Shown here piece after piece: positions 1 through 64,000 of a stretch of DNA of 64,000 nt. Every line of letters starts with the position of its first letter. The first letter of the stretch is position 1. Origin of the DNA: a bacterium (lineage in GTDB: Bacteria; Cyanobacteriota; Vampirovibrionia; Gastranaerophilales; Gastranaerophilaceae); contig JAFRAO010000022.1 in NCBI GenBank assembly GCA_017405375.1, positions 1 to 64,000 of the forward strand. The letters run 5' to 3'. The notes beneath the pieces were generated by a model. It was not told where the DNA came from, did no database searches, and was given only the letters and a program-made list of their open reading frames with translations. The position numbers were made by a program, and so were the translations under genes.

Positions 1-92
1 GTTGCTCTTACATCTTTTCTATCTTGTGAGTTAATAGCTTGAGAAGTTGTTTTGTAAGCGTTTGCTGCAACTTGTGAAAATAACATTGACAT
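1..92 (-). CDS. Hypothetical protein, N-terminal fragment (runs off the window)
   Basis: About 30 codons are visible, starting at ATG 92-90 and still open at base 1. An AGAGAGG Shine-Dalgarno lies about nine bases before the ATG. A second ATG two codons in is an alternative start. The visible N-terminus (MSMLFSQVAANAYKTTSQAI) is hydrophilic and alanine-rich with no signal peptide. I do not recognise a family. The gene reads away from the efflux operon and is separated from it by about 245 bases. Confidence 0.5.
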   Translation of the reverse strand, partial: MSMLFSQVAANAYKTTSQAINSQDRKDVRA

Positions 93-205
93 TTGTTTGA
101 ATCCTCTCTTGCTCTCGTACTTATATAAAGTATTTTTTGTGGAAAAAATTGCTTTTTTTGAATCAATCAAATTTACATTTCTTAACAATTGCCTTTTAAC
201 AATAA

Positions 206-292
206 AATGCCGTAGAAGAAGATTTTGTAGAAGAAACAGTATTTGAGATAAGACAAGAACTTGAAGAAGAGTTTCTTAAATACATTGCATAA
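206..292 (+). other. Short open fragment without start codon, possible gene remnant
   Basis: A 27-codon frame rich in Glu (reading AVEEDFVEETVFEIRQELEE and ending at TAA 290-292) has clean coding-like composition. A stop lies immediately upstream and there is no usable start or ribosome site. It could be the 3' remnant of a deleted gene in the otherwise empty stretch 93-337, or chance. Confidence 0.2.
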
Positions 293-337
293 TACAATAA
301 TGTAACATTTTTGTCATCAAGTTACGTAACATAATAT

Positions 338-1888
338 TTATTTAATCTTTTTCAACAAAAGCAATAATGGGATAATTAAAATAGCAAGGATACCGCAAAT
401 TCTAAATGCTTCCATAAATCCCCAAAGGTTTGCCTGTTTTATCATAGTCCCATAAATTGAATATTGTGCCATGTAGTTTGCAACCGTATAATGAGTATAT
501 TGCGAAAGTGCTGCGGTTGTTTGAGCAACTCTTTCAGCAAAAACAGGGTTAAACTGATTTAGACCGTCAACCATATATGCCTGATGTATTTGAGCATACC
601 TTGAAACAAGTGTTGCGGTAATGGATGTTCCAACAGCACCTCCAATATTTTTTAGCATACTTTGAATTCCGCTTGCATTTGTCATTTGATTGTTTTTCAG
701 GGTTACAACAGAAAGGGCAATAATCGGAATCATTGCAAATGTCATACCAAATCCATATATAAAGTTTGGAATAGCAATATTTATACTCGCAATATCAAGA
801 TTTAAAAAACCGAAATAAAGTCCGCCAATACCTATTAATATTAATCCAAGGGCTACTGTTAATCGTTCGTCTAATTTATTTGCAAAAGCCCCGTAAATAA
901 TAACTGCACACATAGCTCCACAACCTCTTGGCATAATTGCTAAACCGCTTCTAAAAGCATTATACCCCATCATTAATTGTAAAAATTGCGGTAAAAGCAT
1001 CATTGAACCAAGCATTACTCCCATTATTATTACTTGAATTAATGTTCCTATTGTGTAATTTTTATCCTTAAATACTGATAAATCAACCAGCGGTTTCTTT
1101 TGATAAATTTGTGAAATAATAAAAAGGATAAAACTTAATACGCAGAATACGGTTAACTTGCATATCCATGGAGCGTTAAACCAATCCGCATCATTACCTT
1201 TATCGAATATAACTTGCATTGAAATAAGCCATGAAGTTAAAAATAGAAATCCCAATTTATCAAAATATACATTTTTTTGTTTTTTAGCGTATGGCGGATC
1301 TTCAAGAAATAAGTGTGATACATAAATTGTTAATATACCTATAGGTACATTTATAAAAAATATCCATGGCCAATTCCAAGCATCAGTAATCCATCCGCCC
1401 AAAACAGGTCCTATAATCGGTGCAACAACAACTACCAAACCAAAAGTAGCCATTGCTTTTCCTCTTTGTTCTTTCGGAAATCCTTCCAATAATACTGCTT
1501 GCGAAACAGGCAAAAGTCCGCCGCCGCCAAGTCCTTGCATGATTCTTGCAAATATAATCATCTCTATTGAATTTGCAATACCGCATAAAAATGATGAAAT
1601 CGTGAATATGCAAATACTCATCATAAAGAAATGCTTTCTTCCCATAAGTTTGCAGAACCAGTCAACTGCTGTAATCATAATCCCTGAGGCAACAATGTAA
1701 CTTGTTAAAATCCAAGTTGATTCTTGTCTGCTAACAGAAAATGTTCCTGCCATATGAGGTAGAGCAACATTCGCAATTGTTTCATCAAGAACAAACATGA
1801 ATGCAGCAAAAATTGTTGGAATTGCAATTATCCAAGGACCTCTCGATGGTTTCCATTCTGCATTTTCTGTTAAAACTTCTTCACTCAT
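338..1888 (-). CDS. emrB: MFS multidrug efflux permease, DHA2 (EmrB/QacA) family
   Basis: This 516-residue polytopic inner-membrane protein has the length and hydrophobic pattern of 14-helix DHA2 drug:H+ antiporters. The first helix carries VLDETIANVALPHM, the family's acidic motif. The glycine-rich GLGGGGLLP segment and the following GPVLGGWITD (motif C, antiporter signature) are clear. Partner EmrA-like adaptor gene lies directly upstream with one base between them, and a MarR gene starts the operon, so it should form an EmrAB-TolC-type tripartite exporter with the divergent outer-membrane gene. Substrate cannot be read from sequence. Confidence 0.9.
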   Translation of the reverse strand: MSEEVLTENAEWKPSRGPWIIAIPTIFAAFMFVLDETIANVALPHMAGTFSVSRQESTWILTSYIVASGIMITAVDWFCKLMGRKHFFMMSICIFTISSFLCGIANSIEMIIFARIMQGLGGGGLLPVSQAVLLEGFPKEQRGKAMATFGLVVVVAPIIGPVLGGWITDAWNWPWIFFINVPIGILTIYVSHLFLEDPPYAKKQKNVYFDKLGFLFLTSWLISMQVIFDKGNDADWFNAPWICKLTVFCVLSFILFIISQIYQKKPLVDLSVFKDKNYTIGTLIQVIIMGVMLGSMMLLPQFLQLMMGYNAFRSGLAIMPRGCGAMCAVIIYGAFANKLDERLTVALGLILIGIGGLYFGFLNLDIASINIAIPNFIYGFGMTFAMIPIIALSVVTLKNNQMTNASGIQSMLKNIGGAVGTSITATLVSRYAQIHQAYMVDGLNQFNPVFAERVAQTTAALSQYTHYTVANYMAQYSIYGTMIKQANLWGFMEAFRICGILAILIIPLLLLLKKIK

Positions 1889-1889
1889 T

Positions 1890-2900
1890 TTATTTTACTC
1901 GTACCTTTGGAACAACACTCATCCCCGGAACAATATTGTATTCGTTTGGATTAATTTCTTCATCAAAAATGATTTTTACAGGAATCCTTTGAACAATTTT
2001 TACAAAACTTCCAACTGCATTTTCAGGTGGAAATAAACTCGATTTTGCGCCTGATGCACGTTGAATTGAATCCACTTTGCCTTTAAATACTTTATTCGGA
2101 TATGCATCTATTTTTATATCAACCGGTTGACCTTTTTTCATCAATCCCACTTGATTTTCTTTGAAGTTTGCAACAACCCAAATTTCGTTAGGAATAATTA
2201 CAAAAAGCGGACTGCCTGTTTGAACATAAGCTCCTACTTCTACACGTTTATTTGATACAGTTCCGTCTTGTGGTGCATAAATTTTTGTATATGACAGATT
2301 CAACTCGGCTTTATCTTTTTCAGCTTTCAAAACCTTTATATCCGCATCTGCAACTTTGTCTTGCTCAGGTGACATAACATTTTCATCCGCATTTATCAAT
2401 CTTGCCTGCGTTGCTTCATATTTTGTTTGAGCTAAATCAAGTTGTTGCTTTGATACAGCACCTGTTTTATACAAATTTTTATATCTTTCTAAATCAGCCT
2501 TCGCGTTATTTATCTCAATCTGAACAGCATTATAATTTGCTTTTGCAACTTTTTGACCGGCAAGTGCTTTTTCATACTGTGCTCTTGCTTTATTTGCACT
2601 TACTATGTAATCCGCATTATCAATAACTGCAACTAATTCACCGGCTTTCACACGTTGATTATCTTGAACCAACACTTCAACAATCTGCCCTGAAACTTTT
2701 GGTGATACATTTACCGTATGATTTTCAACATACGCATCATCAGTTGATTGATACTTTGTTTCGTTTATTATAAACAATGTTAGCCATATTAAAAATACTA
2801 TTGCCAAAATTGTACCAATAGTACGTTTTGTTCCTTTCGGTAATTTAAATTTTGGTTCTTTTTTCCCTTCAACTGTTTCTTGTTCTTTATTTTCGTCCAT
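1890..2900 (-). CDS. emrA: HlyD/EmrA-family membrane fusion protein
   Basis: A 336-residue periplasmic adaptor. A short cytoplasmic N-terminus (about 25 residues, charged) is followed by one membrane helix (about 27-47). Next comes a biotinyl-lipoyl-like half (VSPKVSGQIVEVLVQDNQRV), a coiled-coil hairpin (about 95-200, Ala/Lys/Glu-rich), and the returning lipoyl half plus beta-barrel (YAPQDGTVSNKRVEVGAYVQ). This order and length match EmrA. It bridges the EmrB permease to an outer-membrane channel. It sits between marR and emrB, 11 bases after marR. Confidence 0.9.
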   Translation of the reverse strand: MDENKEQETVEGKKEPKFKLPKGTKRTIGTILAIVFLIWLTLFIINETKYQSTDDAYVENHTVNVSPKVSGQIVEVLVQDNQRVKAGELVAVIDNADYIVSANKARAQYEKALAGQKVAKANYNAVQIEINNAKADLERYKNLYKTGAVSKQQLDLAQTKYEATQARLINADENVMSPEQDKVADADIKVLKAEKDKAELNLSYTKIYAPQDGTVSNKRVEVGAYVQTGSPLFVIIPNEIWVVANFKENQVGLMKKGQPVDIKIDAYPNKVFKGKVDSIQRASGAKSSLFPPENAVGSFVKIVQRIPVKIIFDEEINPNEYNIVPGMSVVPKVRVK

Positions 2901-2911
2901 TTGTTATCTCC

Positions 2912-3388
2912 CTAAATGTTAAATTCTACAACTTCTGATATTGCAATTTCTAAATCTTCAAGAGTTTTGTGTAATTCATTCATTCTTTTTTCCGGAAATT
3001 TTTCTAAAAGTTTGTTAAAAAGCAATATCATTATTCTATATTGTTCTTGAAATATTTTTGCTCCGCTTTTTGTTATTTCTAATTTTCGGATTAGTCTGTT
3101 ATTTCTGGTATCGTTTGTTCTTTTTATATATTTTTTTTCATCTAAAGAGTTTAGAATTCTGCCTGTTCGAACTCTATCTCTTAGCATCAATTTTGCTAAA
3201 TCCCTTTGGCAAATATTTGGATATTCAATAATAAAATTTAGAGCCTTAAATTCATCTGCGGTTAAATTTATCTCACGAATATCAAAAAAATTTTTCATCA
3301 GCATATTTATATAAATTGACAATTGATCAACTTTATAAAAAACCGATTTGCTAATGTCAAAGCTTTCTATATTTTTTGTTGTTTTCAT
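2912..3388 (-). CDS. MarR-family transcriptional regulator
   Basis: 158 residues from the chosen start. The winged-helix core is visible: a helix-turn-helix around NICQRDLAKLMLRDRVRTGR, then LNSLDEKKYIKR and a basic wing (RNNRLIRKLEITKSG), flanked by helices for dimerisation. The open frame begins 15 codons further up, but ATG 3388 is preceded by GGGGA four bases away and gives the normal MarR length. It is the first gene of the efflux operon and faces the TolC-like gene across inverted repeats, the usual layout for a ligand-relieved repressor of its own exporter. Confidence 0.85.
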   Translation of the reverse strand: MKTTKNIESFDISKSVFYKVDQLSIYINMLMKNFFDIREINLTADEFKALNFIIEYPNICQRDLAKLMLRDRVRTGRILNSLDEKKYIKRTNDTRNNRLIRKLEITKSGAKIFQEQYRIMILLFNKLLEKFPEKRMNELHKTLEDLEIAISEVVEFNI

Positions 3389-3400
3389 TGCATCCCCATC

Positions 3401-3437
3401 TGTTACAAAAAATATTTGTTGCATTTGTAACAAATAT
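3401..3437. promoter_or_regulatory. Overlapping inverted repeats between efflux arms, probable MarR operator
   Basis: Two perfect inverted repeats overlap here. One is ATATTTGTT at 3412-3420 against AACAAATAT at 3429-3437 (8-base spacer). The other is TGTTACAAA at 3401-3409 against TTTGTAACA at 3424-3432. They lie between the divergent marR-emrAB and tolC-like genes and just upstream of the chosen marR start. Site size and position suit a MarR dimer, but the assignment is inferred from position. Confidence 0.6.
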
Positions 3438-3485
3438 ATGTTATCATGTTTTGTGAAATTTTGTCAAGTTTTGGGGAAAATAGGT

Positions 3486-4901
3486 ATGAAATTAAAAAAA
3501 ATTGTATGTACATTTATTGTTTTAAATCTTTTAAATATGGCTGTTTTGCCTACATTTGCCATTACTGAAAATTCAAATGCAGGTATATCAAAAAAACAGG
3601 AAAAAATGCTTAAGCATAAAACAAAGCGTAGTAAGAAGTATAATGACGATTACAAATATGCATACGTAAATTTGGATTTTTGGAAAGGCTTTAATGACGA
3701 AAATCTGAATAATTACATTAATTTGGCAATAAAAAATAATTATGATTTAAAACTTGCAACCTTGAATGTTGATGAATACTATCAAAACGTAAAATTGCAA
3801 TTATCACAAGAATTACCGCAAATTATGGCAGGATATGCACCTGCATATACAAAACTTTCAATATCTGATTCAAAAAGCGTTATACCTTCAGGTTGGACAC
3901 AGGCTATACCTGTTTTGATAAATTACGAAGCAGATATATTTTTAAAAAATCGTGATAAGACAAAAAGCGTTAAAAAATTATATGAAGCATCCCAATTTGA
4001 TGAACGCGCAGCATATATTTCAGTCGCATCTGCAGTTGGCGGAGTTTATATAAATCTTTGTGCATTAAATGAAATAATAAAACATCAGGAAGATATTGTT
4101 AATTTAAGAAAAGAAATATACGAAATTATGCTTGAAAGTAACAAACAAGGTCTTGTTTCTACATCGGATACGGTAAAAGCAAACAAGGCATACGTTTACG
4201 GCAATTCTGAATTAATCAATTATAAAAAAGAACAAGCAAAACTGTTGCATCAATTAGCAGTTTTGGTAGGCGAAAGTCCTGAAAATATTGATAAATTGAA
4301 AATTACTGAATTTTCCAAATTGTCTTATTCAAAACAAATCCCGTCAGAAGTTCAATCTGAAGTTATTACTAACAGACCTGATTATTTAAAGGCGTTTAAA
4401 ATGCTTGAAAAATCAGGAATAGACGTAAGAATAGCCAAAAAAGAGTTTTTACCAACTATTACAATTAGCGGACTTGCTACGTTTTTTAGTGTAACAAGCG
4501 GTCATATGGATAGTTTGTATGCAGCTGCTGCATCAGGACTATTACCTGTCTTTACAGGCGGAAAACGTATTGCTAACTTAAAACTTAAAAAAGTTCAATA
4601 TGATAAAGCATTAGAAAATTATTACAAAACGAATTTAACAGCTATGCAAGAAATTAATGATGCTTTAATTTCTATAAAACGTGATAGTGAAAAATTAGAT
4701 GAACACAAAAAACAACTGGCATTGGAATCTCAAGATTTTAGTTATACAAAACAAAGATATAATCAAGGTATAATTTCAAAATTAGATTTAATCCAAATGC
4801 AAGAAAATTTGTTAACGGTTAACCAACTTTTGACTAACTCGAAAGGCAACTGTTATATAGATTATATAAGTCTTTATAAAGCAACAGGTGCAAAGTTGTA
4901 A
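3486..4901 (+). CDS. TolC-like outer-membrane efflux protein
   Basis: 471 residues from ATG 3486, which has a GGGGAAAATAGG ribosome site. The longer open frame starting further left would overlap marR and the operator. An N-terminal signal peptide (about 1-25, ending LPTFA) precedes two helical-hairpin repeats of the outer-membrane efflux family, with long amphipathic helices at about 165-260 and 375-450 and a GLLPVFTGGKR segment before the last hairpin. It should supply the outer-membrane channel for the divergent EmrAB pump, implying a diderm envelope. Confidence 0.85.
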   Translation: MKLKKIVCTFIVLNLLNMAVLPTFAITENSNAGISKKQEKMLKHKTKRSKKYNDDYKYAYVNLDFWKGFNDENLNNYINLAIKNNYDLKLATLNVDEYYQNVKLQLSQELPQIMAGYAPAYTKLSISDSKSVIPSGWTQAIPVLINYEADIFLKNRDKTKSVKKLYEASQFDERAAYISVASAVGGVYINLCALNEIIKHQEDIVNLRKEIYEIMLESNKQGLVSTSDTVKANKAYVYGNSELINYKKEQAKLLHQLAVLVGESPENIDKLKITEFSKLSYSKQIPSEVQSEVITNRPDYLKAFKMLEKSGIDVRIAKKEFLPTITISGLATFFSVTSGHMDSLYAAAASGLLPVFTGGKRIANLKLKKVQYDKALENYYKTNLTAMQEINDALISIKRDSEKLDEHKKQLALESQDFSYTKQRYNQGIISKLDLIQMQENLLTVNQLLTNSKGNCYIDYISLYKATGAKL

Positions 4902-4915
4902 ATATGAACATGACA

Positions 4916-5134
4916 TTATTTAATCTTTAGTATATTAGATATATCATCTTTTAAATAATCTGCAATTTCAAGAATTTTTCCAAGTGATAAATTAATATAT
5001 CCTGCTTCAATTTTTGATATATAACTCCAGCTTACATCCATAAGTTCAGCAAAGCTTTCTTGAGTGTAACCTTTTTGTTTTCGTACTTGTTGAATATTTT
5101 TCCCAATTATTCTACATAATTCTTTCTTTTGCAT
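4916..5134 (-). CDS. XRE-family helix-turn-helix regulator (small)
   Basis: 72 residues consisting almost entirely of a Cro/CI-type HTH (about 8-66): IGKNIQQVRKQKGYTQESF, then SWSYISKIEAG, then the closing helix LGKILEIADYL. There is no extra domain, so it is a minimal DNA-binding protein. It ends 14 bases from the converging tolC-like gene and diverges from the small unknown at 5201. Confidence 0.85.
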   Translation of the reverse strand: MQKKELCRIIGKNIQQVRKQKGYTQESFAELMDVSWSYISKIEAGYINLSLGKILEIADYLKDDISNILKIK

Positions 5135-5154
5135 AAATAAAATGATAAATTATA

Positions 5155-5182
5155 TTGACATATAAGTGTATTCATATATAAT
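5155..5182 (+). promoter_or_regulatory. Sigma70-type promoter for the 5201 gene
   Basis: TTGACA at 5155-5160 and TATAAT at 5177-5182 are separated by 16 bases, consensus hexamers at near-ideal spacing. An 8-base inverted repeat (AATTATAT 5148-5155, ATATAATT 5176-5183) brackets the promoter and might bind the neighbouring XRE protein. The AT-rich context makes the repeat weak evidence. Confidence 0.6.
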
Positions 5183-5200
5183 TGTATAAAAGGGCTATTC

Positions 5201-5437
5201 ATGATTGAAGAATTATTATGCGAATTGGATAAATCACAAAGAGCGGTGTCTTTGTTAATAAAAAACTTTGAATACTATGTTTATGAAAATATTTCAGGTA
5301 ATCAAAAAATAAATAGAAAAGAATTTATACAGAATATTTTTGCTTTTACATATTCTATAAATTTGGTAATTAAGGATGTTAGTGCGCTAAAAGAAAAGTA
5401 TTATAATACTATGTATAAACAAAAGTACCCTCAATAG
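5201..5437 (+). CDS. Hypothetical protein, 78 residues
   Basis: A small, mostly helical, soluble-looking protein with no signal peptide or membrane helix. It starts at ATG 5201 after a strong promoter and a weak AGGG ribosome site. It is divergent from the XRE regulator, which may control it. No family recognised. A toxin role is conceivable from the layout, but the sequence shows no toxin motif. Confidence 0.55.
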   Translation: MIEELLCELDKSQRAVSLLIKNFEYYVYENISGNQKINRKEFIQNIFAFTYSINLVIKDVSALKEKYYNTMYKQKYPQ

Positions 5438-5473
5438 AATTAATTGAAAGCACTTCTATGAATATAATTTTTT

Positions 5474-6802
5474 CTATTTTTCCGGCATAAGAACAGATAT
5501 TACTGCATTGTCTATGTTTAAGTAGCGTTTTGCAGCACCTTGAACATCATCTATCGTAATGCTGTTTAGGATATCAAGATAATCTTCAACAAGTTTTAAA
5601 TCGTTGCAGACAGTCATATAGTGTCCGATTGTATCCCCAATTTCAGAAACAGTTTCTGCATTGTATGCAAATTTAGATTTTGTTTTCTTAACCGCTTTTT
5701 TAAATTCTTTTTCGGTTATTGTAGATTTTAGTTTTTCAATTTCATCTTTAATCATTTGAACAGCATCATCTTTCTTTTCAGAACGGAAGTTTGCTTCAAC
5801 AAAGAAGTTGTTTCCATCTCTGAATTGATAATGGTCTGTATCTATAATATTAAAAATAGGTTCTTTAGCTTTTTCTATAAGGTTTTGGTAAAGTCTTGAA
5901 CTTGCTCCGTCGCCTAAAATGATGTTAATTAAGTCTATCAAAATAGTGTCTTTTACATTGCTTGCTGGGCAAGTTAGGTATCCAAACATTAAAAATCCTG
6001 TATTTACATTTGCAGTATCTTCATTGTAAATTGTTTTTTCAGTTGGTTTATCAATATCAAAAGAAGGATTTTGGTAGTTTTTTCTATCTTTCCAGTCAAA
6101 TTCATCACACACTTTTTTTAATATTTCATCGTGATTAAAATCCCCAACTATTATTGTTGTTACATTATTTGGTGTGTAATGAGTTTTATAATATTCCATA
6201 ATTTCAGCTTGCGGAATTTGTGAGATAATTTCAGGTGTTCCGATAACATCTCGTTTGTATGGGTGAGAGGTGTACATGTTGTAATTAGTTTTGTTATAAA
6301 CCTTTGTCCAAGGTTGATCTTTGCGCATTCTGATTTCTTCAATTACAACGTGTCTTTCTCTTTTGTTTTTAACTGTTTTATCATCATTAATGTCGAACTC
6401 GTGTCCTATTTCCTCTTCAGGTAAAATCGGATCAAGCATCATATCTGCATGAAGTTCAATAGCTTCATAAAAATCTTTATTGCCTTCTCCTTTTGGAAGA
6501 GTTACGTAATAGAAAGTGTAGTCTTTCCAGGTTGCAGCGTTTACAATTGCACCTTTTGCTTCAAGAGTTCTATCAAAATATCCTGCGGGATGTTTGTGTG
6601 TTCCTTTAAACATTAGGTGTTCTAAGAAGTGAGATATGCCGTTGTTTTTATCATTCTCGTTAATAGAACCTGTTTTTACCCAAGAACTTACGTTAACCAT
6701 TCCGCCTTCTTTATGTGCAAGAACAATTTTGTGCCCGTTTTCTCTTTCATAAATTTCTACATCTTTTGTTAAATATGGGTATTTTACTAATGTTTTTTTC
6801 AT
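5474..6802 (-). CDS. M16-family zinc metallopeptidase (insulinase/processing-peptidase type)
   Basis: 442 residues, the normal length for a single-chain M16B subunit. The inverted zinc motif HFLEH is at residues 58-62, and the downstream glutamate region (HVVIEEIRM) should supply the third ligand. The C-terminal half has the degenerate second M16 repeat with an ILGDGASSRLYQNL segment. No signal peptide, so it is probably cytoplasmic. It is last in the leftward cluster after the UbiA gene. Substrate is unknown. Confidence 0.9.
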   Translation of the reverse strand: MKKTLVKYPYLTKDVEIYERENGHKIVLAHKEGGMVNVSSWVKTGSINENDKNNGISHFLEHLMFKGTHKHPAGYFDRTLEAKGAIVNAATWKDYTFYYVTLPKGEGNKDFYEAIELHADMMLDPILPEEEIGHEFDINDDKTVKNKRERHVVIEEIRMRKDQPWTKVYNKTNYNMYTSHPYKRDVIGTPEIISQIPQAEIMEYYKTHYTPNNVTTIIVGDFNHDEILKKVCDEFDWKDRKNYQNPSFDIDKPTEKTIYNEDTANVNTGFLMFGYLTCPASNVKDTILIDLINIILGDGASSRLYQNLIEKAKEPIFNIIDTDHYQFRDGNNFFVEANFRSEKKDDAVQMIKDEIEKLKSTITEKEFKKAVKKTKSKFAYNAETVSEIGDTIGHYMTVCNDLKLVEDYLDILNSITIDDVQGAAKRYLNIDNAVISVLMPEK

Positions 6803-6829
6803 TTTTTTATCCTTTATTTCCTTTTTATA

Positions 6830-7807
6830 TTAAAAGTATATCGAAATAATTCTTGCAATGCAAATTAGTAATGATGTATAAATCATGACATTTCTTGCTT
6901 GATACATCCTAAATCTAAAACTTTTTATGTTATTATCTTCAATTGAATTCCAGCCTTCAAAAGGAATATGCCAAAATTTTTTATCAGGAATTTGAGTTTT
7001 GTCGTTATTGTAAATTAGCATAGAAACTATCAGTTCAAGAACTAGCGGGAATGTAAATAAGGTAATTAAAAATATTGGTGGTAATATTTTTGCACAAACA
7101 GCACAAAGTAATATGCCGTATCCAAATCCGTATATAAAACTGTATCCGATTAGAGCTTTGTTTTTGTTTTTGAATCTGCAACAAAGGGTTTTCTTACCTG
7201 ATGCCATATCTCCGTCAAAATCAAGTAATGCATTTGTGTATAGTAGTCCGATTGTAAATAAAACGACGATAATAGAAATTATAAATATTTCTTTGTTTAA
7301 GGTTTGAGTCATAACCCAGTTTACGCCGCCAAATAGTATTGGTCCAAAAGCCAATCCTACAGCTAATTCTCCAATCCCTGCCGTTGACCATTTTGCATAG
7401 GTTAAAACAAAAATACCACCCAAAACGGCGAAAATTATAACCGGATAACCGGTTTTTAAAAACAAATAAAAACCTATAAGAGTTGCAATTCCACAATATA
7501 TACAAACAACTTTTAAAACATCATTTAACGTTGCTTGACCGTTTTTTATATATAAGCATTTTGATTTTGTTTGAGAAGATAATACTCCTGATTTTTCAAG
7601 AGCTTTGTAGTCAATATAGTCATCAAATAAATTTGTTGCCAGTTGTCCTAAGCATATTCCGAACAAAGCAAGGATTCCGTAAACCCAATTTCCACCTTGA
7701 GTTATTGCAAAAGTAAATGCTACAAGCCAAGAAAAAATAGACATTGGAACAGTGAAAAATCTTGAATTATTAAGCCAAAATGTAATTTGTTTGAACATTT
7801 TAATCAT
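6830..7807 (-). CDS. UbiA-family prenyltransferase (MenA-like)
   Basis: 325 residues with eight to nine membrane helices. The first aspartate-rich motif NLFDDYID is at residues 59-66 and the second, LDFDGDMASGKK, lies near 220-230; both bind prenyl diphosphate via Mg2+. The pattern is closest to 1,4-dihydroxy-2-naphthoate prenyltransferases, which would fit the UbiE/MenG methyltransferase at 32834, but chlorophyll or heme-type UbiA enzymes cannot be excluded. ATG 7807 was chosen because GAGGG lies eight bases upstream; it overlaps the preceding gene by eight bases. Confidence 0.75.
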   Translation of the reverse strand: MIKMFKQITFWLNNSRFFTVPMSIFSWLVAFTFAITQGGNWVYGILALFGICLGQLATNLFDDYIDYKALEKSGVLSSQTKSKCLYIKNGQATLNDVLKVVCIYCGIATLIGFYLFLKTGYPVIIFAVLGGIFVLTYAKWSTAGIGELAVGLAFGPILFGGVNWVMTQTLNKEIFIISIIVVLFTIGLLYTNALLDFDGDMASGKKTLCCRFKNKNKALIGYSFIYGFGYGILLCAVCAKILPPIFLITLFTFPLVLELIVSMLIYNNDKTQIPDKKFWHIPFEGWNSIEDNNIKSFRFRMYQARNVMIYTSLLICIARIISIYF

Positions 7808-8018
7808 TAAGTAATCCCTCAATTCCTTTAACTTCTTCATACAAAGCACCGCCCTCAAGCAGTTCTTCTGCCGATAATCCAAACAAAGTAATTAGTTCAA
7901 TTACATCTTCATTTCTCTTAAAACGATTAACTACTTCTTTTATTGCATCTGTTCTGCTCATTTTTTGAAGTTGGTTATGCTTTCCTAAATTTATGCTTCT
8001 TGCTTTAGCTTTTCCCAA
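7800..8018 (-). CDS. Hypothetical protein, 72 residues
   Basis: The gene starts with TTG directly after the TAA of the ROK kinase; AGGAG at 8027-8031 lies eight bases before that TTG, supporting the start. The protein is small, with a basic N-terminus (MGKAKARSINLGKHNQ) and an acidic C-terminus (LSAEELLEGG). It overlaps the UbiA start, so it is translationally embedded in the operon. No family recognised. A predicted helical middle (TDAIKEVVNRFKRNEDVIEL) might be a small DNA- or protein-binding helical bundle. Confidence 0.6.
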   Translation of the reverse strand: MGKAKARSINLGKHNQLQKMSRTDAIKEVVNRFKRNEDVIELITLFGLSAEELLEGGALYEEVKGIEGLLND

Positions 8019-8888
8019 TTAGTCTTCTCCTAATGCTAAAAGTGCCGCACCAATCATTCCGGCATAGTTTCCTGTTGTTGCTTTTAAAACTTTTGTCGGT
8101 GTTGTAATGATTTCTTTGTTAATATTTTTTTCCAAATAATCTGTATCGGTAAATTCTGCCATTGATCCTGATAAAACAATGCAATCTGGGTCAAAAATAT
8201 TTGCTAATCCGATTAATCCGTTTAAAATGTCGTCCTGCCACTGGTTAAAACATTTTGTCATCAATTTATCATTAGTTTTTAGGCCATCAATAACATCGTA
8301 AGTTGTTACATTTGGGTTATTTGTAATTTCTTCGGCTGTTTTTTTTAGTCCTGTGCCTGATGCGTACGCTTCAAAGCAATCAAAAGCTCCACAGGTGCAT
8401 TTTCTGTGTTTATCTGTACGCATTTTAAAATGCATTTCTCCTGCAGCTCCGGATTTGCCCTTTAATATTTTATTATTTATTATAATTCCGCCGCCAACAC
8501 CTGTTCCAAGTGTTATCATAACCGAATTTGGCATTCCTTTTGATGCACCAATAATGTGTTCTGCCCAAGCGGCACAGTTTGCATCGTTTTCTACATATAC
8601 AGGTTTTTTAGAAAGAGAAATAAAATTAATTGAACTGTATCCTTCAACCAAATTACCGGTTGAACCGATTACGCCTGTATGCGCATTATTTGTTGCACCT
8701 GCTGTTGAAAATGCAATTTTATCAACATCATTTTCATAATTTTTTATAATTGATTTGAACAAATCTTTTATTTCTTGCAAATTTTTCGGTGTTTTGTTTT
8801 TTTCTATTTCGCTGATGATTTCACCTTTTTCGTTAATTATTGCTGAAAATATCTTTGTCCCGCCGACATCAAATGCAAGAGCTTTCAT
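8019..8888 (-). CDS. ROK-family sugar kinase (glucokinase or N-acetylmannosamine kinase)
   Basis: 289 residues. The phosphate-binding DVGGTK is at 7-12, and END at 100-102 includes the catalytic-base region. GTGVGGG is at 128-134. A zinc site is formed by H153 with C164, C166 and C171 (CTCGAFDCFE). ROK enzymes phosphorylate hexoses with ATP. The gene overlaps nanE by one base (TAATG), which argues for ManNAc kinase (NanK) feeding the epimerase, but a general glucokinase is equally consistent with the motifs. Confidence 0.8.
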   Translation of the reverse strand: MKALAFDVGGTKIFSAIINEKGEIISEIEKNKTPKNLQEIKDLFKSIIKNYENDVDKIAFSTAGATNNAHTGVIGSTGNLVEGYSSINFISLSKKPVYVENDANCAAWAEHIIGASKGMPNSVMITLGTGVGGGIIINNKILKGKSGAAGEMHFKMRTDKHRKCTCGAFDCFEAYASGTGLKKTAEEITNNPNVTTYDVIDGLKTNDKLMTKCFNQWQDDILNGLIGLANIFDPDCIVLSGSMAEFTDTDYLEKNINKEIITTPTKVLKATTGNYAGMIGAALLALGED

Positions 8889-9574
8889 TATTTATCCTTT
8901 CTAAAAATAAATCGTTTGGTTATTAATTGAGGTCTTGTTATTGCAGAACCTATAACAACACAATGAGCGCCAAGTTCAAATGCTTTATCAACTTCTTCCG
9001 GTGTCCAAATTCTGCCTTCTAAAACAACAGGAATTTTTACAGTTTTTACTAGATTTTCCAACAGTTCAAAATCAGGTCCGTCATTTTTCAACGGTGAGAA
9101 TTGTGTATAACCTGAGAGTGTGGTAGAAAGCATGTTCACACCTAATTTTTCACAGTTTATGCCTTCTTCCAGAGTTGAAATATCTGCCATAGACACTCTT
9201 CTGTTCATTTTTATATATTTAATAATTTCTTCAACAGTACAGTTTTCATGCTTCCTGCTTGTACCGTCGAAAGCAATAATATCAGCACCTGCCTTGATTA
9301 AAAAACTTACATGCTTTATAGATGGCGTTATATAAACAATTTCTTTCCAATTTGGCGGAATTTCATCAGGCTTTGTGAGTCCGATTACAGGTACAGAAGT
9401 TATTTTCTTTGCATTTTTAACATCTCTTACACCTGCAACTCTAAGTCCGCCGGCTCCGCCGTTTAGAACAGATTTCATCATAGCTGCCATACACTCTTCT
9501 TTGTATAAAGGTTCATTTGGCATAGCTTGACAAGAAACAACGATGGTATGTTTTAGCGATTCAATTACCCCCAT
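8888..9574 (-). CDS. nanE: N-acetylmannosamine-6-phosphate 2-epimerase
   Basis: 228-residue TIM-barrel protein of the NanE family. Typical segments are VVSCQAMPNEPLY at the N-terminus, GGAGGLRVAGVRD, ADIIAFDGTSRKH in the middle, and VVLEGRIWTPEEV and HCVVIGSAITRP at the phosphate-binding end. It converts ManNAc-6-P to GlcNAc-6-P in sialic-acid and ManNAc use. No NanA lyase or transporter is in the window. ATG 9574 has AGAGG five bases upstream. Translation is coupled to the ROK kinase. Confidence 0.9.
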   Translation of the reverse strand: MGVIESLKHTIVVSCQAMPNEPLYKEECMAAMMKSVLNGGAGGLRVAGVRDVKNAKKITSVPVIGLTKPDEIPPNWKEIVYITPSIKHVSFLIKAGADIIAFDGTSRKHENCTVEEIIKYIKMNRRVSMADISTLEEGINCEKLGVNMLSTTLSGYTQFSPLKNDGPDFELLENLVKTVKIPVVLEGRIWTPEEVDKAFELGAHCVVIGSAITRPQLITKRFIFRKDK

Positions 9575-9583
9575 TATTACCTC

Positions 9584-10084
9584 TTATCTGTAATTTTGGA
9601 ATTGTAGCGGGTAGTCATATTTATCAGCATTTTCTCTTAGCATAGAAATTACGGCTTGTAAATCATCTCTGCTTTTTCCGCTAACTCTAACTTGATCACC
9701 TTGAATTGAGGCTTGAACTTTAATTTTTGAATCCTTAATGTCTGCGACTATTTTTTTACCAAGTTCTTGTGTTAAACCTTTTCTTAAATTAAACACCTGT
9801 CGGACAGTTCCACCAAGAGCATCTTCAATTTTTTGTGGATCAAGAATTTTTATGCTTAATCCGCGTTTTACCAATTTTGATTGTAAAATATCGTATATAT
9901 TTCTTAATTTAGTTTCGTCTTCTGTTGAGATTGTTACACATTTATCTGCTTCAAGAGTTATATCTGATTTGGAATTTTTTAAATCAAATCTTGATGTAAT
10001 ATCTCTTTTTGTTTGGTCAATTGCATTTACCAATTCTTGTTTGTCGTATTCTGATACAATATCAAAACTTGCATCTTTAGCCAT
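9584..10084 (-). CDS. yajQ: YajQ-family nucleotide-binding protein (UPF0234)
   Basis: 166 residues, the family's standard length, with both ferredoxin-like halves. Conserved pieces include FDIVSEYDKQELVNAIDQ, RFDLKNS, KRGLSIKILDPQK, and the C-terminal VSGKSRDDLQAVI and PLQFQNYR. Members bind c-di-GMP or tRNA/GTP in different species; which applies here cannot be told. First gene of the leftward cluster, ten bases before nanE. Confidence 0.92.
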   Translation of the reverse strand: MAKDASFDIVSEYDKQELVNAIDQTKRDITSRFDLKNSKSDITLEADKCVTISTEDETKLRNIYDILQSKLVKRGLSIKILDPQKIEDALGGTVRQVFNLRKGLTQELGKKIVADIKDSKIKVQASIQGDQVRVSGKSRDDLQAVISMLRENADKYDYPLQFQNYR

Positions 10085-10133
10085 GTTTTTACTCCTTTTT
10101 ATAAGATTTTAGCATAAATATAAAACGTAAGAA

Positions 10134-10772
10134 TTATTTTAATGAAACGCCTGCATTTACAGAAGCTTTATTTATGTTAGAAGATAATTTTAATATATTT
10201 TTAGACTGATTCAAAACTTCTTTTTGGCTTGATAACAAATTTGATAAATCATCACGAAGAATTAATATAGCAATAGGGTCATTTTTTATTTTGTTAGCCA
10301 ACTCTTTTGCTTGAGTAAAAACTTGTCCGTAAGATGTTTTAACAGAAGATAAATTATTCAAATCTCTCTTTATAGCTGTTTTTTGGCTTGTTGTTAAATT
10401 TTCGAGTTTAGTTTTTGCATCTGCAGTTTTTAGATATTTATTTAATTTATTTGTTGAATAATCTATTACATCAAAATTTACGACTGATTTCAAAGTTGAT
10501 TCACCCGATAAATCTTTTATATCATTTTTGTAACTTGCAACTTGCGATTCCGGCAACAAATTAACGATAAGATTATCTAGTGTTGCTCTATGACTTCCGG
10601 ATATTGAATTTAATTTTGATTGTATAGAACTAATTTGTGTGCGTAAATCTGCCAGATTTTTTTGAGCTTCAGCAGATGTAGTAGTTACAGTATTCGATAC
10701 AGAATCTTTTGCATAAGCACCTGAAAAAGTCATTAACATAGTCACAAATAAAAATATCAAACTTTTTTTCAT
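10134..10772 (-). CDS. Hypothetical secreted protein, 212 residues
   Basis: A clear signal peptide (about 1-21, ending SGAYA) precedes a Ser/Lys/Asn-rich, strongly helical chain with heptad-like stretches at about 35-60 and 140-190, suggesting a periplasmic coiled-coil protein. The start has a strong AAGGAGG site and its own promoter. No family recognised. It is separated from yajQ by about 50 bases and may be transcribed into that cluster. Confidence 0.7.
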   Translation of the reverse strand: MKKSLIFLFVTMLMTFSGAYAKDSVSNTVTTTSAEAQKNLADLRTQISSIQSKLNSISGSHRATLDNLIVNLLPESQVASYKNDIKDLSGESTLKSVVNFDVIDYSTNKLNKYLKTADAKTKLENLTTSQKTAIKRDLNNLSSVKTSYGQVFTQAKELANKIKNDPIAILILRDDLSNLLSSQKEVLNQSKNILKLSSNINKASVNAGVSLK

Positions 10773-10807
10773 ATAAAAACCTCCTTAAAAATTGTAAACT
10801 AAGTCAG

Positions 10808-10836
10808 ATTATACATGAAAACCAGAGTGTTGTAAA
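10808..10836 (-). promoter_or_regulatory. Sigma70-type promoter for the secreted protein gene
   Basis: On the minus strand TTTACA (10836-10831) and TATAAT (10813-10808) are 17 bases apart. An inverted repeat AATATAT 10835-10841 / ATATATT 10847-10853 overlaps the -35 edge and could be an operator, though it is pure A/T. Confidence 0.6.
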
Positions 10837-10930
10837 TATATATGTCATATATTTTTAAGTATGTATATAATCTGCTGTCAATGTTGATGAAAGCATAGGA
10901 AATAGCTGAATTCGTAATCCTTAAAACATA

Positions 10931-10959
10931 GAAAACAAGCATATTTGTGCTTAGTTTTC
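10931..10959. other. Stem-loop in the tdk upstream region
   Basis: GAAAACAAGCA (10931-10941) pairs with TGCTTaGTTTTC (10948-10959) across a six-base loop, with one bulged base. No U-run follows, so it is not a standard terminator. It is the only structure I see in the 335-base gap 10773-11107, apart from the leftward promoter and a TATAAT at 11071-11076 that probably serves tdk. Confidence 0.35.
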
Positions 10960-11107
10960 AAGCTGTTCAGAATATGTTTTATGAGAAAATCTTTAATTGC
11001 TTGTCAAAATCAAGTTGATAAATTTTGTAAAAATTATAATTGAAAATATCGCATGTAAATATTTAACGGGTATAATAGTAACTATAGAATATATTGGAGT
11101 TTGGGAT

Positions 11108-11728
11108 ATGCAGGAATATTGTTTTGAATTAATTACCGGGCCTATGAGTTGCGGGAAAACAGAAGAGTTATTAAGACGTATAAGAAGAAGTATTATTGCA
11201 AAGAAAAAAGTTAAAGTTATATCACCACAGATGGATACAAGAGAACAAGGTGATTATATAAAATCAAGAAACGGTTTATGGCTTGATGCAATAAAAGTTA
11301 AACACTCTATTCAAATTTTGAGTTTTGTGAAACCTGAAGATGATGTTGTGGCTATTGATGAATTACAATTCTTTGATTCAAACATAGTTAAAGTAATTGA
11401 GACACTTGTATCCCAAGGTAAAAAAGTTATCGGAACAGGACTTGATTTAGATTTTAAAGGTGATACTTTTGGTTCCATGCCTGAATTAATGTGTATTGCA
11501 ACAACTGTTGATAAATTGCATGCAATTTGTATGAAATGCGGGTGTGATCATGCAACTCGTACTCAAAGATTAATTGATGGCAAACCTGCTGATAGAAATT
11601 CTCCGCTTATTATGATTGGTGGAGATGAAACATATGAAGCGCGCTGTATCAAATGTTGGGAACTACCTGATTCTGAAAATAGTAAACATAAAACTTCTAA
11701 CATATTAAAGTTTGTAACTAAAATGTAA
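11108..11728 (+). CDS. tdk: Thymidine kinase (type II)
   Basis: 206 residues from ATG 11108, chosen because the P-loop protein normally begins just before GPMSCGKT (here residues 11-18) and GGAG lies nine bases upstream; the 37 codons of open frame before it are not conserved-looking. AIDELQFF carries the catalytic glutamate. Four zinc-ligand cysteines are present as CMKCGC and RCIKCW. The enzyme salvages thymidine to dTMP using ATP. Confidence 0.93.
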   Translation: MQEYCFELITGPMSCGKTEELLRRIRRSIIAKKKVKVISPQMDTREQGDYIKSRNGLWLDAIKVKHSIQILSFVKPEDDVVAIDELQFFDSNIVKVIETLVSQGKKVIGTGLDLDFKGDTFGSMPELMCIATTVDKLHAICMKCGCDHATRTQRLIDGKPADRNSPLIMIGGDETYEARCIKCWELPDSENSKHKTSNILKFVTKM

Positions 11729-11891
11729 AATTTTCATAAAGTATTTACAAGTGTAAACATTTTGTTTGCATAGCGGTATCTTTGTGTTAGCATGTATTTG
11801 GATTCGTTTATTCGATAGGCAAACCCTAGTTCTTTAAGAATGGAATGATGAATCCCGTAGTAAAACACATTTAAGAAAAAGGAGAAGAAAG
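11729..11891 (+). promoter_or_regulatory. Promoter/leader region of rpsB
   Basis: A 163-base gap precedes rpsB and ends with AAGGAG before the ATG. TTTGCA and TAGCAT about 17 bases apart in the 11760-11790 area are a weak promoter candidate. A leader for S2 autoregulation is common in other bacteria, but I could not draw a convincing structure here. Confidence 0.3.
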
Positions 11892-12656
11892 ATGCCGGTA
11901 GCATCAATGATTGAACTTTTAGAAGCAGGTGTACACTTCGGACACCAAACACAACGTTGGAACCCAAAAATGAAACAATACATTTACGGGGCAAAAAATG
12001 GTATTTATGTTATAGATTTACGTATAACCTCTGAATTACTTGACAAAGCATATGAAGCAGTTAGAGATGTAGCTGCAAAAGGAAGAAATGTTTTATTTGT
12101 AGGAACTAAAAAACAGGCCTCAGAAGTTGTTGCTCAAGAAGCAAAAAGAGTAGGAGCATATTATGTAAACAGAAGATGGCTTGGCGGTATGATGACTAAC
12201 TTTGAAACTATCAAAACTCGTGTTAATAAATTAAAAGAATACGAAAGTTTTATTGAAAGCGGTCAAATAGATAAACTACCTAAAAAAGAACAAGCTCAAA
12301 TTAACAAACAAGTATCTAAATTGAGCAAAACTCTTGGTGGTATAAAAGAAATGAGAGGTTTACCTGATTTATTGGTAGTAATTGACCAACAAAAAGAAGA
12401 CATTGCTATCTTAGAAGCTAAAAAATTAGGTGTACCTGTAATATGTTTAGCAGATACAAATGCTGACCCTGATAACATTGATTACGTAATTCCGGGAAAC
12501 GACGATGCAATTCGTTCAGTTCAACTTGTTGTATCAAAACTTGCTGATGCTGTTTTGGAAGGAAAGCAACTTCGTGAAAACAAAGCAGTTACTGATAACA
12601 AAGTTGATGAAATCAAACCTGAAGATGCAGGTGTAGCGGAAGAAGTAAAAGCGTAA
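11892..12656 (+). CDS. rpsB: Small ribosomal subunit protein S2
   Basis: 254 residues. Characteristic S2 pieces are visible: LLEAGVHFGHQTQRWNPKM near the N-terminus, RWLGGMMTNFETI in the middle, and PDLLVVIDQQKE, PVICLADTNADPDNIDYVIP and GNDDAIRSVQLV toward the end. An acidic C-terminal tail follows. It is organised with tsf as in nearly all bacteria, eleven bases apart. Confidence 0.98.
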   Translation: MPVASMIELLEAGVHFGHQTQRWNPKMKQYIYGAKNGIYVIDLRITSELLDKAYEAVRDVAAKGRNVLFVGTKKQASEVVAQEAKRVGAYYVNRRWLGGMMTNFETIKTRVNKLKEYESFIESGQIDKLPKKEQAQINKQVSKLSKTLGGIKEMRGLPDLLVVIDQQKEDIAILEAKKLGVPVICLADTNADPDNIDYVIPGNDDAIRSVQLVVSKLADAVLEGKQLRENKAVTDNKVDEIKPEDAGVAEEVKA

Positions 12657-12667
12657 TGGAGGGAAAA

Positions 12668-13531
12668 ATGAATATTACAGCTCAAATGGTAAAAGAACTT
12701 CGTGATAAAACAGGTGCCGGAATGATGGATTGTAAAAAAGCACTTGCTGAAGTTGACGGAGATATGGAAAAAGCTATGGAAGCTTTGAGACAAAAAGGTA
12801 TTGCTTCTGCAGAAAAGAAAATGGGCAGAATTGCTGCTGAAGGTCTTGTTGCTTCATACGTAAACGATAAAGTAGGTGCAATGATTGAAGTTAACTGCGA
12901 AACAGATTTTGTTGCTAAAAACGAAGAATTTAAAGAATTATGTGCAGGTTTAGCTGAATTAGTTGCAACTAAAAAACCGGCAGATGTTGATGCTTTATTA
13001 GCTACAACTTGCGACAAATGCAATAAACCTGTTGCTGATGTTATCAAAGAAAAAATCGCATCTATCGGTGAAAAAATCACAGTTAGAAGATTTGAACTTT
13101 TAGAAGGCAACAACGCAACATATATTCATAACGGAAAAATTGGCGTTCTTCTTAACACTGATAAAAAAGATGAAGCATTAATGAAGGATTTATGCTTACA
13201 TATTGCTTCTTGTGCTCCTGAATTTTTAGCAAGTGATGATATTCCTGCTGAAGTTCGCGAAGAAGAAAAACGTATTGAAATGGGTAAAGAAGACTTGGCT
13301 AACAAACCTGAAAACATCAGAGAAAAAATTGTTGAAGGAAGGTTACACAAAATCTTGGCTCAAAAATGTTTGTTAGAACAAGGTTTTGTAAAAGACCCTA
13401 GCCAAACAGTTGCTCAATTAATTGAAGGCAAATTAAAAATCAATAAATTCATCAGATATACTCTTGGTGAAGGTTTAGAAAAAAGAAGTGAAAACTTTGC
13501 TGATGAAGTTATGAAACAAATTCAACAATAG
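12668..13531 (+). CDS. tsf: Elongation factor Ts
   Basis: 287 residues. The UBA-like N-terminal domain with MVKELRDKTGAGMMDCKKAL and the TDFVAKNEEF core motif are diagnostic. ATG 12668 is chosen over the in-frame ATG at 12656 because GGAGGG sits between them, four bases before 12668. EF-Ts exchanges GDP on EF-Tu. The gene is followed by a strong terminator. Confidence 0.97.
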   Translation: MNITAQMVKELRDKTGAGMMDCKKALAEVDGDMEKAMEALRQKGIASAEKKMGRIAAEGLVASYVNDKVGAMIEVNCETDFVAKNEEFKELCAGLAELVATKKPADVDALLATTCDKCNKPVADVIKEKIASIGEKITVRRFELLEGNNATYIHNGKIGVLLNTDKKDEALMKDLCLHIASCAPEFLASDDIPAEVREEEKRIEMGKEDLANKPENIREKIVEGRLHKILAQKCLLEQGFVKDPSQTVAQLIEGKLKINKFIRYTLGEGLEKRSENFADEVMKQIQQ

Positions 13532-13545
13532 TAATTTGTAAAAAT

Positions 13546-13586
13546 AAAAAAGAATCTCCGAAATTTAATTTCGGAGATTCTTTTTT
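13546..13586 (+). terminator. Rho-independent terminator after rpsB-tsf
   Basis: AAAAAAGAATCTCCG (13546-13560) pairs with CGGAGATTCTTTTTT (13572-13586) around a short A/T loop. The long stem with a flanking A-run and U-run could act in both directions. Confidence 0.9.
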
Positions 13587-13681
13587 AAGAAAAATATCTG
13601 ATTTTCCGCAGGGCCTATTACAAGGAATATAGCCTCTCTTGTCTATACTGAATTTGTTTTAGGGTCTATAACATAGAATAG

Positions 13682-13702
13682 ATTCCGAAACAAGATCGGA
13701 AT
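13682..13702. repeat. Short palindromic intergenic element
   Basis: ATTCCGA (13682-13688) and TCGGAAT (13696-13702) form a perfect seven-base stem around a seven-base loop. It is not followed by a U-run on either strand. It resembles the small dispersed palindromes found in many bacterial intergenic regions, but I saw no second copy in this window. Apart from it and the tsf terminator, I see nothing in 13532-13754. Confidence 0.4.
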
Positions 13703-14646
13703 GGACAAATTGTTATATACCTATTTTTTACGTTTTCAGCATGACAAACTTGCTTTACTTGCAGCTTTGGACATCTCCTGCTGTTGTATCATAACCGAGT
13801 TTTTTGCCGTTTGGACAAGTTCTTGACAATTCAGCAGTTGAGCGGTCTTTTACCATTAGATAATCCATATTACCATTATCCATTATCCATTGGCCTGCGC
13901 ACCTGCCATCTTTAGTTATATAATCCATCTTTGATTCCCCTATCATAGATGAAGCATAACTAATATCCTTATTAATTCCGCATGGTTTTATCCCATCACT
14001 TGTAACTGATAATTTAAATAAATCTACCCCATAAGTATTTTTACCCTTTTTAGGTCCATCTATATCTAAATTGATGTAACCACATAAATTTCTCTACTAT
14101 TTGATTCATCATCATAATAATTTCCACCGCATAGATATGTTGATGAACCCCTCATATTAACTCCAAAACTTGCACCGTTTGCTAATATTACAGAAAGAGC
14201 ATCTTGAGCCCCATTACTCTCTGTTGAAAGCGCTCCATCTAATTTATTTTTATTGTAATTAGTCATGCAATCAACTTTTAGATTATCAGAACCATTAGGG
14301 CCACAAGATTTAGTTACTTTTATAAATTCTGTTATCCTATCAATGTAACGTTTGGATTTAGAATCTCCTTTGTTTGGCCATTTTTCTATTGGACCATAAA
14401 TTGCAGTCATTCTATCATGAGCTTCATTTAATTCTGCGTATATCTTTTTAAATCTTGCAACTTTTTCAGCGTTGTTTGTGCTTTTGCTTGCATTTGGAAT
14501 AGTTAAGGCTGCTACAACGCCTATTATACCCATTACGATTAATGTTTCTGCTAAAGTAAATGCAAGTGAGTGAACGGCCGATAGTGAACTGTTATGGGTG
14601 AACTGACGACTATTAACTGTACGACAGTTATTAGCATTTATATCAT

Positions 14647-14695
14647 TCTGTTCACTATTCACTCTAGACTGACGACTCTGTTCACCGTTCACTCT
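14647..14695. repeat. Minisatellite-like repeats inside the pilin leader region
   Basis: The 19-mer TCTGTTCACTATTCACTCT (14647-14665) recurs as TCTGTTCACCGTTCACTCT (14677-14695), a 30-base period. A second repeat, ACTGACGACT, occurs at 14602-14611 and 14668-14677. On the coding strand these give the repeated peptide units RVNGEQS and RVNSEQN. A 17-base palindrome (TAACTGTACGACAGTTA, 14614-14630) lies in the same leader. Confidence 0.6.
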
Positions 14696-14777
14696 GGACA
14701 GTTCACCTTTAAAGAGGTTACAAATAAAGGTTTTTAGAGATGGCAATAGGCCAAAAGCCTTGCTATATCTAGCTTTG

Positions 14778-14787
14778 CCCCCCCCCC
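14778..14787. repeat. Homopolymer of ten G (coding strand), candidate slippage tract
   Basis: Ten C on the + strand, in a genome where long G/C runs are otherwise absent from this window. It sits between a good ribosome site plus ATG and the pilin frame, so its length sets the reading frame. The position is typical of contingency loci. Confidence 0.8.
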
Positions 14788-14850
14788 ATCCCCTCGGGAA
14801 ATGCTCTCTGGAAGCTGTTTTTGCGCCAATATGTGAGAAATCATTCTTAA

Positions 14851-14856
14851 CCCCTT
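14851..14856 (-). promoter_or_regulatory. Ribosome binding site that decides the pilin start
   Basis: AAGGGG on the minus strand, six bases before ATG 14844-14842. No other start in the pilin region has comparable spacing; the pilin frame itself, read back to the next stop, offers only TTG/GTG codons. Confidence 0.6.
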
Positions 14857-14911
14857 TTACATTCTAGCTATCCACTTTATAATACACTACTGACCTAAAA
14901 TTTGCAAGTTT

Positions 14912-15937
14912 TTACTCTGTTTTGAATTTATCATCTGATTTTGAAATAGGATTATGTAAAAAACACGAAACGTAATGATTTTCTCCGCATTGAATTTGTG
15001 TCGGAATTTGTGTTTTGCATTTATCCATACAAAAACGACAGCGCGTGTGAAATTTACAGCCTTCAGGTAAATTATTTGGAGATGGAATATCTCCTTGCAA
15101 AATTATATTTGATTTTTTATGAAAACTTGGTACTGCATCCATTAAAGCCTTTGTGTATGGATGCTTTGGAGATTTAAAAATATCTTCAGTGTTACCAATT
15201 TCTACAATTTGGCCCAAATACATTATTGCTATCCTATCTGAAATATGACGTATAACATTCATATCATGAGATATAAACATTATTGTTAAATTAAATTTTT
15301 GTTTCAATTTTATAAGTAAGTTTATTATTTGTGCCTGAATACTCACATCTAAAGCACTTACAGGTTCATCAGCTATTAAAAATTCGGGTTTTAATATTAA
15401 AGCTCTGGCTATTGCAATACGTTGTCTTTGCCCGCCTGAAAATTCATGCGGATATAAATTCATAACACTTTTATCTAATCCGACAGTATCCAGTGCTTGC
15501 TCTATAATATTGTTAATTTCGTTTTTTGAAAGTTCATACACAGGTCTGTAATCTTCTGAATATATACAAAGCTCCTCATTAACCATTAATGGGTCTTTTA
15601 GTATGTCTTTTATTTTCTTTTTCGGATTCAAACTTGCATAAGGATTTTGAAAAACCATTTGTAATGCTTGTCTGAATACTTTTAACTTTTTGCCTTTTAG
15701 TGTTTGGATATTTACATCGTGAAACAAAATTTCACCTGATTGTATTGGTGTTAATAAAGTGATAGCATTTGCAAGTGTTGATTTTCCGCAGCCTGATTCA
15801 CCTGCTATTGCCAAAACTTCACCCTGTTTTACATTAAGTGATAAATTATTTATGGCATTTGTTACTTTCTCTTTTTGAAAGTAGCCATTTTTTATTTTAT
15901 ATTTTACATCTAAATTTTTTATTTCAAGTATGTTCAT
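14912..15937 (-). CDS. Oligopeptide/dipeptide ABC transporter ATP-binding protein (OppF/DppF-like)
   Basis: 341 residues. Walker A GESGCGKST is at 46-54, the signature FSGGQRQRIAIARAL is in the second half, and Walker B FLIADEPVSALD follows. The C-terminal extension with several cysteines (CKFHTRCRFCMDKC) is the oligopeptide-transporter tail. It would energise peptide import at the inner membrane, but no OppA, B, C or D gene adjoins it, so it is an orphan here. Transcription continues away from the pilin locus boundary at 14911. Confidence 0.85.
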   Translation of the reverse strand: MNILEIKNLDVKYKIKNGYFQKEKVTNAINNLSLNVKQGEVLAIAGESGCGKSTLANAITLLTPIQSGEILFHDVNIQTLKGKKLKVFRQALQMVFQNPYASLNPKKKIKDILKDPLMVNEELCIYSEDYRPVYELSKNEINNIIEQALDTVGLDKSVMNLYPHEFSGGQRQRIAIARALILKPEFLIADEPVSALDVSIQAQIINLLIKLKQKFNLTIMFISHDMNVIRHISDRIAIMYLGQIVEIGNTEDIFKSPKHPYTKALMDAVPSFHKKSNIILQGDIPSPNNLPEGCKFHTRCRFCMDKCKTQIPTQIQCGENHYVSCFLHNPISKSDDKFKTE

Positions 15938-16007
15938 AGATTAAATTATTAATATTAATGATAAAAAATACATTCATCAATCGAGTATTAATTATATTTT
16001 ATAGCGG

Positions 16008-17453
16008 TTATTTTAACAATGATTTATATAATTTTAAATATTCATTTGCGCTGTGTTTCCAGCTAACATCAGTTGCCATTGCATTTCTTTGCATTTTTTC
16101 GAATGCTTTTTTATTATTCTTATAAATATCAATAGCATAATAAATAGCTTCTTTCATATCCCAGCCGTTATATCTCCAGAATTTAAAACCATTTGCTTTT
16201 TCTAACGGAGTACCGCAGACAGTATCATCTAATCCGCCGGTTGCTCTTACAATAGGAAGTGAACCGAATTTCATAGCAATAAGTTGGCTTAATCCGCAAG
16301 GTTCAAATTTCGACGGCATTAAAAACATATCAGAACCTGCATAAATTAAATTTGCAAGTTCGCCGTTGTAATTAACTTCTGCGCGTATATTAGATGTGTT
16401 ATTTGATAACCATATTAATAAATTTTGATAATCTTTATCACCTGTTCCCAAGAAAATGAAATCTGCAGGTATATTCATCAATTCCTTTTCTTCGGCACGA
16501 ATCAAATCGAAGCCTTTTTGGCTGACTAATCTTGAAACTGTTGCAATTAAAGGTCTGTCAGGATTATATTTTAATCCAAAATGTTTACATACTGCTTTTT
16601 TGTTTTCTTGTTTGCGTTTTAGTGATCTTGCATCGTAATTCATAACTAAAGACTTGTCAGTTTTTGGATTAAACATAGTATAGTCTATACCGTTTAAAAT
16701 TCCGTAAATTTTGTGTTGATTCATTCTTAATGTATAATCCATGTTTTCGCCATACTCTGATGTTAGAATCTCTTGGGCATATTTTGGCGAAACAACAACT
16801 ATTGCATCAGAATAGTTTATGGCTCCTTTCATCCAATTTACCATTCCGTAATGTTCCAATCCCCATTCGTTATAAACAATATCTTTTCTCATATTTGCAA
16901 AATCCAAAACATCCTCATGCCAGATTCCCTGATATGCCAAGTTATGAATTTCGAACACATTTATTGCTTTATTCCAAAAATCATCAAATTTATAATTAGC
17001 TTTTATGTACATTGGAATCATTGCTGTGTGCCAATCGTTTGAATGAATAATATCAGCCTTAAAGTTTAGTGCTTTTGCGTATTCTAATACTGCAAGAGAA
17101 AAAGCAATATATCTTTCGTGTTCATATCTTGGGTCTAAATATTTTGGATAAACTTCATTAAAACAGCTAAAATACCAATCATTTTGAACAAAAAATACAT
17201 TAATATCCGTTCCGGGTAATTTGCAAGTATATAATTTGAATTTATGACCTTGATATCCAAAAGTAATCCACATTTCAGAATTTTCATATTCTTTGATTCC
17301 AAATTTTTCTTTATCAATACAGCCATGTAGTGGTGTAAAAATTGCTATTTCAGCCTTTTTTTCAAGTTCTTTTGGTAAACTGCCAATAACGTCTGCAAGT
17401 CCGCCTGCTTTTGAAAAAGGTGCTACTTCTGCAGCTGCAAATAATATCTTCAT
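16008..17453 (-). CDS. glgA: Glycogen (starch) synthase, GT5
   Basis: 481 residues, standard bacterial length. The ADP-glucose-binding KAGGL is at 15-19 after MKILFAAAEVAPFS. Other GT5/GT-B marks are HSNDWHTAMIPMY, FEIHNLAYQG, GILNGIDYTMFNP, VSRLVSQKGFDLI and the C-terminal MPSKFEPCGLSQLIAM. It elongates alpha-1,4-glucan from ADP-glucose. No other glycogen genes are adjacent; it follows the 1116-residue protein by 17 bases and may share its transcript. Confidence 0.95.
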   Translation of the reverse strand: MKILFAAAEVAPFSKAGGLADVIGSLPKELEKKAEIAIFTPLHGCIDKEKFGIKEYENSEMWITFGYQGHKFKLYTCKLPGTDINVFFVQNDWYFSCFNEVYPKYLDPRYEHERYIAFSLAVLEYAKALNFKADIIHSNDWHTAMIPMYIKANYKFDDFWNKAINVFEIHNLAYQGIWHEDVLDFANMRKDIVYNEWGLEHYGMVNWMKGAINYSDAIVVVSPKYAQEILTSEYGENMDYTLRMNQHKIYGILNGIDYTMFNPKTDKSLVMNYDARSLKRKQENKKAVCKHFGLKYNPDRPLIATVSRLVSQKGFDLIRAEEKELMNIPADFIFLGTGDKDYQNLLIWLSNNTSNIRAEVNYNGELANLIYAGSDMFLMPSKFEPCGLSQLIAMKFGSLPIVRATGGLDDTVCGTPLEKANGFKFWRYNGWDMKEAIYYAIDIYKNNKKAFEKMQRNAMATDVSWKHSANEYLKLYKSLLK

Positions 17454-17469
17454 AAATCCTCCGTTTATT

Positions 17470-20400
17470 TTACATTTTTATGTTATATTTTTTAGAAATT
17501 TGTTTAACTTGTTCAAAGCATAAATTTGAGTCATTATCTTTATTTTGTAATTTTAAAATCTTTGTTTGAAGTATTTTGAACATAAATATAATAAATATGT
17601 TTGCATTATTTTGTTGTTCTAATTCGATTAATGTATTAGATACCAAAATATAAGCAGAAGATACTTCTCCGGTATTTGCAGATAATTCTGCCATTGAATA
17701 CAGTGCTAATTTTGTTATATCTTTGAATCCTGAGTTTGTTGATTCTTCCAATACGCTATTGTAAATAACTGCAGCTTTTTGATATTTTTCTAATTCAAAA
17801 TATGAGTGGCCTATTAACAAATCACAAAATAGTTCGATTTTATTTAGTTTTTTCTCTTTTGCAGCAACTTTTGCATGATATATTTTTGCTGCAAATTCCT
17901 CTGCATTTGCTGATTCATTTGAAAACGCTTGAACAATTTTTAATAAGCATTCACCAAATAAATCGTTTTGACCAATATTTACTTTCAAATTTTTAGATAG
18001 CGGATAACCACGTAATAACTTATCAATTTCAACAAACAATTTGAAAGAATCAGGTATTTTCGGAAGTACGCTTTCTATAATTTCACAGAAATTAGGAGTA
18101 TCTTTTTTTAGTTGTAAAACTCTTGAAAATAAAACGTATTCTGCAGTATTAGTAAGTTGTTCAATAAAGTCTTTTTCTGTTAGTGATTTTGGTTTTATTG
18201 TATCCAGATTACTATTCTTTAGTATATTAAATATTTCATCTCCAAGAACAATGCAATCTTCATAATCTCCGACATTAAACAATACCTGAACTTTTATTAG
18301 TGATATTGTAAATGCGTTGATATTGAAATCTTTACTGCTTGGATTTATTTCTGTGCTATCCATACGTGAAAGCATTGTATTTATTAATTGAAGAGCATGT
18401 GTATAATTTCCTGAATTTAAACAATTTTGTAGAATTTTATTACACAAATTTATAACTTTTTTACTGCTCATACTTTCATTTAAATTATCAAATACAGATT
18501 GATAAATGTTGGCAATTTTGTCTGAAGTATGTTTATATAAAAATCCTGTAATATTTTCATATACTTCCATTTTATATTCTTCTATTGATTTAACGGCATT
18601 CTCACTCATATTATTATCTAGCAGTTTTAAAAATCTCATATTGCAATTTAAATATGCATTAAAATCTCCTAATGCAAGTGATATATTTGAAAGGTTTTCC
18701 CATTGCACAAATTCGTTTTTAGAATTTCCTATAAGATTGTATAGTTTCGCCAAAATAGGGTGAGCTGAACTTTCTTTAAAACAGTATGTAATCAGGAAGT
18801 TAGCAATTGATTTTTTTTCTTCTGCGGATAATATTTTTAAAACGTTGCTACTATACAAATTGTAGTCTTGGATTTGAATCAAGTTGTTTTTATTTGATAT
18901 AAACTCTTTGCTTATAAGATGTTCTATGCAGGTATTGGAATTTTCAATATTAAAATATTTTATTGAATTGAAATCCAGTTGAGGACCAATAAAAAGCATA
19001 TATGTAAAAAATTTAAAGGCAGGATTGTTAGAAGTTTTTAGATATAATAATCTTTTTTGTACTAATTCATCTAAAGTTGACGGAAAAACGACTGTTTTTG
19101 GTTTTTCCAATATCAAAGAACCTTTTTCAATTTTCAAAATGCCCAAATCCAATAAGTGCAATAAAGCATTCATAAAATAAAGCTGTGAACCTTTTGTGTT
19201 TTTTGAAATTTTTTGAAAATAAAAAGTATCTAAAATCTTTTTACAAAGTGTGGAATTGGCTTCAATAAACTCTTTTATAGGAGTCGGTTTCAGTCTGATT
19301 TCCAAATATTCCATCTTTGACAATAGAAAATGGGCGTATCTGTGTAAGCTAAATTCGTTATCTGCTGTAATGACGTAGCTTACGTCGTATTCGTCCAATT
19401 TTTTAAATAAATTTTGTAAAATTTCTAACGAACTGTCATCAATTTTATCAATATCTTCAATAATAATTAAAGTCTTTTTTAATTTTTTTATAAAAGATTC
19501 AACACCATTAAAGATAATGTCCTTAACATTTTCAGGATGTGTATTTTCTATTGGCGTAATGTTAATTAAATTTTTTAAGACATCTGAATTTTCTAAAATA
19601 TTAAGCCCTGTGTAATTGTTTAACTCTTTATCTTTTCCGGTGGTACTAAAATTAAAAAATCCGGATATTAAATCGTTGAACATGCCGTAAGGCTTGTATT
19701 TCATTTCATCATAACATGTTACTTTACAAATTTTAGAAAAGATGTTATTTTCCTCAATTTTGTTAATAATATCGAGTATTCTTGGTTGATATTTCTTTTT
19801 ACCTTTTACAACTATGATATTTTTGGGTTTGGACATCAATTGTTGAGTAATTTTGCTGCTCAACCCCTGATTCATTTCTTTTTTAAATTGACAATTTATT
19901 TCTTCAAATAAAATCCCGTCAATATCATAAATTGACTCATCATTTTCAAGAATTTCTTGTTGAGTTTGAATAATATCAGGTATTTTTATTTCCGTACTGT
20001 CATCATTATCATCTTCGTCAGGTTCTACTTTTATATAATTTTCTAAATTAAGTTCGTATAAGAATATATCTTGTTTCTTAACATGAGTTGTACCAATAGA
20101 TGAAAATTTATATGATTTTCCTACAACATTGTAAATACTGCTATCAGCAATTAACTGTAAACTGCTTGTTAATTTTTTTGTATCAACGGCATCATACAAG
20201 AGCTGAATATTAATACCGGATTTGTAATCATCGTTTGTTGCGTATGCATTTCGTTTTAAAATAGCAATATTACATACCAATTTAAAGTTTTTGAGTTTAT
20301 CCAATTTATAATTCAATTTTGCAATCAAATTTAGCAAATCAACAGATGCTTTCAAGGCATTTTTTGCAGAAGATGTATAAGTATAATCTCTGTTAAATCT

Positions 20401-20820
20401 TATAACGATTGTGTTATCAATAACTTGTCGTTTTACACCGATAGATTTTACGTAGTCAGTAATTAATTTGCTTAATTTTTCTTTAAATTTTGTATAAAGT
20501 TGTGCTGTACCTAAAACTTGCTTTATATCTTGCAAATTTGGAAAATCTATAGAAACACATGCAAATTCCTCAATGTTTGATTCCCTTAAGATAACACTTA
20601 CGTTAGTATCGAAACCGCATTTTGCACAGTGTCCTTTTATCGTTTGATTTATTTTCCCGCATTTATGACATTTACTAACAATCGTGTATCCGCATTTTGT
20701 GCATATATTAGTTTCATTGATTGTTTTGCAAATTGGACAAATCAATTTTAACACTTTTTTACAATTTGGACAAACCAACGTATTTTTGTCTATTTCATAA
20801 CCACATTTTGGACATTCCAT
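17470..20820 (-). CDS. Large zinc-ribbon, cyclase-like, AAA/STAND-like, TPR protein with degenerate catalytic motifs
   Basis: 1116 residues from ATG 20820, chosen over TTG 20835 because zinc-ribbon proteins usually begin MxCPxCG. Six CxxC pairs (3/6, 17/20, 28/31, 40/43, 51/54, 65/68) make about three zinc ribbons. Residues about 84-265 resemble a class III adenylate/guanylate cyclase fold, ending KSYKFSSIGTTHVKKQDIFL, but I do not see a full set of metal and purine residues. A P-loop position near 336-345 reads VVKGKKKYQP, lacking GxxxxGK[ST]; a Walker B-like LIIIEDID is at 451-458. From about 700 the chain is helical with TPR-like pairs. The architecture is known for signalling ATPases; this one looks like a non-catalytic scaffold or sensor. 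Divergent from the ZorA-like gene, 77 bases away. Confidence 0.65.
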   Translation of the reverse strand: MECPKCGYEIDKNTLVCPNCKKVLKLICPICKTINETNICTKCGYTIVSKCHKCGKINQTIKGHCAKCGFDTNVSVILRESNIEEFACVSIDFPNLQDIKQVLGTAQLYTKFKEKLSKLITDYVKSIGVKRQVIDNTIVIRFNRDYTYTSSAKNALKASVDLLNLIAKLNYKLDKLKNFKLVCNIAILKRNAYATNDDYKSGINIQLLYDAVDTKKLTSSLQLIADSSIYNVVGKSYKFSSIGTTHVKKQDIFLYELNLENYIKVEPDEDDNDDSTEIKIPDIIQTQQEILENDESIYDIDGILFEEINCQFKKEMNQGLSSKITQQLMSKPKNIIVVKGKKKYQPRILDIINKIEENNIFSKICKVTCYDEMKYKPYGMFNDLISGFFNFSTTGKDKELNNYTGLNILENSDVLKNLINITPIENTHPENVKDIIFNGVESFIKKLKKTLIIIEDIDKIDDSSLEILQNLFKKLDEYDVSYVITADNEFSLHRYAHFLLSKMEYLEIRLKPTPIKEFIEANSTLCKKILDTFYFQKISKNTKGSQLYFMNALLHLLDLGILKIEKGSLILEKPKTVVFPSTLDELVQKRLLYLKTSNNPAFKFFTYMLFIGPQLDFNSIKYFNIENSNTCIEHLISKEFISNKNNLIQIQDYNLYSSNVLKILSAEEKKSIANFLITYCFKESSAHPILAKLYNLIGNSKNEFVQWENLSNISLALGDFNAYLNCNMRFLKLLDNNMSENAVKSIEEYKMEVYENITGFLYKHTSDKIANIYQSVFDNLNESMSSKKVINLCNKILQNCLNSGNYTHALQLINTMLSRMDSTEINPSSKDFNINAFTISLIKVQVLFNVGDYEDCIVLGDEIFNILKNSNLDTIKPKSLTEKDFIEQLTNTAEYVLFSRVLQLKKDTPNFCEIIESVLPKIPDSFKLFVEIDKLLRGYPLSKNLKVNIGQNDLFGECLLKIVQAFSNESANAEEFAAKIYHAKVAAKEKKLNKIELFCDLLIGHSYFELEKYQKAAVIYNSVLEESTNSGFKDITKLALYSMAELSANTGEVSSAYILVSNTLIELEQQNNANIFIIFMFKILQTKILKLQNKDNDSNLCFEQVKQISKKYNIKM

Positions 20821-20897
20821 TTCTTTATTGTACAATAATTATGTCAAAAATCAAATTTTTAACGATTTTTGTGCTACAATAGGTTTAGAGGTTATTT

Positions 20898-21815
20898 ATG
20901 AATATATTAAGATTAATTTTTGATCCGGCAATACTTATCATTATTAGTACATTTGTATTTGTCGTTGCGTACACAATAAAAAAATATAACTACGTATACA
21001 CAAATTTAAACATTTTGCACAAGTTTTTGAGTAGATTTAAGAAATCTGATTTATTATACAGATTTGGAGAATTTGACAAAGTTCTTTCTGCAAACGGTTA
21101 TATTGCAGGCATGTGGCAAGAATTCAGAAATACTTTGGTTTTTTCTGAAAGTATTGCAATTAAGCAGCAAGATAATAGCGTGAAATATCAAAAAGTTTCA
21201 AAAGATATTGAAAATATTCAAACTACGGTTGATCCGTTATATTTTTTCAATGAAGAATCTCTTGTTACTTCCAAATACAATAACAAATTTATGCAGATTG
21301 TTCCAACGCTTTTAACAGGTATGGGACCGTTGTTTACGTTTTTGAATATTGCCGTTGCCTTTACGAAAATAGATTTTTCAAGTAACGATACAGTATTAAC
21401 TTCAATATCAGGTTTAATGTCGAGCATGCAAGTTGCTGCTTTGTGTTCTGTATTAGCAGTCAGTGCATCATTAATATTCTTGTTTTTTGAAAAAGTTTGT
21501 TATAATAAGTTGTGTAGAGTTCCTTTGCAGAAGGTTCAAGATAAGGTATATTCTTTGTTTGATAATATATCTTCAGAAAAATTCCTTATAGAATTATTAA
21601 GGGAAACAAAAATCCAAAACAGCAATTTAATATCTTTGTTATCTTCACTTCCGCCAAACATTACAGATTCGTTCAAATCAAGTGTTGTTGATTCGGTTGT
21701 TCCATACATGGAAAATATGTTGTATGGAATAAATACACTTAACGACTCAATAAAAAATTTGAACGATAAACTCAAAAATAACGGTTCGGATGATGTAGTG
21801 GACGGGTTATTTTAA
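20898..21815 (+). CDS. ZorA-like MotA/TolQ/ExbB-family proton channel subunit
   Basis: 305 residues with three predicted helices (about 10-27, 132-155, 174-198). The segment DPLYFFNEES followed by PTLLTGMGPLFTFLNIAVAF matches the MotA/ExbB pore region, in the style of ZorA of the Zorya anti-phage system (family knowledge). A coiled C-terminal tail of about 100 residues follows, much shorter than usual ZorA tails. GAGG eight bases before ATG 20898 fixes the start. The ZorB-like partner begins one base after the stop. No ZorC, D or E effector is adjacent. Confidence 0.7.
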   Translation: MNILRLIFDPAILIIISTFVFVVAYTIKKYNYVYTNLNILHKFLSRFKKSDLLYRFGEFDKVLSANGYIAGMWQEFRNTLVFSESIAIKQQDNSVKYQKVSKDIENIQTTVDPLYFFNEESLVTSKYNNKFMQIVPTLLTGMGPLFTFLNIAVAFTKIDFSSNDTVLTSISGLMSSMQVAALCSVLAVSASLIFLFFEKVCYNKLCRVPLQKVQDKVYSLFDNISSEKFLIELLRETKIQNSNLISLLSSLPPNITDSFKSSVVDSVVPYMENMLYGINTLNDSIKNLNDKLKNNGSDDVVDGLF

Positions 21816-21816
21816 T

Positions 21817-22518
21817 ATGATTAAATCAAGACATGTACTAAACGAGGAAAAGCAAGAAAATATTTTTTGGATGACTATGACAGACTTGTTGATGGGTTTG
21901 GCAATAATATTCATTGTGTTGTTTATACTAGCTATGACAGGCTTTTCTCAAGCAAAATTACAAGAACAAAATTTAAAAAGTGAAGTTGCTCAAGATTTAA
22001 TAAAAGAATTGAAATCAAAAAATATTAATGCTCAAGTCGATTTAACAACGGGTACTGTAAAACTTTCAGATTTACAATTATTTGAAGTTGGAAGTTATAA
22101 TTTATCTGAAAGTGGTAAAGCATTTTTAAATAGGTTTGTACCCGCGTATTTGAATGTAATCTTTGAAAATTCAAAAATTTCCGACAAGATAGTTAATATT
22201 GTTATTCAAGGACATACTGATTCACAATTATTTGCAAATGTAGAATCTAAAGATTTGCAATTTATTAGAAACATGGAATTATCGACCAACAGAGCTAATG
22301 AAGTTGCAAAATACATGTTTTCTACTCCATATAACAAGAAATATAGTAATACATTACATAAAATTTTGGTAGTAGAAGGAAAGAGTTATTCTGAGCCTGT
22401 AATAGTTGATGGTAAAGAAGATTATGCAAAAAGCAGACGTGTAGAATTAAAATTAGTCGTTAAAAGTTCTAATTTACAAGATTTTATGGGGTTAAAAAAT
22501 AATGAATTTAACAGATGA
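21817..22518 (+). CDS. ZorB-like MotB/OmpA-domain stator protein
   Basis: 233 residues. A short N-terminus is followed by one membrane helix, [19 protein letters not shown] (about 22-40), with Asp23 at the position of the MotB proton-carrying aspartate. Then a linker and an OmpA-like peptidoglycan-binding domain: [23 protein letters not shown], and the closing [10 protein letters not shown]. With the upstream ZorA-like channel it should form a 5:2-type ion-driven motor anchored to the cell wall. It overlaps the PFL gene by 17 bases. Confidence 0.75.
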
Positions 22519-23869
22519 ACATAAGATTATTGAAACAATAAATATGATAAAATTACATCATCTTGATATAAGAACAGTTACGATGTCAATAAGTTTACGT
22601 GATTGTATATCGGATAATGCACAGAAAGTTTACGATAATGTTTATAATAAAATATTGAAATATTCTAAAAATTTATATAAGTATGCCTGTGATTTGGAAG
22701 ACGAATATTCAATTCCGATAATAAATAAACGAATTGCGATTACGCCTGCATCAATTTTGGGTGAATCTTGTGAAAACTTTGATTATGTAGAATTAGCAAA
22801 AGTTTTGGATAATGCTGCAAAAGAAGTAAATGTAAACTTTATAGGCGGATTTTCGGCACTTGTGGAAAAAGGTTGTACCAAAGGCGATACTGCTTTAATA
22901 GATAGTATTCCAAAAGCTCTTGCGCAAACTGATTTTGTATGTTCATCGGTTAATGTTGCAAGTTCAAAAGCAGGAATAAATATGGATGCAGTATTAAAAA
23001 TGTCAGACATAATAAAAAAATCAGCTCAATTAACGTCAGATAAAGATGGTTTGGGTGCGGCAAAGTTAGTTTGTTTTTGCAATGCTCCCGGGGATAATCC
23101 TTTTATGGCGGGTGCTTTCTCCGGATATGGTGAACCTGAATGTGCATTAAATGTGGGAGTATCAGGTCCTGGGGTTGTCATGGCTGCAGTTGAACAGCTG
23201 CCTGAAAATGCTGATTTAAGTGAAGTCGCAAACACAATAAAGAAAACTGCATTTAAAATTACAACAACAGGAGAATTAATTGGCAGAAAATTAGCAGACA
23301 GATTAAAAATTCCATTTGGAATAATTGATTTATCTTTGGCTCCGACACCTGCAGAAGGTGATAGTGTAGCAGGTATATTTAAAGCAATGGGACTTGGACA
23401 TGCCGGTGCACATGGTACAACTGCTGCTTTGGCTATGTTAAATGATGCTGTTAAAAAAGGTGGAATTATGGCAAGTTCGCATGTTGGCGGGCTTAGCGGT
23501 GCATTTATTCCTGTATCTGAAGATGCCGGAATGATAGATGCTGTTCAAAATAAATATTTAACATTTGATAAATTGGAAGCGATGACTTCAGTTTGTTCAG
23601 TTGGTTTAGATATGATAGCAATACCGGGTGATACTCCGAGTTCAATAATTGCAGGAATTATTGCAGATGAAATGGCAATAGGCATGATAAATAAAAAAAC
23701 AACGGCTGTACGTATTATCCCTGTTCCAAATAAAAATGTAGGTGATAGAGCTGTTTATGGCGGACTTTTGGGTGAGGCTCCAATTATGTCAGTTGGTGAT
23801 GTGTCTTCTGCAAAATTTGTTCAAAGAGGCGGAAGAATACCTGCACCAATTCATTCGTTAAACAATTAA
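22502..23869 (+). CDS. PFL-family protein (DUF711, UPF0210)
   Basis: 455 residues. Recognisable family features are the N-terminal [39 protein letters not shown], and the glycine-rich [13 protein letters not shown] and [17 protein letters not shown] near the end. The fold is related to pyruvate formate-lyase/ribonucleotide reductase-like proteins, but no glycyl-radical loop is known and the function is undefined. It normally pairs with an ACT-domain UPF0237 protein; the next gene here is not recognisably that. GGGG about nine bases upstream supports ATG 22502. Confidence 0.88.
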
Positions 23870-23884
23870 TTAGAAAGGCAAAAA

Positions 23885-24223
23885 ATGGGTTATTCTTTAA
23901 ACAGATATGAAAATATGCTAAAAGATTTTATTGTGGAACAACAGTCTGATGCGTATAATAAATCCGGTATCAATCAGGCAAGATACAATAACTTAAAAGT
24001 AACAATGGAACCTGCAAAAGTTTCGCAACCGCATATATTCATAACAATAGGAATTTCGGATGCTTGTTTTTCAATTTCTGAAGGAATTTTAATTAGCGGC
24101 AGCATCGGTGCTGATACAAAATATATTACAAAATGGATAAATAAACCCGGAATAAAAGAGGAATTAATGGCTAGCTGGGCTGATATTAAAGATTTAAATT
24201 ATGAAAATGTAAATGATTTATAG
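23885..24223 (+). CDS. Hypothetical protein, 112 residues
   Basis: Starts 16 bases after the PFL gene with AGAAAGG upstream, so probably co-transcribed. No signal peptide; the middle (PHIFITIGISDACFSISEGI) is beta-rich and hydrophobic, the C-terminus acidic. No family recognised. Its position might suggest a partner of the PFL protein, but that is only context. Confidence 0.65.
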   Translation: MGYSLNRYENMLKDFIVEQQSDAYNKSGINQARYNNLKVTMEPAKVSQPHIFITIGISDACFSISEGILISGSIGADTKYITKWINKPGIKEELMASWADIKDLNYENVNDL

Positions 24224-24357
24224 TTTAAAATATACATAATGTAATATTGTTTATAAATTTATTGCATTTTATTTTTTTTTGTTTTATTATGTTTATCAGT
24301 TAGCGCGCGTTTTAAGCGTAGACAATATAATATACATTTTGAAAGAAGGAATAAAAA

Positions 24358-24525
24358 ATGGGCATTAAAGGTAGAGTTGATAAAATGGTAGTATTAGCAT
24401 GTGAAGAATGTAAAGAAAGAAATTATACTACTGTAAAAAATAAAAAAACAAGCAAAGAAAGAATGGAATTGAACAAATATTGTCCAAGATGCCAAAAACA
24501 TACATTACACAAGGAAACAAAATAA
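24358..24525 (+). CDS. rpmG: Large ribosomal subunit protein L33
   Basis: 55 residues beginning [20 protein letters not shown] and ending KHTLHKETK. Two CxxC pairs (CEEC, CPRC) make the zinc-binding C+ form of L33, and NYTTVKNK is the family motif. GAAGGA lies about nine bases before the ATG and a TATAAT at 24326-24331 may be its -10. No secE/nusG follows. Confidence 0.95.
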
Positions 24526-24603
24526 TTATAGGTTTTGTTCCTTAGTCTGATTGGTTGATGTAGTTTTTTGATAAAAGTTACATTTTTAACTCTTATATTT
24601 ACG

Positions 24604-24642
24604 GCATAGCTCGGCAAAATTTACTAGGCTATGCTTTATTTA
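24604..24642 (+). terminator. Possible terminator between rpmG and the atp operon
   Basis: GCATAGC (24604-24610) pairs with GCTATGC (24628-24634) around a 17-base loop and is followed by TTTATTTA. The loop is large, so it is a moderate candidate. I see no tRNA or other gene in 24526-24736. Confidence 0.5.
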
Positions 24643-24684
24643 TGCCATTTTATATTTAAATTTTATGATTGATATTGTTAAATA

Positions 24685-24713
24685 TTTGCGAAAAATTTTG
24701 TCCGTTGTATAAT
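24685..24713 (+). promoter_or_regulatory. Promoter of the atp operon
   Basis: TATAAT at 24708-24713 with a weak TTTGCG 17 bases upstream, 24 bases before the atpB start, which itself has AGAGGG for ribosome binding. Confidence 0.5.
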
Positions 24714-24736
24714 AAAATAATTAGAGGGTAAATATT

Positions 24737-25426
24737 ATGAATGCACACCATTGGATATTAAGTATAGGTAATTTGACTTTCAATGTTGATACCATTATAA
24801 CAATGTGGATTACTATGTTGTTATTGATTGTCGTTTCACTTGTTGCAACAAGAAAATTATCTGTAGTCCCTACAAAATTGCAGGTTGTATTTGAATCTGT
24901 AATAGTATATTTTTCGGATATTGCTTCATCTAACATGGGTGAAAAGGAAGGGAAAAAACATCTTCCGTTACTTTTAACATTGTTTATGTTTATTCTAACG
25001 GCAAATTTGTTGGGACAACTTCCTTGGAGATTAATTCATCTTCATTCGGGCGAATTGGCTTCTCCAAATAACGATATAAATATGACAGCAGCTATGGCAA
25101 TAATTGTTTCAATTTACTATATATTTTTTGGTATTAAGAAAAAAGGATTTAAGTTTTTTATAGAAAATTTTAAAATTGACGGTATAATGATTGCACTTGT
25201 CGATTTGCTGGAGTTGTTTGTAAGACCATTTTTATTGGCACTCCGACTTTTCGCAAATATTATGGCAGGTGAGATATTAGTTTTCACTTTTGCGAGCATG
25301 TGTGCATATTTTGCTCCGTTACCGTTTATGTTTTTTGAAGTTTTCGTTGCTTTAATTCAAGCATTAGTGTTTACATTATTATCTACGACGTATATTGCAT
25401 TAGCAGTAACGGGAGAAGAAGAATAA
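24737..25426 (+). CDS. atpB: F-type ATP synthase subunit a
   Basis: 229 residues, five to six membrane helices. The proton-path arginine is in LALRLFANIMAGE, preceded by LLELFVRPFL; a second marker is LVFTLLSTTYIALAV near the end. It forms the half-channels next to the c-ring. First gene of a seven-gene operon; the start has AGAGGG about nine bases upstream. Slightly short for the family, but complete at both ends. Confidence 0.95.
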   Translation: MNAHHWILSIGNLTFNVDTIITMWITMLLLIVVSLVATRKLSVVPTKLQVVFESVIVYFSDIASSNMGEKEGKKHLPLLLTLFMFILTANLLGQLPWRLIHLHSGELASPNNDINMTAAMAIIVSIYYIFFGIKKKGFKFFIENFKIDGIMIALVDLLELFVRPFLLALRLFANIMAGEILVFTFASMCAYFAPLPFMFFEVFVALIQALVFTLLSTTYIALAVTGEEE

Positions 25427-25457
25427 CAGTTATTAAAAATAAAAGGAGAAATTTATT

Positions 25458-25703
25458 ATGGCAGTAGAACAAATCGCAACTCAAGTATTAGCTTACAGTA
25501 AATTAGGTGCAGGTATTGCAATCGGTTTCGGTGCAATCGGCGGTGGTATTGGTATCGGTTTAGCTACAAAAGGCATGCTTGAATCTATGGCAAGACAACC
25601 GGAAATTGCAGGTAAAGCGTTTATTAACTTTATTATCGGCTTAGGTTTGGCTGAAGCAACTGCTATTTATGCTTTATTTATTGCTTTACAACTTATTGGT
25701 TAA
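25458..25703 (+). CDS. atpE: F-type ATP synthase subunit c
   Basis: 81 residues forming the helical hairpin of the rotor ring. Helix 1 is glycine-rich (AIGGGIGIGLATKGM), the polar loop is ARQPE, and helix 2 carries the ion-binding glutamate in GLAEATAIYALFIAL. The helix-1 position occupied by Gln in many Na+-binding rings lies in a Gly/Ile stretch, so H+ coupling is likely (inference). AAAGGAG upstream is strong. Confidence 0.96.
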   Translation: MAVEQIATQVLAYSKLGAGIAIGFGAIGGGIGIGLATKGMLESMARQPEIAGKAFINFIIGLGLAEATAIYALFIALQLIG

Positions 25704-25724
25704 TTTTGAGGATAACTTTTTAAA

Positions 25725-26195
25725 ATGGAATTTAACGCTACATTTATAGTCGCATTTGTTAGTTTTACAATATTCACAGTAATAATGAATATCATTTTGT
25801 ATAGTCCGATAACAAAAATTATAGAAAAACGCAAAAAGTATATTGATTCAAATTATCTTGATGCGCAAAATAACATTAATAAATCGAATGATATATACAA
25901 ATTAAGAAATGAACAGTTAGACAAGGCAAGAATTGCAGCAAAAGAAACTATATCTGAAAAAACAGATAAAGCAAATTTAAAAAAATCCGAAATTACTCAG
26001 CAAGCTAAAACTCAGGCTCATCAGTTACTTGATGAAAAAAGAAACTATTACAATGATGTTTCAAATGAAGCAAAATTATACTTGAAAGATGAAATAAAAT
26101 CTTTAGCTCAAAAAATTTCTGGTAAGTTTATGTCGACGGAAGAAAAAATTGAATATGTTGATGATGATATTGTGAAAGACATATTAAAAGGATAA
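25725..26195 (+). CDS. atpF': F-type ATP synthase subunit b' (second b subunit)
   Basis: 156 residues with one N-terminal membrane helix (about 8-28) and a long charged coiled coil. It starts directly after atpE and before a second b gene. Having two b-type genes in tandem between c and delta is the cyanobacterial/chloroplast arrangement (b' then b), where they form a heterodimeric peripheral stalk. Confidence 0.85.
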   Translation: MEFNATFIVAFVSFTIFTVIMNIILYSPITKIIEKRKKYIDSNYLDAQNNINKSNDIYKLRNEQLDKARIAAKETISEKTDKANLKKSEITQQAKTQAHQLLDEKRNYYNDVSNEAKLYLKDEIKSLAQKISGKFMSTEEKIEYVDDDIVKDILKG

Positions 26196-26197
26196 TC

Positions 26198-26701
26198 ATG
26201 AATATTTGGAATTTAATAGTAGAGTCAAATACTTTCAATTTTATAATATTTTTATTAATATTTGCAATAATTATTAAATATGCAAAGGTTTCTGATTTAA
26301 TCAGTGCGTTGCGTGATAATGTAGTAAAATTAATAAATGATTCAGAAGATGCAAAAAAACAATCTGTAAAAGAATTGGACATTGCTAAGAATAAGGCTAA
26401 TATGGTTGGAGCTGAAATAAAAGTAATTTCAGATGAAGCGGATTTGACGGCGTTGCGTTTAGATAGAAAAATTATGTCAGATGCAGTTCAACAAGCAGAA
26501 TCCATTAAAAATAATGCAGATAAAATTGTTGAATTTGAAGGTAAAAATTTACTTTTGGAATTATCTTGCAATACCGCAATAGCATCCGTTGAGCTAGCTA
26601 AAAGGCATATTATAAGAACACTTCAAAAAAAGCCCGAATATCACGAAAAATTTATTGACGACAGTATAAATGAGTTAGATAGGTTTAATTTTAATGAATA
26701 A
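26198..26701 (+). CDS. atpF: F-type ATP synthase subunit b
   Basis: 167 residues: a membrane helix at about 10-28 (FNFIIFLLIFAIIIKYA), then a coiled coil rich in Lys/Ala/Glu. It begins two bases after b' and overlaps atpH by eight bases. The sequence differs clearly from b', as expected for a heterodimeric stalk rather than a recent duplication. Confidence 0.88.
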   Translation: MNIWNLIVESNTFNFIIFLLIFAIIIKYAKVSDLISALRDNVVKLINDSEDAKKQSVKELDIAKNKANMVGAEIKVISDEADLTALRLDRKIMSDAVQQAESIKNNADKIVEFEGKNLLLELSCNTAIASVELAKRHIIRTLQKKPEYHEKFIDDSINELDRFNFNE

Positions 26702-27242
26702 CGAAAAAATATTAATTATAGCAAACAGATATGCAGAATCATTATTGAAAATGGGTAAATCCAATGAAATTTCTGATGCTGAAATTTCTGACGGATTATC
26801 TTCTGTTATTGATATTTTGTCATTATCAAAAGAATTGTATTCAACACTAATAAATCCTTTAATATCATTAAAAGATAAAGAAAATATCATAGAAAACGTA
26901 TTTAAAAATGATGTAGATAGATTAGTAATCAATTTTTTAAAATTACTTGTGCAAAATGATAGGTTTGAAATAATTTATGATATTGCAAATATATACAAAG
27001 ATTTATTAAATAAAAAGAATAACATAGTTGATGTTGAAGTAATTTCGGCTATTGAATTAAGTTTGGATGATAGAAATAGAATTAGCGAAAAACTTTCATC
27101 GAAATTAAATAAGCAAATCAATGTCAAATATAATACATCAGAGTCTGTAATTGCGGGTTTTGTTGTAAAAATGGGTGATGATGTAATTGATACATCTGTT
27201 GCACATAAACTTGAAGAGTATAAAAAAATATTAACGAAATAA
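26694..27242 (+). CDS. atpH: F-type ATP synthase subunit delta
   Basis: 182 residues, standard length. Begins with the IANRYAESLL region of the helical N-terminal domain and has the typical FLKLLVQNDRFEII and the C-terminal SVIAGFVVKMGDDVIDTSV. It links the peripheral stalk to the F1 head. Its start lies within the end of atpF. Confidence 0.92.
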   Translation: MNNEKILIIANRYAESLLKMGKSNEISDAEISDGLSSVIDILSLSKELYSTLINPLISLKDKENIIENVFKNDVDRLVINFLKLLVQNDRFEIIYDIANIYKDLLNKKNNIVDVEVISAIELSLDDRNRISEKLSSKLNKQINVKYNTSESVIAGFVVKMGDDVIDTSVAHKLEEYKKILTK

Positions 27243-27254
27243 TGAGGAAAGAAA

Positions 27255-28778
27255 ATGGTATCAATTAAACCGGACGAAATTAGTTCTATTATTAGAGAAA
27301 AAATTGAAAATTACGATGTAAAAACTGAGATAGCGAATGTTGGTTCAGTATTGGAAGTCGGTGACGGAATTGCTCGTGTATATGGATTACGCAATGTTAT
27401 GTCAGGTGAACTTGTTGAGTTTATGGACGATTTTGGAACATTAGGAATTACAATGAACATTGAAGAAGATAATGTCGGAATCGTAATATTGGGTGATTAC
27501 ACACATATTAAAGAAGGCATGACAGTAAAAACGACTAATAGAATTGCATCTGTGCCTGTAGGTGATTCATTAATCGGCAGAATAATAAATCCGACAGGTA
27601 AAGCTATTGACGGAAAAGGTGATATATCATTTGATAAAACATTACCTATAGAGAAAGTTGCTCCGGGAATAGTTGCAAGGAAATCAGTTCATGAACCTTT
27701 ACAAACAGGTTTAACGGCAATAGATGCTCTAACTCCAATCGGGCGTGGTCAACGTGAATTGATTATTGGTGATAGACAAACAGGAAAGACAGCTATTGCG
27801 ATTGATACAATTATCAACCAAAAAGGTCAGAATGTAATATGTATATATGTTGCAATCGGGCAGAAAGCCTCTACTGTTGCTCAGTTAGCAAAGACCTTAG
27901 AAAATAACGGAGCTATGGATTATTCAATTATCGTATCAGCTACGGCAAATGATTCGGCACCGTTGCAGTATATTGCTCCTTTTGCCGGCTGTGCTATTGC
28001 AGAAGGATTTTTAGCAGAAGGTAAACACGTTCTTATTATATATGATGATTTAACAAAACATGCTCAGGCATATCGTGCAATGAGTTTGTTATTGAAAAGA
28101 CCGCCAGGACGTGAAGCATATCCGGGAGATGTATTCTATCTTCATTCACGACTTTTAGAACGTGCGGTTAAATTAAATGATTCTTTAGGTGCAGGTTCAA
28201 TTACGGCACTACCGATAATTGAAACTCAAGCAGGCGACGTATCTGCATATATCCCTACAAATGTAATTTCAATTACAGACGGACAAATATTCTTGGAATC
28301 AGGGTTATTCAATTCAGGGATAAGACCGGCTATAAATGCAGGTATATCGGTTTCACGTGTGGGTGGTGCCGCTCAAACAAAAGCTATAAAACAAGTTGCA
28401 GGTAAATTAAGACTTGATTTGGCACAATACAGAGAATTAGAAGCATTTGCACAATTTGCTTCAGATTTAGATGCTTCAACAAAGAAACAATTATTAAGAG
28501 GTGAAAAACTTACAGAAGTTCTTAAACAACCTCAATATAAGCCGTTAAGTGTAGCAAAACAAGTATCAATTTTGTTTGCCGCTAATGAAGGTTTTCTTGA
28601 CGAAGTTGATAACAAACTTATCAACAAATTTAAGAATGAATGGTTTGATTACTATGAAGCAAATATGGCTGAATTAATAGACAGATTAAATGCCGGCGGA
28701 AAACTTGAAGAAGATGATATGAATGCATTAAGACAACAATTAACTTCATTCTTAGGTACTTTTACTGCGGGTAATTAG
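27255..28778 (+). CDS. atpA: F-type ATP synthase subunit alpha
   Basis: 507 residues. The P-loop is GDRQTGKTA, and the nucleotide-binding region includes [29 protein letters not shown] and [20 protein letters not shown]. The C-terminal helical bundle is intact. Its catalytic partner beta (atpD) and epsilon are not in this window, which matches cyanobacteria where they form a separate operon. Confidence 0.98.
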
Positions 28779-28786
28779 GTAAAATT

Positions 28787-29713
28787 ATGGCGAATTTAAA
28801 AGATATAAAAACAAGAATACAGAGCGTTCAAAATACAGGTAAAATCACTCGTGCGATGAAAATGGTAGCAGCGGCGAAAGTTAAACGTGCTGAATCTACC
28901 GTAAAGGCTACACGTCCATTTACAAACGAGTTAGTTTCCGTTTTTGGCGGACTATTAAAAGCTGTAAACGGTCATTTTTCGTTGGAAAATTTAAAAGTAG
29001 AATCTTATCTGGACAATTATCCTGTATTATTGGAGCATCGTGAAATAAAATCTGTCGGTTTGCTTGTAATGACATCTAATAAAGGTCTTGCCGGTGCTTA
29101 TAATGCTAATATAATCAGAAAAACTATTACGAGAATAAAAGAATATAATGACTCGAATATTTCTGTTAAATTATTTATAGTAGGTCAAAAAGGTATATCA
29201 GGGCTTAAGAATAAAATTAGTGATTATGATTGTGAAATAGTTAAAAAGTATTTGTCTGTTGCAAATGATGTAAATATTTCGGGTGTAAAAATCATAGCAG
29301 AAGATATTGCCGAAAAATTTGTAAAAAAAGATATAGATAAAATTGAAATTATTACTACAAGATTTAAGAATATGATGTCATATTCAATACAGGATTGGGA
29401 AATTTTGCCATTGAGTGAAGAAATGACAAAGAAAGAATCCGTTGCAAAAATTGATGCTTTAATGTTATTTGAACCGAATATTTACGGAATATTGCAAAGA
29501 CTTGTTCCAATGTATATAACAAATATAATATATCAGGCGTTATTAGAGGCACAAGCAAGTGAATTAGCATCAAGAATGACAGCTATGTCAGCAGCATCGA
29601 ACAATGCGGACGAAATGATAAGACTGTTGTCTATTGATTATAATAAAGCAAGACAATGGGCTATTACGCAAGAACTTGTAGAAATAGTTTCAGGTGCTAA
29701 TGCTTTGAAATAA
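28787..29713 (+). CDS. atpG: F-type ATP synthase subunit gamma
   Basis: 308 residues, with the rotor-shaft N-terminal helix (IKTRIQSVQNTGKITRAMKM) and C-terminal helix (ELASRMTAMSAASNNADEMI) both canonical. The central domain does not show the cyanobacterial/chloroplast redox-type insertion as a recognisable CxxxxxC pair. Last gene of the operon, eight bases after atpA; a converging gene follows 63 bases later. Confidence 0.96.
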   Translation: MANLKDIKTRIQSVQNTGKITRAMKMVAAAKVKRAESTVKATRPFTNELVSVFGGLLKAVNGHFSLENLKVESYLDNYPVLLEHREIKSVGLLVMTSNKGLAGAYNANIIRKTITRIKEYNDSNISVKLFIVGQKGISGLKNKISDYDCEIVKKYLSVANDVNISGVKIIAEDIAEKFVKKDIDKIEIITTRFKNMMSYSIQDWEILPLSEEMTKKESVAKIDALMLFEPNIYGILQRLVPMYITNIIYQALLEAQASELASRMTAMSAASNNADEMIRLLSIDYNKARQWAITQELVEIVSGANALK

Positions 29714-29776
29714 CAATTTCAGAGAATCCATTTTCTTTTATAAGAGATTTATAACTGGGTATGCATTTAACTAATT

Positions 29777-30742
29777 TTATTCAAACCCTACAAACTTAAT
29801 TTTTCCTACAATTTCATCATGTAATGTTTTGATGTCATCATCAAAATCTATATCTGCCCATTTAAGTCGTTTTAGAATACTTAAAATAGTTATCTCTCTT
29901 GCTTTCATGTCGCAATCAAGAATTTTTACGACAAATCCTTCTTTTTTTTCAAGGTTTATAACAACGCAAAGGCCGCCTGCACCTACTTTTGCAATTAAAT
30001 TGTCTGAATTTTGCATGATTTTAGTATCAGTTCTGCTTTCTCCGCCGATTATATATGGATAATTTCTGTAAGCATTTGCTATTTTTACATATTTTTCATC
30101 AGTAAATAAATTGATATAACCTTTTAGAATATTTTCTAATGGCATTGAATGAATCGGCACTCCGCAGCCGTCTTTTGTTATAGGATAGTTTCTGTTTCCT
30201 ATTTCGCACAATTCGTATATTTTACGTTTTATCTCTTGTTGAAGCGGGTGATTCATTTCATCATAAGTTTCAATATCCCAATTATTTTTTTTGCATAAGG
30301 CTAACATCATTATATGTTTTCCGACACAATTATTATGAAAAATACTTTCTTTTTGGTTTGATAACAATAGTTTGTCTTGTTCTGACCTTGAAATCGGCTT
30401 ATGAAATCCGCATTTTAATTTGCTCTTATCTATTCCAATTTTATTCAACAATTTTTTTGCTAATTCGACATGGCAAGGTTCTCCGGCATGCGAAGCGCAA
30501 CAAATTGCAGTTTCTTCTTCTGTAAAATCTAAATTATAATCAATAATCAATGATGCTTGTAAAGGTTTTGCGCATGAACGCAAATAAAACGGGTAATCAT
30601 AAGGTTCGCCTACTTTAAATTTTGTTCCTACAACAAAACCATAATGTTCCTGCTCAATCAAATAATTTAACGATTGATTATTGACAAAACCGCCTCTAAA
30701 ATATTGAACTAAAGTTTTTGGGGTGTATTTATTTTGAAGCAT
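29777..30742 (-). CDS. Asparaginase (AnsA-like, Rhizobium-type family)
   Basis: 321 residues. Matches the Asparaginase_II family (PF06089), unrelated to the E. coli enzymes: the serine-lysine region YLRSCAKPLQA, CASHAGEP, NNCVGKHIMMLALC, TKDGCGVPIHSMPL and GGLCVVINLE. It would hydrolyse asparagine to aspartate and ammonia in the cytoplasm. It converges on atpG and overlaps the preceding unknown gene by 14 bases, indicating one transcript. Confidence 0.85.
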   Translation of the reverse strand: MLQNKYTPKTLVQYFRGGFVNNQSLNYLIEQEHYGFVVGTKFKVGEPYDYPFYLRSCAKPLQASLIIDYNLDFTEEETAICCASHAGEPCHVELAKKLLNKIGIDKSKLKCGFHKPISRSEQDKLLLSNQKESIFHNNCVGKHIMMLALCKKNNWDIETYDEMNHPLQQEIKRKIYELCEIGNRNYPITKDGCGVPIHSMPLENILKGYINLFTDEKYVKIANAYRNYPYIIGGESRTDTKIMQNSDNLIAKVGAGGLCVVINLEKKEGFVVKILDCDMKAREITILSILKRLKWADIDFDDDIKTLHDEIVGKIKFVGFE

Positions 30743-31481
30743 TTTTCTTGAATATTGCTAACAACTTAGTAAGTTGGGCTTTTAGTTTTACATTTTGTTC
30801 TTTTAATTGTTGAATGGTTTGTTTATATGTATTAATATCATCTTGTTCTACACTATTTGGAACAATAGACGAATCCATGATAAAGCGTTTATTCGATTCT
30901 TCTCGAATAAACACTAATGAATTAACATCTTTTTCTGTGATATAACCTAAATCAACCATGACCTGAGCAATTTTTATTTTTTGACCCTGAGCTGTCAATT
31001 CTTTTTGTCTGATTAAAATCATTTCCAGTTGGTCAACATTAATTTTTCCGGCACGTTTGAAGTATTCACCCGTTCTGAATAAATCCGCGATAAAACCTGC
31101 CATAGCAACAATTTTTGTTGGTACAGGAGTTTTTATAAAATCAGCATTCAACGCTGTCATAAAGTATGTGCAGGTTTCTTTTATTGTCCAAAAGTTATTT
31201 AAAGCTATTTCAATGATAGACATTTGTTTGTCTAAACATTCTAAGAAATTGTAAATATTGGCATCAAAACCTTTAACTCTTTCTTCAAGTTCAGTTTTGC
31301 CGACAAAAGATAATTTTGGTTCATACAAATAAACAAAAGGATCTGAATCCGAACCCATTATAAATTCATCAGAAAGAGTTTTTTTCAAATCTTTGTACAG
31401 GTGTAACAATATAACTTGCTTTACGCTTAAAGGAAAACAAGTAACTTTTGCTATAAAATTATTAAGTACGTTGTTATTCAA
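30729..31481 (-). CDS. Hypothetical protein with MshEN-like region and coiled coil
   Basis: 250 residues from TTG 31481, preferred because GAGGAG lies four to five bases upstream and the promoter -10 lies upstream of that; the longer frame would start inside the promoter. The central segment GKINVDQLEMILIRQKEL then KIAQVMVDLGYITEKDVN resembles the N-terminal domain of type II secretion/pilus ATPases (MshEN), which binds c-di-GMP in some proteins. The last 40 residues are a Gln/Leu coiled coil. Function unknown; it diverges from the flaG-fliS genes. Confidence 0.6.
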   Translation of the reverse strand: MNNNVLNNFIAKVTCFPLSVKQVILLHLYKDLKKTLSDEFIMGSDSDPFVYLYEPKLSFVGKTELEERVKGFDANIYNFLECLDKQMSIIEIALNNFWTIKETCTYFMTALNADFIKTPVPTKIVAMAGFIADLFRTGEYFKRAGKINVDQLEMILIRQKELTAQGQKIKIAQVMVDLGYITEKDVNSLVFIREESNKRFIMDSSIVPNSVEQDDINTYKQTIQQLKEQNVKLKAQLTKLLAIFKKNASK

Positions 31482-31512
31482 AATACTCCTCACTGTGTAT
31501 ATATTTTTTATC

Positions 31513-31527
31513 ATTATACTATATAAT
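31513..31527. promoter_or_regulatory. Back-to-back divergent -10 elements
   Basis: ATTATA (31513-31518, a TATAAT on the minus strand) and TATAAT (31522-31527) are three bases apart and face away from each other, serving the 30729 gene and the flaG-like gene. The two promoters must compete for polymerase. Confidence 0.6.
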
Positions 31528-31574
31528 AGTGATAAAATCAAAATTGATTTAAAAATTTTAACAAAAGGATAACT

Positions 31575-32039
31575 ATGGCTTTAGATGGTTTTTCAATGGC
31601 TAACTTGGGCATGCCCAAGGATATAACTTCAGCTCAGGCTCTTGCATCAACAGAACAGCAGATGGCTGAAAATGGTGGAAAAATAGTCAATAAAATTGAC
31701 AGAGCATTGAATAAGAAAATTAACAATGAAGAAGAAAAACAGCATAAAAGACAATATTTTGAAGATGGTTTTAAAGAAAAAAAAGATGATGAAGAAGATG
31801 ATGAAGAAAATTCTGAAAAAGAATCTTTAGAAGAAGAAAATTTAGAACAAAAGAAAGAAAATAATTCAAAATTAAATTCAAAAGATTTGGTTGTACGCTA
31901 TAATAATATAAACGATAAAATTGAATTGTATAATAAAAATACAAAAAAAACCGAAGAAACAATAAAACCAAAAGATTTTGTTGAAATGATAACTAAGTTA
32001 GATTATAATTCAGGTATATTATTGGATAAAAGTATATAG
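31575..32039 (+). CDS. FlaG-like flagellar protein (tentative)
   Basis: 154 residues. The N-terminal 100 are charged and low-complexity (Lys/Glu-rich, with acidic runs near 65-80). The C-terminus, DLVVRYNNINDKIELYNKNT then DFVEMITKLDYNSGILLDKS, follows the FlaG pattern of a beta strand pair and an amphipathic helix ending in a 'GilvDk' motif. It lies nine bases upstream of fliS, the usual place for flaG. The call rests on this tail and on position. Confidence 0.55.
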   Translation: MALDGFSMANLGMPKDITSAQALASTEQQMAENGGKIVNKIDRALNKKINNEEEKQHKRQYFEDGFKEKKDDEEDDEENSEKESLEEENLEQKKENNSKLNSKDLVVRYNNINDKIELYNKNTKKTEETIKPKDFVEMITKLDYNSGILLDKSI

Positions 32040-32047
32040 AGGTAAAG

Positions 32048-32464
32048 ATGAATCCATATTTGAAGCAATATCAAAAAAATGAGGTAGAAACCGCATCGCC
32101 GGAGAAGATTCTTATTCTGTTGTATGATGGTGCAATACAGTTTCTAAATAAGGCGAAAATTGCTATAGAAAAAAATAATGTTCCGGAAATATATAACAAT
32201 ATCATGGGTTGTGAAAATATAATTACTGAATTCATTAATACTATTGATATTGAAAACGGCGGTGAATTTGCTGTAAGGTTAAAAGCATTATATCAATATT
32301 TTTATAACACTTTAGTTCAAGCAAATTTAAAAAAAGATATGGCGAAAGTAGATGAAGTTCTAAACCACTTGGTAGATTTACGTGCCACGTGGAAACAGGC
32401 TATTGCGATTGCAAATAGTCAAAAAGGTTCTGCTTCTATGGGTTCTGCTGATTACGAAGGTTAG
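32048..32464 (+). CDS. fliS: Flagellar export chaperone FliS
   Basis: 138 residues. MNPYLKQYQKNEVETASPEK and ILILLYDGAIQFLNKAK are the family's signature opening, followed by the helical bundle and VDEVLNHLVDLRATWKQA. FliS binds flagellin C-termini and delivers them to the export gate. No flagellin gene is in the window. The next gene starts one base after its stop. Confidence 0.93.
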   Translation: MNPYLKQYQKNEVETASPEKILILLYDGAIQFLNKAKIAIEKNNVPEIYNNIMGCENIITEFINTIDIENGGEFAVRLKALYQYFYNTLVQANLKKDMAKVDEVLNHLVDLRATWKQAIAIANSQKGSASMGSADYEG

Positions 32465-32465
32465 T

Positions 32466-32837
32466 ATGTCTAAACAATTTGAACAATTTAAAATTTTGTA
32501 TAATCAAATTCTAAAAGCATCTTTGGAAATTAAAAATTTAATTACAGAAGAAAATTTTGACAGTATCGTTTTTAAAGAAAAGCATAAATCACAACTGATT
32601 TCTAAATGTGCTTTTTTGAAAAAACAAATTCAATTTACGGAAGAAGAAGAAGAAATTATTGAAGAAATCAAACAAAAAATATTAGCTCAAGAAGATGAAA
32701 ATTTAAATAAATTAAGTAATTTACGTGCGGATATTTTATCTGAAATAAAAAGAATTACGGCACAAGAAAAAATTGTTAATAAATACGAACAATCCGAACC
32801 TGAAAGCGGAACTATCTGCGATTATACAAGTGATTAA
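32466..32837 (+). CDS. FliT-like flagellar chaperone (tentative)
   Basis: 123 residues from ATG 32466, the first ATG after the fliS stop. The longer open frame overlaps fliS and is not needed. The protein is small, acidic and almost wholly helical, with ILAQEDENLNKLSNLRADI in its second half, similar in character to FliT/FlgN chaperones. Location immediately after fliS supports FliT, but the primary sequence alone does not prove it. Confidence 0.5.
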   Translation: MSKQFEQFKILYNQILKASLEIKNLITEENFDSIVFKEKHKSQLISKCAFLKKQIQFTEEEEEIIEEIKQKILAQEDENLNKLSNLRADILSEIKRITAQEKIVNKYEQSEPESGTICDYTSD

Positions 32838-33499
32838 TTGTTTATTTTTTTTTGACATAGCTGAAATGAAATTATCCCCAAAATAAAGGATTTTTCTTTT
32901 ACAAGTTTTAAATTATGTCTTTCAAAAATCGAAATTAACTCATTCTTATTGAAAAATTTTTCTTTTGAATTGATTAAGTATTTGTATGCATTGTTATTTT
33001 TATATAAAAAAGATGTTGCAAACAAAGTTATATATTTGAATATTGAATTAATTAATATATTTGATTTTCCAAAATCCAAATGAAAAAAATATCCGTCGGG
33101 TTTTAAAATTCTGAAAATTTCATCGAGTGCGAGATGATAGTTTTCAATGTTTCTTAGTCCAAAACTTATTGTAACTGCATCAAAACTATTATCTTCAAAA
33201 GGTAAATTTGTACAATCGCCTTCAACGAAAGGTATGTTTGGATATTTTTTTAAAGCAATTTCAAGCATTTTAGTAGAAAAGTCAAGTCCTGTAACATCAC
33301 ATTTATCATTTAATAATGAAGCAATATCACCGGTACCGGTACATAAATCTAACACTTTTCCTTTAATATCGCCACAACTTTTTATTGCGATTTTTTTTAT
33401 ATATTTATGCAGTCCCAAAGAAATAATATTATTTGTTATGTCATAAATTGATGAAATATTATCAAACATTTTTTGTATATTTTTAGGATTCTTATTCAT
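32834..33499 (-). CDS. UbiE/MenG-type methyltransferase
   Basis: 221 residues. SAM-binding motif I is VLDLCTGTGDIASLL; then GLDFSTKMLEIA, EGDCTNLPFEDNSFDAV and the family-specific SFGLRNIENYHLALDEI and RILKPDGYFFHLDF. This is the C-methyltransferase of menaquinone/ubiquinone synthesis. It is the only recognisable quinone gene besides the UbiA-type protein at 6830. It converges on the fliT-like gene, overlapping it by four bases. Confidence 0.85.
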   Translation of the reverse strand: MNKNPKNIQKMFDNISSIYDITNNIISLGLHKYIKKIAIKSCGDIKGKVLDLCTGTGDIASLLNDKCDVTGLDFSTKMLEIALKKYPNIPFVEGDCTNLPFEDNSFDAVTISFGLRNIENYHLALDEIFRILKPDGYFFHLDFGKSNILINSIFKYITLFATSFLYKNNNAYKYLINSKEKFFNKNELISIFERHNLKLVKEKSFILGIISFQLCQKKINN

Positions 33500-33648
33500 A
33501 ATTAAATATTAAGATAAATATTAATATTTGTGAATAATCATGTTGAATAAAATTGATTATTAGTAAAAATTCATTAATAAGATGCTGTGTTAAATATATG
33601 ATTTTTTCATGAAATATACATTATCTGAATGAATTTCATAAAAAGAAC

Positions 33649-33675
33649 TAAAATTTATAGAATTATATACGATAT
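33649..33675 (+). promoter_or_regulatory. Sigma28-like promoter before fliE
   Basis: TAAA at 33649-33652, 15 bases, then TACGATAT at 33668-33675. Spacing equals the FliA consensus (TAAA-N15-GCCGATAA) and the core CGATA matches. The rest of the gap 33500-33705 shows nothing further. Confidence 0.4.
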
Positions 33676-33705
33676 AAAACACAGAAAGAGTGAGGTAAAG
33701 ATAAT

Positions 33706-34035
33706 ATGAATGGATTTAATTTAGTGAATTTTAATTCAAACATTTCCGGTGTAAATCAAACGCCTATGGGCTATGGCAGAATATCAAATGATGATTTTGC
33801 AGTTGAAAAAAACACCAATTTTAAACAAGTAATGGGAGATATGCTCTCAGATATAAACAATCAAATGAATAAACCTGACGATTTGTTGGTTCAAGCCGCA
33901 AGCGGTACTGGGAATGTAGATGTGCACGATGTTATGGTGGCTATGTCGCAGGCAGAAATTACACTATCAGTCGCAACAACTGCTGTTACAAAAGTCATTC
34001 AAGCGTATGATAAAATTGCGCAGATACAGGTATAA
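33706..34035 (+). CDS. fliE: Flagellar hook-basal body protein FliE
   Basis: 109 residues. The C-terminal half, GNVDVHDVMVAMSQAEITLS then TKVIQAYDKIAQIQV, is the conserved FliE region; the N-terminal half is variable and polar. FliE connects the MS-ring to the proximal rod and export gate. It precedes fliF by 52 bases and opens the basal-body gene cluster. Confidence 0.9.
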   Translation: MNGFNLVNFNSNISGVNQTPMGYGRISNDDFAVEKNTNFKQVMGDMLSDINNQMNKPDDLLVQAASGTGNVDVHDVMVAMSQAEITLSVATTAVTKVIQAYDKIAQIQV

Positions 34036-34087
34036 TATTGTAATGTAAATATAGTATGTAGAAAAGATTATTGGGATTTTCAAGATT

Positions 34088-35767
34088 ATGGATTTCAAAA
34101 AGATATTAGAAAATAAACCATTATTTTACGGTATAATCGGAGGTGCAGTTCTGATTGTAGCGATAATTCTAATGATTATAATTATATCTGTCAGCAGCGG
34201 TAGTAGTGATGACAAACAGAAACTTATCAGTGAAAAACCTATTCAAGAAGATTTAGTATTGCTTACAACAGATAATTTGGGAAAAGCAATAGAAATACAA
34301 GCATTGTTGGCGAAATCAGGAATTCAGGCTTCTCGTGCACTTGATGGTACGAAATCTTCAATAATTTTGAAAAAAGGTACGTATAATCAATCTCAAAGGG
34401 ATACTGCGCTTTTAGAATTAGTTAAAAGCGGTTTGATGGACCAAAATGTTGGTCTTGAAATATTTGATAAAGGTGATTTTACATCAACAAAAGATGATAA
34501 ACGAATTCGTCTTGCACGTGCTATAAATGGTGAATTAGCAAGATTAATAAGAAAAATGGACGGAATTGATAATGCATCAGTATTTATCTCTATCCCTGAG
34601 CAGACTATGTTTTCATCTATGCAAAAACCGGTAACTGCTACCGTACAATTAACAACACAAATAAATGAAAAACTTCCGCCATTGAAAATCAAGGCTATAA
34701 CAAATTTATTGCTTGGAAGTGTAAACGGATTGACTGCAGATAATATTTCAATTACGGATACAAACGGTAATGTTTATTCAAGCATTATAGGTGTTGAAGA
34801 TCAAGTTTTAGAAAAAATTGAAGAAAATGATAAATACATGCAGCAGAAAGTAAATGCTCAATTAGACAGATTGATAGGCAAAGGTAATTTTGTAGTTACC
34901 GTAAGCACATCAATAAAGCAATCACCGGTAGAAAAAACGAGTATAATATATGACCCAAGCAGAAAAACATCAGTTTCCGAACAATCATTTGTTGAAGGTT
35001 TGGGAGATGAAACAACGGATAGCAGTCGTGGTTCAAACAAATCAAATGCTGTAAGTTTATATTTGCCAAATGGTTTAGCTACTCCTGATGGCGGAAGTTC
35101 TTCGTCAACTTCTTCTCAAAACAGAAGTTATTCCAGAAGAGCAAGTGAAACTCAATACGGAGTTACAAAAACTCAAATAAATGAATATCAAAAGCCAGGC
35201 GTTATTGAAGAAATAAGTATTGCTGTAACAATGGAAAAAAATGCACTTCCTGCTGAAACAACATTGGAAGAGTTAAAAGAATTGATTGCAAGAGCTGCGA
35301 GTCCAAAAGTAAATCCTGAAAATGTTACGATTGCATTGTCAGAATCAATAGAACCATACTTAGCTTCAGATAAAACGGAATCTTTACCAAAACCTGATGA
35401 GTCAGGAAATCCTTGGTGGCTTGTACTTGTTATGGTAGGTGTATTCTTGACTGCAGGATATATTGTTGTATCAGGAAAATTAAAGGCAAATCAACTTGCA
35501 CAACAGCACGAAATGCAATTATTGAGAAATAAGGCCTCTGAGCAAGATCAACAATTAAGAGAAATGAATATGAAAGCTGCAGAATTGATAGAACGTCAAT
35601 CTCAATTACAACAAGGGTTGATAGAACAACAGCAGCAAAGAGAAATGATTCCGCAGATTCAAGCTAGCGCTATTGATGAAGCTCTTGCTGCAATCAGGTC
35701 AGATGTGGATTCTTTAGATCCGAATGAAACAGGTGAAATAATAAAAAGTTGGATAGAAAAAGCTTAG
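34088..35767 (+). CDS. fliF: Flagellar MS-ring protein FliF
   Basis: 559 residues, typical. A first membrane helix (about 14-36) leads to the ring-building motifs (VLLTTDNLGKAIEIQALLAK; LARAINGELARLIRKMDGI; ASVFISIP), a Ser-rich linker around 325-345, a second membrane helix (WWLVLVMVGVFLTAGYIVV, about 438-460), and a C-terminal tail. The tail ends DPNETGEIIKSWIEKA, the FliG-binding element. This makes the unusual FliG position next door notable. Confidence 0.95.
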   Translation: MDFKKILENKPLFYGIIGGAVLIVAIILMIIIISVSSGSSDDKQKLISEKPIQEDLVLLTTDNLGKAIEIQALLAKSGIQASRALDGTKSSIILKKGTYNQSQRDTALLELVKSGLMDQNVGLEIFDKGDFTSTKDDKRIRLARAINGELARLIRKMDGIDNASVFISIPEQTMFSSMQKPVTATVQLTTQINEKLPPLKIKAITNLLLGSVNGLTADNISITDTNGNVYSSIIGVEDQVLEKIEENDKYMQQKVNAQLDRLIGKGNFVVTVSTSIKQSPVEKTSIIYDPSRKTSVSEQSFVEGLGDETTDSSRGSNKSNAVSLYLPNGLATPDGGSSSSTSSQNRSYSRRASETQYGVTKTQINEYQKPGVIEEISIAVTMEKNALPAETTLEELKELIARAASPKVNPENVTIALSESIEPYLASDKTESLPKPDESGNPWWLVLVMVGVFLTAGYIVVSGKLKANQLAQQHEMQLLRNKASEQDQQLREMNMKAAELIERQSQLQQGLIEQQQQREMIPQIQASAIDEALAAIRSDVDSLDPNETGEIIKSWIEKA

Positions 35768-35810
35768 ATTAAAAAAGTTAGATTGGATAAAAAAGGTTAA
35801 AAGGTAGAAA

Positions 35811-36818
35811 ATGCCGGTAGAAGGATTTGATTATAAACAATTTGCCTCCGATTTGGCTGCACAAGCCAAAGATTTGGTACCACAAGATTTTGATGAATTT
35901 CAAAAAAATTACGTGGTAAAAACTCTGGAAAATTTTTCACTTCTTGCCGGTGAAGCAATTTATAACGATGATGCATCGGCATTTAATGCAGAGCAAGCAA
36001 TTCTTTTAACTCAAATTATTGCAGAATGGTCTTTTCATAAATCGGTAGATTTAGTGAATTCCGGTATTCAGCCCGAATATTGGGACGGAATTATGCAAAA
36101 AATTGCTTTTACAATTTTTGATATAGGCAAACAAACAATTATTCAGGGAATGCCTACCGATCAGATATTGGAGTTATTAGAACACCATGTAAAGCAGGCG
36201 TATGATGGCGCGATAGAAGAATTAGCAGAACGCGGAATAATTGATGAAGAATTAAAAATTCAAGCAGAAAATCAAAATAATTTAGCAAAATTGGTAGAGG
36301 AAGTTGAAGCGCAAAAAGAACTTGAACGTCAAATGCAAGAAACAGAAAATGCTTCTGATAAAACTGAAAATAAAGCAAGTGAAAATATTGATGCATACGC
36401 AAATTCAAATAAAACAAAAGTATTCAAATTAATATCTTTGGCAATGGTCTTGAAGACTTTGTCGAAAGATAAAGTTTCTTCGATATTAAATAAAGTAAAT
36501 CCGCAAGATGCGCAAATGGTTATTCAATATATGCAGATGCCTGATTTAAACAATAGAGTTGATGCAAGTACGGCAATGCAATATTTAAAAGAAATAAAAA
36601 TAAATTTACCTGATAAAAATTCTATGTCAAGTAATAACTTAGCTTATCGAGTTAAAAATGCATTAAAAGATTGTACAAGAGAGAAAATTGAAATAATGTT
36701 AAAGCGAGAAAGATTAAAGGTAAAAATCTTTGTAACAAGTGTTTTAGATGATGAAAAGTATGAACTTCCGCCAAAAATTGCAAACATTATTGCCCAACAT
36801 ATAGAAAGTAGTGTATAA
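35811..36818 (+). CDS. Protein in the FliG position; divergent FliG-like or unrelated
   Basis: 335 residues, the length of FliG, and sitting exactly between fliF and fliH where fliG belongs. The N-terminal domain (1-140) is alpha-helical. A Glu/Gln-rich linker (about 150-200) leads to a C-terminal helical part, LISLAMVLKTLSKDKVSSIL and AQMVIQYMQMPD, loosely recalling the middle FliG domain. I do not see the FliG EHPQ motif or the charged C-terminal torque helix. Most likely a strongly diverged FliG or a clade-specific substitute; confidence in the function is limited, in the gene high. Confidence 0.5.
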   Translation: MPVEGFDYKQFASDLAAQAKDLVPQDFDEFQKNYVVKTLENFSLLAGEAIYNDDASAFNAEQAILLTQIIAEWSFHKSVDLVNSGIQPEYWDGIMQKIAFTIFDIGKQTIIQGMPTDQILELLEHHVKQAYDGAIEELAERGIIDEELKIQAENQNNLAKLVEEVEAQKELERQMQETENASDKTENKASENIDAYANSNKTKVFKLISLAMVLKTLSKDKVSSILNKVNPQDAQMVIQYMQMPDLNNRVDASTAMQYLKEIKINLPDKNSMSSNNLAYRVKNALKDCTREKIEIMLKRERLKVKIFVTSVLDDEKYELPPKIANIIAQHIESSV

Positions 36819-36829
36819 TATAATCAGTC

Positions 36830-37552
36830 ATGATTATAAAAAAACAAAACAGAAATAGAGAACCGGTTGTAAATAATGAGAATCACGAAAAAGTGATTGA
36901 ATCCGTTGTGCAGCAAAATATTATTCAAAAAGAGCCGGAAGAAGAGAAGATAGATATATTCGACTTGGACAATATAGATTTTACTCAGCGCCAAGAGCGT
37001 CGTAGAGGTGATAGACGCAGAGGATATCGTCGTATAGATGACAGAAATTTAATTTCCAGAGCACAGGAAGAAGCTGATACAATAAAAGAAACTGCAGCAA
37101 AGGAAGGATATAAGGCAGGTTTGGCTCAAGCGGAAGAAGATATTTCAGAATTAAGAGAAAAAATATCGGATTTTATAAGTGCGAAAAAAGAAGTTTTTGA
37201 ATATATTGCTCCGGATATACTGGAAATTAGTGTTGATATTGCAAGAAAAATCATTAAAAGAGAATTGGAGCAAAATCCACAAATTATTTTGGATTCAATA
37301 ATTGATGTTATGAGTAACATTTCAAGAGAAGAATCTAAAATTACGATAAAATTAAATCCTTTACAAGTTGATTTGGTGAAAGAAGAATTACCAAAGTACA
37401 TTTCTTCAATGGGTGTCGAAGCAAAGATAAATATAATTGCAGATGATTTAATTGAAGAAGGCGGGTGCATTTTAAATACTAATAACGGAATAGTTGATGC
37501 ATCATTGGAAACTCAGCTTGAAATTATAAAAGAAGCGTTGAAAGGAATGTAA
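36830..37552 (+). CDS. fliH: Flagellar assembly protein FliH
   Basis: 240 residues. The N-terminus is charged and disordered with an Arg-rich RRRGDRRRGYRR block. The middle is Ala/Glu-rich coiled coil (AQEEADTIKETAAKEGYKAG), and the C-terminal half matches FliH/YscL (ISVDIARKIIKREL, ITIKLNPLQVDLVKEE, IIADDLIEEGGCIL). FliH regulates the export ATPase FliI, yet no fliI follows here. Its stop overlaps the flhA start (TAATG). Confidence 0.85.
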   Translation: MIIKKQNRNREPVVNNENHEKVIESVVQQNIIQKEPEEEKIDIFDLDNIDFTQRQERRRGDRRRGYRRIDDRNLISRAQEEADTIKETAAKEGYKAGLAQAEEDISELREKISDFISAKKEVFEYIAPDILEISVDIARKIIKRELEQNPQIILDSIIDVMSNISREESKITIKLNPLQVDLVKEELPKYISSMGVEAKINIIADDLIEEGGCILNTNNGIVDASLETQLEIIKEALKGM

Positions 37553-39648
37553 TGGCAGCAGGCGGAGGCGGAGGCCAACCAATAAGTGAAATAGCATTAG
37601 CGGGATTTGTATTAGTACTTATCCTCATTTTGCTTATGGAAATGCCGAATTGGGTTATAAACTTTTCAATAAGTTTGAATATGACAATAGGCATTGTACT
37701 TCTGATGATATCGCTGTATGTAAAAAAGCCTCTTGAATTGGGAGCTTTCCCTTCAATTATTTTGCTTGGAACAATGTTTCGATTAATTCTTTCGATAGCT
37801 TCAACCCGTTTGATTTTGGCAAAAGGTGATGCCGGTGAAGTTGTATCTGCTTTCGGACATTTCGTAACAGGTGGTAATATGATTGTAGGGGTCGTAATTT
37901 TCTTAATTATCACAACTGTACAATTTATGGTAATTACAAAAGGTGCTGAACGTATTGCCGAAGTATCTGCCAGATTTGCCCTAGATGCTATGCCCGGAAA
38001 ACAAATGACTATTGATGCGGATTTTAATGCGGGTTTAATATCTCCGGAAGAGGCCGTAAAAAAACGTGAAGATTTGCAAAGAGAATCAAGTTTATTCGGT
38101 TCAATGGACGGTTCTATGAAGTTTGTAAAAGGGGATACAATAGCCGGACTGATAATTACTATTATTAATATTGTGGGTGGCTTGTGTGTAGGTTGCTTAA
38201 TGAATCAAATGCCTATTGCTGATGCTGTTTCAAAATATACTGTACTAACGATTGGTGATGGTTTGTCATCACAATTACCTTCTCTTTTAATGTCAGTAGC
38301 AGCCGGTATCTTTATGACACGTGCTTCTGGTTCAAGTTCATTGGGTACAGAATTAGTAGGACAAGTTACAAGTAAGCCAAACTCTTTATTTTTGGCATCA
38401 GCATTTTTAATTTTAATAGCTTTTTCAAGTCCTGTTACCGGATTGCCATGGTTTCCGTTTGTACTGTTTGCTTCTTTATTAACTGTTGCCGGACTATCTA
38501 CATTAGTTAATGCTGATGTACAATCTCAACTGGGACAATTAGAAAGTGTTCGTCAAAATATGCAGGATTTGGTTAATCCTAACAAAATGTACGAACGTTT
38601 GGGTGTTGATGTGCTAAGTTTGCAGGTTGGTGCTGGCTTATTATGTATAGCAGACCCTGATCAGGAAGGTCAATTACTTGCTAAAATAGCCGCATTAAGA
38701 CAACGTGTTACCGATGAATTAGGTTATATTTTACCTAATATTAGAATCATGGATTCTTCAGCATTAGAAGCTAACGAATATTTGATTGCAATACGTGGAA
38801 ATACTGTTGCAACAGGTTTTGTTTATCCCGGCAAGTACATGGTTATTGCTGACCAATGGGATTCTGTTAAATCTGAAGTTCCTGAAGATTCTATAGTCGG
38901 CGTTGACCCTACATATCAAACTCAGGCATATTGGGTTTCTGAAGAAGATGCAAAAACGACAAAAGCAATTACTGCGGTTGATGCAACTGATGTTATAATT
39001 ACTCATTTACAAGAAATTACAAGAAAACATGTAGATGATATTATGACAAAAACTGATGTGTTGAAATTGATGGAGCTTGTTCGTTCTCAGGACCCTACTC
39101 TTGTAAATGATTTGGTACCTACAATTATTTCAACAAGTGATTTGAGAAAAATATTTGTTAATTTGATAAGAGAAAAAGTTTCAATCAAAGATATTATGTT
39201 TATTTTTGAAAGGCTATGTGATTATGCACGATTTTCAAAAGAACCTGATATTTTGTCAGAACGTTTAAGAGCGGCTTTGGGCCGTCAAATTTGTTTAACA
39301 AATGTTCAGTCCGATAAAATTTTGTATGCACTCACTTTGTCTCCTGAATGGGAAAAAGTTCTTGATGACAGTTGTCAAAGAACAGAGCTTGGTACAATGT
39401 TTTTGTTAAATCCTATGCAAGTACAGGAATTAATAGAAACAACTGCTGCTACGTTGATGAATGCCCATCAAAATGTCGGTAAACAGCCTGTAATTTTATG
39501 TTCTCCAAGAATAAGATTACCTTTATTCCAATTATTGGAACGCCATATTCCTGCCATTGTTGTTATTTCTTATTCCGAGTTGATTACTGATATTAAGGTT
39601 GAGGCTGTTGATACTATTGGTGAAAGTTATATGCAACAACAAGAATAA
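37552..39648 (+). CDS. flhA: Flagellar type III export gate protein FlhA
   Basis: 698 residues. Eight N-terminal membrane helices include the FHIPEP signature region (SIASTRLILAKGDAGEVVSA, ERIAEVSARFALDAMPGKQM, IDADFNAGLIS), then the large cytoplasmic domain (LGVDVLSLQVG; YTLSPEWE region). It forms the nonameric export gate and docks chaperone-substrate complexes. Start follows GGAATG within fliH, and the opening AAGGGGGQ stretch is unusually glycine-rich. Confidence 0.97.
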   Translation: MAAGGGGGQPISEIALAGFVLVLILILLMEMPNWVINFSISLNMTIGIVLLMISLYVKKPLELGAFPSIILLGTMFRLILSIASTRLILAKGDAGEVVSAFGHFVTGGNMIVGVVIFLIITTVQFMVITKGAERIAEVSARFALDAMPGKQMTIDADFNAGLISPEEAVKKREDLQRESSLFGSMDGSMKFVKGDTIAGLIITIINIVGGLCVGCLMNQMPIADAVSKYTVLTIGDGLSSQLPSLLMSVAAGIFMTRASGSSSLGTELVGQVTSKPNSLFLASAFLILIAFSSPVTGLPWFPFVLFASLLTVAGLSTLVNADVQSQLGQLESVRQNMQDLVNPNKMYERLGVDVLSLQVGAGLLCIADPDQEGQLLAKIAALRQRVTDELGYILPNIRIMDSSALEANEYLIAIRGNTVATGFVYPGKYMVIADQWDSVKSEVPEDSIVGVDPTYQTQAYWVSEEDAKTTKAITAVDATDVIITHLQEITRKHVDDIMTKTDVLKLMELVRSQDPTLVNDLVPTIISTSDLRKIFVNLIREKVSIKDIMFIFERLCDYARFSKEPDILSERLRAALGRQICLTNVQSDKILYALTLSPEWEKVLDDSCQRTELGTMFLLNPMQVQELIETTAATLMNAHQNVGKQPVILCSPRIRLPLFQLLERHIPAIVVISYSELITDIKVEAVDTIGESYMQQQE

Positions 39649-39677
39649 ATTAGTTAGAATTAATTTGTAAGGCGCTT

Positions 39678-39887
39678 ATGATTAAAAAAATATTATTATC
39701 ATTAATTAAAGTATATCAGTTTTTTTCAAAGTTTACACCGCCTGTTTGCAGGTTTACTCCAACTTGCTCTGAATATACTCGTCAAGCAATAGAGAAATAT
39801 GGTGTAATGAAAGGACTTTGGTTAGGGGTGAAAAGAATTGTAAAGTGTCATCCGTTTCACCCGGGAGGATATGACCCTTTGAAATAA
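39678..39887 (+). CDS. yidD: Membrane protein insertion efficiency factor YidD
   Basis: 69 residues. The family core is complete: [39 protein letters not shown] and DPLK at the C-terminus, with conserved cysteines in the CRFTPTC and KCHP elements. It acts with YidC in inner-membrane insertion. No rnpA, rpmH or yidC is adjacent, so it is detached from its usual cluster. Confidence 0.93.
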
Positions 39888-39915
39888 ATTGTATTTGTTG
39901 TAAAATGCTTTTATT

Positions 39916-41478
39916 ATGAAAAATTTAAAAATTAATATTGAAAATTTAAGAATATTTGGATTCTATTTATTGTTGTTTATGCTATGTTGCGCTTCGGTCT
40001 TACGTTCGAATAATTACGATTTTGACCTTTGGGCACGATTAATAGCAGGTATGGCAGTAGTTCAAACAGGTCATGTCTTAAAGTATGATTTTCTTTCTTA
40101 TACTCCTACTCATAACTGGTATGATCACGAATGGGGCTCAAGTGTAATTTTTTATCTGTTCCAAAGTAATTTTGGCCATGTAGGATTGTTGCTTTTGCAA
40201 ATAATATTAATATTTTTGACTATGTTTTTTATTGTCAAAGCCGTAAAATTAATATGTGATAATGAAACAAATTATAGAAACATATTAATTTATTTTGTTG
40301 TACTCGATGCTTTTATGGTAACGTATTCATCTTTGATAAGATGTCATTCATTTACTTTTATGTTCTTTGTATTTGAATTGTTTTTACTTGAATATGTTCG
40401 TTCGACAAAAAAATACGGATTATTGTATGGATTGCCGATATTATTTTTATTTTGGGGAAATATGCATGGTGGTGTTGTTTCAGGTTTAGGCTTGTTAGTT
40501 ATGTATTCTGTCGGACAGCTACTTGATAGAAAACCGTTTAAACATTATTTGATTATAAGCATTTTATCCCCGTTAATGCTGTTTATTAACCCATACGGTA
40601 TTGAATACGTAAAATTTTTGCTAAAAGCTACAACAATGCCAAGGCCTTATATATCTGAATGGCAGCCTATTTTTCTAAAATCTAATTGGGCATATTTCCT
40701 TTCTTTCAAATTCATATCGTTATTTTTCTTAATCGTAGAATTTATAAAGGTTGTAAAGGGTGGAATCAGCTATAAAAATTTGAATAAAACAAAGTTTATT
40801 CTTATGTCAGCTACTTTGTATATTTCAATTTTGCATATAAAAATGATGCCGTTTTTCGTTCTTGTTTCAATTATATATTGTTATAATGACATATATTCGT
40901 TATTTAGAAAATTTAATTTTCCAAAATGGAGTATGCCTGCTTTAGTATATTTTTTGATAGTATATTCTTCTTGTATGATATATTTTGTAAATATAGAAAA
41001 AATGGTTAATTTTTCAAAATATCCTTTATTGGAAGTTAATTTTTTAAGAAAAAATAATATTACGGGTAATATTCTTACGAATTTCGGATATGGAAGTTTT
41101 GTTTCGTATAAATTATATCCTCATAATAAAATATATATGGACGGACGTTATGAGGAAGTCTATTATGATTATGAATTAGAAGAATTGAAAGATTTTTATA
41201 CAGTAAGAAATGATCCGTTTAAAATTTTAGATAAATATAAAATTAAAATAATTCTATTGGAAAAAAACTATAAAATATTTGATATATTGAACGCATCTGT
41301 CGATTGGAAATTAATATATAATGGTGCTAATTTTGGAATATTTGTACGAACAGAAGATGCTAAAAATAAGCGCTATGTAATACCAAACTATGAATTGGAA
41401 TATTATAAAAAAACAATATTTAATACAGATGTAAGTTTTAAGGGTAATAAACAATTAGGTCAAGTAAAAGGTTCATAA
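39916..41478 (+). CDS. Polytopic membrane protein, GT-C glycosyltransferase-like
   Basis: 520 residues with about ten to eleven membrane helices and a soluble C-terminal domain (about 370-520). The first loop carries DLWARLIAG and NWYDHEWGSS, the acidic and aromatic pattern seen in GT-C-like membrane enzymes; the tail contains NKIYMDGRYEEVY. Donor and acceptor are unknown; the patatin gene begins one base after its stop. I regard the GT-C assignment as a hypothesis. Confidence 0.6.
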   Translation: MKNLKINIENLRIFGFYLLLFMLCCASVLRSNNYDFDLWARLIAGMAVVQTGHVLKYDFLSYTPTHNWYDHEWGSSVIFYLFQSNFGHVGLLLLQIILIFLTMFFIVKAVKLICDNETNYRNILIYFVVLDAFMVTYSSLIRCHSFTFMFFVFELFLLEYVRSTKKYGLLYGLPILFLFWGNMHGGVVSGLGLLVMYSVGQLLDRKPFKHYLIISILSPLMLFINPYGIEYVKFLLKATTMPRPYISEWQPIFLKSNWAYFLSFKFISLFFLIVEFIKVVKGGISYKNLNKTKFILMSATLYISILHIKMMPFFVLVSIIYCYNDIYSLFRKFNFPKWSMPALVYFLIVYSSCMIYFVNIEKMVNFSKYPLLEVNFLRKNNITGNILTNFGYGSFVSYKLYPHNKIYMDGRYEEVYYDYELEELKDFYTVRNDPFKILDKYKIKIILLEKNYKIFDILNASVDWKLIYNGANFGIFVRTEDAKNKRYVIPNYELEYYKKTIFNTDVSFKGNKQLGQVKGS

Positions 41479-41479
41479 A

Positions 41480-42673
41480 GTGTCAGATATGTGTAAATAT
41501 GCATTTGTTTTCGGTGGTGGTGCTATAAGAGGAATGTCTTATATAGGTGCGGTTAAAGCATTAGAAAATTTAGGTATATCCTCTAATGTAATTGCAGGTT
41601 CTTCTGTCGGTGCAATTATTGCCGGCATGTACGCTTTAGACTACACTTCTCAAGAAATGCAGGAAATTTTTTTAAAAGTAAATTTTGATTTGTTTAAAGA
41701 TATTTATTTTGGCTTTAGTAAAAATTTTGCAATTTCAAAAGGAGAAGTTTTTCTTGATTGGGTGCGTGAAATTGTAGAGAAAAAATTTTATGGTGATAAG
41801 TATAGTGAAGTTAATCCAAGGGTAACATTTAAAGATTTGGATAAGGATTTGATTATAATTACAACAGATTTAACAAATTTTAAATGTATGGAATTTTCAA
41901 AGTCAAAAACACCGGATTTTGAAGTTGCTACTGCAATACGTATTTCTTCTACAATGCCAGGATTAATGTCTTCTTACGATTACAATGGTTTAGAACTTGT
42001 TGATGGAGATTTACAAAAAAGCTGGCCGTTATGGGCTTTGTCTGAGGAATTGTTAAATACCGATAAAAGAATTTTGGAATTTCGTTTGGAAGGTTCATAT
42101 AATGAAAATTCAAAGGGTCCTGTTAATTATTTGAATACAGTATACAGTTGTGTAACTTCAATCGCAACAAAATTTGTTGTGGATACGTATGATAATTGCG
42201 ATAAGTACGATTATGTTGTAATAAATACAGGTGATTTGGTAATTATTGATTTTAATATACCTATAGATAAGCGTCAGGATTTGATAAACACAGGTTATGA
42301 ACAGACGTATAAAAAATTTACACAAGATATAATTTTAAAAAAAGAAAAATTACTAAAATATTATAAATCGTTTCAAAGGAATGTTATAGCAGTTGAAACA
42401 GCTTTGAATAAAAAAGACGTAAATAAAGCGAAGTTATATTTGGGTGAAATTTATATGGATATTTTTGAATATGGCAAATGTATTGATTCAAAATATTGTA
42501 AATTATTGAATTCAGCAAAGGTGAAATTTTTAAAAGATTTAAAAAAAGGTTTTTGGGGTTATTACTCTTCTCTGAAAATAAGTGCTGTTAAAAACGAATT
42601 TACGCTTTTAAACAAGATATTACAGGAGCACATAGAAGAGTTGCATGATTATGTAAAACAAAATCGAGCTTAG
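41480..42673 (+). CDS. Patatin-like phospholipase
   Basis: 397 residues. The oxyanion loop GGGAIRGMSYIGAVKAL is at about 12-28, the nucleophile serine is in GSSVGAI (about 41-47), and the dyad aspartate is in LVDGDLQKS near 175-180. Together these complete the Ser-Asp catalytic pair. The helical C-terminal third (about 290-397) is not part of the domain. Likely an acyl hydrolase of membrane lipids. It may share a transcript with the membrane protein before it. Confidence 0.88.
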   Translation: MSDMCKYAFVFGGGAIRGMSYIGAVKALENLGISSNVIAGSSVGAIIAGMYALDYTSQEMQEIFLKVNFDLFKDIYFGFSKNFAISKGEVFLDWVREIVEKKFYGDKYSEVNPRVTFKDLDKDLIIITTDLTNFKCMEFSKSKTPDFEVATAIRISSTMPGLMSSYDYNGLELVDGDLQKSWPLWALSEELLNTDKRILEFRLEGSYNENSKGPVNYLNTVYSCVTSIATKFVVDTYDNCDKYDYVVINTGDLVIIDFNIPIDKRQDLINTGYEQTYKKFTQDIILKKEKLLKYYKSFQRNVIAVETALNKKDVNKAKLYLGEIYMDIFEYGKCIDSKYCKLLNSAKVKFLKDLKKGFWGYYSSLKISAVKNEFTLLNKILQEHIEELHDYVKQNRA

Positions 42674-42854
42674 AGAATGATTGTTTAATTATTTTTACAA
42701 CTATTAGATTTTGTTTACAAAAGTAAATATTTAGTTTGAAATATTGATATAATTGTGTTAAAGCAAGTTGTTGAAATATCTGAAAGAATCTTATTTTTAT
42801 AAAAACAATCAGTTAATAAATTAAATATTTCGTTAAAAACCTTATAAAAAGGGC

Positions 42855-42882
42855 TTGCAAAGAATTTTTTAGCAATTATTAT
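42855..42882 (+). promoter_or_regulatory. Promoter of the infA-rpmJ-rps-rpoA operon
   Basis: TTGCAA at 42855-42860 and TATTAT at 42877-42882, 16 bases apart, 31 bases before infA. The remainder of 42674-42913 is A/T-rich and shows nothing else. Confidence 0.6.
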
Positions 42883-42913
42883 ATAAAAAGAATATAAATA
42901 ACGAAGGAAAATC

Positions 42914-43129
42914 ATGTCAAAAGACGTAATAGAATTAGAAGGAACAATATTAGAATCAATGCCAAATGCAATGTTTAGGGTTGAATTGGAAAATGGGCAT
43001 GAAATTTTGGCACATATATCCGGTAAAATCAGAAAAAACTTTATAAGAATATTGCCTGGAGATAAAGTAAAGGTAGAGATGACACCTTATGATTTAACAA
43101 GAGGCAGAATTACATTCAGATTGAAATAA
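42914..43129 (+). CDS. infA: Translation initiation factor IF-1
   Basis: 71 residues, an S1/OB-fold protein. Conserved: [38 protein letters not shown], and [20 protein letters not shown]. It occupies the A site during initiation. It leads the alpha-operon genes, as in many bacteria, but adk and map, which often precede it, lie 12.8 kb away after gyrB. Confidence 0.97.
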
Positions 43130-43156
43130 ACAGTATAAATATAGAAAGGTAAAACT

Positions 43157-43270
43157 ATGAAAGTTAGAAGTTCAGTAAAAAAGATTTGCGACAAATGCAA
43201 ATGTATTAAGAGAAAAGGAAGAATAGCAATAATTTGTGAAAATCCTAAACATAAACAAAGACAAGGCTAA
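43157..43270 (+). CDS. rpmJ: Large ribosomal subunit protein L36
   Basis: 37 residues beginning [20 protein letters not shown]. The zinc ligands C11, C14, C27 and H32 are all present (CDKC, then CENPKH), so this is the C+ type. GAAAGG lies eight bases before ATG 43157. It is too short for most automatic ORF cut-offs. A possible structured leader starts at its stop codon. Confidence 0.96.
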
Positions 43271-43324
43271 TCTTCGTTGGGGTGAAGTGAGGTAACGAAC
43301 GGCACCCGTAATAATTAGAAGATT
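43269..43324 (+). promoter_or_regulatory. Structured leader (possible pseudoknot) before rpsM
   Basis: TTCGTT (43273-43278) pairs with AACGAA (43294-43299). Inside that loop, GGGTG (43280-43284) pairs with CACCC (43303-43307) downstream, giving an H-type pseudoknot. AATCTTC (43269-43275) and GAAGATT (43318-43324) can form an enclosing helix, though it competes with the first stem for bases 43273-43275. The element is GC-richer than its surroundings. In E. coli S4 represses the alpha operon through a pseudoknot before rpsM; relation to that is inferred from position only. Confidence 0.5.
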
Positions 43325-43372
43325 TGATAATAAATCAAACAAAAAGTAACACATTAAATAAAGGAAAATAAT

Positions 43373-43744
43373 ATGGCAAGATTATCAGGGGTAGATTTAC
43401 CTCGTAACAAAAGAATGATTGTAGCATTAACTTATATTTACGGTATAGGACCTACAAGAAGTAAAGCAATTTTAGAAAAAACAGGTATTTCTGAAGATTT
43501 AAGAACAGATGATTTAACAGATGCTGATATTAAATTATTAAGAGAGGAATTAAGTCATTACGAAATCGAAGGTGATTTAAGACGTTCAGTATCAATGCAT
43601 ATAAAACGTTTACAAGAAATCAACTCATACAGAGGAATGCGTCATAAACGTTCTTTACCATGCAGAGGTCAAAGAACAAAGACTAATGCAAGAACTCGTA
43701 AGGGTAAAAAAGGCTTAGCTATAACTAAGAAGAAAACAGCTTAG
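43373..43744 (+). CDS. rpsM: Small ribosomal subunit protein S13
   Basis: 123 residues. Opens [19 protein letters not shown], has [19 protein letters not shown], and ends in the basic [20 protein letters not shown] and [10 protein letters not shown] tail. Binds the 30S head and contacts the 50S subunit and P-site tRNA. First gene of the classical alpha-operon block, 48 bases after the leader structure, with AAAGGAAAA upstream. Confidence 0.98.
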
Positions 43745-43809
43745 ACAAAGAGTCTAACAGGGTTGTTTATTAATAAAATGAAATAAGAAAGTAGATAAGG
43801 AATAAAAAA

Positions 43810-44196
43810 ATGGCAAGACCAAAAACAACAAAGAAAAAAGAAAAAAAGAACGTATTACAAGGTGTTGTTCATATTCAATCAACATTTAATAATACAATCG
43901 TAACTTCAACAGATACTCAAGGTAATGCAATAGCTTGGGCTACTGCAGGTGCTTCAGGATTCAAGGGTGCAAGAAAAGGTACTCCGTTTGCAGCTCAATC
44001 AGCAGCAGAACTTGTAGCTAAAAAATCAATCGACCAAGGTATGAAAAAAGTAGAAGTATATATAAAAGGACCTGGTTCAGGACGTGAAACAGCAATCAGA
44101 GCTATTCAAGCTGCAGGTTTGGAAATTACATTAATTAAAGATGTAACTCCAATTCCTCACAATGGTTGCAGACCACCTAAAAAACGTCGTGTATAG
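43810..44196 (+). CDS. rpsK: Small ribosomal subunit protein S11
   Basis: 128 residues. Diagnostic segments are [59 protein letters not shown] and the C-terminal [16 protein letters not shown]. Part of the 30S platform. Lies 65 bases after rpsM, a gap with an AAGGAAT ribosome site and no other feature. Confidence 0.98.
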
Positions 44197-44234
44197 TTTA
44201 GTTAATTATTAGAGAATATAAAAGGAAAAGTAAA

Positions 44235-44837
44235 ATGTCAAAATATACAGGTGCAAGAAACAAATTATTCCGTAATTTTGGAGTAAAAGATTTATCAAAT
44301 AGAAAGTTGACTTCCTCAATGCGTCAAACTGCATCAGGTCAACATGGTGCTGTTAGAAAAAAACTTTCTGAATATGCATTACACTTAAATGAAAAGCAAA
44401 AAATCAGATTAACATATTTAGTATCTGAAAAACAATTTGCAAAATATTATAATGAAGCTGCAAGAAGAAAAGGTGTTACAGGTACTATTCTTTTACAATT
44501 ATTAGAATCAAGACTTGACAATGTTTTATTCAGAGTCGGTTTTGGAATAACAAGAAAACAATCAAGACAAATAGTTAATCATGGACACATTTTGGTAAAT
44601 GGCAAAAAAGTAGATATTCCATCTTATTTATTGAAAGCCGGAGATGTAATTACAATAAGAGAAAAAAGCAAATCATTTGTTAAAAACGTAATTGATATGA
44701 TTGATTTACCTTGTGAATCAGCATGGATTACAAAAGATAAAGATGCTATGAAAATTACATTTGACAGAGTTCCTGAAAGGGAAGAACTTGATCCTGAATT
44801 AAAAGAACAACTTGTAATTGAGTATTATTCTAAGTAG
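44235..44837 (+). CDS. rpsD: Small ribosomal subunit protein S4
   Basis: 200 residues. KLFRNFGVKDL and KQKIRLTYLVSEKQFAKY lead to the S4 RNA-binding domain (LESRLDNVLFRVGFG; NHGHILVNGKKVDIPSYLLK). No N-terminal zinc cysteines, so it is the C- form. S4 is the known autoregulator of alpha operons in E. coli, making it the first candidate to bind the leader before rpsM. Confidence 0.97.
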   Translation: MSKYTGARNKLFRNFGVKDLSNRKLTSSMRQTASGQHGAVRKKLSEYALHLNEKQKIRLTYLVSEKQFAKYYNEAARRKGVTGTILLQLLESRLDNVLFRVGFGITRKQSRQIVNHGHILVNGKKVDIPSYLLKAGDVITIREKSKSFVKNVIDMIDLPCESAWITKDKDAMKITFDRVPEREELDPELKEQLVIEYYSK

Positions 44838-44900
44838 GATAATTTTATTGAGTTTTCAAATGTATTAATTTGTAATTAAATAATTAGGAGAAAAAATAAA

Positions 44901-45881
44901 ATGGATTTAAAAATAAAAACAGTGAATACAACAACTGATTCAGATGGTTCACAATATGGTAAATTTGTTATTGAGCCTTTATCAAAAGGTTTTGGTAACA
45001 CAATAGGTAATTCTTTAAGAAGGGTATTATTATCAAGCCTTGAAGGTACTGCTGTTACAGCTGTAAGAATTGAAGGTATTACACATGAATACACTGCTAT
45101 TCCGGGTGTTGTAGAAGATGTAATAGATGTAATGTTGAACTTGAAAGGTTTAGTAATTAAGACTGATTCAAAGGACCCTCAAAGTTTAAGAATTGATGTT
45201 GACCATGCAGGTCCTGTTTTGGCAAGTGATATTCAATTACCGGCAGGAGTAAAAGTTGTAAATCCTGACTGGTTAATTTGTACAATAGCTGATGGAGGTA
45301 GTTTCCATGCAGATATTATGGTAGAAACAGGAAAGGGTTATGTACCTCACGATGTTCCAAGAGATGCAAAATCAGGTCAATCAATAGATGTATTACCAAT
45401 TGATGCAACATTTATGCCAATCAAACGTGTAGCATACAATGTTGAACCTACTCGTGTAGGTGATTCAATAGATTTTGATAAGGTTACACTTGAAATTTGG
45501 TCAAACGGTTCAGTTGATGTTACAACTGCTTTGACTCAATCAGCACAATTATTAATTGAACATTTCATGCAAATTGCAGCTATTTCAGGACAACCTATAA
45601 CAGTAAATCAAGTTCCTGTTGCGGGCGAAGAAGAAGTTGATGAATCAGAACCTACAACAACAATTACTATTGAAGAATTGGAATTATCAGTAAGAGCGTA
45701 TAACTGCTTGAAAAGAGCAAGTATCAATTCGATGTCTGAATTATTGAAAAAATCAGAACATGATTTATTGAATATTAAAAACTTTGGTAAAAAATCATCA
45801 GATGAAGTTATTGAAAGATTACATCATTTTGGTTTAGATTTGGCTCCAAATCCGGAACTACCTGAAGAAGAATTGGTATAA
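44901..45881 (+). CDS. rpoA: DNA-directed RNA polymerase subunit alpha
   Basis: 326 residues, complete. The N-terminal dimerisation domain contains FVIEPLSKGFGNTIGNSLRR and VEDVIDVMLNLKGL; a linker with EEVDESEPTTTITIEE leads to the C-terminal domain LELSVRAYNCLKRASINSMS, LLNIKNFGKKSSDEVIERL. Scaffold for beta and beta' assembly and contact point for UP elements and activators. AGGAG ten bases before the ATG. Confidence 0.98.
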   Translation: MDLKIKTVNTTTDSDGSQYGKFVIEPLSKGFGNTIGNSLRRVLLSSLEGTAVTAVRIEGITHEYTAIPGVVEDVIDVMLNLKGLVIKTDSKDPQSLRIDVDHAGPVLASDIQLPAGVKVVNPDWLICTIADGGSFHADIMVETGKGYVPHDVPRDAKSGQSIDVLPIDATFMPIKRVAYNVEPTRVGDSIDFDKVTLEIWSNGSVDVTTALTQSAQLLIEHFMQIAAISGQPITVNQVPVAGEEEVDESEPTTTITIEELELSVRAYNCLKRASINSMSELLKKSEHDLLNIKNFGKKSSDEVIERLHHFGLDLAPNPELPEEELV

Positions 45882-45916
45882 TAAAAAAATAAATATAGAA
45901 AATAAAGGATAAAAAA

Positions 45917-46345
45917 ATGAGACACTTAACAAAAAAACATACGCTTGGAAAGGCAAAAGACCAGAGAGATGCCTTATTGCGTGCTTTAGCAACTGAGTTA
46001 TTTACTCATGGTGAAATCAAAACAACGTTGGCTCGTGCAAAAGCGTTAAGACCATACGTTGAGGATTTGATTACGCTTGCCAAAAAAGGTGATTTAACAT
46101 CTCGTCGCCAAGCTGCCAAATTTATTTATGACAAAGAAATTGGTAAATTTATTGATAATGCGACAGGTGAAGTATTTGAAACAGTAGAAGAAGGTAAAAA
46201 ACTTCCAAAACAAACTGTTTTGAGAAAATTATTCTGTGTAATTGGTAAAAAATACACTGATAGAAACGGTGGATACACAAGAATTTACCACTTACCACCA
46301 AGACGTGGTGATGCAAGCGAAATGGCATTAATTCAATTAGTATAA
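45917..46345 (+). CDS. rplQ: Large ribosomal subunit protein L17
   Basis: 142 residues. MRHLTKKHTLGKAKDQRDAL and LFTHGEIKTTLARAKALRPY are the family hallmark; YTRIYHLPPRRGDASEMALI ends it. About 20 residues longer than E. coli over the common core because of an insertion around KFIDNATGEVFETVEEG. Follows rpoA as in most bacteria. Confidence 0.97.
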   Translation: MRHLTKKHTLGKAKDQRDALLRALATELFTHGEIKTTLARAKALRPYVEDLITLAKKGDLTSRRQAAKFIYDKEIGKFIDNATGEVFETVEEGKKLPKQTVLRKLFCVIGKKYTDRNGGYTRIYHLPPRRGDASEMALIQLV

Positions 46346-46348
46346 TTT

Positions 46349-47125
46349 ATGACAAGGTATTCGTTTTTAGTACAATATCTGGGCAAAAATTATGCGGGAA
46401 GCCAGATTCAATTTGAAGAAGATGGTACGGAAAGACCCATTCCGACGATTCAAGGCGAATTGGAAAAGGCAATATGTACATTGAAAAGGGTTCAAAGAAC
46501 CCCGAATAATCCAAGACCAATAAAAACGGTCTTTTCCGGAAGAACTGATGCAGGTGTTAATTCAGTCGGACAAACGGTTCATGTTGATTTTGATGAACAA
46601 ATTGTTGCTTCTAGGTTTATCAGATCAATAAACGGTTTGTTACCGAAAGATATATCAATATCGGACGTGGTTGAAGTTCCTGAAACATTTCATGCTCAAA
46701 AGTCTGCAAAATCAAGGCAATACAGATATGTATTCTTAAATCGCAGTCAAAGACAAGCTTTTGATGGTGAACTATTAAGAGTGAGGCATGAATTGAATAT
46801 AGAAAGAATGAATAATGCTTTAAAGTACTTAGAGGGTTATCATGATTTCACAAGTTTCAGAAATAACGGAAGTTCTAATCCATATACAGATTGTGAGGTA
46901 TATCAAGCAAGTTGTGTAAGGAACGAAGATATGGTTGTGGTTGATATAATTGCAAACAGATTTTTGTATAACATGGTGCGAATAATAATAGGTACGTTGT
47001 TAGAAATAGAACGGACAAATAAATCTCCTGAACATATGTTGGAAGTATTAAAAGCCAAAGACAGAACAAAAGCGGGAGAAACGGTTACACCAGTCGGTTT
47101 AACCTTATTGAAAGTAGAATATTAA
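46349..47125 (+). CDS. truA: tRNA pseudouridine(38-40) synthase
   Basis: 258 residues. The catalytic aspartate is in [19 protein letters not shown], with [12 protein letters not shown] and [16 protein letters not shown] as further TruA marks. It isomerises uridines in the tRNA anticodon arm. Three bases after rplQ and 25 before rplM, part of one long ribosomal transcript. Confidence 0.95.
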
Positions 47126-47150
47126 AAAAAAACATAATGGAGAAAAAAGC

Positions 47151-47588
47151 ATGAAAACTTATTCAGCAAAACCTCTTGAAGTTGAAAGAAAATGGTATGT
47201 TATAGATGCAACAGACGAAATTTTAGGTCGTTTGGCTGTTAGAGTAGCAAACATTTTAAGAGGTAAAAACAAACCGGAATATACACCGAACGTAGATACA
47301 GGTGATTTTGTTATTGTAATCAATTCTGATAAAGTTAAGGTTACAGGAAACAAAGAAACAGATAAAATTTATTATCACCACACAATGTATCCGGGCGGAT
47401 TAAAATCAGCTAGTTTCAAAGAATTAATGGAAAAAGATTCAAGAAAAGTAATAGAAATGGCTGTAAAAGGAATGCTTCAACACAATACATTAGGCGCAGA
47501 ACAATTCAACAAATTGAAAGTTTATGCAGGTGCAGAACATCCACATGCCGCACAAAAACCTATTGTATTAGAAAAGGAGGCTAAATAA
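47151..47588 (+). CDS. rplM: Large ribosomal subunit protein L13
   Basis: 145 residues. [52 protein letters not shown] and [20 protein letters not shown] are characteristic. Early 50S assembly protein. Its stop overlaps the rpsI start (TAATG), and the rpsI ribosome site AGGAGG lies inside its last codons. Confidence 0.98.
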
Positions 47589-47983
47589 TGGCAGATAAAG
47601 AATTTATTGCAACAGGACGTAGAAAGACTTCTATAGCAGTTGTAAAGTTAGTAAAAGGAAAAGGCAGAATTTTCGTTAACGGCAGAAAATTATTAGACCA
47701 TATTGGAAACAAGCCTGCGATTGAAATGATGGTATATAGACCATTAGTATTAACAGAAAATCAAGAAAAATACGATGTAAGAGTAAAAGCAGTTGGTGGT
47801 GGTGTTGTATCACAAGCAGGTGCAATAAGACATGGTATAGCAAGAGCTCTTGTAAAAGTTAATGAAGAATACAAATCAGTATTAAAAGCTGAAGGTTTAT
47901 TAACTCGTGATCCACGTGTAAAAGAACGTAAAAAATACGGTCAAAAAAGAGCAAGAAAGAGATTCCAATTCTCAAAACGTTAA
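47588..47983 (+). CDS. rpsI: Small ribosomal subunit protein S9
   Basis: 131 residues. [39 protein letters not shown] and the basic C-terminus [20 protein letters not shown] ending QFSKR; the final Arg would be Arg-Lys order reversed in most species but the tail otherwise fits contact with P-site tRNA. Translationally coupled to rplM; last gene before a terminator. Confidence 0.97.
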
Positions 47984-48011
47984 TACAAATTGTATTTATA
48001 AAAATAAAATT

Positions 48012-48044
48012 AAAAAAGAGGCGTATAAAATATGCCTCTTTTTT
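48012..48044 (+). terminator. Rho-independent terminator after rpsI
   Basis: AAAAAAGAGGC (48012-48022) pairs with GCCTCTTTTTT (48034-48044) across a short A/T loop. A-run and U-run flank the stem, so it may also stop leftward transcripts. Confidence 0.9.
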
Positions 48045-48056
48045 GTTCAATATTCA

Positions 48057-48084
48057 ATAAAAAATGCCCAATTAAAATTGGGCA
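48057..48084 (-). terminator. Rho-independent terminator after the HU gene
   Basis: TGCCCAATT (48065-48073) and AATTGGGCA (48076-48084) make a nine-base stem with a two-base loop as written (the innermost pairs would open); on the minus strand TTTTTTATT follows. It ends the leftward hup transcript 22 bases after its stop. Confidence 0.85.
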
Positions 48085-48105
48085 CAAAAACTTGTTAAAA
48101 ATATC

Positions 48106-48384
48106 TTATTGAGCATTAACAACAGTTTTGAATTTTTTACCTGCAGAGAAAGCTGGAACAACTTTAGCAGGGATTTTAATTTCTTTACCTGTTTGAGGGT
48201 TTCTGCCATTTCTTGCTGCACGTTGACGAGGTTCAAAAGTTCCGAAACCAACTAATGTAACTTTTTTACCTTTAGCAACAGTTTTTTGAATAGTATCAAC
48301 TAATGCTAATAAAATTTCATTAGCATCTTTGTGTGTAACTTTAGCTCTTTTTGCAATTTCTTGTACTAATTCTTCTTTGTTCAT
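48106..48384 (-). CDS. hup: HU-family DNA-binding protein
   Basis: 92 residues. VTLVGFGTFEPRQRAARNGR then NPQTGKEIKIPAKVVPAFSA is the beta-arm motif, KFKTVVNA ends it, and the N-terminal helices match HU rather than IHF. Binds and bends DNA as a homodimer. Monocistronic, with a strong promoter and terminator; AAAGGAAA before the ATG. Confidence 0.96.
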   Translation of the reverse strand: MNKEELVQEIAKRAKVTHKDANEILLALVDTIQKTVAKGKKVTLVGFGTFEPRQRAARNGRNPQTGKEIKIPAKVVPAFSAGKKFKTVVNAQ

Positions 48385-48430
48385 CTTAATTTCCTTTCTT
48401 ATAACATACTATAAACGAATGTACCTAACC

Positions 48431-48459
48431 ATTATAAGCATAAATACTTTAAATGGCAA
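48431..48459 (-). promoter_or_regulatory. Promoter of the HU gene
   Basis: On the minus strand TTGCCA (48459-48454), 17 bases, then TATAAT (48436-48431). Near-consensus hexamers and spacing, about 47 bases before the ATG. Confidence 0.75.
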
Positions 48460-48536
48460 TATTTTATTTTTTTAAATATTTTATGACATAAATATTTGAA
48501 AATAGTTGATTTGTATGTGTTTTGGATATTTTATAA

Positions 48537-48564
48537 TTTTACATTTCTATACAAAAATGTAAAA
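48537..48564. repeat. Inverted repeat between HU and the GT2 gene
   Basis: TTTTACATTT (48537-48546) and AAATGTAAAA (48555-48564) are perfect ten-base arms around eight bases. No U-run follows on the + strand. It lies about 40 bases upstream of a TATAAT (48603-48608) that probably serves the glycosyltransferase, so it may be an operator. Confidence 0.4.
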
Positions 48565-48650
48565 ATTTCGATTATATGCATGATATTTTGTATTGTTTTT
48601 GGTATAATTGTCGGGTAACTAAAAAGAATTGCAAGGATTTTGGGATAGTA

Positions 48651-50000
48651 ATGAAAGAAAGATTGATATTGTTTATAATTATGGCGGGTTTGTCTGCGTT
48701 TTTGTATGTGTACCAATATCATTTTAATACTATATGGGGATTGGCTTTTTTAATATTATGCATGTCCATTTATTCAATATATATGATTTTGGCAGACAAG
48801 CACAAACGTCGTAAATTGAAGAAAAATCCGCAAGTAATTAATCAAAATTATAAACCGTTTGTCACAATAATGGTTCCTGCTCATAATGAAAGCAGTGTAA
48901 TAATGGATACGGTTGAAAATATTTTAAACATTGATTATCCGAATTATGAATTAATTATAATTGATGACAGGAGTACGGATAATACTGCTGAGATATTAAG
49001 AATGTTAGAAAATAAGCATGCTAATGTAAAAGCACTTATACGAGAAAAGCATGCATTCCCCGGTAAATCTGCAGTACTAAATGATGCAATGCAATTAGCA
49101 GAAGGTGAAGCAATATTAGTTTTTGATGCAGATGCAAGAGTTGAGCCTGATTTTTTGTTAAAATTGGTTCCGCATTTAGAAGCTGATGATGTTGGGGCTG
49201 TTCAGGCCAGAAAAGTTATTTCAAATCGGGATGTAAATTTTCTAACTCGTTGTCAAGATAATGAAATGACTTTAGATACGCACTTTCAAATTGGAAGGGA
49301 TGCTGTAAAAGGGGCAGTTGAGCTTAGGGGAAACGGTGAATTAATAAAAAGAAAAGCATTAGAAGATATAGACGGTTGGAATAATTACACATTAGTTGAT
49401 GACTTAGATATGTCAACAAGACTTCATATAAAAGGTTGGGATATTCGTTTTTGTCCTGACGTAGAAGTAAGAGAAGAGGCAGTAGTTTATCTAAAAGCAC
49501 TGTACAGGCAGAGAAGACGTTGGTATGAGGGTACAATCAGACGTTATTTAGAATTGTTTGGTGAAGTGCTGAATTCGAAAAAGATGTCTTTACGTGCCAG
49601 TTTGGACATGACTGCGTATATTTCGGAATTCGTTATGCCAATGTGGTTTACTTTGGAAGTTGTAATAAGATTATTCAAAGTTTTAACCGGTAAAGTCGCA
49701 GTAAATGATATCGGAATATTTACTTCAATTATAATAGGTGTAGTGATAGGAATTTGTTTTACATTGGCTACTCGATACAGTTTAAGAAAATATAATCATT
49801 TAGGTCGTTTACAAGCATTAAAACAGGCTGTGGAAACATCTGCTTATATATTGGCGATATGGTTTCCGATAGCGTTTTATATATCATTAAAAATAATATT
49901 TTTACCAAAAGATATGAATTGGGGAAAAACTACTCATGGTTTAATTTTGGAAGAAGCAGAAAAAGAAAATACAAAAGAAAAGGAAAAAATAACAATTTAA
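48651..50000 (+). CDS. Family 2 glycosyltransferase, membrane-bound (BcsA/HAS-like)
   Basis: 449 residues from ATG 48651; the 25 codons of open frame above it include the likely promoter and are excluded. Two N-terminal membrane helices, then GT2 motifs: VTIMVPAHNESSVIMDTVEN, DDRSTDNTAEI, VFDADARVEPDFL, the DDLD acceptor motif (TLVDDLDMSTRL) and RQRRRWYEG, the processive QxxRW-type signature. Three C-terminal helices follow. It probably polymerises a surface polysaccharide; no PilZ domain is visible. Confidence 0.88.
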   Translation: MKERLILFIIMAGLSAFLYVYQYHFNTIWGLAFLILCMSIYSIYMILADKHKRRKLKKNPQVINQNYKPFVTIMVPAHNESSVIMDTVENILNIDYPNYELIIIDDRSTDNTAEILRMLENKHANVKALIREKHAFPGKSAVLNDAMQLAEGEAILVFDADARVEPDFLLKLVPHLEADDVGAVQARKVISNRDVNFLTRCQDNEMTLDTHFQIGRDAVKGAVELRGNGELIKRKALEDIDGWNNYTLVDDLDMSTRLHIKGWDIRFCPDVEVREEAVVYLKALYRQRRRWYEGTIRRYLELFGEVLNSKKMSLRASLDMTAYISEFVMPMWFTLEVVIRLFKVLTGKVAVNDIGIFTSIIIGVVIGICFTLATRYSLRKYNHLGRLQALKQAVETSAYILAIWFPIAFYISLKIIFLPKDMNWGKTTHGLILEEAEKENTKEKEKITI

Positions 50001-50016
50001 GATAAAGGGGTACGAA

Positions 50017-50544
50017 ATGTTAGCAGGAATTAAAGAAAAAATCAGAGCTGTTAAAGATTTTCCGAAAGAAGGAATAATATTTAGAGATATTACAACTGCA
50101 CTAAAAGATGCAGATGTTATGGCTGCGATGATTGATTATTTGTATGAACAGTATAAAGATAAAAAAATTGATTATATTGTGGGTTTAGAATCTCGCGGAT
50201 TTATTGTTGGCATGCCACTTGCATATAAGTTACATGTGGGTTTTGTTCCAATTAGAAAACCGGGAAAATTGCCTGCTGATAAGTATAGTCAAACGTATGA
50301 TTTGGAGTATGGTTCAGATACAATAGAAATGCATAAAGATGCAATCGAAGAAGGTGCTAATGTTTTGTTAGTTGATGATTTGTTAGCAACCGGCGGAACA
50401 GCATGTGCTGCTTGTAATCTTATTCGCAAAGCAAAAGGAAATATTGTAGGAGCTGCTTTTTGGATTGAATTAAACGGTTTAAACGGCAGACAAAAGTTGA
50501 AAGAATTCGAAAATTGTGAAGTGATTTCAATGCTTCAATATTAG
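50017..50544 (+). CDS. apt: Adenine phosphoribosyltransferase
   Basis: 175 residues. VKDFPKEGIIFRDITTALKD opens it, and the PRPP loop is VLLVDDLLATGGTACAAC; GLESRGFIVGMPLAYKL and FVPIRKPGKLPADKY are also diagnostic. It salvages adenine to AMP. AAAGGGG lies before ATG 50017, 16 bases after the glycosyltransferase. Confidence 0.95.
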   Translation: MLAGIKEKIRAVKDFPKEGIIFRDITTALKDADVMAAMIDYLYEQYKDKKIDYIVGLESRGFIVGMPLAYKLHVGFVPIRKPGKLPADKYSQTYDLEYGSDTIEMHKDAIEEGANVLLVDDLLATGGTACAACNLIRKAKGNIVGAAFWIELNGLNGRQKLKEFENCEVISMLQY

Positions 50545-50577
50545 ACTTTATAATTTTTTTAAAAAAATAAAACTTTG

Positions 50578-51810
50578 TTATTTTACGTATATTTTGTTAA
50601 TTAATTCATCAGGCAAAAACTGTTGATAGGTTTCTGGATTAGCATGTGTGTATATGTAACCTTCCCCAAAACCATACTTTTTGGCATCTTTGTAGTGTGA
50701 ATCTCTTAAATGCATTGGCGGCGGATAATCTTTACCAGAATAAATATCCGATAATGCCTCATCAATAGCGCATACTGTTGAATTTGATTTTTTAGATTTG
50801 GCCACATATATTACGGCTTGAGCGAGTGGAATTCTGGCCTCAGGGAATCCTAAAATTTCAACGGCATGATAAGCACTAACTGCAAGTGATAAAGCCATAG
50901 GATTTGCGTTTCCGACATCTTCTGCAGCGCATACAATTAATCTTCGAGCAATAAATCTGGGGTCTTCTCCTGCTGCAATCATTTTTGCCAAATAATATAT
51001 TGCAGCATTTACGTCAGAACCTCTTAAACTTTTTTGAAATGCTGATGCGCAGTCATAATGTTCTTGTCTTGAATATCTTGTTGCTCTTGATTGAACCAAT
51101 TCTTGTAAATTATCAAATTCAATTTTGCGGGATTTTCCGTCGAATGACCCTGAAAAATAAGAATTTTCAACAATATTTAAAGCATATCTTGCATCTCCGT
51201 TAGAGATATTAACTATAAAATCAACAATTTTATCATCATAATTTACAGGTTGATATTTATCAGCTAAATAGTCGTAGCCTTTAATCACAAGTTTTTTTAT
51301 TGAATCATCATCTAATGTATTCAATCTGATTACTTGGAGTCTTGAAAGGAGTGCCGGTACAACTTGAAAAGACGGATTTTCTGTTGTGGAACCCATTAAA
51401 AAAAATGTTCCGTTCTCTAAATGAGGTAAAAGTGCATCTTGCTGTGTTTTAGAGTATCTGTGAATTTCGTCAATGAAAAGCACAGTTTTTTGATTGTTTC
51501 TCAATGCTTCTTTTGCTTTTTCTACTGCTTCTTTAATATCTTTTACTCCTGAAGTAACGGCTGATATTTCAATAAACATAGCATTTACGGATTTAGCGAT
51601 AATTCTTGCTAAAGTTGTTTTTCCGCAGCCGGAAGGTCCCCAAAAAATTAATGAAAAAAGTCTGCCTGATGTTATTAAATTATAAAGCGGTGAATTTTTT
51701 GAAATAACGTTACATTGTCCTAAATACTCGTCCAGCGTGCTTGGACGTAATATTTCTGCTAACGGAATTTGTTTATTTTTATTTTCTAATTCAGTAAATA
51801 AATTGTTCAT
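50578..51810 (-). CDS. rarA: Replication-associated recombination protein A (RarA/MgsA)
   Basis: 410 residues. AAA+ ATPase with Walker A GPSGCGKTT near 54-62, Walker B VLFIDEIHRYSKTQQDALLP, sensor 1 STTENPSF, and the RarA-specific SDVNAAIYYLAKMI, AEDVGNANPMAL and KYGFGEGYIYTHANPETY. A clamp-loader relative acting at stalled forks. Divergent from the solute-binding protein with only 29 bases between them. Confidence 0.95.
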   Translation of the reverse strand: MNNLFTELENKNKQIPLAEILRPSTLDEYLGQCNVISKNSPLYNLITSGRLFSLIFWGPSGCGKTTLARIIAKSVNAMFIEISAVTSGVKDIKEAVEKAKEALRNNQKTVLFIDEIHRYSKTQQDALLPHLENGTFFLMGSTTENPSFQVVPALLSRLQVIRLNTLDDDSIKKLVIKGYDYLADKYQPVNYDDKIVDFIVNISNGDARYALNIVENSYFSGSFDGKSRKIEFDNLQELVQSRATRYSRQEHYDCASAFQKSLRGSDVNAAIYYLAKMIAAGEDPRFIARRLIVCAAEDVGNANPMALSLAVSAYHAVEILGFPEARIPLAQAVIYVAKSKKSNSTVCAIDEALSDIYSGKDYPPPMHLRDSHYKDAKKYGFGEGYIYTHANPETYQQFLPDELINKIYVK

Positions 51811-51839
51811 AGTATAATTGTATCATTAAAAGGGCAAAT

Positions 51840-53090
51840 ATGAAAAAGAATAAGTTAATTATTATAATAGTATCTATAATTTTAGTGTTGGTTTTGATAT
51901 TGGCTGTGTGTTTTTCTCTAAGGATTATAAAAAAAATATCAGCCAAAAATAAAGAAATTGTTGTTTGGACACTTCAGATGAATGATTTTACGCCATACAT
52001 GATTGACGTAATTACAAAATTTGAAAATCAAAATCCCGGAATAAAAATAAAATGGATTGATGTACCGTTTTCCGAAGGTGAGAAACGGACATTAGCAGCT
52101 ATTTTAAGTGACAATCCTCCGTCGCTGGTTAATTTGAATCCTGATTTTTCAAGTGTTTTAGCGCAAAAAGGGGCTTTGGAAGAAATTTCAAAAAATACTT
52201 TAAAAGATTATAATCAGTCATTGATTAACGCTTTTGAAATTAACGGTAAAAATTATTTTATTCCTTGGTATGCAACTTCTGCAATAACGATATATAATAA
52301 AAAATTACTGAGTAAAGCAGGGTTTCAAATTCCCCCAAAGACTTACAAAGATGTAGAAAAATACGCACAAGAAGTTTTTGACAAAACAGGTTCATATATA
52401 TTTATGCCGACGGTTACTGAAAATGATACTTTATTGAAAATATTGAATAAATACGGGATTGATAATCCAAATAAATTAACGAGTAATAAATCAATCGAGA
52501 TATTTGATTTTTATAAAAATTTGTACAAAAAGAAATTGATTCCTGAAGAGAGTGTTACTCAAACGCATAGAGAGGCGTTGGAAAAATATATGTCGCAAAA
52601 TATAGTTACGCTTCAGGCAGGTGCAAATTTTTTGAATTTAATAAAAGAAAACGCACCAAATGTTTATAAAAATACTGATGTATCAAATCAAATTGTTGGC
52701 GATTTAGGTCAATATGATTTTTCAATGATGAATTTTGTAATTCCTAAAAAAGCAAAACATAAGCAATACGCTCTTAAGTTTGCACTATTTTTAACAAATG
52801 AAGAAAATCAACTGGAATTAGCAAAATTAACAAATATTTTGGCTACAAATGAGAACGCATTGAAAGATGAATATTACCAAAAATACGATGAAAAAGATTT
52901 ACTTTCAAAAGCAAGAGTTTTAAGTGCTCAACAGTTATACAAGATTGAACCGATATTAAAGACACAAAAATCACAAAAAGATGTTAATACAGTATTAAAC
53001 ACTTCCATTCAAATGATATTATTGGATAATACCGATACAAAAAAAGTTTTGGAATCAGCTTCAAAAAAATGGTCAAAATTAAATTATTAA
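51840..53090 (+). CDS. ABC transporter solute-binding protein, family 1 (sugar type), membrane-anchored
   Basis: 416 residues. An N-terminal hydrophobic segment (about 5-33) has no lipobox or clear cleavage site, so it may remain as an anchor. The remainder is the two-lobed family 1 fold: EIVVWTLQMNDFTPYMIDVI, PSLVNLNPDFSSVLAQKGAL, WYATSAITIYNKKLLSKAG. No permease or ATPase gene is adjacent. Ligand unknown, sugar by family resemblance. Confidence 0.8.
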   Translation: MKKNKLIIIIVSIILVLVLILAVCFSLRIIKKISAKNKEIVVWTLQMNDFTPYMIDVITKFENQNPGIKIKWIDVPFSEGEKRTLAAILSDNPPSLVNLNPDFSSVLAQKGALEEISKNTLKDYNQSLINAFEINGKNYFIPWYATSAITIYNKKLLSKAGFQIPPKTYKDVEKYAQEVFDKTGSYIFMPTVTENDTLLKILNKYGIDNPNKLTSNKSIEIFDFYKNLYKKKLIPEESVTQTHREALEKYMSQNIVTLQAGANFLNLIKENAPNVYKNTDVSNQIVGDLGQYDFSMMNFVIPKKAKHKQYALKFALFLTNEENQLELAKLTNILATNENALKDEYYQKYDEKDLLSKARVLSAQQLYKIEPILKTQKSQKDVNTVLNTSIQMILLDNTDTKKVLESASKKWSKLNY

Positions 53091-53208
53091 GGTTTAAATT
53101 TGCTTAACAGTTAGTAAAGATTTTGAAGTTAGTCATGTAATGAATGCAAGTTTGTAGTATAATATTCTTAGAATAACAAGTAAAATAAATATATTGGGGG
53201 AAATATAA

Positions 53209-55677
<2,469 letters not shown>

Positions 55678-55693
55678 TAATAAAGAGGAAAAT

Positions 55694-56350
55694 ATGAAAA
55701 AAGAATTGATATTTTTAGGACCACCGGCATGCGGTAAAGGAACACAAACAAGTAAATTAGCAGAATACATGAATTTTCCTCATGTAGATACAGGTTCTCT
55801 TTTAAGAGCAGCCGTAAAAAATAAAACGCCTGAAGGTATAGAAGCTGAAAGTTATATGTCAAAAGGTAAATTAGTTCCGGTGGAAGTTGTAGCTGCAATC
55901 ATTAAAAGAAGATTATCTGAATCTGATTGTAGTAACGGATATGTTTTAGACGGATTTCCAAGAAGTCTTGAACAAGCACAAATGCTTGAACAGATTAATA
56001 AAGAAACAGATACGGAAAAAGCTGAATTCAGAGCTATTTATTTTGATATAGATACAGAACTTTTAATTGAAAGAATAGTAAACAGAAAATCTTGTCCAAA
56101 ATGCGGTGAAATTTATAATATGAAATTTAAAGCACCAAAAGATGGTGTTCATTGTGATAAATGTAAAGCAGAACTTACGCAAAGAAAAGATGATACAGAA
56201 GAAATTGCAAGAGCAAGATTTGAAACATATTATAATGAAACGGCACCTTTAACAAAGTATTACGAAGATAAAGGTGTTCTAAGAAATATTGATGCAAACG
56301 GAACAATAGAAGAAGTTTGGGAAAGATTGTTAAAAGCGGTAAATGATTAA
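55694..56350 (+). CDS. adk: Adenylate kinase
   Basis: 218 residues from ATG 55694 (AGAGGA six bases upstream; earlier in-frame ATGs lie inside gyrB). P-loop GPPACGKGT is at 9-17, DGFPRSLEQAQ is the AMP-binding region, and the LID carries four zinc-binding cysteines (CPKCGEIYN; CDKCKAEL). Interconverts adenine nucleotides. Directly follows gyrB. Confidence 0.96.
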   Translation: MKKELIFLGPPACGKGTQTSKLAEYMNFPHVDTGSLLRAAVKNKTPEGIEAESYMSKGKLVPVEVVAAIIKRRLSESDCSNGYVLDGFPRSLEQAQMLEQINKETDTEKAEFRAIYFDIDTELLIERIVNRKSCPKCGEIYNMKFKAPKDGVHCDKCKAELTQRKDDTEEIARARFETYYNETAPLTKYYEDKGVLRNIDANGTIEEVWERLLKAVND

Positions 56351-56359
56351 AATAACAAC

Positions 56360-56388
56360 AAAAGGGAGTCAATAAAAGGCTCTCTTTT
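56360..56388 (+). terminator. Possible terminator between adk and map
   Basis: AAAAGGGAGTC (56360-56370) can pair with GCTCTCTTTT (56379-56388), allowing two G-U pairs. The U-run is part of the stem and short, so termination may be partial. Confidence 0.5.
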
Positions 56389-56420
56389 AAATAGGAAAAT
56401 ATTGAAAGAAGGTATTTATT

Positions 56421-57182
56421 ATGATAAATAAAAAATCCAGAGATGAAATAAAAAGAATGAAACATGCAGGACACATTGTTGCATTGGTTCATAAGGCGAT
56501 GAAGGATGCTGTAAAACCCGGAATCAGTACAAAAGATTTGGATGATATTGCTATGGATATTATAAAATCAAATAAGGCAATACCTACTTTTTTAAATTAT
56601 AACGGCTTTCCGGCAAGTATATGCACTTCTATTGACGAAAATGTTGTACATGGAATTCCTTCAAAAAATACAATCCTTGAAGAAGGAAGTATTATAAGTA
56701 TAGATGTAGGTGCAACTTATGGTGGAATGGTTGGAGATAGTGCATGGACATATCCTGTCGGTAATATTTCAGAAGAAAAACAAAAATTATTGAAAGTTAC
56801 GGAAGAGGCATTGTTTGCAGGTATTGAACAAATGAAACCCGGAAATGTTTTAGATGATATTTCAGGCGCAATAGAAGCAGTTGCAAATAGAGAAAAATAC
56901 GGTATTGTGAGACAATACGGCGGGCATGGTGTAGGTCATGCTATGCACGAAGATCCGTTTTTATATAATTATAGCGTTGGTGATAGAACATTAATAAAAG
57001 CGGGTTATGTCATTGCAATAGAACCAATGATAAATCTTGGTTGTGATGATGTTGAATCTTTATCAGATGGCTGGACAGTAAGAACAAAAGATGGAAAAGC
57101 ATCTGCACATTTTGAACACACCGTTCTTGCAACTGATAAGGGTCCTGAATTAATGACAATAATCAGAGAAGAATTCTTATAA
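56421..57182 (+). CDS. map: Methionine aminopeptidase, type I
   Basis: 253 residues. Metal ligands are in DVGATYGGMVGDSAW, GGHGVGHAMHEDPF, VIAIEPMINLG and the final SAHFEHTVL; ENVVHGIPS holds the substrate histidine. Removes initiator methionine. Its ribosome site is AAAGAAGG. adk-map are together, though separated from the secY/infA context usual elsewhere. Confidence 0.96.
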   Translation: MINKKSRDEIKRMKHAGHIVALVHKAMKDAVKPGISTKDLDDIAMDIIKSNKAIPTFLNYNGFPASICTSIDENVVHGIPSKNTILEEGSIISIDVGATYGGMVGDSAWTYPVGNISEEKQKLLKVTEEALFAGIEQMKPGNVLDDISGAIEAVANREKYGIVRQYGGHGVGHAMHEDPFLYNYSVGDRTLIKAGYVIAIEPMINLGCDDVESLSDGWTVRTKDGKASAHFEHTVLATDKGPELMTIIREEFL

Positions 57183-57265
57183 ATATTCTAAAATAGTTTA
57201 AATACACGAGTTAAAATATTCATATTTATAGTTAAATAATGTTGTATGAAACATGGGGTAAAATA

Positions 57266-58033
57266 ATGGATATTTTTGCGATAGTTGGTTTATTTTTTGG
57301 AATAACATTTATACTTCTTGGTCAAGCAATGGAAGGTGGTAATTTGCAGCAGTTGCTTCAAGTTACGGCTGCGTTTATTGTATTTGGCGGAACAGGCGGT
57401 GCTGTTATTATGAGTTATCCGCCGGCAGTTTTAAAAAAGGCTGTTTTTCTTATAAAAGATGTATTTATGCCTCCAAAAGCAGACTTAAAATCTTTAGTTA
57501 CAGAAATTGGTAAATACGCTCAGCGTGCCAGAAAAGAAGGACTTATAGTTTTGGAAAAGTCGGCAAGAGAAGCATCTGATCCAATATTAAAATTAGGACT
57601 TGAAGCAGTTGCCGATGGTGCAGATCCGACTTTAGTTCAAGGTATGATGGAAAGTCAAATAAGTCAACAAGAGTTAGAGGTTATGAATGCAGCTAAGGTA
57701 TTTGAAGCAGCAGGCGGTTATTCACCTACTTTAGGTATTATCGGTGCTGTATTGGGATTAATTCAAGTAATGCAAAACTTATCAGACCCGGCCTCACTTG
57801 GTGCAGGTATTGCGGTTGCGTTTGTTGCTACAATTTATGGTCTGTTTGCTGCTAATTTGGTTTTGATTCCTATTGGTACACGTATAAAATTAATTTATGA
57901 AAAGATTTTCTTATCAAAAGAAATGATGGTAGAAGGCGTATTAGCAATACAAGCAGGCGAATCACCGGCATTAATTGAAAGAAAATTAAATGCATATATT
58001 TTAGAAAATAATATAGGTGCAGAAAGTACATAG
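57266..58033 (+). CDS. motA: Flagellar motor stator protein MotA
   Basis: 255 residues from ATG 57266, supported by GGGG seven bases upstream; an ATG nine codons earlier is less likely. Four helices (about 4-22, 30-50, 145-165, 178-200) with the family segments GGTGGAVIMSYPPAVLKKAV, EAAGGYSPTLGIIGAVLGLI and AVAFVATIYGLFAANLVLIP. The charged cytoplasmic loop lies between helices 2 and 3. Pairs with the MotB gene one base downstream. Confidence 0.93.
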   Translation: MDIFAIVGLFFGITFILLGQAMEGGNLQQLLQVTAAFIVFGGTGGAVIMSYPPAVLKKAVFLIKDVFMPPKADLKSLVTEIGKYAQRARKEGLIVLEKSAREASDPILKLGLEAVADGADPTLVQGMMESQISQQELEVMNAAKVFEAAGGYSPTLGIIGAVLGLIQVMQNLSDPASLGAGIAVAFVATIYGLFAANLVLIPIGTRIKLIYEKIFLSKEMMVEGVLAIQAGESPALIERKLNAYILENNIGAEST

Positions 58034-58034
58034 T

Positions 58035-59135
58035 ATGGCAAAAAAGAAACCACCTGAAGAACATATAAATTTAGAAAGATGGCTCGTTTCGTATGGGGAT
58101 TTTATGACGTTGTTATTGGCAACGTTCGTAGTTTTGTATGCTTTATCACAAATTGATATATCAGAATTTATAAAGCTGGAAGACAGTATAAAAAAGGCAT
58201 TCAATGCACCAAGTCTAATTGAAGGTTCAGAGTCTATATTAGATGGAAGTGAAAGCATTTTTGATAATAAATCTGCAGATTCGGTTATTGAGCCGCTTAT
58301 GTTAGAGTATGTAAGTCAAAGATATGAATCAAATGCGTTTAGTCAAATTAAAGAGTCAATCAATGAACTCAAAAAAAATGGTGATATTGAGGGTGTTGAT
58401 GTTAAAATTACAGAAACAGGTTTGTTGATAACATTTAAGGATGATTTATTATTTTATTCAGCTTCAGCAACTTTGACAAGTAAGGCCCTAAAGGCATTAG
58501 ATGAAATAGGTACTCTTATCAACGAACAATTTGCGTTGCACATGATAAGAGTTGAAGGACATACTGACAGTCAACCGATTAATAATATTATGTTTCCTTC
58601 AAATTGGGAGTTATCGACTGCTCGTTCAAGCTCTATAATAAGGTACTTCTTGGCAAGATTCAAATTTGCTCCAGGAATTTTTACTGCGGTAGGGTATGGT
58701 GATACAAGACCTATTGCAGATAATAAAACTGAAAAAAATCGGGAGAAAAATAGACGTGTTGAAATTATGATTCTTAAAAATAAATACAAAGAATTTGAAC
58801 ACCCATCAATAAATTCGTTTATAAAACAGTCTAAAACTGTTCAAAAGAATTTCCAAAAAGATAGATTGGAAAATATAGAACGGATTAAAGAAGAAAATAT
58901 TGAATTAAAAAAATTAAAAGTTCGTTCATCTTTAATTGATGATAATGCCGATGTAAATGATGTTAAAAAGAAAAATAACAGGATTTTGAATCGTTATAAA
59001 AAATCAATTAAAAACGATAATTCGAAAGATTCCGGTACTAAGGAAAATAGTTCGCATGGCTTATATGATGATACTACAAAGAATATTTTAAAAAATAACT
59101 TAGATGAAGAATTTGGTTTAACAAAGGAAAAATAA
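58035..59135 (+). CDS. motB: Flagellar motor stator protein MotB
   Basis: 366 residues from ATG 58035. The single helix starts WLVSYGDFMTLLLATFVVLY with Asp22 as the proton-carrying residue. An OmpA-like domain (about 120-250: IRVEGHTDSQPINN, NWELSTARSSSIIRYFLARF, NREKNRRVEIMIL) binds peptidoglycan. The last 110 residues are charged and low-complexity, longer than in typical MotB. Overlaps the next gene by one base. Confidence 0.92.
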   Translation: MAKKKPPEEHINLERWLVSYGDFMTLLLATFVVLYALSQIDISEFIKLEDSIKKAFNAPSLIEGSESILDGSESIFDNKSADSVIEPLMLEYVSQRYESNAFSQIKESINELKKNGDIEGVDVKITETGLLITFKDDLLFYSASATLTSKALKALDEIGTLINEQFALHMIRVEGHTDSQPINNIMFPSNWELSTARSSSIIRYFLARFKFAPGIFTAVGYGDTRPIADNKTEKNREKNRRVEIMILKNKYKEFEHPSINSFIKQSKTVQKNFQKDRLENIERIKEENIELKKLKVRSSLIDDNADVNDVKKKNNRILNRYKKSIKNDNSKDSGTKENSSHGLYDDTTKNILKNNLDEEFGLTKEK

Positions 59136-59758
59136 TGGAATATTATATAGGAATAACAATGAGTAGTGCATCTACTGTTGAAACAGGTATAGCAATACTT
59201 GACAGTTTTGGGAAAATAATATTAATTGATAAATTCTACAAAATGAAAGATATTCAATTTTTCTTAGATAATTATTCATCATTAAAACAATCACATATTG
59301 CAATATCGCTTCCTTGGGATAATTCAATGCTTGAGGGTAAATGGAGATTCTTATCAAAACCATATCAAATGGTAAATTCAAACAAGAATATTCCAAATCG
59401 TGAAAATTGGACACAAAGGTATGCTAAAAGGGGCTGTGAATATTTTTATTCACTTGTTCAAAAAGGTATTGATATTTGCAGAATCGAATTATATTTAACC
59501 AGACAAAAATTAAATTTGAGTTCATATTATAAAGAAAGAACCCCTGCAGATTGTAAATTTTTACAAAATGCATTAAAAACGGAGTATCAATTTATAAATT
59601 TACCTTCAAATATGATGCCGATGAGTCAGCTTGAAGCTATTGTTGGTGCGTTGATTATGAGAGAAAGAGCATCAAACAAAAATAATATTGAAACATTATT
59701 CAATTTTGAAAATATAGACGTGATAAATATCAAAAATAAAATTGTAACAAATTTGTAA
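59135..59758 (+). CDS. Hypothetical protein, RNase H-fold-like (DUF429-like?)
   Basis: 207 residues. The start (MEYYIGITMSSASTVETGIA, then DSFGKIILIDKF) resembles the first strands of an RNase H-like fold, and the end has LEAIVGALIMRERA, which suits the DUF429 'predicted nuclease' pattern. The aspartates needed for catalysis are not clearly all present. Coupled to motB by TAATG overlap. The assignment is tentative. Confidence 0.5.
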   Translation: MEYYIGITMSSASTVETGIAILDSFGKIILIDKFYKMKDIQFFLDNYSSLKQSHIAISLPWDNSMLEGKWRFLSKPYQMVNSNKNIPNRENWTQRYAKRGCEYFYSLVQKGIDICRIELYLTRQKLNLSSYYKERTPADCKFLQNALKTEYQFINLPSNMMPMSQLEAIVGALIMRERASNKNNIETLFNFENIDVINIKNKIVTNL

Positions 59759-59840
59759 TATTTGCTTTAATAATAGCAATTTTAAATCTTTAGTGCTATT
59801 AATTATCATGTGTTATTGAATAAGGATTAAAAAATATACT

Positions 59841-60833
59841 ATGGCTATGAATCTAATAGAACAAGGTATGATACCTGCAATTATAACAAGAATTGATGTT
59901 CAACCAAAAGCAAATGATGCAAATATGAAGCAGAATTCAGATAATGTTGAAAATAAGGTAGTTCATACCAATCCGATACAAAGTAACGGTGTTTACAGCA
60001 GTATTCCGACAAGTTCTATATATAATAATCTGTCTGCAAATAATGTATTAAATAGTAAAAACAATACTTTGACTACTTCCGCTGCAAAAGTGCCGGAAAT
60101 GGCCCATGCCGGCGTTATAGCAAATGCTACGACAGTTACAAATGCAGTAAATAATAGTGTTTCGGTTATACCTAAACAAACAAATGTTGATGTAAAAATT
60201 TTGAATAATCAAAACCAATATGACAAATCTGAAGTTTCAAAACAAGTTTTTGAAAAAGTAAATACAGCAGATAAAGCAGATAAAACAGATAAAACAGATA
60301 ATGCTGATAATAAATCTGCACAAGAAGCTGCAGTTGAAATAAAAACTCCTGAAAAAATTAAATCGGTTATAAATATTAATGAATTGATAAAACGATTGAA
60401 AAGTAGTGATTATGAAGAACAAGCAAATGTAATGGAAGCTATATCAGAAAAATTATTTAATGATGCGCCTTCAAGTTTAAATGAATTATTTGATAAAAAT
60501 ATCTTTAGATCATTAATTTCGATTATGAATAAAAACACATCAAATTTATCGAAAAAAGAAATGCAGATTGCAAACAGAAATAAAGAATATGCCATGTACA
60601 CTTATGCGTTAATTCAAGATAAATATGTAAAAGCGTTTAAAAGTGAAACAATGAAATCGGTTCCTGCAAAGGATTTATATAAGATTGATGTTATCCTTCA
60701 AAAGTTTAAAGATAATGATATGAATATAAGAAATGCGGCATATAAAACTATAAGTATTATCAGAAAAGATAATCCGGAGTATGACGATTTTTTTAAAGAG
60801 TACATAGATAAAAACATACTGAGTAAAAGCTAA
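59841..60833 (+). CDS. Hypothetical protein with repetitive linker and helical C-terminus
   Basis: 330 residues. The first half is polar, Asn/Ser/Thr-rich and probably disordered. A linker has Asp-Lys repeats (ADKADKTDKTDNADNK). The second half (about 180-330) is helical, with INELIKRLKSSDYEEQANVM and NDMNIRNAAYKTISIIRKD, in the style of HEAT-type repeats. No signal peptide and no known family. The location after motAB might hint at a motility-related role, unproved. Confidence 0.55.
   Translation: MAMNLIEQGMIPAIITRIDVQPKANDANMKQNSDNVENKVVHTNPIQSNGVYSSIPTSSIYNNLSANNVLNSKNNTLTTSAAKVPEMAHAGVIANATTVTNAVNNSVSVIPKQTNVDVKILNNQNQYDKSEVSKQVFEKVNTADKADKTDKTDNADNKSAQEAAVEIKTPEKIKSVININELIKRLKSSDYEEQANVMEAISEKLFNDAPSSLNELFDKNIFRSLISIMNKNTSNLSKKEMQIANRNKEYAMYTYALIQDKYVKAFKSETMKSVPAKDLYKIDVILQKFKDNDMNIRNAAYKTISIIRKDNPEYDDFFKEYIDKNILSKS
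60267..60311 (+). repeat. Nine-base tandem repeat inside a coding region
   Basis: About five copies of a GCAGATAAA/ACAGATAAA unit, in frame, giving the Ala/Thr-Asp-Lys repeat. Unit length is a multiple of three, so copy-number changes would not shift the frame. Confidence 0.7.
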
Positions 60834-60855
60834 AAATTAAATATTTAGTTTAATT

Positions 60856-61146
60856 TCATTTTGAAATGTTTTTATTTTTTGAGGAATTGAATTTGCTGTG
60901 CATATTGTTTTTGTTGTTTTGTGCAGGAGTGTTTTTTTGAGAGTTTTGTTCTTTTATTTTAGTTTCTTTGTGTTTTATATTATTTTTAATAACAGGTTTG
61001 TTATTAGTTTCAATCAAATCGTTTATTGAACAAGCCCCGCCTGTCACAGCGCATTTTGCATAAGAAACAATAGGAATTAATAAACATAATTCGAGAGGTA
61101 TTACAAATATCAATAATTTTTTTATATAGCCTAATATACTGTTCAC
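60856..61146 (-). CDS. Hypothetical small exported protein
   Basis: 96 residues starting at GTG 61146, with no good ribosome site. A hydrophobic segment (about 10-28, ending PIVSYA) looks like a signal peptide or anchor, followed by CAVTGGAC and a Lys/Asn-rich, disordered tail. The two cysteines might form a disulfide. No family recognised. It converges on the repetitive protein gene. Confidence 0.4.
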   Translation of the reverse strand: MNSILGYIKKLLIFVIPLELCLLIPIVSYAKCAVTGGACSINDLIETNNKPVIKNNIKHKETKIKEQNSQKNTPAQNNKNNMHSKFNSSKNKNISK

Positions 61147-61197
61147 ATGACTATGATAAAAATTTTATTAGTAAAAAACATTACCTAAAGTAAGTAA

Positions 61198-62853
61198 TTA
61201 ATTATTAATCATAAGTAGTGATTTTGCAAAATCTATTGCCGAATCAGTAGTTTCACCAGAGGCAAGACTTGCAATAGCATTTATGCGCTCTTCGTTTGAT
61301 AATGTTTTTATTTCAATATTTGTTGTATCGTCTTGAATTTTATTTACATAAAAATGTTTATCTGCTTTAGATGCTATTATTGCTTGATGCGTAATTAATA
61401 TAATTTGTCTGTATTTAGCTAATTCAACGATTTCATCAGCTACACTTTGTGAGGCTTTTCCTGAAATGCCTGTATCTATTTCATCAAAAATAACTGTATC
61501 AATATCATCTGATTTAGCGAATATAGTTTTTATTGCAAGCATAACTCTTGATATTTCACCACCGGATGCAACTTGGGCCAAAGGTAATAAATCTTGCGAT
61601 ATATTTGTTGAAATATAGAATTCAACGTTATCTTTTCCAAGAATAGATAATTCAATAGGTTGTATTCTTATTTCGAATTTAGATTTAGGAAGTTCTAATT
61701 TTTCCAATTCATCTACAACAAGTTGAGATAAAACTTCTGCATAATTCTTACGCTTTTGTGAAATATCGTCCGCTAAAGTATTTAATTCTTTTAAAATAGA
61801 ATCAATTTTATTATTTAATTCGATTATTAAATTTTCCGAACAGTCTATGGATTCTAATTCTTTTGTTAAATTATTGTAAGTTTCTAATATACTTTCTAAT
61901 GAATTACCGTATTTACGTTTTAATTTATCTAACAGATACAGTCTTTCTTGAATTTCATTTAATCTTTCAGTGTTATTTTCAACAGAGGAAGAATAATCTC
62001 GTAAATTAGATGACAGTTCACGCGCCATTTCTGAAAATTCAATAAACGAGGATTCTAATTCGGATAAATCCTTGTCGTAATCAACAGCTTTGGATAAATT
62101 GGATTTTATTTGCATAATAGCATCAAGCATTGAATTGTCATCACCATTTAAAGCCCAATATGCACTATATGTAAGTTCTTTTAATTTTTCTGCATTTTGT
62201 AATACACTTAACTCATTTTCAAGTTTAGAATCTTCTTCTATATCTTCAATTTTTGCATTATCAATTTCTTCAATTTGAAATTTTAAAAAATCAAGCTGCG
62301 ATTTTGAAACATCTGTTTTGGATTTTGCTTCTTCCAATTTTTGTAATAAATTTTGATATTGTTTGTATAAATTTTTATATTCATCTAATTCTTTTCCATA
62401 AGAATCTTTTGCATAATTATCAAGCAAACCTATATGTGATTTTGGCTGCATGAATGTATAAGTTTGGTGTTGTGAATGAATATCCAAGCATAAATCTTTT
62501 AATTCTTTTATAAAATTTTGATTTACTAAAGTTCCGTTAACCCTTGTCCTTGAAGAGTTTTTCATTATTTCTCTGACAAGAATAATTTCATCGGAGCAAT
62601 CAATTTCATATTCTTTTAATAACGCATTAACAGCAGGATTATTAGTGGATATAAATAATTCTATTAAGGCTTTGTCTGCATTTTTCTTAATAACATCCGA
62701 ATTTATTTTTGCTCCGAAAGCAATGTCAATAGCATTTATTAGTATACTTTTACCTGCGCCTGTTTCACCGGTAATTACGTTGAATCTATCAGAAAAATCA
62801 ACAGACAAATCGTCTATCAATATATAGTTTTTAACATGAATAGTTTTTATCAT
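61198..62853 (-). CDS. recN: DNA repair protein RecN
   Basis: 551 residues from ATG 62853 (MIKTIHVKNY). Walker A GETGAGKS is near 30-40, a long coiled coil follows, and the C-terminal half has the signature VASGGEISRVMLAIKTIFAK and Walker B VIFDEIDTGISGKASQSVAD, then ILITHQAIIAS. An SMC-like protein for double-strand break repair. A TTG five codons earlier has GGGGAG immediately against it, too close to serve well. Its start overlaps the end of nadK, implying one transcript. Confidence 0.94.
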   Translation of the reverse strand: MIKTIHVKNYILIDDLSVDFSDRFNVITGETGAGKSILINAIDIAFGAKINSDVIKKNADKALIELFISTNNPAVNALLKEYEIDCSDEIILVREIMKNSSRTRVNGTLVNQNFIKELKDLCLDIHSQHQTYTFMQPKSHIGLLDNYAKDSYGKELDEYKNLYKQYQNLLQKLEEAKSKTDVSKSQLDFLKFQIEEIDNAKIEDIEEDSKLENELSVLQNAEKLKELTYSAYWALNGDDNSMLDAIMQIKSNLSKAVDYDKDLSELESSFIEFSEMARELSSNLRDYSSSVENNTERLNEIQERLYLLDKLKRKYGNSLESILETYNNLTKELESIDCSENLIIELNNKIDSILKELNTLADDISQKRKNYAEVLSQLVVDELEKLELPKSKFEIRIQPIELSILGKDNVEFYISTNISQDLLPLAQVASGGEISRVMLAIKTIFAKSDDIDTVIFDEIDTGISGKASQSVADEIVELAKYRQIILITHQAIIASKADKHFYVNKIQDDTTNIEIKTLSNEERINAIASLASGETTDSAIDFAKSLLMINN

Positions 62854-63667
62854 AAGTTTTTGGTGCAACTCCCCAATTTAATTTATTTCTTAATACAGAG
62901 TAAAACATGTCATCTTGCAGTAGAGCCAAATGAGCTGAATGTTCGGATTTTTCAATAAAAACGGATTTGCCTACTTCAACACTTTCAGCTCCGTCAATAA
63001 TTAAATTAAATCCGTTTACATCTTCTTCAAAAGACGTAATTTCAATTTTTTCATCTGCAGGAACAACGATAGGTCTGGCTGTTAATGTATGCGGACATAT
63101 TGGTACGATAACTAAAGCATTCAATTTCGGATATAAAACCGGACCGCCCGCTGATAATCCGTATGCAGTTGAACCTGTCGGTGTGGATATAATCAATCCG
63201 TCTGCAATATAATCGCAAACGAATTTCCCGTTAATGTTTAATACAAATTTTGATGAACGTGAAGTTGAAAGTCCTTTTATTACAAAATCGTTCAATGCTG
63301 TATATTCATTTGATTTTAGCATTAATCTCTTTTGAACTATATAATTTTGTTCATAAATATTATTAACTGCAAGTGAAATTTCATCAGCATTAACTTGAGA
63401 TAAAAATCCTAATCGTCCAAGATTTATACCCAAAACAGGTACTTGTGAAACTCCGTAAAACTTTGCTACATGCAGAATTGTTCCATCTCCGCCGACTGCA
63501 AAAACAAAATCAAAACCGTATTTCATTTCGTTTAATTCTAAAACTTCAGGATTAGCGCCTTTATCCATTAAAATTTGTTCTAAGGATTGTAAAACAGGAT
63601 AAGGATTTTTAACGCATTCGTTAAAAACAACAGCAATTTTTTTTGAATTAAAATCAAAAGAATCCAT
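62831..63667 (-). CDS. nadK: NAD kinase
   Basis: 278 residues. The diacylglycerol-kinase-like FAVGGDGTILHVAK motif, LGINLGRLGFLSQV, ALNDFVIKGLS, DGLIISTPTGSTAYGLSAGG and VLYPKLNALVIVPICPHTL are all typical. It makes NADP from NAD. Upstream of recN, a pairing seen in many bacteria. Confidence 0.95.
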   Translation of the reverse strand: MDSFDFNSKKIAVVFNECVKNPYPVLQSLEQILMDKGANPEVLELNEMKYGFDFVFAVGGDGTILHVAKFYGVSQVPVLGINLGRLGFLSQVNADEISLAVNNIYEQNYIVQKRLMLKSNEYTALNDFVIKGLSTSRSSKFVLNINGKFVCDYIADGLIISTPTGSTAYGLSAGGPVLYPKLNALVIVPICPHTLTARPIVVPADEKIEITSFEEDVNGFNLIIDGAESVEVGKSVFIEKSEHSAHLALLQDDMFYSVLRNKLNWGVAPKTYDKNYSC

Positions 63668-63691
63668 ATAGTAATTTTACAACGTAATAAA

Positions 63692-64000
63692 TTATATTAC
63701 AACAGCTTTTTTATAAAACTTACCTTGCCAAGAATCACGACGAATAAACTCTGCATCTATTTTATTCAAACATTCAAATTTCTTTCCAATCCACTTCGGT
63801 TCTACGAGTGTTGATTTTAAACCACTTCCAGCAATTCTGTGTAATGTGGTTGTAGGCGGTAAAAGTTCTATCGCATCGCAACATAGATTTACATATTCCA
63901 TTTCGCTCATAAACTGAAATTCTCCGCGTTTGTACATCTGAGTAAGTTCTGTTCCCCTAAGCCCGCATATCATGTGAAGTTTTAGTCCGTCTATTTCTAA
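63692..64000 (-). CDS. Radical SAM protein, TIGR01212 (YhcC-like), C-terminal part
   Basis: The visible 102 residues are the end of the protein; the frame is open to the window edge, so the true start is outside. The IDGLKLHMICGLRGTEL segment and TLHRIAGSGLKSTL, then RRDSWQGKFY, are the C-terminal features of the TIGR01212 group. The CxxxCxxC cluster would lie beyond base 64000. Function of the family is not settled. Confidence 0.75.
   Translation of the reverse strand, partial: LEIDGLKLHMICGLRGTELTQMYKRGEFQFMSEMEYVNLCCDAIELLPPTTTLHRIAGSGLKSTLVEPKWIGKKFECLNKIDAEFIRRDSWQGKFYKKAVVI

Follow-up and report, generated by a model that had tools for sequence, protein, structure and literature searches.

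Poly-G phase variation is best known in the pathogens Neisseria, Campylobacter, and Helicobacter. The opa genes of Neisseria form a dispersed multigene family of surface proteins, with about 11 copies that each carry a repeat in the leader region and switch reading frame independently (PMC3745409). The pilus-related genes pilC1 and pilC2 contain a poly-G tract of G9-20 in frame that turns expression ON and OFF by slippage, and the pilE/pilS system provides a large pilin repertoire with a conserved N-terminus and a variable C-terminus, in which a single gene is expressed and takes up sequence by recombination from the silent pilS donors (PMC5953494). The Campylobacter phasome is made up of many poly-G tracts of at least 7 nt, mostly intragenic, that switch by single-G insertions and deletions (PMC6321876, PMC8224891).

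Here, we analyzed a window of 64,000 nucleotides (positions 1 to 64,000 of contig JAFRAO010000022.1) from an uncultured member of the Gastranaerophilaceae, order Gastranaerophilales, in which a G tract precedes a pilin-like gene of a large dispersed family. As in opa, the leader region of every copy carries a separate repeat, and each copy would switch frame on its own, but the repeat is a G homopolymer rather than the pentamer CTCTT, the proteins are prepilin-type rather than adhesins forming outer-membrane barrels, and the family is larger and from a different phylum: this genome has about 40 cassette copies, and genomes elsewhere in the Gastranaerophilaceae can contain tens of tracts. The tract resembles that of pilC in lying within the frame of a pilus-related gene, but it is found in the pilin-like genes themselves and not in a two-copy pilus-associated protein. 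A conserved N-terminus and variable C-terminus recall pilE/pilS; unlike the silent pilS donors, almost all copies whose upstream sequence is long enough have a Shine-Dalgarno site and an ATG, a difference from antigenic variation of that type, in which startless silent copies feed one expression site. In contrast to Campylobacter jejuni, with a median of about 20 tracts in varied genes, all 26 tracts of this genome fall in one gene family, while other genera of the Gastranaerophilaceae are like Campylobacter in carrying tracts in glycan-type and flagellin genes. By analogy, the known logic of opa and pilC appears to act here on pilin-like genes themselves and at a larger scale. In the open-access literature we found no report of phase variation in Gastranaerophilales or Melainabacteria, which is not proof of novelty; the sole match to Melainabacteria and phase variation there was a flagellin survey, and a 2025 review of phase variation mentions neither cyanobacteria nor Melainabacteria.

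An earlier note on the window had proposed that slippage in a ten-G tract switches a pilin-like gene and that the window holds the OFF state. All of the elements it named, the AAGGGG ribosome site, the ATG, the ten G, and the minus-strand frame of 36 codons, are present in the sequence (Table 1). The pilin frame, which carries FTLAETLIVMGIIGVVAALTIP from position 14560 on the minus strand, is joined to the ATG when tract length equals 2 modulo 3, so adding one G or removing two (G11 or G8) does bring the two in frame, as claimed. It is likewise correct that at ten G this frame lacks an ATG of its own: the ORF listing gives only TTG and GTG codons, the first start being the TTG at 14746. The G10 run occurs once in the window and in none of 100 dinucleotide-preserving shuffles (chance expectation 0.00). 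The copy is indeed OFF, one G short of ON. A second frame break lies near 14066-14100, where the pilin frame ends (14066) while the C-terminus is encoded in another frame as far as 13755; because of it, G11 alone would yield only a truncated protein. This copy is either decayed or mis-assembled, so our general conclusion rests on the family rather than on it. A search of the window against Rfam returned no match. Elsewhere in the window, a 1121-aa ORF (17470-20835, minus strand) with repeated CxxC zinc-ribbon-like motifs at its N-terminus adjoins glycogen synthase-like and ABC transporter genes.

Table 1. Features of the pilin-like gene copy in the window.
Feature	Position	Strand	Remarks
Shine-Dalgarno-like AAGGGG	14851..14856	-	sequence; 6 nt upstream of ATG
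Leader start codon ATG	14842..14844	-	sequence
OFF-state frame, 36 codons plus stop, from ATG through G10	14734..14844	-	
G10 tract, proposed switch	14778..14787	-	ATG in pilin frame only at G8, G11, ...
Linker from tract to prepilin motif (KARYSKAFGLLPSLKTFICNLFKGELSRVNG...QFTHNSSLSAVHSLA)	14561..14777	-	open in pilin frame; common to paralogues
GTGAAC/GTTCAC repeats, direct and inverted, within linker	14570..14706	.	
Class III-type prepilin signal motif FTLAETLI; predicted mature N-terminus begins	14537..14560	-	
Pilin-like frame per ORF tool, TTG start, 226 aa	14066..14746	-	mature part shortened
Pilin C-terminus continuing out of frame (DIDGPKKGKNTYGVDLFKL ... SCK)	13755..14105	-	compared with paralogue alignment

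The source genome (G000) is a metagenome-assembled genome (MAG) of 1.78 Mb in 49 contigs, 88.6% complete. It contains 26 G-runs of at least 9 nt, every one at the same position of one repeated cassette; 25 show both leader and linker, and the last ends at a contig end just past the leader. A DNA search placed parts of the cassette at about 40 sites. Its order is Shine-Dalgarno site, ATG, short leader, G6-14, linker, prepilin motif, and variable C-terminus. The leader spans about 16-19 codons in two main sequence types, with the ATG lying 49-58 nt ahead of the tract in nearly all copies, and the other copies have AAGGAG, GAGG, or AAGG at the place of the ribosome site. All copies share the linker KARYSKAFxLLKSLKTFICNLFKGEL...QFTHNSSLSTVHSLA, whereas the C-terminal part varies from copy to copy around the islands DIDGPxKGKNxxGID, GNMDYL, and SCK, which are conserved in the paralogue alignment. 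Intact paralogues mostly extend 222-274 aa past the cleavage site. A minus-strand G6 copy near position 4609 of L044 is in frame and encodes a 54-aa remnant in which the pilin N-terminus is fused to the conserved C-terminus by an internal deletion, and L076 has a frame break within the linker. Of the 98 contig ends, 26 lie in or beside cassette repeats, which thus fragment the assembly and may lead to an underestimate of copy number; copies at contig ends (L040, L042, L047, L057, L058, L059, L064, L066-L068, L070-L074, L077, and L078) should therefore be read with caution.

We scored the state of each copy from its ATG into the linker and pilin frame. Among 25 scorable copies in the source genome, with tracts from G6 to G14, 10 were ON, 11 one G over, and 4 one G short (9/13/5 in the same order under another rule for the ATG). 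Both of the shortest tracts, G6 and G7, are ON, and full-length ON frames were observed in L041 (341 aa), L062 (317), L065 (297), and L073 (316). Copies well inside contigs differ as well (G7 in L065, G11 in L062, G13 in L046). Across ten sets comprising 172 copies, 37 (22%) were ON, 87 one-over, and 48 one-short, where all lengths are MAG consensus values from one genome per species. The tract lies at or just past the start of the reading frame and is built of a unit whose length three does not divide, which is a feature of contingency loci. Run counts, shuffles, and a reversed-pattern control put its length far above chance and its placement as non-random; the corresponding figure of 1e-82 assumes independent tracts, and since the copies are related it is not to be taken literally.

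Collectively, these findings suggest that the G tract switches a contingency gene by phase variation, the gene being one member of a large, dispersed pilin-like family, a reading to which, judging from sequence, we give a probability of about 0.83. Slipped-strand mispairing would alter the tract by single G's; at one length in three the ATG would read into the pilin frame (ON), and at the remaining two translation would stop within some tens of codons (OFF). Each copy, with its own ribosome site, ATG, leader, tract, and linker, would switch independently, and because each switches alone, a population could hold many pilin-like combinations with most copies OFF at any time. A Campylobacter model derived from experiments puts the rate of change of G9-G13 tracts at about 10^-3 per division (PMC8224891); the figure given for a G14 tract of Neisseria is far lower (PMC5953494). 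The tracts here are presumably hypermutable, with the protein lost in OFF copies and displayed at the surface in ON copies, and variation may help cells evade recognition by phage, the immune system, or protists.

The encoded proteins show features of prepilins. The sequence FTLAETLIVMGIIGVVAALTIP is invariant or nearly so in the alignment, and its invariant Glu at +5, with a hydrophobic stretch, is a class III prepilin feature. N-terminal matches to the ComGC, GspG, and GspH models reached E values of about 1e-5 to 1e-3, below the curated cut-offs, with a weak N-terminal match to IV_pilin_GFxxxE and a match to PF07963 at an E value of only 0.06-0.1. A structure model of the mature protein (pTM 0.82) has N-terminal helices and a beta-rich head. 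A fold search with this model gave no PDB match at E <= 0.001, a P. aeruginosa pilin ranking 47th (E 5.2), and since the model lacks a solved structural relative, "pilin-like" is justified and "pilin" is unproven. The prepilin peptidase domain PF01478 was not found in the 88.6% complete source MAG and is present in six of six relatives of the same genus. In the ON state, leader and linker together would precede the cleavage site with about 72-100 residues in the source genome; in other genera many copies have about 20-60. Prepilin leaders are usually shorter than 72-100 residues, a usual trait but not a strictly defining one, and the source genome departs from it.

At the mature N-terminus, pN/pS was 0.14 in the pilin frame of the source genome, compared to 1.0 and 1.9 in the other frames, and 0.08-0.18 in other genera, suggesting that the pilin-like genes are maintained. 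Leader values in other genera were about 0.8-0.9, with no constraint at the protein level, a point against the switching reading. The value of 0.42 for type 1 leaders of the source genome comes from a biased sample, in which copies were partly chosen by leader sequence, type 2 leaders gave no clear signal, and protein-level selection on the leader was rejected.

Among relatives that have a name, the closest are MAGs of Candidatus Gastranaerophilales, several of them from rumen. Genomes of the same genus contain 0-5 G-runs of at least 9 nt each, most of which follow this design but have another leader (MNSVFRV + G9-11 + KSACSKGF...AFTLAE). Other relatives carry far larger sets, with 87-128 such runs in some; in genus g10, G075 has 87 and G127 has 95, and of the tracts fetched from them 38/51 and 35/45, respectively, precede prepilin frames. 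The modal tract is G13 in three g10 species (G075, G127, G015), and a fourth, G185, has G11-G12. The order of Shine-Dalgarno site, ATG, leader, tract, and prepilin frame is kept in G028, G086, G075, G127, G182, G010, G185, and G015, with the ATG 18-55 nt upstream of the tract in relatives. By the earlier note's own test, exactly ten G in all reads and all relatives, or a pilin start elsewhere in relatives with the upstream ATG not conserved, would have refuted the switch; among paralogues and relatives, lengths range from G6 to G17, and the Shine-Dalgarno-ATG leader 5' of the tract is retained. In G028, from another genus, leaders of 26-33 nt are followed by G10 in 20 and G11 in 4 of 24 scorable copies, 21 of which are one G short and 3 ON; G086 has 2 ON and 4 OFF copies.

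We surveyed the group for tracts with prepilin codons within 25-55 nt, a pattern that misses long-linker genomes, the source genome included, and so gives lower bounds. It was detected in 32 of 117 sampled genomes of the family (14 of 41 genera), and in 54 of 146 sampled genomes of the order, all 54 among the 124 from Gastranaerophilaceae and none among the 22 from other families of the order. The reversed pattern, used as a control, was absent from every sampled genome in both surveys. Viral contigs yielded no relatives. In four relatives' loci (L135, L124, L132, L156), translated repeats (CHADKSARND..., HYEERSDEVIQ...WIATKIRDFLAMT) occur in the leaders or linkers of tracted and tract-less pilins, as if inserted in frame upstream of the cleavage site.

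We paired genes of G075 and G127 as orthologues by conservation of both flanks. Three pairs differ in phase: L217 (G13, ON) and L249 (G14, OFF), with flanks 85% and 92% identical; L219 (G13, ON) and L246 (G14, OFF), with flanks at 96% and 88%; and L226 (G12, ON) and L241 (G14, OFF), whose leaders differ. Tract length therefore differs at the same locus, in a between-species version of the check that the earlier note proposed. Several other pairs are equal in length (G13/G13, G14/G14, G12/G12), and one, G12 versus G15, differs by three G with its state unchanged. Most pairs with similar leaders agree in length or phase although their flanks have diverged by 5-15%, which counts against the switching reading. 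In-frame and out-of-frame alleles occur both together in the source genome and between orthologues of two species, and this supports the contingency locus that the earlier note had suggested.

The distribution of states gives further information. In G075 and G127, 54 of 70 copies are one G over, 13 ON, and 3 one under, whatever the leader class, and where leader classes differ in length, their tracts differ too, so as to give an equal state. When lengths were shuffled among leaders, 33.7 one-over copies were expected and none of 20,000 shuffles reached 54, a test that overstates independence since the copies are related. This coupling of tract length to leader frame indicates that the frame from ATG to pilin matters. 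A bias to one OFF state also departs from the prediction of a free random walk, and in this respect counts against simple switching. Three explanations were rejected. A preference for tight OFF, in which the OFF frame with the nearest stop is favored, does not fit g10, where one-over is favored also in cases in which the alternative OFF frame has the earlier stop; a fixed programmed frameshift does not fit the differing preferred OFF states of lineages; and a hidden second ATG before the tract (ATGCA+G13, in many g10 copies) is absent from other leaders of the same state. The bias may instead come from direction-dependent switching that leaves copies poised one step from ON, or possibly from leaky one-over expression by recoding. 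In Campylobacter, insertions are favored at G8-G9 and deletions at G10 and above (PMC8224891).

Taken further, recoding could replace switching altogether: if the tract is slippery for RNA polymerase or the ribosome, OFF copies would still yield some pilin, and DNA length would act as a volume control. Long homopolymers are slippery in general, and the excess of one-over to one-short copies in G075 and G127 looks as if one-short were selected against and one-over useful. The preferred state nevertheless varies by lineage: one short in G028, mixed in G182 and the source genome, and ON or under in the g10 species G185 (5 ON and 4 under among nine copies, with no one-over). A fixed shift needs a single direction and is disfavored because the lineages differ; the stop past the tract also lies at no fixed distance. 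We consider recoding as the sole explanation improbable, though the best placed of the rivals.

Decay offers another account, in which copies of a mobile or recombining cassette degenerate and the G tract is a neutral passenger. The second frame break of the window copy, the large deletion in L044, and the linker break in L076 agree with it, but most copies have intact mature frames, and the strong purifying selection at the mature N-terminus extends to OFF copies, which makes general decay very unlikely. We give slightly less credence still to translation of the pilin from a start 3' of the tract, such as the TTG at 14746, with the leader ORF a regulatory uORF or relic. TTG and GTG codons are available in the pilin frame at G10, but the window copy has neither an ATG nor an apparent ribosome site 3' of the tract, the upstream Shine-Dalgarno-ATG pair is conserved in every lineage examined though leader sequences differ, and tract length is coupled to leader frame. 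Assemblies can mis-size homopolymers, and contig ends cluster in cassette repeats and NN gaps split many G102 tracts, but least probable of all is that MAG tract lengths are wrong and the genes always in frame, given that lengths run from G6 to G14 within one genome, including copies well inside contigs, that frame-breaking tracts recur across many independent assemblies, and that neither the existence of the tracts nor where they sit can be artefactual.

In G102, many tracts read G9-NN-G12, with assembly gaps inside the poly-G that may reflect length heterogeneity or loss of coverage. Tracts also occur outside pilin-like genes: none of 20 fetched from G104 precedes a prepilin frame, and some of these (L201-L203) run into acyltransferase, thiamine-pyrophosphate enzyme, and multi-membrane protein genes, while one in G091 (L212) splits an AlgX-like gene. 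In G118 (L214:3410 and L215:3401), G12 splits flagellin-like genes between the N-terminal region and a GLUG-repeat/Flagellin_C part, and these genes are possibly phase-variable. Poly-G contingency looks like a habit of the family, with the surface structures chosen varying among genera. Beyond the phase-variable reading of the cassette, a more ambitious one can be proposed tentatively, and we hold it well below even odds: that this uncultured gut lineage carries a poly-G phasome among the densest known, used in many genera for a combinatorial pilin-like repertoire, with lengths that do not drift freely and are poised or partly recoded. Its poised component would place nearly all copies of some species exactly one G away from ON, always in one direction and irrespective of leader length.

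If slippage does switch these genes, the logic described in pathogens operates on filament-like surface proteins, and on a large scale, within the cyanobacterial group, in an uncultured branch from the gut, a lineage sister to the photosynthetic cyanobacteria and without cultured members here. Standard annotation would call most such genes broken or mis-start them, and archived metagenome reads could be used to measure switching in nature. Dozens of parallel loci per cell would offer a natural test of selection on tract length, and populations of these bacteria would be mosaics of surface types.
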